Position numbers and translations under genes: made by a program. Under the pieces are notes generated by a model that made no database searches, was not told where the DNA came from, and saw only the letters and a list, made by a program, of their open reading frames with translations. From IMG/VR virus record IMGVR_UViG_3300030329_002916, positions 1 through 21,379 of that record: a stretch of 21,379 nt of DNA; one strand, 5' to 3'. The DNA comes from a virus. This document shows, piece after piece, positions 1 to 21,379 of the stretch (positions within the stretch are counted from its first letter, which is position 1; each line of letters starts with the position of its first letter).

Positions 1-59
1 GGATCCCTAGGACGTGCAAAACCGTCTTATATGTGTTGGTCTGGGCCTGGCTTTTTCCC

Positions 60-80
60 GGGGGGGGCGGGGTACGGGGG
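60..80 (+). repeat. G-run cluster, possible G-quadruplex
   Basis: Runs of eight, four and five G are separated by one C and by TAC, so four stretches of at least three G fit in 21 bases. That meets the usual primary-sequence rule for a G-quadruplex. It stands out against the balanced composition around it and lies just before the direct repeats at 81-174. Whether it folds is inference. Confidence 0.5.
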
Positions 81-143
81 TTCGGTGTTTGTACGGTTTT
101 GGTGTTTCTTCGGTTTTGGACTTTCGGTGTTTGTACGGTTTTG
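81..143 (+). repeat. 21-bp direct repeat, two copies, with CGGTTTTG cores
   Basis: Identical 21-mers lie at 81-101 and 123-143, starting TTCGGTGTTTG and ending TACGGTTTTG. The core CGGTTTTG occurs three times (94-101, 111-118, 136-143), so the middle unit is a degenerate copy. With the adjacent 11-bp repeat this resembles iterons or clustered protein-binding sites. The function is not shown by sequence alone. Confidence 0.75.
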
Positions 144-144
144 A

Positions 145-174
145 CTGTTACAATTCTGTTACAATTCTGTTACA
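145..174 (+). repeat. 11-bp tandem repeat CTGTTACAATT, 2.7 copies
   Basis: CTGTTACAATT is at 145-155 and 156-166, followed by a partial copy CTGTTACA at 167-174. The 11-bp period is close to one DNA helical turn, as expected if a protein binds the same face repeatedly. It follows directly on the 21-bp repeats. Confidence 0.75.
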
Positions 175-220
175 CTTGACCGTTGACTATTTACTCGAGT
201 AGGCGAGATTTACTCTGTAC

Positions 221-252
221 AATAAGGTCACTGATTCGATTCATACCTTATT
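221..252. repeat. 8-bp inverted repeat in the leader region
   Basis: AATAAGGT (221-228) is perfectly complementary to ACCTTATT (245-252) across a 16-base loop. It could be a dyad operator or an RNA hairpin upstream of the first gene. No U-tract follows, so it is not an intrinsic terminator. I see no convincing sigma70-type promoter between 175 and 384, and no credible gene in 1-384. Confidence 0.4.
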
Positions 253-341
253 CCTTATTCCTCTATCATCTGAGCGTGGCTACTGCGGTCGTGCGGTATC
301 GGCGACCATTTGACAATTCGGGTCTTGGGATCGGTCGGGAC

Positions 342-358
342 AAGTTAACAGTTAACTT
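342..358. promoter_or_regulatory. 17-bp palindrome, copy 1 (operator-like)
   Basis: AAGTTAACAGTTAACTT is a perfect 8-1-8 palindrome ending 26 bases before the ATG at 385 and 15 bases before its AGGA ribosome site. Near-identical 17-mers occur at 1397-1413 and 1659-1675. The position suggests an operator for a dimeric regulator acting on the 385-1212 gene. The binding protein is unknown. Confidence 0.55.
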
Positions 359-384
359 TCCCTTTAGATCAACTAGGATTGATC

Positions 385-1212
385 ATGAATATTAAGACCA
401 TTCTAGCGAGTGTTGCGCCATTTGGTGCCAAGCTCGCACAATCCGCCCAAGCAGAGATAAGCGCGAGCGGAGCCGATACAGTAGCACAAGATCAGTTAAA
501 CTTTCTTAGGGTGCTAGCAGTAGGTGCACCCGAAGTAACTGATCATGATGGGGTGCTACTCAATAGTGACCACTATACCGGCGGACTTGCTGACGCTAGC
601 AAGGCCCAACGGAAAAAGGTTATTGATGCCGGACTCTTTCAGGAAGCCTACGAAAGCATAGGCGCATTCTTTGAGGAGATCGGCGCACCGGATAAGAGAC
701 ACAAGGCCATGTTCGGCGTCATGCTTGCCATCGCTCAAGTACTGAGAGACGGTAGCAAAAGCCAGATTCAGGCTGTCGTAGATTCTTTCCGGTTCGGGCC
801 TACTGATGAAAGCGAGCCGACATTTAAGAATGTTGAGCGGGTCGCGAGAACGCAGGTTGACGCGATGATGCACGACCTGCAGATCAGTAGCACGAACAAA
901 GAAGGCGTTGTAACAAGCGTAGCGACCTACTTCCAAGCGATTGAGGCACACGCCGAAATCCAAGAGCAGGTCTCAGTACTTGCCAAGGCTAAGAGCCAAG
1001 CAAGGCGCGACCTTGTGAAAGTATTCAACGCCGAACGTCAGTACATGATAGACGGTAGAACACGCGAGAAAGAACAGCGTGAGCAAGACCGTGAGCAGTA
1101 TGGCAACGCCACAGCGTCTGCCATGTCGGCGATCCGAACCGGACGCGCCGATGCCCAAGCGATCTACGAGGAACTGATCGCTTCCGGCCACGTTACTGAA
1201 ACGGTAGCGTAA
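385..1212 (+). CDS. hypothetical 275-aa, mostly helical protein
   Basis: I do not recognise this protein. ATG 385 is preferred over the TTG six bases upstream because AGGA at 374-377 is well spaced from it. The protein is soluble and rich in Ala, Glu, Gln and Arg. The last third (from about residue 195) has long charged helices with alternating Arg and Glu, suggesting a coiled-coil or nucleic-acid-binding C-terminus. There is no signal peptide or membrane segment. It is a one-gene unit: repeats and a palindrome upstream, an intrinsic terminator at 1253-1278. This isolation next to iteron-like repeats makes a replication, partition or regulatory role conceivable, but that is inference only. 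The coding frame is continuous and the terminator fits its end, so I am confident it is a gene. Confidence 0.85.
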   Translation: MNIKTILASVAPFGAKLAQSAQAEISASGADTVAQDQLNFLRVLAVGAPEVTDHDGVLLNSDHYTGGLADASKAQRKKVIDAGLFQEAYESIGAFFEEIGAPDKRHKAMFGVMLAIAQVLRDGSKSQIQAVVDSFRFGPTDESEPTFKNVERVARTQVDAMMHDLQISSTNKEGVVTSVATYFQAIEAHAEIQEQVSVLAKAKSQARRDLVKVFNAERQYMIDGRTREKEQREQDREQYGNATASAMSAIRTGRADAQAIYEELIASGHVTETVA

Positions 1213-1252
1213 GCCATCCCGACCGATCCCGCCCGAATTGATCCCACACCAC

Positions 1253-1278
1253 AACCCGACAGAATCGGGTTTTTTTTA
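1253..1278 (+). terminator. intrinsic terminator after the 385-1212 gene
   Basis: AACCCGA (1253-1259), loop CAGAA, TCGGGTT (1265-1271) then T to 1277 form a perfect 7-bp stem followed by an uninterrupted U-tract. It lies 41 bases after the stop codon. A second run of eight T at 1301-1308 follows a weak GCCA/TGGC hairpin and may add termination. Confidence 0.85.
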
Positions 1279-1336
1279 TTGCCAGAATTCTTGGCCCCTC
1301 TTTTTTTTATACGTTGACTGGCTATCGATTTGGGGT

Positions 1337-1360
1337 AGTCAGTCAGTTAGTTAGTCAGTT
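1337..1360 (+). repeat. tandem AGTY tetramers, tract 1 (six units)
   Basis: AGTC AGTC AGTT AGTT AGTC AGTT run without interruption. Similar tracts are at 1613-1620 (two units) and 1648-1663 (four units, one AGTA). They bracket the 1397-1641 segment between the terminator and the terminase gene. This could be a low-complexity spacer or a binding array, and nearness to terS makes packaging-site function worth considering. Confidence 0.6.
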
Positions 1361-1396
1361 AGATAGCAGCTCGCTCCTGGAATCCTCGGGAGCCGT

Positions 1397-1413
1397 AAGT
1401 TGACCGTTAACTT
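1397..1413. promoter_or_regulatory. 17-bp near-palindrome, copy 2
   Basis: AAGTTGACCGTTAACTT differs from copy 1 at two positions. It ends one base before the GGAGG ribosome site (1415-1419) of the small ORF at 1425, so a bound regulator would block that gene directly. The embedded TTGACC could also serve as part of a promoter. Confidence 0.5.
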
Positions 1414-1424
1414 TGGAGGTGCGT

Positions 1425-1583
1425 ATGCCCGGGCCTATTGGCCTCGTAGTGTTCCGTTCACCTAGTACGCACGTAGAACGTGAGGAGTCAATTCGATGCC
1501 ATGTAGTACTTCGGGTAATGCCGAAGACAGGCGGGGCAACCCGTCGCACCAAGCGCGTCCCGTTGGTAGGATCACATCGGTGA
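1425..1583 (+). CDS. candidate 52-aa basic protein
   Basis: An ATG at 1425 follows TTTGGAGGT with a 5-base spacer, an ideal ribosome site, and opens a 52-codon frame ending at TGA 1581-1583. The product is basic (many Arg and Lys in the second half, including a TRRTKR stretch) with a short hydrophobic N-terminus. I do not recognise it. The case rests on the ribosome site directly behind the 17-bp palindrome and on the absence of any other gene in 1279-1674. The short length and unremarkable composition leave a real chance that it is not translated. Confidence 0.4.
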   Translation: MPGPIGLVVFRSPSTHVEREESIRCHVVLRVMPKTGGATRRTKRVPLVGSHR

Positions 1584-1593
1584 CAATGGTGCA

Positions 1594-1641
1594 GAGAGGC
1601 GGGGGTGCGTCCAGTTAGTTAGGCGTAACCCCTAGCCTCTC
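1594..1641 (+). other. long stem-loop between small ORF and terminase gene
   Basis: GAGAGGC (1594-1600) pairs with GCCTCTC (1635-1641). After a small bulge, GGGGT pairs with ACCCC, leaving a loop that contains AGTTAGTT. No U-tract follows on either strand, so an intrinsic terminator is unlikely. It may be an RNA structure or a DNA-level signal near the packaging gene. Confidence 0.45.
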
Positions 1642-1647
1642 GTGTTG

Positions 1648-1675
1648 AGTTAGTCAGTAAGTTAGCCGTTAACTT
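1648..1675. repeat. AGTY tract 3 fused to 17-bp near-palindrome copy 3
   Basis: AGTT AGTC AGTA AGTT (1648-1663) runs into AAGTTAGCCGTTAACTT (1659-1675), which overlaps the stop codon of the minus-strand terminase gene. The 17-mer differs from copy 1 at three positions and from copy 2 at two. Here it is at the 3' end of a gene, so simple promoter repression does not explain it. Confidence 0.6.
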
Positions 1676-2124
1676 CAAGCATCATAGCCAAAGATAGCAC
1701 CTAGTTTGTCACGCAGTTCGGCTTCAATATCCTGCGGGGATCGGTTCTCCACGATCACAGTCGTGGACTCATCGAACAGCCCCGCCGACTTGCCAAGCAG
1801 TTCCAACGCACGGACCCGGGTGCTAGCAGGATTTTCATCGCTCACCGCCTCAGCTTTTAGGCGTTCAGTTATCCAACTCTTATGGACTTTGGCCTGAGCT
1901 TTTTTGCTCGTCCTACGTCCATCAGTCAGTCGCTCAATCTCAGCTGCAACGTGGGGTTTCTGGGCCAGTCGGTGCCCTTCAATCCGTATTGCGTTGTCGC
2001 TCATATTCCTAGAATCGTAGGCAGTTCGATAAGCGTCTGCCAAACTCTTACCGTCGCTGACCAGCTGGACAAATACCGATTGTTTCGGCGTTAGGGTTCT
2101 ACCCTTATGCGTTTTCGTGTTCAT
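1675..2124 (-). CDS. terS: terminase small subunit
   Basis: The small terminase subunit recognises the phage packaging site on concatemeric DNA and recruits the large ATPase/nuclease subunit. The 149-aa protein starts with a short basic tail and then the family signature LTPKQ, FVQ, DGKSLADAYRTAYD. Next comes a helix with NAIRIEGHRLAQKPHVAAEI, then WITERLKAEA and VRALELLGKSAGLF. That is the normal N-terminal helix-turn-helix plus oligomerisation order, at a typical length. ATG 2124 is chosen because upstream extensions add unrelated residues; its ribosome site is poor, so the start is uncertain. It is divergent from the gene at 2143 with 18 bases between starts. The expected large-subunit gene does not follow downstream, where only repeat-rich DNA is found. 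Confidence 0.87.
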   Translation of the reverse strand: MNTKTHKGRTLTPKQSVFVQLVSDGKSLADAYRTAYDSRNMSDNAIRIEGHRLAQKPHVAAEIERLTDGRRTSKKAQAKVHKSWITERLKAEAVSDENPASTRVRALELLGKSAGLFDESTTVIVENRSPQDIEAELRDKLGAIFGYDA

Positions 2125-2142
2125 TCTGACCGGAGTGTGTGT

Positions 2143-2454
2143 ATGGCTAGGCACAATATCGTGCCGAAGAAACTCGCCTTGATCTCTCGTAAAGACTACA
2201 ACCGAGCAAGGTTCGCAGTCAATTCGGATCTCGAACTCTGCCAAGCACAGGCAGATAAGATCGTCAAGAAGTACGCCCGTGTACTGTGGGAACGGTGGGG
2301 AGTCAATTGGTCACCGTACTACGATCCCGACGCCGTAGTCAGTCGGAACGCTCGCCGTGAGGGTCAGTTCATCGGCGACTACACGTTGCAGTCAGCCCGT
2401 AGCGTCAAGGGCTACCACTCGATTCGTGACGTAATCACGAACATCAACCGCTGA
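2143..2454 (+). CDS. hypothetical 103-aa protein
   Basis: ATG 2143 has GGAG at 2132-2135 with a 7-base spacer. This beats the more upstream ATG at 2107, which has no ribosome site and would overlap the start of terS. The protein is basic at the N-terminus and then mixed, with aromatic-rich WERWGVNWSPYYDPDAV around residues 52-68. There is no signal peptide or membrane segment. I do not recognise a family. It opens the plus-strand accessory run and is followed by a gap containing a 14-bp palindrome at 2468-2481. Confidence 0.7.
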   Translation: MARHNIVPKKLALISRKDYNRARFAVNSDLELCQAQADKIVKKYARVLWERWGVNWSPYYDPDAVVSRNARREGQFIGDYTLQSARSVKGYHSIRDVITNINR

Positions 2455-2465
2455 AGTTTAACCTA

Positions 2466-2481
2466 AACCACGAGCTCGTGG
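2466..2481. promoter_or_regulatory. 14-bp perfect palindrome within a repeated 13-mer
   Basis: CCACGAGCTCGTGG (2468-2481) is perfectly self-complementary. Its first part, AACCACGAGCTCG (2466-2478), recurs exactly at 8808-8820. Both copies lie in non-coding gaps upstream of tiny membrane-protein genes (2550 and 8942). It may be an operator or a conserved 5'-UTR element. Confidence 0.45.
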
Positions 2482-2549
2482 GGAGAGGGACCGCACTCTC
2501 AGGCGTATTGAACGCTTGGGAATACTTCGACCGTATAACGGAGACAGTT

Positions 2550-2663
2550 ATGAATTACGAAGACCCAGCACTAATCCTGGCGTTTGCATTCGGGCTAGGC
2601 ATGATCTGCTTAGTCGGGGTAATGGTAGTGGAGTACATTGTCGAACGATTCGATAAGGAGTAA
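2550..2663 (+). CDS. 37-aa single-pass membrane miniprotein
   Basis: A short acidic N-terminus leads into a hydrophobic helix of about 25 residues (roughly 7-31) with glycines and a Met-rich end, then a charged tail ERFDKE. ATG 2550 has GGAG at 2540-2543 with a 6-base spacer, a clearly better start than the in-frame codon at 2478. Tiny phage membrane proteins of this shape can be lysis accessories, host-protein inhibitors or superinfection-exclusion factors. Nothing in the sequence decides which. Confidence 0.6.
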   Translation: MNYEDPALILAFAFGLGMICLVGVMVVEYIVERFDKE

Positions 2664-2675
2664 GCCTATTAGCCC

Positions 2676-2703
2676 TTGACAGTGTGTACCATTAGTGTAG
2701 TTT
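2676..2703 (+). promoter_or_regulatory. putative sigma70-type promoter
   Basis: TTGACA (2676-2681) matches the -35 consensus exactly. With a 16-base spacer comes TAGTTT (2698-2703), a fair -10 match. It lies in the 72-base gap before the gene at 2736, which begins the long run of overlapping genes. The -10 match is the weak point. Confidence 0.45.
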
Positions 2704-2735
2704 CCTGTAGTATCATTCAACCAAGTGAGGTAAGT

Positions 2736-3143
2736 ATGGCAACTGAGTACGCCAGTTTGCGCGAGAAGATTCGTGCAGAGAAGGCAGAACGTGAGGCCGA
2801 CTACGCCAACTTCGAGCGTGTCAGCCAGCTGGCCCATGAGAAGGGGCATGAGGCCGCAACCGCCGTTATCCCAACGCCGATGGTGGTGCAGGGATACGAA
2901 GACACCCCCGTCATGGACGGGATCTGTGGGTTCGGGTGGATCTGGTTCAAGGGTAACACCCGATGGGGCCGATGGGCCAAGAAGAACCTAGGTGCAGGAA
3001 AGTCCTACCCGAACGGCCTACAGATCTGGGTAGGAGACTACAACCAGAGCTACACTCGCAAGGCTGAGTATGCGAGGGCGTATGCTCAGGTGTTACGGGA
3101 AGAGTTGGGTATTGATGCCTACGGACAGAGCAGGGTGGACTGA
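2736..3143 (+). CDS. conserved phage protein of unknown function, 135 aa
   Basis: ATG 2736 has GAGG at 2727-2730, spacer 5. The N-terminal 35 residues are a charged helix (SLREKIRAEKAEREADY). The middle has an aromatic- and Gly-rich block with GFGWIWFKGNTRWGRW near residues 67-82. The C-terminus has WVGDYNQSYTRKAEYARAYA and ends in a GIDAYGQSRVD-like tail. I associate this block order, especially the DYNQS..RK..YARA..VLRE segment, with a widespread uncharacterised phage family. It is probably cytoplasmic. It is the first gene of a translationally coupled cluster with the next gene one base away. Confidence 0.8.
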   Translation: MATEYASLREKIRAEKAEREADYANFERVSQLAHEKGHEAATAVIPTPMVVQGYEDTPVMDGICGFGWIWFKGNTRWGRWAKKNLGAGKSYPNGLQIWVGDYNQSYTRKAEYARAYAQVLREELGIDAYGQSRVD

Positions 3144-3144
3144 T

Positions 3145-3411
3145 ATGGCCTATGATGACATCAAAGCCCTGAAGCAGAAGTGGGGCAATCGCATTGCTAA
3201 ACACCTAGTCGGTGCGACCATCACCAACGTGGCATACCTGACCCAGAAGGATTGCGACCAGTTGGACTGGTACTCTGCCCCAGCTGTATTGCAGATGATG
3301 GGCAAGGACGGTACAGCGTTCGAGATCTTCGCAATGCAGGACGATGAAGGTAATGACGGAGGTGCGCTCGGCACCTCGCTAGAAGAACTTCCAACCATTC
3401 CAGTGATATGA
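3145..3411 (+). CDS. conserved phage protein of unknown function, 88 aa
   Basis: ATG 3145 begins one base after the preceding stop, and GGTGG at 3133-3137 may serve as its ribosome site. Recognisable features are LVGATITNVAYLTQKD, the motif DWYSAPAVLQ, an acidic DDEGNDGGALGT turn and a final LPTIPVI. From memory this order matches a common small phage and plasmid family whose members end in LPT(I/L)PVI and carry DDEGN.GGAL. The function is unknown. It overlaps the next gene by ATGA. Confidence 0.8.
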   Translation: MAYDDIKALKQKWGNRIAKHLVGATITNVAYLTQKDCDQLDWYSAPAVLQMMGKDGTAFEIFAMQDDEGNDGGALGTSLEELPTIPVI

Positions 3412-3683
3412 GCAGACCAGAAGACAGGTTCCTCGTGGAGTTTAGAGTCCCTATCGATTTGGTAGCCGTTGTAGCTGCCGACTCGCCTACCAACGCCGTG
3501 AAGGTGGCGCAATCCACCTACGACCAAGTAGCGGAATTCATCTTGACGCACCTCCACTTCGAGAACGAAAACGGACACAGCCTTATGGACTCGTTCACCC
3601 TAGGCGTCGGAACCTTCAGTGATGCAGTCAAGGCAGGTGCGGTAGAGGTTACTTATATGGACCCAGACGAGGAGGAAGAATGA
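3408..3683 (+). CDS. hypothetical 91-aa acidic protein
   Basis: ATG 3408 overlaps the previous stop as ATGA, the classic coupling junction. The protein has a beta-strand-like start (RFLVEFRVPIDLVAVVAA), then an amphipathic helix, and ends in a strongly acidic tail DPDEEEE. The pattern EFRVPIDLVAVVAADSPTNAVKVA resembles small ferredoxin-like folds that use an 'A.s...A...A' helix, but I cannot assign a family. The next gene is coupled by another ATGA. Confidence 0.75.
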   Translation: MSRPEDRFLVEFRVPIDLVAVVAADSPTNAVKVAQSTYDQVAEFILTHLHFENENGHSLMDSFTLGVGTFSDAVKAGAVEVTYMDPDEEEE

Positions 3684-3976
3684 GCGAGAGTGAAATAGCT
3701 CGCCGTAAGGTATTCGTAGTTGAGATACCGACAGAAGTATGGGTTGAGTTGCGTACTGAGATCACTATGCTGATGCTCCCGGGCTGTTTGGAACTTGAGC
3801 ATATCCGATCTCAAGATGCCGTATGGCTACCTGACGGAACCATGACGGATGATGCGCAGGCCGTATTCAACCGTGCCACCGACAAGGTGGAGGGAGTGAT
3901 GGAGGAGTGCGGTCTGGTACGCACGGTAGATCCGCGCTGGTTTGCTGCTTTGCCTGTGAAAGGGAGGTCACGGTGA
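3680..3976 (+). CDS. hypothetical 98-aa protein
   Basis: The start is fixed by the ATGA overlap with the preceding gene and GAGGAGGAA immediately upstream. The sequence has an N-terminal strand (KVFVVEIPTEVWVELRTEI), a central segment, an acidic helix TDDAQAVFNRATDKVEGVMEE, and a Trp- and Phe-containing end with a basic tail. It is cytoplasmic and of unknown family. Confidence 0.73.
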   Translation: MSESEIARRKVFVVEIPTEVWVELRTEITMLMLPGCLELEHIRSQDAVWLPDGTMTDDAQAVFNRATDKVEGVMEECGLVRTVDPRWFAALPVKGRSR

Positions 3977-4221
3977 GAGTGTACGATAAAGAAGGTTGCC
4001 GATTGACCTCATGCTGTGAGTGCTACTCCACATATTCTATGGACGACGGCTCACTAACCTGTAAGAAGTGTCATCGAGAAGTGCCCGAGGGTGAGGGCGA
4101 CGGTATGGAGTACCGCATACTCCAATGGCGGTACATCCGTAATGGGGGAGGGGTGGTGAACGGGGAAGAGTTCAAGGTCATCACAGGAGGAGAGTATGAA
4201 GCTACTCAGTCCGGGGGCTAG
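3973..4221 (+). CDS. small zinc-ribbon-like protein, 82 aa
   Basis: A GTG start at 3973 overlaps the previous stop (GTGA) and has GGGAGG at 3962-3967 with a 5-base spacer, so I prefer it to the in-frame codon at 3907. Cysteines form two knuckles, SCCEC near residue 15 and LTCKKC near residue 31, a zinc-ribbon arrangement. The rest is Gly- and Glu-rich with a RILQWRYIRNGGGVV strand. Its last 26 bases overlap the next gene in another frame and encode that gene's ribosome site. Such small zinc proteins may bind nucleic acid or host proteins; the role here is unknown. Confidence 0.7.
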   Translation: MRVYDKEGCRLTSCCECYSTYSMDDGSLTCKKCHREVPEGEGDGMEYRILQWRYIRNGGGVVNGEEFKVITGGEYEATQSGG

Positions 4222-4864
4222 TAACCCCAAAACGGCTAAGTCCGAACGGCTTGGCTACGAGACGGCTATCCTGCACCTAGCACCACACACGCAGTCAGGT
4301 TACAACGTGTGCCCGAGTGCCAGTGAGGGGTGCGCCAATGCGTGTCTCTACCATCAAGGCAGGGGACGTATGAGCAGTGTGCAACAGGCACGGCTCCGTA
4401 AGACACGTTGGTACATGGAGGAGCGTGACACATTCCTGGACCAGCTGAGAAAGGATATCGTGTCTCTGATGCGACGGGCTGACCGCAAGGGTAGGACCCC
4501 GTGCGTCCGGCTCAACGGTACCAGTGATATCCGTTGGGAGCGTCATGGAATCATGGAGGAGTTCCCTGAGCTGCAGTTCTATGACTACACCAAACACGCA
4601 AACCGTTGGGAGATACCCGACAACTACCACCTGACCTTCTCTAGGTCAGAGTGCAACGCAAAAGACGCCGTTGAAGCCCTGAGTAGAGGGCGTAACGTGG
4701 CGGCGGTGTTTGCTACGGAACTCCCTGAGACATGGGAGGGAGTGCCCGTGCATAACGCAGACGAGCATGATCTGCGATTCCTTGACCCCGTTCCGTCTGT
4801 GGCAGGACTGCTTGCTAAGGGCACTGCCAAGAAGGACACGAGCGGGTTCGTAATCATTCAATAA
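4196..4864 (+). CDS. GP88-family phage protein, 222 aa
   Basis: This matches my knowledge of the Gp88 family (Pfam 'GP88', first named from mycobacteriophages), whose function is unknown. Signature blocks in order: NPKTAKSERLGYETAILHLAP, YNVCPSASEGCANACL, GRGRMSSVQQARLRKTRWY, PCVRLNGTSDIRWE, FPELQFYDYTK, NYHLTFSRSE, DLRFLDPVPSVAGLLAKG and TSGFV at the end. Three closely set cysteines (C39, C46, C50) could bind a metal or iron-sulfur cluster, which is inference. The length is normal for the family. ATG 4196 has GGAGGAG just upstream and overlaps the preceding gene by 26 bases. Confidence 0.88.
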   Translation: MKLLSPGASNPKTAKSERLGYETAILHLAPHTQSGYNVCPSASEGCANACLYHQGRGRMSSVQQARLRKTRWYMEERDTFLDQLRKDIVSLMRRADRKGRTPCVRLNGTSDIRWERHGIMEEFPELQFYDYTKHANRWEIPDNYHLTFSRSECNAKDAVEALSRGRNVAAVFATELPETWEGVPVHNADEHDLRFLDPVPSVAGLLAKGTAKKDTSGFVIIQ

Positions 4865-4880
4865 GAAGGAGGTTAGTAGT

Positions 4881-5489
4881 ATGGGGTTCGATATCTATGG
4901 CGTAGACCCAGTAGTTCGGGGTCCACGACCGGAGCGACCGGACAATCTGTACGATGGACACACTCCGAACGATATTGAGGTGCGCGATGCGTACTTTGAT
5001 GCCAAGATGGAGTACGAAGACTCAAATCCAGGTGTGTACTTCCGTAGGTCTGTGTGGGGGTGGAGGCCCCTGTGGGAGTGTGTCAATCAGTTTACCGATG
5101 CCTTGACAGTAGAGGACTTCTACCACGGGTGCTTCAACGACGGGCATCTGATCCCTAAAGATGTTGCCGTCCAAGTTGCCGCCGATCTCACTAAGGCATT
5201 GGAGAGTGGCAAGGTGGCTACCTATCTGAAAGAGAGGACTGAGCGCATTAACGGCATCCCAGATCGAACGTGCGAGAGGTGCAAGGGCAGTGGCAGGGAG
5301 CCCGCAAAGCTTGAGGTCTTAGAGGGCCAAGCAATGCAGGGTCTGTTCGGGGTTAGACCGGAGCCGTGCCGAAGCTGTAACGGCTCAGGTAAGCAACAAT
5401 CGTGGGAGTCCATGTATGGCATGGAAGAGCAGTGCGTTGAAGAGTTCAGGACATTCTGTGCAGAATCCGGTGGGTTTGAAATCTGCTAA
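4881..5489 (+). CDS. conserved protein with DnaJ-type zinc-finger repeats, 202 aa
   Basis: ATG 4881 follows AAGGAGG. The first 115 residues show the MGFDIYGVDP start and a YFRRSVWGWRPLW block seen in a widespread uncharacterised phage and bacterial family, then NDGHLIPKDVAVQVAADLTKALESG. Two CxxCxGxG motifs follow, CERCKGSGR (131-139) and CRSCNGSGK (163-171), like the zinc-binding half-sites of DnaJ, so one zinc ion is likely bound. There is no J domain, so this is not a chaperone homologue as such. It stands alone between GP88 and a run of very small genes. The function is unknown. Confidence 0.83.
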   Translation: MGFDIYGVDPVVRGPRPERPDNLYDGHTPNDIEVRDAYFDAKMEYEDSNPGVYFRRSVWGWRPLWECVNQFTDALTVEDFYHGCFNDGHLIPKDVAVQVAADLTKALESGKVATYLKERTERINGIPDRTCERCKGSGREPAKLEVLEGQAMQGLFGVRPEPCRSCNGSGKQQSWESMYGMEEQCVEEFRTFCAESGGFEIC

Positions 5490-5507
5490 CTACAAAGGGA
5501 GGGACAA

Positions 5508-5648
5508 GTGGACGAGATCAGAATCACGATCACTGTTGAGAACGAGGAGCAAGCACAACAGCTTCTCGCTGTGATTGAAGAGGGAGAGGTTGAAGGGGCT
5601 TTGGACTTTGCTTTCGAGGTTCACACCGACAGAGTGGAGTCCAAGTGA
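5508..5648 (+). CDS. 46-aa acidic protein (GTG start)
   Basis: GTG 5508 has GGGAGG at 5497-5502 with a 5-base spacer and opens a 46-codon frame ending TGA 5646-5648. The stop overlaps the next start as TGATG, so the two genes are coupled. The product is very acidic, with a strand (IRITITVE), a helix (EEQAQQLLAVIEEGE) and a second strand (ALDFAFEVHTD), a beta-alpha-beta mini-fold. Without it the 158 bases between neighbours would be unexplained. The family is unknown. Confidence 0.65.
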   Translation: MDEIRITITVENEEQAQQLLAVIEEGEVEGALDFAFEVHTDRVESK

Positions 5649-5884
5649 TGTTCATCGCAATTATGGATACTGGTAACTACCAGTTCGTGACAGTCTCTGA
5701 GTCAGAGCTCACGGCTAAGGACAACATACGGAAAGCATGGCGCAAGCACATGAAGAAGATCCGTGAACGCTTTCCTGGCTTAGACATGACTCCGGTCTCT
5801 GAGATAGAGGAGTACTACGGTATCAATGTCACTGAGATCAATATGGACGGAGTCGTTCGGGATGAAACAACGCTGATTCATTAG
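5648..5884 (+). CDS. hypothetical 78-aa protein
   Basis: ATG 5648 shares its A with the previous stop (TGATG), so translation is likely by re-initiation. An alternative GTG at 5645 adds one residue. The sequence starts with a hydrophobic strand (MFIAIMDTGNYQFVTV), then a basic helix (KDNIRKAWRKHMKKIRERF) and an acidic end. The compact alpha/beta look is typical of small phage accessory proteins. No family is recognised. Confidence 0.7.
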   Translation: MFIAIMDTGNYQFVTVSESELTAKDNIRKAWRKHMKKIRERFPGLDMTPVSEIEEYYGINVTEINMDGVVRDETTLIH

Positions 5885-5900
5885 GAGGTAGGATACGGTG

Positions 5901-6104
5901 ATGATTACTTGCGACCTATGTGGGGTGAAGGTAGACGAGCGAGGCCCCATCGATATTCACTCGCTCGGGCACTGGGATGGAGTCACCCACAACTTTACAG
6001 ACGTTGCTGTCTGTCATAGTTGCGATGCATCCTACACTCCCCAAGAGATGGAAGGGGAGATGAACAGTGCAGCTGAAAGGAAGTCTGGTTTGGTTTACCA
6101 CTAA
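5901..6104 (+). CDS. small putative zinc-finger protein, 67 aa
   Basis: Two CxxC knuckles, CDLCG at residues 4-8 and CHSC near residue 40, are separated by about 32 residues with several His, consistent with one zinc site in a treble-clef or ribbon fold. ATG 5901 (AGGA at 5890-5893) and GTG 5898 are both possible; the stronger GGAGG at 5884-5888 favours neither clearly. The function is unknown. It is one of several Cys-knuckle miniproteins in this region. Confidence 0.68.
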   Translation: MITCDLCGVKVDERGPIDIHSLGHWDGVTHNFTDVAVCHSCDASYTPQEMEGEMNSAAERKSGLVYH

Positions 6105-6120
6105 CTAAAGGGAGGGGAGC

Positions 6121-6330
6121 ATGACAAAGCCACAACCTAGGCTGTACGAGAAAGTCATGGCTCAGATCAGGGCCGATGTAATCCTAAATGATCGTGGCAT
6201 CGGTGACCTAGAGGCTCTGTACGCCTTGGTCACGAGCCTAGAGGATCTGAATCGTCCAGAAGTGACAGCACAGCTGGAAGCATTCTTACCAAAGCGGGAC
6301 AGAGACATCACAAACAAGGAGACAAAGTGA
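6121..6330 (+). CDS. hypothetical 69-aa protein
   Basis: ATG 6121 has a strong AAAGGGAGGGG ribosome site. The protein is predicted to be helical, with LNDRGIGDLEALYALVTSLEDLNRPEVTAQLEAFLP forming two helices and charged ends. It is coupled to the next gene through TGATG. I recognise no family. Confidence 0.68.
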   Translation: MTKPQPRLYEKVMAQIRADVILNDRGIGDLEALYALVTSLEDLNRPEVTAQLEAFLPKRDRDITNKETK

Positions 6331-6524
6331 TGAACTACGCAGACAGGGTTTCATTCCGAGACTTAGTTGTCTTAGGTAGCAGACTGAAGCTTTACGGATA
6401 CTGGCCGACATACACCATCATGCGTGAGGGTAGACGCAAGCCAGGCAGGATGCGTTGCCACAGACTTCTGTGGAATGCAAGGGTGGCACACAAAAAGTCC
6501 AAGAGACGGAGGGGTAATGCCTAA
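6330..6524 (+). CDS. hypothetical 64-aa strongly basic protein
   Basis: ATG 6330 overlaps the previous stop by one base and has AAGGAG at 6316-6321 with an 8-base spacer. The second half is packed with Arg and Lys (REGRRKPGRMRCHRLL, then KKSKRRR), suggesting nucleic-acid or ribosome contact, which is inference. The stop overlaps the next start within ATGCCTAA. The family is unknown. Confidence 0.65.
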   Translation: MNYADRVSFRDLVVLGSRLKLYGYWPTYTIMREGRRKPGRMRCHRLLWNARVAHKKSKRRRGNA

Positions 6525-6714
6525 GTTTCACGCCACGATTGTGGCCCGGGACCACTACAGCATGGTGGTTGAGGCTAAAAACGAACGGGAGGCTGAGGAC
6601 ACGGTCAACAAGGCGATAGAAGACGGCTTGGATACACCACTCATCAAGTACACGTACAGCGTGTGTGACCTGTACCTAGAAGAAGGGGCAGCACTTGACA
6701 GTGCTGACATATAA
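6517..6714 (+). CDS. hypothetical 65-aa alpha/beta protein
   Basis: ATG 6517 has GGAGGGG at 6508-6514 and overlaps the previous gene by 8 bases; a longer in-frame extension to 6424 is rejected because it has no ribosome site. The product has a strand (KFHATIVARDHYSMVVEA), a helix (NEREAEDTVNKAIEDGL) and a further strand, resembling the many small phage proteins with an 'A..E.EA...A...G' helix. There is a single Cys and an acidic end. Confidence 0.68.
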   Translation: MPKFHATIVARDHYSMVVEAKNEREAEDTVNKAIEDGLDTPLIKYTYSVCDLYLEEGAALDSADI

Positions 6715-6723
6715 GCGCACTGT
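6691..6723 (+). promoter_or_regulatory. overlapping alternative hairpins and TTGACA box before the methyltransferases
   Basis: AGTGC at 6700-6704 can pair upstream with GCACT (6691-6695, 4-base loop) or downstream with GCACT (6717-6721, as part of ACAGTGC 6698-6704 with GCACTGT 6717-6723). The two hairpins exclude each other. TTGACA at 6695-6700 could instead be a -35 box, with only weak -10 candidates. The segment spans the stop codon of the preceding gene and sits 33 bases before the methyltransferase start. Confidence 0.35.
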
Positions 6724-6755
6724 ACTGTACCATACCACTGATCCAAGGAGGTTGA

Positions 6756-7442
6756 ATGACACGCAGTATTAGCAGTGATGAATATGCTCGTATGACAAGA
6801 GGTAGGATGAGAGTCCTAGTTCTCTGCGAGTATAGCGGCAGGGTGCGCGATGCGTTCCGTGCCAAGGGGCACTACGCAGTGTCCTGTGACCTTCTGCCTA
6901 GCGAGGGGGATCCCGACGCTCCTCATATGCAGGAAGACGTTCTGTCGGTGTTAAGCCACGGGGTAATGAAGCAACGTGAACCTGCTTACGATCTCGTAGT
7001 AGCGTTCCCCCCTTGCACCCACCTAGCCGTCAGCGGTGCTCGCTATTTCGCTGAGAAGCGAGCGGACGGTCGCCAACGCAAAGCCATCGAGCTCGTCCGA
7101 GCGATATGGCAATGCAACGTACCACGGGTAGCGATTGAAAACCCAGTAGGGATACTCAACTCGTATCAGCAGTGGCCTGAGTTGGCCGACATTGACTTCG
7201 AGCCAGAGCTCCCAAGGCCATACTACATAGAGCCTTGGCAGCATGGTCAGCCTACCCAAAAGAAGACAGGTATCTGGAGTCGGGGTTTGCCCAAGCTGAA
7301 GCCGTCAAACATTGTTGAGGGCAGGAAGCAGGAGGTCTGGCTCATGGGTCCAAGCAAGGACAGAGCTAAGAAGCGGTCCCTGACCCCCATCGGGATCGCT
7401 GAAGCAATGGTAGACCAATGGGGTTGGAAGGATCAAAGATGA
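6756..7442 (+). CDS. phage DNA (cytosine-5)-methyltransferase-like protein, 228 aa
   Basis: This belongs to a compact phage family usually annotated as DNA cytosine methyltransferase. ATG 6756 follows AGGAGG with a 4-base spacer. A motif I-like loop VLVLCEYSGRVRDAF (20-34) is followed by CDLLPSE, the catalytic-type FPPCTHLAVSGARYF (84-98, with the PPC Cys at 87), IENPVGIL (127-134, in place of the usual ENV), and a late GLPKLKPSN segment. A recognisable target-recognition domain and C5 motifs IX-X are missing. Base modification may therefore be relaxed in specificity or the enzyme may be atypical. It overlaps the next methyltransferase by ATGA, so both are made together. A role in protecting phage DNA is inference. 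Confidence 0.82.
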   Translation: MTRSISSDEYARMTRGRMRVLVLCEYSGRVRDAFRAKGHYAVSCDLLPSEGDPDAPHMQEDVLSVLSHGVMKQREPAYDLVVAFPPCTHLAVSGARYFAEKRADGRQRKAIELVRAIWQCNVPRVAIENPVGILNSYQQWPELADIDFEPELPRPYYIEPWQHGQPTQKKTGIWSRGLPKLKPSNIVEGRKQEVWLMGPSKDRAKKRSLTPIGIAEAMVDQWGWKDQR

Positions 7443-8662
7443 AAGTAGGAAGCTTATTCACTGGCGTGGGTGGTATTGATCTAGGTCTGGAGCGATCCGG
7501 TCACACGATTGTGTGGCAAGTTGAGCGCGACAAACAGGCCCGATCGATACTGCGTAAGCACTGGCCTGACACGCCTATCTATGATGATGTTCAAACCGTA
7601 GGAGGAACCGATGGTGGAGCAGGGAGAACTATTCTCGAAGACGTTGACCTCATCTGTGGTGGGTTCCCGTGTCAAGATCTCTCAGTTGCGGGAAACCGTA
7701 GAGGCTTGGCAGGAGAAAAATCACAGCTTTGGCATGAATTTCATCGCATACTTGAAGAGCTGCGTCCCAAGTATTGTCTGGTCGAAAATGTCCCTGGTCT
7801 ACTCTCCTCCAACCAAGGAAGGGACATGGAAGTTGTACTCAAAGGGTTGGAAGGCTTGGGCTACCAGTGGCAATACAGAGTACTTAACTCTCAATATTTT
7901 GGAGTCCCCCAACGTCGCCGTAGAGTCTTCATTGTCGGATATCTTGGAGGAGGATGTCAACCCCAAGTATTGCTTGAGCGAGAGGGCTTGTCGTGGCATC
8001 CTGCGACGAGCAGAGAAGAGGGGCAAGGCTCTACCAGAGAGTCTGGAGATCGCTCTGCAGGAGGTGGTGAAGCAAGGAGCTTCCAGTGGCAAGCCTCCCC
8101 ACAGCAAACAATGAGCATCACTGAGAACACTCCATACCTCAGCACGACCAAGGTTCCTGCAGTCTATCGAGCATCTGGGTTTTCCTCGTACAAAGAAGAC
8201 ACCGTTGCTACAACACTTAGGGCTAATCAGCAAAAGCAAACTGATACTGACTTGGTATTGCCACGAATCTTTACGCAAAACAGCAGGGACGAGGTTCGGT
8301 ATGTCAATGGTGATGGTCAACTAACAGGAGCTCTGGCCGCTCACCCAGGAGTAAAGCAACAGAACTACGTCACCACATACCACCCCTTAGCTCCCACCTT
8401 GTTTGCGAGCGGGGCTGGCACAGAACGAGTCGCGTCTGCTGGCAGTGAGGCACAATTTATTGTAGGCAACAGACCTAGACGACTAACACCGCGGGAGTGC
8501 GAACGACTGCAGGGCTTCCCCGATGATTGGACTAGGTTCGCTGACACAGGAGAGGAGATTGCGGATGGCCCACGGTATCGGATGATGGGCAATGCCGTGA
8601 CCGTGAACGTAGCTGAGTTTATCGGAAGCCAACTAAAGCAAGTGGAGGATATTGATGGATGA
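7439..8662 (+). CDS. C5 cytosine-specific DNA methyltransferase, 407 aa
   Basis: It transfers a methyl group from S-adenosylmethionine to C5 of cytosine in a specific DNA sequence. All key motifs are present: I FTGVGGIDLGLE (7-18), IV GGFPCQDLS (74-82, catalytic C78), VI ENV (116-118), VIII QRRRRVFIV (158-166), IX RLTPRECERLQGFP (348-361) and X GNAVTVNV (384-391). The long 167-345 stretch is the target-recognition region. ATG 7439 overlaps the upstream stop as ATGA. No cognate restriction enzyme is seen, so it is an orphan, anti-restriction-type enzyme. Residues 189-216 are unusually rich in Gly, Ser, Glu and Arg. Codons 58-225 also encode a second ORF in the +1 frame with its own ribosome site (7611-8114). 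Confidence 0.95.
   Translation: MKVGSLFTGVGGIDLGLERSGHTIVWQVERDKQARSILRKHWPDTPIYDDVQTVGGTDGGAGRTILEDVDLICGGFPCQDLSVAGNRRGLAGEKSQLWHEFHRILEELRPKYCLVENVPGLLSSNQGRDMEVVLKGLEGLGYQWQYRVLNSQYFGVPQRRRRVFIVGYLGGGCQPQVLLEREGLSWHPATSREEGQGSTRESGDRSAGGGEARSFQWQASPQQTMSITENTPYLSTTKVPAVYRASGFSSYKEDTVATTLRANQQKQTDTDLVLPRIFTQNSRDEVRYVNGDGQLTGALAAHPGVKQQNYVTTYHPLAPTLFASGAGTERVASAGSEAQFIVGNRPRRLTPRECERLQGFPDDWTRFADTGEEIADGPRYRMMGNAVTVNVAEFIGSQLKQVEDIDG
7611..8114 (+). CDS. overprinted 167-aa protein inside the C5 methyltransferase gene
   Basis: This ORF lies wholly within the 7439-8662 gene, in the +1 frame. AGGAGG at 7600-7605 is 5 bases before its ATG 7611, an ideal ribosome site inside a coding sequence. 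Residues 106-147 (ESSLSDILEED, KYCLSERACRGILRRAEKRG, KALPESL) match, from memory, a conserved block of stand-alone phage proteins often found next to methyltransferase genes; I could not search. In the region overlapping this block the methyltransferase frame is low-complexity, as expected if the alternative frame carries the constraint. The N-terminal half has many Ser, Thr and Lys, and no membrane segment. The function is unknown. The alternative is a chance open frame, made less likely by the ribosome site and the block. Confidence 0.6.
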   Translation: MVEQGELFSKTLTSSVVGSRVKISQLRETVEAWQEKNHSFGMNFIAYLKSCVPSIVWSKMSLVYSPPTKEGTWKLYSKGWKAWATSGNTEYLTLNILESPNVAVESSLSDILEEDVNPKYCLSERACRGILRRAEKRGKALPESLEIALQEVVKQGASSGKPPHSKQ

Positions 8663-8798
8663 GGAACATCAAGAGCTTTTGTTATCGGTGCTTGGGTGGG
8701 CACTCATGCTGGCAGGGGCAGGTGTCATAGCATGGCTTGTACTATCAACCATTAACCTTTTAATCTTCCTGTCCATTATTGTCAGTTTGACAAATTAG
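8655..8798 (+). CDS. 47-aa membrane miniprotein
   Basis: ATG 8655 has GGAGG at 8644-8648 with a 6-base spacer and overlaps the end of the methyltransferase gene by 8 bases. After an acidic start (DEEHQE) nearly all remaining residues are hydrophobic, enough for two helices (about 10-29 and 32-45), with a short polar end. Both termini would sit on the same side. The strong ribosome site and coupling make translation likely. It may be a holin-like or host-envelope-targeting peptide, but this is unproven. Confidence 0.62.
   Translation: MDEEHQELLLSVLGWALMLAGAGVIAWLVLSTINLLIFLSIIVSLTN
8779..8793. repeat. 6-3-6 palindrome TTGTCAGTTTGACAA
   Basis: TTGTCA and TGACAA are perfect inverted arms around GTT. 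It lies at the 3' end of the 47-aa ORF, 15 bases before the repeated AACCACGAGCTCG element, so it may be an operator for the transcript leading to the gene at 8942. The right arm contains TTGACA, but no good -10 box follows at normal spacing. Confidence 0.4.
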
Positions 8799-8807
8799 TA
8801 TTATCGT

Positions 8808-8941
8808 AACCACGAGCTCGGAGGGGTCAGAGCTGCGGTACTTGGATCGATCGTAGCGTGACTTAAACGACCATGGAATGGTCAGCCACCTGTCAAGGTC
8901 GCTGAGGTGCCCTCCACCGCTCTACAAACAAGGGAGAAGTT
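8808..8941 (+). other. possible structured RNA leader upstream of membrane protein gene
   Basis: It begins with AACCACGAGCTCG, shared with 2466-2478. GGAGGG (8820-8825) can pair with CCCTCC (8910-8915), enclosing three hairpins: GCTGCG/CGTAGC (8832-8857), GACCAT/ATGGTC (8869-8883) and CACCT/AGGTG (8887-8909). GAGC/GCTC (8814-8817/8919-8922) may extend the outer stem. This is a four-way-junction layout. It is not a tRNA because the loops and T-arm sequence do not fit. The pairing was found by eye, so it may be chance. No ORF with a ribosome site was seen here. Confidence 0.35.
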
Positions 8942-9142
8942 ATGCTGGAACTTATTGATGCCCTGTTCGCCCTTTGCGTTCTGGTCTTGCAAATGATTGG
9001 CGAGTCAACAGGGATGGGCTACAAGCTCGCCAACCTAGTGATCTTTATCTTTGTTCAACCAGGACTGATCCTGCTTTTCTTTATTCTTTGGAGAATTAAA
9101 GTGGCACAGTTCAAACAATCGGAGGCAATGCGGAATGCGTAA
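8942..9142 (+). CDS. 66-aa two-helix membrane protein
   Basis: ATG 8942 has GGGAGAAG upstream. There are two hydrophobic segments, about residues 3-20 and 28-49 (LANLVIFIFVQPGLILLFFILW), then a basic cytoplasmic-type tail. The pattern LANLVIF..QP.LIL.FF.LWR resembles small conserved membrane proteins I have seen in phage genomes, without a known function. A holin role is possible, but the location among early accessory genes and away from the transglycosylase argues against it. Confidence 0.7.
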   Translation: MLELIDALFALCVLVLQMIGESTGMGYKLANLVIFIFVQPGLILLFFILWRIKVAQFKQSEAMRNA

Positions 9143-9344
9143 ACGTCAAGCTTGGCTTGGACACGGAAGTGAGAGACAGAACAGCTGTGCCCAGCCATCA
9201 GAAGAAAAGATTGCAAAGCGGTTGCGACAGGCGTATGCCCGTAAGGCAGAAAGAAAGCTTACGAAAGATGAGTTCGGCACGGTTCGCTTGGTCGACCCGT
9301 CACAGGCGCAACTGAGCAAGGTTGGAGTACGCTCCCTACTGTAA
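9135..9344 (+). CDS. hypothetical 69-aa basic protein
   Basis: ATG 9135 overlaps the end of the previous gene by 8 bases, with GGAGG at 9121-9125. The product is basic, with a helix rich in Arg, Lys and Ala (EEKIAKRLRQAYARKAERKL) and then a strand segment. It could bind nucleic acid. No family is recognised. Confidence 0.62.
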   Translation: MRKRQAWLGHGSERQNSCAQPSEEKIAKRLRQAYARKAERKLTKDEFGTVRLVDPSQAQLSKVGVRSLL

Positions 9345-9356
9345 CAGGAGGTGGAT

Positions 9357-9665
9357 ATGCAGGGTTATTGGAGCGAAGCAAGCGTATTTATCATTGTCGG
9401 CATGACTACTGACAATGATGAGTTGATACGCAGGGGATTTACACTGGTCTTGGAGGGACAAGAGTTGGCCCCCGCCCTAGTCACTATCATTTATCGTAAG
9501 CTCATCACTCACAATGTCATTGAAGATCCGGGACACAGGGAGGCATGGCAGTTAATAGAGTGGATGCCTGACTGGATTGAAGAGCTCGATGTCCGACTAC
9601 ACGAACAACGTCAGGATGTCATTGAGGATCTATTAGCTAACCTGCCAACGGGAGATTTCAACTAA
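9357..9665 (+). CDS. hypothetical 102-aa acidic helical protein
   Basis: ATG 9357 has AGGAGG at 9346-9351 with a 5-base spacer, so the GTG at 9351 is rejected. The protein is mostly helical and acidic, with a Trp-rich middle (AWQLIEWMPDWIEEL) and no signal peptide. It is coupled to the next gene by TAATG. The family is unknown. Confidence 0.68.
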   Translation: MQGYWSEASVFIIVGMTTDNDELIRRGFTLVLEGQELAPALVTIIYRKLITHNVIEDPGHREAWQLIEWMPDWIEELDVRLHEQRQDVIEDLLANLPTGDFN

Positions 9666-9871
9666 TGTCCAGAGACGCTTGGGCGAGCCGCCAACCTATC
9701 GGAACCAAGGTGACGGTTCGTGACCTTATCAATCAAACACTTGAACGCTACTACTCAACAGACTACGCCACTGTTACCGATGCTTACAGGGAGGGTGGTC
9801 CCATACGTAAGTCCATGGAAGAGACGGCCCACGAAGTTGTAAGCATTGAGAAGGTGTACAGTGCGGACTAG
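9665..9871 (+). CDS. hypothetical 68-aa protein
   Basis: ATG 9665 shares its A with the stop of the preceding gene (TAATG). The sequence includes a strand (IGTKVTVRDLINQTLERYY) and Tyr-rich turns and ends acidic. There are no Cys knuckles or membrane segments. No family is recognised; the call rests on the packed coupled arrangement. Confidence 0.65.
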   Translation: MSRDAWASRQPIGTKVTVRDLINQTLERYYSTDYATVTDAYREGGPIRKSMEETAHEVVSIEKVYSAD

Positions 9872-10136
9872 GGCAGCGAGACGAGTTGAGAAGCAGTACT
9901 TGAGGACCGCCAAGATGCAGGGGCACATACCTGCCTTAATCACTGAGGCAGGGGCCTTGCACTTTTACGGATGCCAGAGACCTGGATGTTCGGCGACTCT
10001 GGAATGTTGGGATGCACCAGCTGTGGCAGGAGGAGCTATGGCACAGTCTGCGTGTCGAGAAGCAGTGAAGCAAAGTCGGTTTATACGACTTAGACGTAAG
10101 GTATGGTTCTTTATCACGGAGGGACGATGGACATAG
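9861..10136 (+). CDS. hypothetical 91-aa Cys-containing protein
   Basis: GTG 9861 has AAGG a few bases upstream and overlaps the previous gene by 11 bases. The N-terminus is Arg-rich. The middle, GALHFYGCQRPGCSATLECWD, has three Cys spaced like a small zinc-binding loop, with a fourth in QSACRE. This resembles small phage zinc proteins that end in a 'G.A....C' block. The C-terminus is hydrophobic and basic (FIRLRRKVWFFITEG). The function is unknown. Confidence 0.65.
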   Translation: MRTRAARRVEKQYLRTAKMQGHIPALITEAGALHFYGCQRPGCSATLECWDAPAVAGGAMAQSACREAVKQSRFIRLRRKVWFFITEGRWT

Positions 10137-10315
10137 CAAACATTATTGAACAGGTCGAAAGGTATGGAGCTCTGAAGCGAGGTGGCTATGAGGATGATGC
10201 CACCAAGCAACTAGAAGACATCAGAAACTCCATTGACTTCTTGACAGAAGAGTCAGGAGAGAAGGCGATTAATGAGCACATCAAACGCGAATGTGACTGG
10301 TCACCCCGGAGCTAG
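10127..10315 (+). CDS. hypothetical 62-aa acidic helical protein
   Basis: ATG 10127 has GGAGGG at 10118-10123 and overlaps the previous gene by 10 bases. Two amphipathic charged helices are predicted (IANIIEQVERYGALKRGG, then ATKQLEDIRNSIDFLTEESGEK). No family is recognised. Confidence 0.66.
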   Translation: MDIANIIEQVERYGALKRGGYEDDATKQLEDIRNSIDFLTEESGEKAINEHIKRECDWSPRS

Positions 10316-10317
10316 GG

Positions 10318-10345
10318 TTGACACACCCGTTACCGTTAGTACTGA
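10318..10345 (+). promoter_or_regulatory. weak promoter candidate in the 10316-10372 gap
   Basis: TTGACA (10318-10323) is a perfect -35 box. At a 16-base spacing the -10 would be TACTGA (10340-10345), a poor match. It is recorded because this is one of the few gaps in the cluster and the next gene starts with a strong AGGAGGG site. Confidence 0.27.
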
Positions 10346-10372
10346 CCATTGACTCACTTAGGAGGGGGTTAC

Positions 10373-10645
10373 ATGAGACGAGAAACGAGATACGATCCGG
10401 CGGATGTCACTGACATCTTGATCGCGCAGTTATCGGGCAAGCCGATTCGGACACAAGGGCGCGATGTAGTTGCGTTTAGCAAACAAGACAGAGCTGCTTT
10501 CGCTCGCGTGGCCTCGCTAATGGAGAAAGCCCGTGGACTTCTCGACAATCCCAACTCACACGAGGATTACGAGATGGCTCGGTTAGAACACGCTGCGAGA
10601 GACTTCGCTAACTACGAGCATATTGAGATTTGGGAGGAGGTTTGA
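10373..10645 (+). CDS. hypothetical 90-aa protein
   Basis: ATG 10373 follows AGGAGGGGG. The protein has a helix-rich layout: DPADVTDILIAQLSGK, then DRAAFARVASLMEKARGLL and a charged C-terminal helix (EDYEMARLEHAARDFANYEHIEIWEE). No motif is recognised. It may start a transcription unit because of the gap and TTGACA upstream. Confidence 0.68.
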   Translation: MRRETRYDPADVTDILIAQLSGKPIRTQGRDVVAFSKQDRAAFARVASLMEKARGLLDNPNSHEDYEMARLEHAARDFANYEHIEIWEEV

Positions 10646-10648
10646 ACA

Positions 10649-11002
10649 ATGCGTAAGCACAGCAGAAGCACCGTACACCAAAACTTAAGGGATAACCTAG
10701 CTAAGAAAGCTTCTTATCTCAGAAGCAACTACAAGGAGATGTCTCCGGCGATTAGCGCGTGGCACAAGGGTTACATCGCAGGATGTCTCGCAGCTATCAA
10801 GGTTGAGTTGGACAATTCCCACAACAGTGGGCACGACTGGCGGTCAGCGTTTCGAGATTACAATCAAGCCCAGTTGGTTTGGGCTCGACTCAGGCTGATG
10901 ACTTCGAGCTTCGCTACGGGATACGACTATCGCAAGGTGTTGACTATGGACATAAAGGAACGGGAAGCATACCTGTACGACCTACCAGGAGTAAACACAT
11001 GA
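10649..11002 (+). CDS. hypothetical 117-aa protein
   Basis: ATG 10649 lies three bases after the preceding stop, with GGAGGAGG about ten bases upstream, slightly far but usable. The N-terminal half is basic and helical (NLRDNLAKKASYLRSNYKEM), the middle has AWHKGYIAGCLAAIKVELD, and the end is Tyr- and Asp-rich. There is no membrane segment. The next gene starts in an ATGA overlap. The function is unknown. Confidence 0.68.
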   Translation: MRKHSRSTVHQNLRDNLAKKASYLRSNYKEMSPAISAWHKGYIAGCLAAIKVELDNSHNSGHDWRSAFRDYNQAQLVWARLRLMTSSFATGYDYRKVLTMDIKEREAYLYDLPGVNT

Positions 11003-11151
11003 CAGACAGAATCCATCCGTTGGTACAGATCTTCAACGAGGTTGCAGCTGCAACAGCCTCAGAGGACATCCCCAAGAAGCTCGCTGAGGCTATCGCTGAG
11101 GCTATCGATGAGTTGCCCCCCGCACAGGAGGAGTGTGATGTGGAGGATTGA
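10999..11151 (+). CDS. 50-aa acidic miniprotein
   Basis: ATG 10999 overlaps the previous stop (ATGA) with AGGAG at 10987-10991, spacer 7, so I prefer it to the in-frame codon at 10879 inside the preceding gene. The product is a single acidic Ala-rich helix (KKLAEAIAEAIDELPP) ending in EECDVED. It could be a protein-protein inhibitor or a DNA mimic. That is speculation from its charge. Confidence 0.62.
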   Translation: MTDRIHPLVQIFNEVAAATASEDIPKKLAEAIAEAIDELPPAQEECDVED

Positions 11152-11392
11152 GTGGCACGACACGCTACTGAACCAACAGTTTAGTAGGTGGTTCGCGACA
11201 AACGACGAAGCAACTAAGTACGGGCGACAGCTGGTAGACTCAGACGAGGCGGGCTCTTTCGTCTGCAGGTTCATCAACTTCCCATTTAAGCCAGAGGCTC
11301 TAACGCCTAAGTATCCAGAGGTTGAGGAGCACTACGGCGGTGACGAAGGCAGGATCTTAGACTGGCTGAACAGACACGCCGTCAGCACGTAG
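11138..11392 (+). CDS. hypothetical 84-aa protein
   Basis: ATG 11138 has GGAGG at 11128-11132, spacer 5, and overlaps the previous gene by 14 bases. It opens with an aromatic strand segment (MWRIEWHDTLLNQQFSRWFATNDEATKYGRQ), a pattern common in small proteins with a strand then an 'eA..yg..l' helix, and ends in a helix with an acidic patch. No family is assigned. Confidence 0.67.
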   Translation: MWRIEWHDTLLNQQFSRWFATNDEATKYGRQLVDSDEAGSFVCRFINFPFKPEALTPKYPEVEEHYGGDEGRILDWLNRHAVST

Positions 11393-11440
11393 AGAGGTAG
11401 TCACGTTGTTTGGTTTTCATTCTTGAAGAGGAGAAGAACA

Positions 11441-11737
11441 ATGAAGTACGATGCAAGAGATGAAAAGGGATTCTTGTTGGAGGGGAGTCGGCTGTATGAG
11501 AAGATTCGTGCAACTCGTGAAGCTGCGCGATCTGCCATGACGAGGGATGAAGTCAAAGCCGCAGAGAAGGTGCTTGCCGAATTGTTAGAGGAGAACAACG
11601 GCTACCTGAAGGAGTGGGAGCTTTCACTTCCCAAGGCGAATTTCATCTATCCGTGGGAGCATTTTCGCCGTAAGGAGTGGGAAGACGGGGAATACTTTGT
11701 CATGCGGCATATCGTAGAAGAGAGGGAAGCAAGATAA
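11441..11737 (+). CDS. hypothetical 98-aa charged helical protein
   Basis: ATG 11441 has GAGGAG at 11428-11433, spacer 7. Long charged helices dominate (LYEKIRATREAARSAM, TRDEVKAAEKVLAELLEENNGYLKEWE), then an aromatic segment (NFIYPWEHFRRKEWEDGEYFVM). It is the last gene of the plus-strand cluster and is followed by the terminator at 11811-11840. No family is recognised. Confidence 0.7.
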   Translation: MKYDARDEKGFLLEGSRLYEKIRATREAARSAMTRDEVKAAEKVLAELLEENNGYLKEWELSLPKANFIYPWEHFRRKEWEDGEYFVMRHIVEEREAR

Positions 11738-11751
11738 CCCGGACGGCTAAC

Positions 11752-11799
11752 AAAAACCCCTGGGGTTAACTAGAGAGTCCGACTAGTTAAGCCCAGGGG
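11752..11799 (-). terminator. intrinsic terminator for the minus-strand replication genes
   Basis: CCCCTGGGGTTAACTAG (11757-11773) pairs with CTAGTTAAGCCCAGGGG (11783-11799) over 17 positions with one mismatch and a 9-base loop. Read on the minus strand the stem is followed by TTTTT (11756-11752), so it should stop transcripts of the primase-helicase operon. It may also slow plus-strand transcription. Confidence 0.8.
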
Positions 11800-11810
11800 G
11801 AGGCACAGGC

Positions 11811-11840
11811 GAAGGGAGGAAACCTATACCTTCTTTTTTT
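11811..11840 (+). terminator. intrinsic terminator for the plus-strand accessory cluster
   Basis: GAAGG (11811-11815) pairs with CCTTC (11829-11833), with a short inner GG/CC pairing, and seven T follow (11834-11840). It lies 74 bases after the stop of the 11441-11737 gene. The stem is short, so this is weaker than its minus-strand partner. Confidence 0.6.
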
Positions 11841-11919
11841 GTCCACGAACGAGGGCGCGGAGGAGGATTACACCCATCGTCTTCACGAAGGTAATTGAAC
11901 TAAGGCCCTTTGGTCAATG

Positions 11920-13662
11920 CTAGAAGTCCCAATCCGTATCATCTGCGCTAGTGTTGTAGTCGGACCAAACACCAATGCTTCGGTTGAACTTCAAGGGAGT
12001 GTAGCCGTGGTTTCCGATCCAGGACCATCGGATCTTCCAGATGTGTAGCTCGGATGGTTCAATGTTCTGCGGATCACGCCACATCGTCCACCCGATATCA
12101 GCCTTGGCATACCAAGCAGCTGAACCAGATACATCATTGCCTGTCGGTACAACCTTGTGACCTCGACCATCGCCGTTGACCTTGGTTGGGTGAGCAATAA
12201 AGAACACATGAGCATCATGGCTCTTGGCCCATTGTTGCACCCGGGTCAGCATCCCTGAGATCTCATCTGTCTCTTTCGCACTGTTCGGCAATGTCAGGTA
12301 GTTGTATGGATCAATCACTAGGATACGACAGCCCATCTGCATGACCGCACTGGACGCAATGTCCAGGATGCCGTCAATGTCGGTAGGCCCGTCTCTTCGG
12401 TAGTCCATGAACAGGAAGTGATCGTCAATCCACTTCTTGGCTGCATCAAGTTGCTCTACGTTCATGCGCTCTCGGTCCTCGTCAAAGAACTGGAGCTTGG
12501 TACGCTTCTGCGCTAACTGCATCATGTGCAGCTCAGGAGGTTTTTCAAAGCTACAGAACACTGTCTTGTAGCCCTCGCCTTCGGCAAGGTTTACACACAG
12601 CTGGTCAATGAAATCACTCTTACCACTGGAGGGAAAGCCAGTAACCACTGACACCATACCCATAGGGATCTGAACTAGCTTGTCAACCGATAGCAAGCCT
12701 GTGCTTGCGCCCCGGAACTGGCCGTTGTCGTAGAGGTCGTCAACAGCATCATAGAAGACCTCTGCTCGGTGCAGTCCAATGGTTGGCATCGGCTCCCTAT
12801 CCTCAAACCTAGCGAGAAGATACTCCTGTCCTTCCTCTTCTAGAGCTTGAGCTGCATCCTTGTGCCCACCTAAATCCACAAGCCAGATCTTGTTACGACC
12901 TATGCGTCGGACAATCTCTTCCTTGAGAGCATTGCCAGGATCATCGTTGTCTGTGTTCAGTATGATCCTAGGTGCTGAGTCGAGCTCAGACTTTGCTCGC
13001 CATATGTACTTGAACTTGTTGTCGTCGTTGGGATCAATCTTACCATCACGAACCTTGGCGGGTGCGCCGTTGGGGATTGATACCACCGTGACATTGTCAG
13101 GAATCCCACAACTCAACCACGCACAAGCATCCATCTCACCTTCACAGATTAAGATGTCATTGCCCTTGACGTAGTTCTCAATGTTAAAAAAGTCTTCGCA
13201 CACATTCTCTTGCGAAAACAATTTGTTTGTATCAGCTGAACGCCACTTCATCGCTTGGATCTGGTTGCCCTTCCGGTACGGAAAGCCCACCGCAGGAACC
13301 GTTCTGCCATTGAACCGATACTCGCTTGGTACGGTGTGCGACTTAATCACTGCATCGGCAATCATTCGTTGCTTTAGATAACTGACAGCCTTTTCATTTT
13401 TTGTATCACTTGGAATCGTCAACTCTCGTCTCTCCACCGGGGCTGTATCGAACAACCAATCTGAATTATTAAAAATGCCACCACTGATATCGCAGTGATG
13501 GCACTGATACTGTACACCCTTGCCGTCAACCTTGATGGACAAGGACTTGTCACTTTTATGGCGGGATCGAGTGTGGCTACACACAGGGCAGCGAACCTTG
13601 TGTTGCCCAACGGATAGATTGGACGCGACCCTTTGGATCTCCGTTCCAACCTCTCCATGCAT
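11920..13662 (-). CDS. T7 gp4-type primase-helicase, 580 aa
   Basis: It unwinds DNA at the phage fork and makes RNA primers. The N-terminal zinc-binding domain has C25, C28, C54 and C57 (CPVC, CHHC). The TOPRIM primase core has ICEGEMDACAW (172-182, E174) and NTDNDDPG (237-244). The C-terminal RecA-like hexameric helicase has Walker A GFPSSGKS (342-349), Walker B ILVID (447-451) and FFIAHPTK (487-494) as sensor. Size and order fit the family, and the acidic end matches T7-like helicases that contact a polymerase. ATG 13662 has GAGGAGGG upstream with 5-base spacing. It lies 2 bases after the resolvase gene, so they form one operon. No DNA polymerase is present in this window. Confidence 0.95.
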   Translation of the reverse strand: MHGEVGTEIQRVASNLSVGQHKVRCPVCSHTRSRHKSDKSLSIKVDGKGVQYQCHHCDISGGIFNNSDWLFDTAPVERRELTIPSDTKNEKAVSYLKQRMIADAVIKSHTVPSEYRFNGRTVPAVGFPYRKGNQIQAMKWRSADTNKLFSQENVCEDFFNIENYVKGNDILICEGEMDACAWLSCGIPDNVTVVSIPNGAPAKVRDGKIDPNDDNKFKYIWRAKSELDSAPRIILNTDNDDPGNALKEEIVRRIGRNKIWLVDLGGHKDAAQALEEEGQEYLLARFEDREPMPTIGLHRAEVFYDAVDDLYDNGQFRGASTGLLSVDKLVQIPMGMVSVVTGFPSSGKSDFIDQLCVNLAEGEGYKTVFCSFEKPPELHMMQLAQKRTKLQFFDEDRERMNVEQLDAAKKWIDDHFLFMDYRRDGPTDIDGILDIASSAVMQMGCRILVIDPYNYLTLPNSAKETDEISGMLTRVQQWAKSHDAHVFFIAHPTKVNGDGRGHKVVPTGNDVSGSAAWYAKADIGWTMWRDPQNIEPSELHIWKIRWSWIGNHGYTPLKFNRSIGVWSDYNTSADDTDWDF

Positions 13663-13664
13663 TG

Positions 13665-14111
13665 CTATCCCTCCTCAGTAACGAGCTCTTGCAATTTGTC
13701 TATCGCTCGCTCTTTGTTTTCTAGTGTTGATACTACGATGATGGTCCTGGGATTGTCCCTATCCAGGCCCCACTCTATGTACTGACCTTTCACCAACCTG
13801 TCGTTGGTGTACACATACTTCTGGAGCAGATCTAGTATTAAACTAGGATCTAGATCTGGTCTTCTACTAGCGTAGTAAATCTTGATAGCTACGAATAGAT
13901 CGTTACTAAATAGATTCTCTCTAGTAGGGCACTGCAGTTGAAAAGCTTTCGTGTAAGCCAAGGCTTTTTTTGACTTGATGAATCTTGGCTTACCACCAAT
14001 GCTCACTAGCCGTCTTGAATTAGCCTTTGAAGCTGGCTCGCCTTTGATGATAAGGCTTGCCGGATCTTCGTCAATAGGCTTGCATGATTTTTGTCGTTTC
14101 GTTATCGTCAC
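13665..14111 (-). CDS. rusA-like: RusA-type Holliday junction resolvase, 148 aa
   Basis: It cuts four-way junctions and branches in replicating phage DNA. The N-terminal strand carries IIKGEPASKANSRR. The catalytic core has RRPDLDPSLILDLLQ (D86, D88, D94) and a following VYTNDRLVKG (D104), the family's acidic metal-binding arrangement, then a DNPRTIIVV strand. I chose GTG 14111 because GGAGG lies 4 bases before it. An upstream start to 14189 adds non-conserved residues and overlaps the divergent gene. The segment 13830-13925 contains several CTAG and GATC sites in close succession. It is the promoter-proximal gene of the operon with primase-helicase. Confidence 0.85.
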   Translation of the reverse strand: MTITKRQKSCKPIDEDPASLIIKGEPASKANSRRLVSIGGKPRFIKSKKALAYTKAFQLQCPTRENLFSNDLFVAIKIYYASRRPDLDPSLILDLLQKYVYTNDRLVKGQYIEWGLDRDNPRTIIVVSTLENKERAIDKLQELVTEEG

Positions 14112-14122
14112 AGGGCCTCCAT

Positions 14123-14437
14123 ATGGCGGTTGAGCATAACATGGGGAGGTTTGACGGGCAACTTTTACTGGAGGATGCCTTGAGCACACAACGCTTTAGG
14201 GTATACGAGGGGGTAGGTGTACCCGCCCCCAACCCAGGCCCACGAAGCAAGTGGGCTGATCTACCCCTAGATACGATCAATGTAGGAGACTTGGTCGAGC
14301 TTCCTTTGGACGAAGATGGTGTCAAGGAGAAGCTAGGTGGGGTACGGGCCTATGCGGGACGCATAGCTCGCCGGACAGGCAAGAAATACTCAGTACGAGT
14401 AACGTCCCATGGAATCGCCATTTATCGAGTACAGTGA
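14123..14437 (+). CDS. hypothetical 104-aa protein, paralogue of the next gene
   Basis: The start may be ATG 14123 or ATG 14141; neither has a strong ribosome site, and the gene is only 11 bases from the divergent resolvase start. The C-terminal half (LPLDTINVGDLVELPL, then VRAYAGRIARRTGKKYSVRVTSHGIAIYRVQ) aligns by eye with the end of the next protein: 'P...(I/M).VG', 'R.A..A..RR..K.(F/Y).VR', and a final (Y/W)R.Q. This matches a common small phage family found near recombination genes, with unknown function. Confidence 0.75.
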   Translation: MAVEHNMGRFDGQLLLEDALSTQRFRVYEGVGVPAPNPGPRSKWADLPLDTINVGDLVELPLDEDGVKEKLGGVRAYAGRIARRTGKKYSVRVTSHGIAIYRVQ

Positions 14438-14446
14438 GGAGGAGTT

Positions 14447-14695
14447 ATGACGGAACCCGGGTTTAGGATCGTTGACGATCTTCCGATGCCCGAAGAACAC
14501 GCACGAGCTAAGTATCCGTTCAGCGATATGGATGTTGGTCAGTGTTGTGTCTTCGAGATAGAGCCTGACGACACGGATGCAATGAATCGTCTTCGTGTGG
14601 CAGCGTCGGCTCGAAACAGGCGTAGCGATAAGAGGTTTGTTGTTCGTCGCATCCCAGACACTGACAACAGTGTTGGTGTGTGGAGAACGCAGTAG
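14447..14695 (+). CDS. small conserved phage protein, 82 aa
   Basis: ATG 14447 follows GAGGAGGAG. It has the recognisable layout of a widespread uncharacterised phage family: an N-terminal GFRIVDDLPMP segment, YPFSDMDVGQ, a helix RLRVAASARNRRSDKRFVVR and a final GVWRTQ. The charged helix and 'RF.VR' strand suggest a nucleic-acid- or protein-binding mini-fold. It is coupled to the exonuclease gene by TAGTG and probably serves the recombination module. Confidence 0.8.
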   Translation: MTEPGFRIVDDLPMPEEHARAKYPFSDMDVGQCCVFEIEPDDTDAMNRLRVAASARNRRSDKRFVVRRIPDTDNSVGVWRTQ

Positions 14696-15522
14696 TGCCT
14701 CTGACGAACAAGTACGGCGCACCGGATGTATTTATCCGGGCAGTTGAAGGGGATCCCTATAGCAAGGGCGATGCCGACTTCTCAGCAACTGAGCTCTTGA
14801 AGCCCCCTCAAATTGTACGGCTGTACAACGAGCACGGTGACAAGGTCGTCACAGATGTGCGTGACGAGTGGTGGAAGCTCTTAGGTAAGGGTGTTCACAA
14901 CATCCTAGAGGAACACGGCCAGGGCCAGACAGAGGAACGCTTCTTTGCTGACTGTAATGGTTCGGTTATCTCAGGAGCTATTGACCTGTTGGAAGACGGC
15001 TCTATCACAGACTACAAAGTCACCTCTGTCTACACAGTACAGAGGGGCTTGAAGCCAGAATGGGAACAGCAGTTGAACATCTATGCTTGGCTTCTAAGGC
15101 AGAACTATAAGGTCGCTAACAAGCTGACCATCGTAGGCTTGTGTCGAGACTGGCAGTTGTCCCGGGCTAACCTCAAGAAGGATTACCCACAGAGTCCTAT
15201 CGTTCCGATCTCTGTGCCGTTGTGGAGTGATCGTCGGCAAGACGACTTCGTAGCACAGCGGGTGAGGGTACACACGATGGATAACACGCTACCTTGCACC
15301 CCCGAAGAGAGGTGGGCTAGAGGTGGCTACACTGTGCTTGGGGGGAGGTTCAAGCCCAAGAGCTTTGACTCTTTGCAGGAAGCATCGGCTTTTATACAGC
15401 AGAAGCAGAAGCCAGGCGAGCATTACTCAGTGAAGGAGAACGATGCAAAGTTTATTCGATGCGAGTCTTGGTGCCCAGTATCCGATTATTGTCCACAATG
15501 GAACGGAGGTGTAAATGGCTAA
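14695..15522 (+). CDS. PD-(D/E)XK exonuclease, Cas4/RecB-like, 275 aa
   Basis: It is probably the 5'-3' exonuclease that makes single-stranded tails for the annealing protein. GTG 14695 overlaps the previous stop and has GGAG at 14682-14685. An N-terminal ELLKPPQ and helix GKGVHNILEEH (64-74) precede the nuclease core GAIDLL (94-99, D97), TDYKVTS with D106 and K108, and Q126 in EWEQQLNIYAWLL, the RecB-family motif order. Three C-terminal cysteines (C256, C260, C266 in CESWCPVSDYC) resemble the cluster that holds a 4Fe-4S group in Cas4 and AddB. The fourth ligand is not evident, so a cluster is only possible. It overlaps the annealing protein gene by 8 bases. Confidence 0.85.
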   Translation: MPLTNKYGAPDVFIRAVEGDPYSKGDADFSATELLKPPQIVRLYNEHGDKVVTDVRDEWWKLLGKGVHNILEEHGQGQTEERFFADCNGSVISGAIDLLEDGSITDYKVTSVYTVQRGLKPEWEQQLNIYAWLLRQNYKVANKLTIVGLCRDWQLSRANLKKDYPQSPIVPISVPLWSDRRQDDFVAQRVRVHTMDNTLPCTPEERWARGGYTVLGGRFKPKSFDSLQEASAFIQQKQKPGEHYSVKENDAKFIRCESWCPVSDYCPQWNGGVNG

Positions 15523-16243
15523 CGCCAAGAAGCTCACTTACGCTCAGGTCTACGACACCCTGTCGAAGGTCAATGTAAATGAGTTTTGTGAGGAGAAGAT
15601 GGGACTGACCTACCTTAGTTGGTCTCAGGCTGTCAGGATTTTTACAGAACACTTTCCTGAATGGAGCCTGAAGTGGCACGGTACAACTGATGCCAACGGT
15701 GTCCTCCGAGATGTAACGTACTACGAGGGTGGCACCGCTGCTGTGACCTGCACGGTGAGTATCCCAGATGGTGCAGGAGGAGAACTCAAGAGGGAGATGT
15801 GGCTTCCCGTTCTTGACTTTAAGAACAGAGCTACGGCCTATCCTGACAGCATGGCTATTAACACTGCCAAGATGCGTTGTTGGGTTAAGAACATGGCAAT
15901 CTGGGGACTGGGTTTGTATGTCTATAGTGGCTTGGATGAGATCTACGGTCAGGTCTCTCAAGAGGACCAGGAGCCCGCACCAGAGCCTCCCAAGAAGAAG
16001 AGAGCACCACGCAAGAAGAAGGCCACCAAGGAGGGGCCTAATCCAGATGAGCTCAAGCAACAGATTGTTGCGTTGAGTAAGGACTTGGTCGGTGCCAGCT
16101 GGGAGCCTGACGACTCCCTGAAGAAGGACATCAAAAGAGCCGTCGCAAGTGGTGATGCAGATGTGATGGCTGAGATGGTAGTAACGTTGCAAAAAACGAA
16201 GGATATGGCACTTAAACTACATGACGAACGAGAGGAGAAGTAA
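15515..16243 (+). CDS. DUF1071-type single-strand annealing protein (Sak3-like), 242 aa
   Basis: It should anneal complementary single strands in phage recombination, with the exonuclease encoded just upstream. Hallmarks of the DUF1071 family are visible: LTYLSWSQA (31-39), WLPVLDFKNRA (about 96-106) and SMAINTAKMRCWVKNMAIWGLGLYVY (about 111-136). After residue 150 comes a Pro/Lys/Arg-rich linker (PPKKKRAPRKKKATKEG), probably DNA-binding, and a helical tail. The ribosome site GGAGG is within the exonuclease end. The family call is strong. The Sak3 name is from memory of phage annealing-protein classification. Confidence 0.87.
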   Translation: MANAKKLTYAQVYDTLSKVNVNEFCEEKMGLTYLSWSQAVRIFTEHFPEWSLKWHGTTDANGVLRDVTYYEGGTAAVTCTVSIPDGAGGELKREMWLPVLDFKNRATAYPDSMAINTAKMRCWVKNMAIWGLGLYVYSGLDEIYGQVSQEDQEPAPEPPKKKRAPRKKKATKEGPNPDELKQQIVALSKDLVGASWEPDDSLKKDIKRAVASGDADVMAEMVVTLQKTKDMALKLHDEREEK

Positions 16244-16245
16244 CA

Positions 16246-16563
16246 ATGCCAGATTATGGTAATCAGGTGAAGCTCGACTTTAGCATCTTCAAGAACAATT
16301 TTGCTACGAGCAACAAGCACCCAGGTATGACGGGTGTTATTGAATTCACACGGCCTTTTCTCAAGGCTTTGGTTGAAGAAGCCAAGACTGGGACCATGCC
16401 GAAGGTAAAGGTTGCAGCTTGGGAGCGTGTTGGTCGGGACAGTGGCAAGCCTTATCAGTACATGAGGCTTGAAGTACAGTCGGGTGACGGAGCTTCTGCC
16501 CCTGCACCTGCACCCGCTGCGGTTCCAGAAGTTGCCGACGAAGATGACGGTCTCCCCTTCTAG
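16246..16563 (+). CDS. SSB-like single-stranded DNA-binding protein, 105 aa
   Basis: ATG 16246 lies two bases after the annealing gene, with GAGGAGAAG upstream. It begins with a strand-rich region (VKLDFSIFKNNFATSNKHPGM, VKVAAWERVGR, YMRLEV), followed by a repetitive Ala/Pro linker and a final acidic tip DEDDGLPF. That tip has the same form as the C-terminal SSB tail (DDDIPF) that recruits partner proteins. The core is shorter than a standard OB-fold SSB, so the assignment rests on tail, size and place in the recombination operon. Confidence 0.7.
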   Translation: MPDYGNQVKLDFSIFKNNFATSNKHPGMTGVIEFTRPFLKALVEEAKTGTMPKVKVAAWERVGRDSGKPYQYMRLEVQSGDGASAPAPAPAAVPEVADEDDGLPF

Positions 16564-16732
16564 GCAGGGCTTTCTGCTACGGCTAGAGCGTACACTGCTC
16601 AACAAATTGAGGCGTGAAGCTCAGAACCGTAACATGACTGTCACCGACTTGTTTATTGACATGATCGATAGGTATGAGTTTGAAGCGCAGGACAAGCCAT
16701 TGATCAAAAAAGACAAGCCTTGGTGGGAGTGA
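16544..16732 (+). CDS. ribbon-helix-helix (Arc/CopG-like) protein, 62 aa
   Basis: ATG 16544 starts within the last 20 bases of the SSB-like gene; its ribosome site is weak, so coupling is likely. A strand FLLRLERT is followed by helix LLNKLRREAQNRN, a turn and helix TVTDLFIDMIDRYEFEA. This is the RHH layout, where the strand pairs in the dimer to contact DNA. It ends in DKPWWE. As the only regulator in this operon it may control recombination genes. Autoregulation is inference. Confidence 0.72.
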   Translation: MTVSPSRQGFLLRLERTLLNKLRREAQNRNMTVTDLFIDMIDRYEFEAQDKPLIKKDKPWWE

Positions 16733-16738
16733 TGTGAC

Positions 16739-16927
16739 ATGAAGAAGCTCGGTAAAGTGGTAGGTCTCGGGGCATTGCTTGGTGCTTCTGTCGTTGTGGG
16801 TATTCGTTACGCTATTAAGTACGGATACATCGCAGGGCAGAGCCACTGGGCATCAAAGAGGATTAAGGAGGAGCCTCGTAGACCTGCCACACCGAGAGAA
16901 TCCATATACGACTGGCACAATGACTAG
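16739..16927 (+). CDS. 62-aa single-pass membrane protein
   Basis: ATG 16739 has GGGAG about 9 bases upstream. After the basic start KKLGK comes a hydrophobic Gly/Ala/Val helix (VVGLGALLGASVVVGIRYAIKYGYIAG), then a polar cytoplasmic or periplasmic tail rich in Arg, Glu and Pro. The helix has GxxxG-like packing. There is no signal cleavage site. The function is unknown. It overlaps the next start by 8 bases. Confidence 0.65.
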   Translation: MKKLGKVVGLGALLGASVVVGIRYAIKYGYIAGQSHWASKRIKEEPRRPATPRESIYDWHND

Positions 16928-17321
16928 AATCTTTTGCAGACACGCTTTAGAAAAACAATACTGTCCACTCTGCAGTCCACAGCCTGACATCTTTAGCACC
17001 CCAGACCCACCCACGGGACCAGAGGGTACCGACTACACCCGCGATGATGGCACTTGGGAACGCTTCTTAGCGTTTCGTTCTTCTGACGAAGGTTGTGCGT
17101 ACTACAAGTTCATTTTAGACAGAGCTTACGATGCGCTACTCGAACAGAAGGAAAGGTTCTCTGTACGAACCTGGACTGCAGTCTATCGAGATGAATATGG
17201 TGTTGGCATTACCAATGACTTTACACCGTGGATAGCTGACGAGCTCGTGCAACAAGAACCATTGCTCTTAGATATTATTCAGCGCAAAAGCAGGAGTAAG
17301 CCGAAGGGGTCTTACGTTTAA
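16920..17321 (+). CDS. hypothetical 133-aa protein with N-terminal Cys knuckle
   Basis: ATG 16920 overlaps the previous gene (ATGACTAG); its ribosome site is weak, so coupling is assumed. A longer reading back to 16779 is rejected since it runs through the membrane-protein gene. The start CRHALEKQYCPLC (Cys at about 6, 15 and 18, with His 8) fits a small zinc site. A Pro-rich linker follows, then a mixed domain (ERFLAFRSSDEGCAYYKFIL, FSVRTWTAVYRDEYG). No family is assigned. Confidence 0.67.
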   Translation: MTRIFCRHALEKQYCPLCSPQPDIFSTPDPPTGPEGTDYTRDDGTWERFLAFRSSDEGCAYYKFILDRAYDALLEQKERFSVRTWTAVYRDEYGVGITNDFTPWIADELVQQEPLLLDIIQRKSRSKPKGSYV

Positions 17322-17339
17322 GCTCAAAGGAGGGGGTAT

Positions 17340-18833
17340 ATGAGTAGCAAGAAAGAACGCATCGTAAATATTGACGTAGAGCAAAGTCGCTCTCGACTTG
17401 ATGCGCTTAAAAAATCTTGTCATAAAGATTTGGCAAACAGCTATAAGGAACTCATTGAATCTGATGACCCATACCTTGTGGAACTTAGTGAGTTCGAGGC
17501 TAGGTACATTTTGGCCGTGCTTTTATATGGCGGGAATCCTTACGCTGAGAAGTGGGGGGTATATGACTATAATTACCAGCCCTTCAGCCGTAAAAGGTAC
17601 TCGTCTGGAATAAGCAAAGAGAAGCTACTGGAAAGTATCTTTTCGGGACACCGTAACCGTGGGCGAAACGGACCAGAGATGGAGCGTAAACGGGGGAGGT
17701 GGCAAAAGTATTCGTTTTGTAAAGCGTGGATGGAGGATGATGGGGAAGGGGACTGGTATCCACCTAGGGGCAGCACTGTATCCTCCTACGGCCACGGATT
17801 TGTGGGCCTCAACCCGTTTTCTGATCCAGAGGGTGAAGCACGTGGGTATGAGTTACATGAACCTTCTATGCCCTCCTTCACTAAAACATCAACACCGTGG
17901 TCTGGCGTTCGCACAGAAGAGGTGTGTGTGAACATGACCGATCTAATTCATAACTTGCGAAAAGCATGTGACGAATGGATTGAAGAGTTTTGGGACAAGT
18001 GGGATTCCTTCGATGATCACCCTTGGCCGTGGTCCGACAAAAAGCCAAAGGAATACACAAGCCGATTGTACAAGGCAGCTGCTAGAACCATCTATACTTC
18101 GTATGACCAAGACTGGCACCCCAGAAAGCACGTTCAGTTTGGGAGGCTCAAACAAAATTGGGTAGAGCAGTTTAACTATGACAACGTGCGTATTTACTTG
18201 GACGCCAAAACAACTGCAGAGGTGTTAGGCGTATCACTTCACATGCTCGGGAAATGGAGAAAGTGGCACTTAGCTGATGCAGAACAAACCAGTGGTTACA
18301 CAAATTCACTGCCTTATATCGGGCTAACTCGTCCGAGTCTCAACTGGACTACTGAGATTAAAAATGCGTGGTATACATATGAAGAGTCCGAAAGTAAAGA
18401 TGGTGAGTGCATCCACTTTACTTACTCTCACCCCTCCCGCGCATCAGTCAGGGTTGGTCGTACACATACATACAGTTTGGACGACATAGAAAAGTGGCTT
18501 GAAGATCCACACCCACAGCGTGTGCCGTCAGACCACATCTATCTTATGACCAACGAATCAATGCCTGGCTTAGTCAAGGTTGGTCGATCTAAGGATGTAG
18601 AAAAACGAAGGAAGTCATTGTCTCGTCAAAGTCATGTTCCTACACCCTTCGTGACTGCTTGGTCGTTACCGTACATACCGTCTTTTGATCTGGAAAAAGC
18701 TGTTCATGCTCATTTTGACAGCCATAGGGCTAACAAAAACAGGGAGTTTTTTCGGACCGATGACACAGTAACACCTGAATCAATATTACAAGTTGCCCAA
18801 GAGATCGCCCTGCGTGAAGGATGTGCTGCGTGA
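17340..18833 (+). CDS. large protein with excisionase-like HTH and T5orf172 (GIY-YIG-like) domain, 497 aa
   Basis: ATG 17340 follows AAAGGAGGGGG. Residues 1-280 match nothing I know: helical at first, then a charged Arg/Trp-rich middle and a Trp-rich WIEEFWDKWDSFDDHPWPW. At about 286-308, YLDAKTTAEVLGVSLHMLGKWRK is an excisionase/MerR-type helix-turn-helix, with a wing-like VGRTHTYSLDDIEKWLED at 372-389 after a 60-residue insertion. Residues 398-473 form a T5orf172/MUG113-type GIY-YIG-superfamily nuclease domain: HIYLMTN, GLVKVGRS, EKRRKSLS, E452, H456 and NREFF. It may be a selfish or host-DNA-targeting nuclease or a defence-related factor. Its end overlaps the transglycosylase start (GTGA). 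The first part of the gene looks richer in A and T than its neighbours. Confidence 0.8.
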   Translation: MSSKKERIVNIDVEQSRSRLDALKKSCHKDLANSYKELIESDDPYLVELSEFEARYILAVLLYGGNPYAEKWGVYDYNYQPFSRKRYSSGISKEKLLESIFSGHRNRGRNGPEMERKRGRWQKYSFCKAWMEDDGEGDWYPPRGSTVSSYGHGFVGLNPFSDPEGEARGYELHEPSMPSFTKTSTPWSGVRTEEVCVNMTDLIHNLRKACDEWIEEFWDKWDSFDDHPWPWSDKKPKEYTSRLYKAAARTIYTSYDQDWHPRKHVQFGRLKQNWVEQFNYDNVRIYLDAKTTAEVLGVSLHMLGKWRKWHLADAEQTSGYTNSLPYIGLTRPSLNWTTEIKNAWYTYEESESKDGECIHFTYSHPSRASVRVGRTHTYSLDDIEKWLEDPHPQRVPSDHIYLMTNESMPGLVKVGRSKDVEKRRKSLSRQSHVPTPFVTAWSLPYIPSFDLEKAVHAHFDSHRANKNREFFRTDDTVTPESILQVAQEIALREGCAA

Positions 18834-19384
18834 GCTACGGAAAGACACTCATTACATGGGGCTGCTTGTCATTGTCATTGTTGCTGGCACCCTTACAGGT
18901 AAGCAAAGGTAGCAATGTAGTAGTTAGGATGGATCCTGTTTACGCAGTGGTTGTTGATCCAATTGCAGACCACTTAGACAACTGGAGATGGCCCTGCGCT
19001 GGCGATGGTTGTGCTGATAGCGAGGACATTGGACGGCTCGCGACCTCAGTCAGAACTCACAGTGAGCGCACTGGTGTCCCCGTCAAGCTGTTGATTGGTA
19101 TCGTCATGGTGGAGAACCCATGGCTAGACACACTCGCAGTCTCTCGTTCAGGAGCCGTAGGTCTGTATCAAGTCATGCCAATGCACACAACCGCATGGCC
19201 TGAATGCGAAGACGCACTTGAGACTATTGAAGGTAGCACCTGTCGAGGAGCAAGTATCTTTGCTTGGTTCTTGGCAAGAGGCAACGAGAGGCAATCGCTC
19301 CTGCAGTACAACGGCTGCTACCAAGAGGATTGCGAAGGATACCCGGCCAAGGTTTGGGAAGAAGCCGAATCGTACTCAGGCTAA
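18830..19384 (+). CDS. SLT-type lytic transglycosylase with signal peptide, 184 aa
   Basis: It cleaves the glycan strand of peptidoglycan. GTG 18830 overlaps the previous stop, with AAGGA eight bases upstream; ATG 18821 is rejected as it sits on that ribosome site. The N-terminus is a signal-like segment (Lys 5, then LITWGCLSLSLLLAPL), so export or anchoring is likely. The catalytic fold shows VPVKLLIGIVMVENPW with E95 as acid, LAVSRSGAVGLYQVMPMH (102-119), and later LLQYNGC. Four or more Cys after residue 55 suggest disulfides in the periplasm. It could act in lysis or in entry; the minus-strand neighbours across the convergent junction lean to lysis. Confidence 0.87.
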   Translation: MSYGKTLITWGCLSLSLLLAPLQVSKGSNVVVRMDPVYAVVVDPIADHLDNWRWPCAGDGCADSEDIGRLATSVRTHSERTGVPVKLLIGIVMVENPWLDTLAVSRSGAVGLYQVMPMHTTAWPECEDALETIEGSTCRGASIFAWFLARGNERQSLLQYNGCYQEDCEGYPAKVWEEAESYSG

Positions 19385-19394
19385 AGCCTGGTTG

Positions 19395-19724
19395 TTAATA
19401 GAGCAGGTCTTTCTTTCGGTTTTGCCAGTAGTCTTGGTATGTCCACCGTTGGTGGTACTGCTCCGCTAAATCAAGCGTGTCGATCACCCCGTGCTTCTTG
19501 AAGAACGTCTTGATGCCCTTGGTGTGCTGTTCGGTGTGGCACTCCCGACAGAGTGGCACGAGGTGGTCGCTTGTTCCTCCTGCGCCCCGGGATTTCATAT
19601 GCGCTGGATCACTAGGCCCTTCTCGTCCGCAGGTGTGACAAGGCAGGGTCCGAATCCAATCTGCTTTCGGACCAAACTGTTTTTCCCTGCGTTCCTCTCT
19701 TTTAGTTTTGGACGATCGACCCAA
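19395..19724 (-). CDS. HNH endonuclease, 109 aa
   Basis: Zinc ligands CHTC (C29, C32) and CREC (C59, C62) frame the HNH core AHMKSRGAGGTSDHLVPLCRECHTEQH, with H42 as catalytic base and H63/H67 as metal or accessory residues. Small HNH proteins of this kind often sit by terminase genes and help packaging, and some are homing nucleases. The only plausible start is a TTG at 19724 within the last bases of the preceding gene (23-base overlap), with a poor ribosome site, so it depends on coupling. The N-terminus is highly basic (KTKREERREK). It ends 10 bases from the convergent transglycosylase. Confidence 0.85.
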   Translation of the reverse strand: MGRSSKTKREERREKQFGPKADWIRTLPCHTCGREGPSDPAHMKSRGAGGTSDHLVPLCRECHTEQHTKGIKTFFKKHGVIDTLDLAEQYHQRWTYQDYWQNRKKDLLY

Positions 19725-20319
19725 TGGCTACCCCAGCTAGAACGTAAGGAACAGCCCCGCCGATTCTTTTGAAGATGTTTTTGTTGGCGACAGACCTCCA
19801 AGCATCCGACTCATCGTTCAGTGCGGCTACCTCAAGGCGCAAGACTTCGTTGAGCTCTTGCTCCCGGACCCACATTGAGTCCAAAGTTTCTACTCTTTGC
19901 CACAACAAAGCGTTGTCAGCTTCCAATGTAGCGATCTGAGTCTGGTATGCAGACACCTCTTTTTGATGATTCAATTCTAAGGTGTCTAGCAGGGCCTCTA
20001 AGCCACTTTGACCTTCTAGCCTACCCCGTAGTGTCGTAAGGTTCTCGTTGTAGCTTATAGAGGCTGTGAGGGCGTCGTTTTTTGCCTCTTCTCTGATTTT
20101 TGCCAGAGAATCGTGAGCTTGGTCTAAACTGTCTCTCAAGAGCTCGTAATTCTGGATTGCTTCTTCAAACTCTGACTCCAGCTGAGCTCGTTCCTCTTCC
20201 AAGACTCGCACTCGCTCCTCAGCCAGGAGTGCATTAGTTCTGCCTGAGTCCATCTGGCGCAGGCCGAACACGATAACAGCAACTGCGAGCAAGCCAACAA
20301 GAATGTTATTCGTCTTCAT
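19702..20319 (-). CDS. coiled-coil membrane protein, possibly spanin-like, 205 aa
   Basis: The start ATG 20319 has GGAG upstream, and 20376 is rejected because it has no ribosome site and overlaps the winged-helix gene. An N-terminal helix (ILVGLLAVAVIVFGL, about 6-20) is followed by about 145 residues of charged heptad-like coiled coil, then a hydrophobic end (GGAVPYVLAGVAIGSIV, about 188-203). There is no lipobox. An inner-membrane anchor with a periplasmic coiled coil is the plan of an i-spanin (Rz). A second hydrophobic segment is unusual for that, and no outer-membrane partner lipoprotein is visible. The role is inferred only from shape and the transglycosylase nearby. Confidence 0.72.
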   Translation of the reverse strand: MKTNNILVGLLAVAVIVFGLRQMDSGRTNALLAEERVRVLEEERAQLESEFEEAIQNYELLRDSLDQAHDSLAKIREEAKNDALTASISYNENLTTLRGRLEGQSGLEALLDTLELNHQKEVSAYQTQIATLEADNALLWQRVETLDSMWVREQELNEVLRLEVAALNDESDAWRSVANKNIFKRIGGAVPYVLAGVAIGSIVQN

Positions 20320-20575
20320 GGGTCTCCTTCGGCTGAACCATTCGATAGCAATACTGTCGTGCGACGGTGCCAACAATATTAGTGCGAGGCACCTTCACTA
20401 CTTCTACATCACCTTGGTTGATTAACTTCCTTAGTCGTCGTCGAACCGCTGGCTCGGGCATACCCGTCGATTCACTTAGCTCAACAACTGACATGGCCCC
20501 TGCTGGGTCCGATGTTTCAAAGAGTGCTTTCTGCACCTGCTGCAGTAACTCTGTCTCGGTAACGTAATCACTCAC
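20306..20575 (-). CDS. winged-helix DNA-binding protein, 89 aa
   Basis: GTG 20575 overlaps the phosphoesterase stop (GTGA), with GGAGG at 20584-20580. The middle is a winged-helix: MSVVELSESTGMPEPAVRRRLRKLINQGDVEVVKVPRT, where the PEPAVRRRLRKL stretch is the recognition helix and the following strand the wing. Its likely role is transcriptional control or a DNA-contact adaptor in the late region. It overlaps the next gene by 14 bases. Confidence 0.75.
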   Translation of the reverse strand: MSDYVTETELLQQVQKALFETSDPAGAMSVVELSESTGMPEPAVRRRLRKLINQGDVEVVKVPRTNIVGTVARQYCYRMVQPKETHEDE

Positions 20576-21379
20576 GAAACCTCCACGGTTGTAGGTCGTT
20601 CTGGTTTGAACAATAACGTACCCATAGTATAATCGTCATCATCATCCACTTCAAACCAAACCAGCCCTACGTCAGCCAAGCTTTCTGCTACTCGATGCAC
20701 GTACTCTGTTGCCAACTGCCATGCGGGTAATGCGACAGCGCGTGTCTTGATCTTGTGGATCTTGCCGCTGTCTGCGAACTGGTGGAAGTGACTGCGGATC
20801 GCCAGGTCAGGAGCTTCTTCACCGTCCATTAGGTAGTTGAAGAAAATATCCTGAGCATACCACCGTATGTACGGACCTTTCGTGTGAGCTCGCCTTCCCA
20901 TTCTACCGTGATGCTTTACGTCAAAGGTTAGGCCACCAAACTTAATCAGCCTGTGGTAAGACGATGCGTTTCCAGTATCAGGGTCTTCTATAACCTTCCA
21001 GCCCTGGCCTTTCAACGCTTTAGCTAGACCTTCCTCCATGCCCCCGGCTCTTCCTACATGAGCAGGTGTCCCCCGAAGTATGTGGATGCTGTCAGGCTTG
21101 AGTGCTAAGGGAACACGCAGTACTTCCATGGCACAGTGGACATGAACACCTTCATGTCCTGTTGCAATCTGCGTTGTGCGGTGGTGGTCGCCATCGGTCA
21201 AGTCGCCATTAATAACTAAGTGTAATTTGGCCCGTCGATGTTTTCGTTTCAAAGACTTGATCTTTGCCCACGCTTCTTCCCAGTTATGCCACAACCACTC
21301 TTGGCCCCTGTTCGGCATATACAAGCCGCCATCGTCCAAGGGAATCCCCTCTGGTGGACACAAACCTACGGTAGATCCG
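20572..21379 (-). CDS. calcineurin-like metallophosphoesterase (5' end beyond window)
   Basis: The frame is open to the window edge (the last codons read GSTVGLCPPEG), so the true start and the first metal motif DxH are outside. Visible motifs are NGDLTDGDHH (metal-binding GDxxD...H type), RGTPAHVG in place of the usual GNH(D/E), KHHGRMGRRAH, and RSHFHQFADSG (GHxH-type). This phage family hydrolyses phosphoesters, and its substrate is unknown. The C-terminus has a run of five Asp. It is the first visible gene of the leftward late-type cluster. Confidence 0.85.
   Translation of the reverse strand, partial: GSTVGLCPPEGIPLDDGGLYMPNRGQEWLWHNWEEAWAKIKSLKRKHRRAKLHLVINGDLTDGDHHRTTQIATGHEGVHVHCAMEVLRVPLALKPDSIHILRGTPAHVGRAGGMEEGLAKALKGQGWKVIEDPDTGNASSYHRLIKFGGLTFDVKHHGRMGRRAHTKGPYIRWYAQDIFFNYLMDGEEAPDLAIRSHFHQFADSGKIHKIKTRAVALPAWQLATEYVHRVAESLADVGLVWFEVDDDDDYTMGTLLFKPERPTTVEVS

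Follow-up and report, generated by a model that had tools for sequence, protein, structure and literature searches.

The window, meaning the whole stretch of DNA analyzed here, is a 21,379-base IMG/VR virus record in which one gene, beta, is nested in another, alpha; both genes and the features described within them lie on the + strand. Alpha (7439–8662, 407 aa) encodes a C5 cytosine-specific DNA methyltransferase, with profile matches to PF00145 (E 1.5e-71), TIGR00675 (E 4.7e-69), and phrog_116 (E 1.4e-93). Its membership of the C5 methyltransferase family (PF00145) is seen in motifs I, IV, VI, VIII, IX, and X, which are present by profile and invariant columns, and motifs I–VIII, IX, and X all lie in the alpha frame. 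Motif IV, PCQ with the catalytic Cys (7667–7675), and motif VIII, QRRRR (7910–7924), were read directly and are overlapped by beta; the P and C of the former are invariant in alignment A6 of alphas, and the latter is conserved in alignments A2 and A6. Motif IX (RRLTPRECERLQGFPD, 8477–8524) and motif X (YRMMGNAVTV, 8576–8605), both in the alpha frame, come from direct reading and the alignments.

In the AlphaFold2 prediction, the catalytic core of alpha has a pLDDT >90 and the motif IX–X helices are confident; residues 193–277 and 308–341, where the small domain is expected, have a pLDDT <50. The region expected to hold the small domain or target-recognition region (8015–8461) is variable, mostly predicted to be disordered, and without a match to solved enzymes, the best PDB matches to alpha ending at approximately residue 168–176. 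Directly upstream of alpha lies a second methyltransferase-like protein (6756–7442; phrog_757, E 2.3e-61), which has FPPCTH and ENP motifs and no Pfam match.

Beta (7611–8114) is a gene of 167 aa with an ATG start in the +1 frame, recognized by its ORF, homology, and constraint. It lies wholly within alpha and covers alpha residues 58–225. The initial annotation had described a 167-codon +1 ORF inside the 407-aa methyltransferase, spanning motif IV to motif VIII, and this is what we find, the ORF ending just beyond motif VIII. The AGGAGG that it placed 5 bases ahead of the internal ATG is there on direct reading (Shine–Dalgarno, 7600–7605), and the closest relatives, L007 and L008, have AGGAGGT with the same spacing to the beta start. 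It was also right in calling the methyltransferase frame opposite the end of beta low-complexity; this applies from residue 193 on, and the same stretch is predicted to be disordered.

Relatives of this locus number at least 580 viral-contig stretches and at least 552 bacterial-genome stretches, of which the loci examined are the top-ranked and no census. A protein search against phages, which had been suggested as a check, did return homologues (205 records by tblastn of beta), and the stops that might have been expected in the +1 frame of close relatives were absent. The frame is open in 80/80 viral loci picked by alpha alone, and beta is nested and open in frame +1 in 80/80 bacterial-genome loci, the best 80 of at least 552, which come from Acidobacteria, Bacillota, Pseudomonadota, Planctomycetes, Treponema, Pasteurellaceae, and others. 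The beta match falls in frame +1 of the annotated methyltransferase in L001–L006 and in the +1 frame of eight further phage records, which are mostly annotated as a single methyltransferase, a hypothetical protein, or nothing. Phage P1 dmt also carries a nested +1 ORF, and the P1 record offers only a “perhaps” for cytosine methylation by Dmt. Both genes are annotated in few records (MM1 and S. thermophilus phage P0094).

Stand-alone phage proteins with similar blocks had been mentioned in the initial annotation, which suggested that they were born by overprinting the methyltransferase gene. Neither idea found support, since no un-nested relative was met among approximately 260 loci by profile and 8 phage records by frame, nor any stand-alone homologue by tblastn in phages and locus searches; each resolved family member is nested in frame +1. 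The exception to nesting is Bacteroides L013, an in-frame one-chain enzyme. The only separate annotation, gp104 of Mycobacterium phage Thibault, is still in frame +1 of an HNH-interrupted methyltransferase.

A conserved methyltransferase frame itself yields apparent +1 conservation, and for this reason our controls hold the alpha protein fixed. An equally long +1 run appears in about 0.6% of synonymous-codon shuffles of the window's single alpha gene. Against a beta profile from which the window and its nearest relative were left out, the real +1 frames had a median of 182 bits in viral and 106 bits in bacterial loci, versus 45 and 21 bits for synonymous shuffles, and no shuffle equalled the real beta score in 160 loci, phage P1, or the window. 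The window's own +1 product scored 138 bits against a profile built without the window (synonymous shuffles, mean 39). The suspicion that the ORF seems conserved merely as a mirror of the methyltransferase frame does have a basis, in that methyltransferase motifs alone give synonymous shuffles 21–65 bits against beta profiles, and such mirroring explains the N-terminal similarity to the motif-IX-type nested ORFs described below. For the ORF as a whole it is refuted, and we give it practically no credence: the real scores are far above all shuffles, and +1 conservation peaks where the methyltransferase frame is least conserved.

The frame-specific test of synonymous constraint that the initial annotation called for shows a dip in alpha synonymous variation exactly over the beta ORF. 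In 98 loci, picked mainly by beta similarity, synonymous variation is 0.94–0.98 of expected over 7439–7582, drops to 0.82–0.24 over 7583–8086, and returns to 0.89–1.01 thereafter. To remove the selection bias, 80 viral loci were picked by alpha similarity alone, and in these the values are 0.96–0.99 before beta, 0.91 in the bin straddling the beta start, 0.26–0.87 within beta, and 0.92–1.3 after it, so that variation in alpha is near neutral in the region beyond beta. The lowest values (0.26–0.39) fall over the beta C-terminal block. An open +1 frame alone would lower synonymous variation only to 0.94–1.0 of expected.

Overlapping nucleic-acid elements lower synonymous variation too, and the constraint over 7583–8086 could in principle reflect an RNA structure or other such signal and no protein. 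Against this, the substitution classes, counted in 52 independent pairs of related loci, obey the genetic code of the +1 frame. Alpha-silent changes stand at 2.03x versus 0.71x for beta-silent changes in the N half, beta-silent changes at 1.69x versus 0.82x for alpha-silent changes in the C half, and changes silent in both alpha and beta at 3–6x; therefore, both frames are selected, with alpha dominant in the N half and beta in the C half. The +1 frame is, moreover, open in all relatives, and the RNA at the beta start folds no better than shuffles (z 0.79). A purely nucleic-acid signal is thus hardly conceivable as the source of the constraint.

Start signals were assessed as a Shine–Dalgarno of at least 5 nt together with a beta-frame start codon near the start of the beta domain. 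The combination occurs in 47/95 loci versus 15.3 expected and, in a second set, in 37/80 loci versus 14.5 expected, the loci being related, so that nominal significance is overstated; the other two frames of the same loci show no such excess. No internal promoter for beta was found on the + strand. With many homologues, the +1 constraint, and this excess at the start, the complete and independently started gene proposed by the initial annotation is upheld: the nested ORF is a genuine, conserved gene with its own start signals.

The +1 frame might also be reached by programmed frameshifting, giving a hybrid of motifs I–VIII fused to the beta block. This has a certain logic, as one-chain enzymes have the block after motif VIII (see below) and the hybrid would keep the canonical order. 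We nonetheless regard frameshifting as very improbable: the Shine–Dalgarno and start are enriched at the beta start, and MM1 and P0094 are annotated with a separate beta start. Separate initiation appears to fit better than frameshifting out of alpha, because the constraint begins near the beta ATG, approximately 300 nt before the C-terminal block.

A pointer to what beta does lies in that block (SLSDILEEDVNPKYCLSERACRGILRRAEKRGKA, 7929–8030), which follows the pattern SLSDILE..YCLS..ACRGILRRAEKRG. The Dmt of Bacteroides phage BK687P2 is a one-chain C5 methyltransferase in which FIRDILEDDVDEKYYVSDKALDGMINRAKK stands in frame, past motif VIII and ahead of motif IX. In a one-chain set built from 80 relatives of this Dmt, the beta profile matches in frame 0 and never in +1, and a regular expression for the block is found in frame in 51/81 one-chain enzymes and in 0/178 alphas of the nested class. 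Profile–profile alignment with hhalign, 109 betas being set against 17 one-chain enzymes, gives a probability of 95.7% and an E of 1e-8, and the hhalign comparisons together span 95.7–96% and 1e-8 to 4.5e-9; the alignment covers approximately 58 columns, its strength resting on approximately 30 of them, and pairs beta residues 79–137 with the segment directly after motif VIII. Judged by these comparisons, the beta block is the homologue of the stretch that one-chain enzymes carry after motif VIII, a stretch that alpha lacks.

AlphaFold2 with 109 sequences predicts beta with a mean pLDDT of 66.6, rising to 90–97 in residues 120–158 (7968–8084), where there are helices at 124–137 and 143–158. 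For the N-terminal approximately 100 residues, the prediction is of low confidence, and selection on them is weaker than on alpha. Foldseek of beta against the PDB returned no match below E 1, and PDB sequence searches with beta, its profile, and its block gave nothing significant. All of the eight betas tested match phrog_16143, annotated as DNA methyltransferase (window beta, E 8.9e-13); phrog_1008 matches 3/8 weakly (best E 5e-4) and was not found in the window's record.

The position of motifs IX and X relative to the two frames differs among relatives. Both are in alpha, as in the window, in 162/258 loci. In L108, the beta ORF holds the block and motif IX, with motif X remaining in alpha; in L227 and L247, it holds the block, IX, and X, and alpha stops after motif VIII; in L144, it holds the block and IX, the motif X pattern being unmatched. 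The IX–X piece is a separate downstream ORF in approximately 35 loci. Sequencing errors could account for single cases, but not for recurring classes of motif partition. The strongest case for beta as a component of the enzyme, and not a bystander, is made by this passage of essential motifs into and out of the beta frame.

Three-part loci include L003, L019, L020, L022, L026, L034, L035, L041, L051, L062, and L065. Here alpha runs out close to the beta stop, on one side of it or the other, and a further ORF downstream, frequently in the beta frame, holds motifs IX–X. Most of these loci have the IX–X ORF near a conserved KAKRAQ..DYESW..GGV.PTLN stretch, and several have a G8–G9 tract just within it.

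Our preferred reading, which we hold to be likely, is that the nested ORF is a subunit gene, its product being the beta chain of a C5 DNA methyltransferase made of two polypeptides. Translation of beta would start at a ribosome site of its own within the alpha gene. Alpha would provide the catalytic core (motifs I–VIII) together with motifs IX and X, and beta would supply in trans the post-motif-VIII segment that opens the small, DNA-recognizing domain. The two would assemble as one methyltransferase, in which beta may help to set the target sequence and without which alpha may be inactive or unspecific; the window alpha, having motifs I–X, could also be active without beta. Phage orphan methyltransferases usually protect phage DNA against host restriction, and shielding phage DNA in this way is the likely use of the present enzyme. 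We also lean, with rather less assurance, toward a broader statement: that a large phage and prophage clade of C5 methyltransferases, for the most part annotated at present as single-gene enzymes and including P1 Dmt, may be two-polypeptide enzymes with a specificity-helping block in the nested frame and motifs IX and X moved between frames.

Beta could instead be a real protein with a separate job, such as a restriction inhibitor or a methyltransferase regulator, that merely overlaps alpha. Accessory roles are common among small overprinted phage proteins, the window alpha retains every landmark motif, and the N-terminal part of beta is without a recognizable fold. Set against this are the homology of the C-terminal block to a methyltransferase segment that alpha is missing, the failure to find beta apart from the alpha gene in the loci examined, and the presence of motif IX or IX–X in the same ORF in some relatives; we judge a separate job to be unlikely. 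The initial annotation had the nested protein acting on restriction systems or on the methyltransferase itself. The link to the methyltransferase is the best reading; nothing points to restriction enzymes.

A subunit reading of such a pair is not new. In the record of Streptococcus phage MM1 1998 (DQ113772, orf13/orf14), the depositors labelled the two nested genes as subunits, alpha and beta, of a C5 methyltransferase; these roles are the depositor's naming, and the record cites no test. The layout is the same nested +1 arrangement, alpha has motifs I–X, and the homologous beta, which the window beta matches by tblastn at 5e-6, has a SLSDILEE..YFLS block. The MM1 beta stops right after the block, whereas the window beta has a longer helical tail (ACRGILRRAEKRGKALP). 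On these matches, we place the window beta in the MM1 beta/phrog_16143 family, so that its kind is already known. The Dmt of BK687P2 shares the block after motif VIII, but in frame in one polypeptide and without a nested beta.

The nearest characterized enzyme is M.EcoHK31I, of which the window is not a strict member. Lee et al. reportedly found in 1995 that M.EcoHK31I has its beta gene nested out of frame within alpha, a layout like that of the window beta. M.EcoHK31I and M.EaeI (YGGCCR) each form one C5 methyltransferase from two polypeptides, and in M.EcoHK31I motif IX sits in the small subunit (PMC3404938). The window is set apart by its motif layout, with motif IX in alpha and a post-motif-VIII block in beta; the M.EcoHK31I-like partition, with IX on the small subunit instead of alpha, is seen in relative L108. 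In M.AquI, motifs and small-domain elements are divided between two polypeptides (PMC3404938). That enzyme is split in the variable region, with IX–X in beta, whereas the window pair is nested and alpha keeps IX–X. The M.AquI-type placement of IX–X on the small subunit, absent from the window, is seen in relatives L227 and L247, and L144 has IX in the beta ORF.

ShiLan-type HNH insertions in mycobacteriophage methylases are a further case of overlapping frames among the methylase genes of actinobacteriophages, and the methyltransferases of Thibault and L100 also hold an insertion; in the ShiLan case it is an inserted homing endonuclease and no enzyme subunit, and we found no mention of a nested beta there (PMC11855218). 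In the literature searched, which lay outside REBASE and most subscription journals, we found nothing that describes the nested beta as a family of wide occurrence. Nor did we find there an earlier account of the block mapping, of how widely the pair occurs, or of motifs migrating from one frame to the other.

The present arrangement is found again in many phages, P1 among them, and in many bacterial genomes, for the most part without annotation. Single genes are what is routinely annotated, cloned, and assayed in the case of phage orphan C5 methyltransferases. Should the nested subunit be required, many such enzymes would seem inactive or mis-specified unless cloned intact, and codon-optimized synthetic versions would lose beta with alpha unchanged. 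P1, being a standard laboratory phage, makes a concrete test of the nested subunit possible. As an old and widespread overlapping pair, in which catalysis would constrain one frame and a small-domain block the other, these genes may also be a good system in which to study how overlapping genes arise.

A further nested class deserves mention (L102:2781–3515, L345:1808–2543, and L346:1622–3073), in which the beta-frame ORF has a motif-IX-like stretch (HLPRFEEWMMGWPETW in L102 and LNPRWVETLMGLPIGWT in L346). Alpha here has motifs I–VIII and a motif-X-like end, a layout resembling that reported for M.EcoHK31I, and in L345 the frames near the end appear rearranged. An N-terminal domain common to the window beta and these ORFs was considered, the match reaching E 1e-10 in a three-sequence set, and the match was rejected as a sign of homology because 9/100 synonymous shuffles of the L102 (Vibrio phage 1.236.O) alpha reach the real score.

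Individual loci also show how the pair can be interrupted or overlooked. In L016:1333–2844 (Thibault, HNH endonuclease) and L100:2322–4194, the methyltransferase holds an insertion that also leaves beta in two halves lying apart. In Streptococcus phage Javan639 (L351:2167–3354), the nested pair is intact in sequence; the deposited annotation gives the methyltransferase as the C-terminal part of alpha only, with nothing under the beta match. In Curvibacter phage PCA1 (L015:2087–3405), alpha is broken across two frames, through either decay of the gene or a sequencing error, and the beta C-terminal block is still open.
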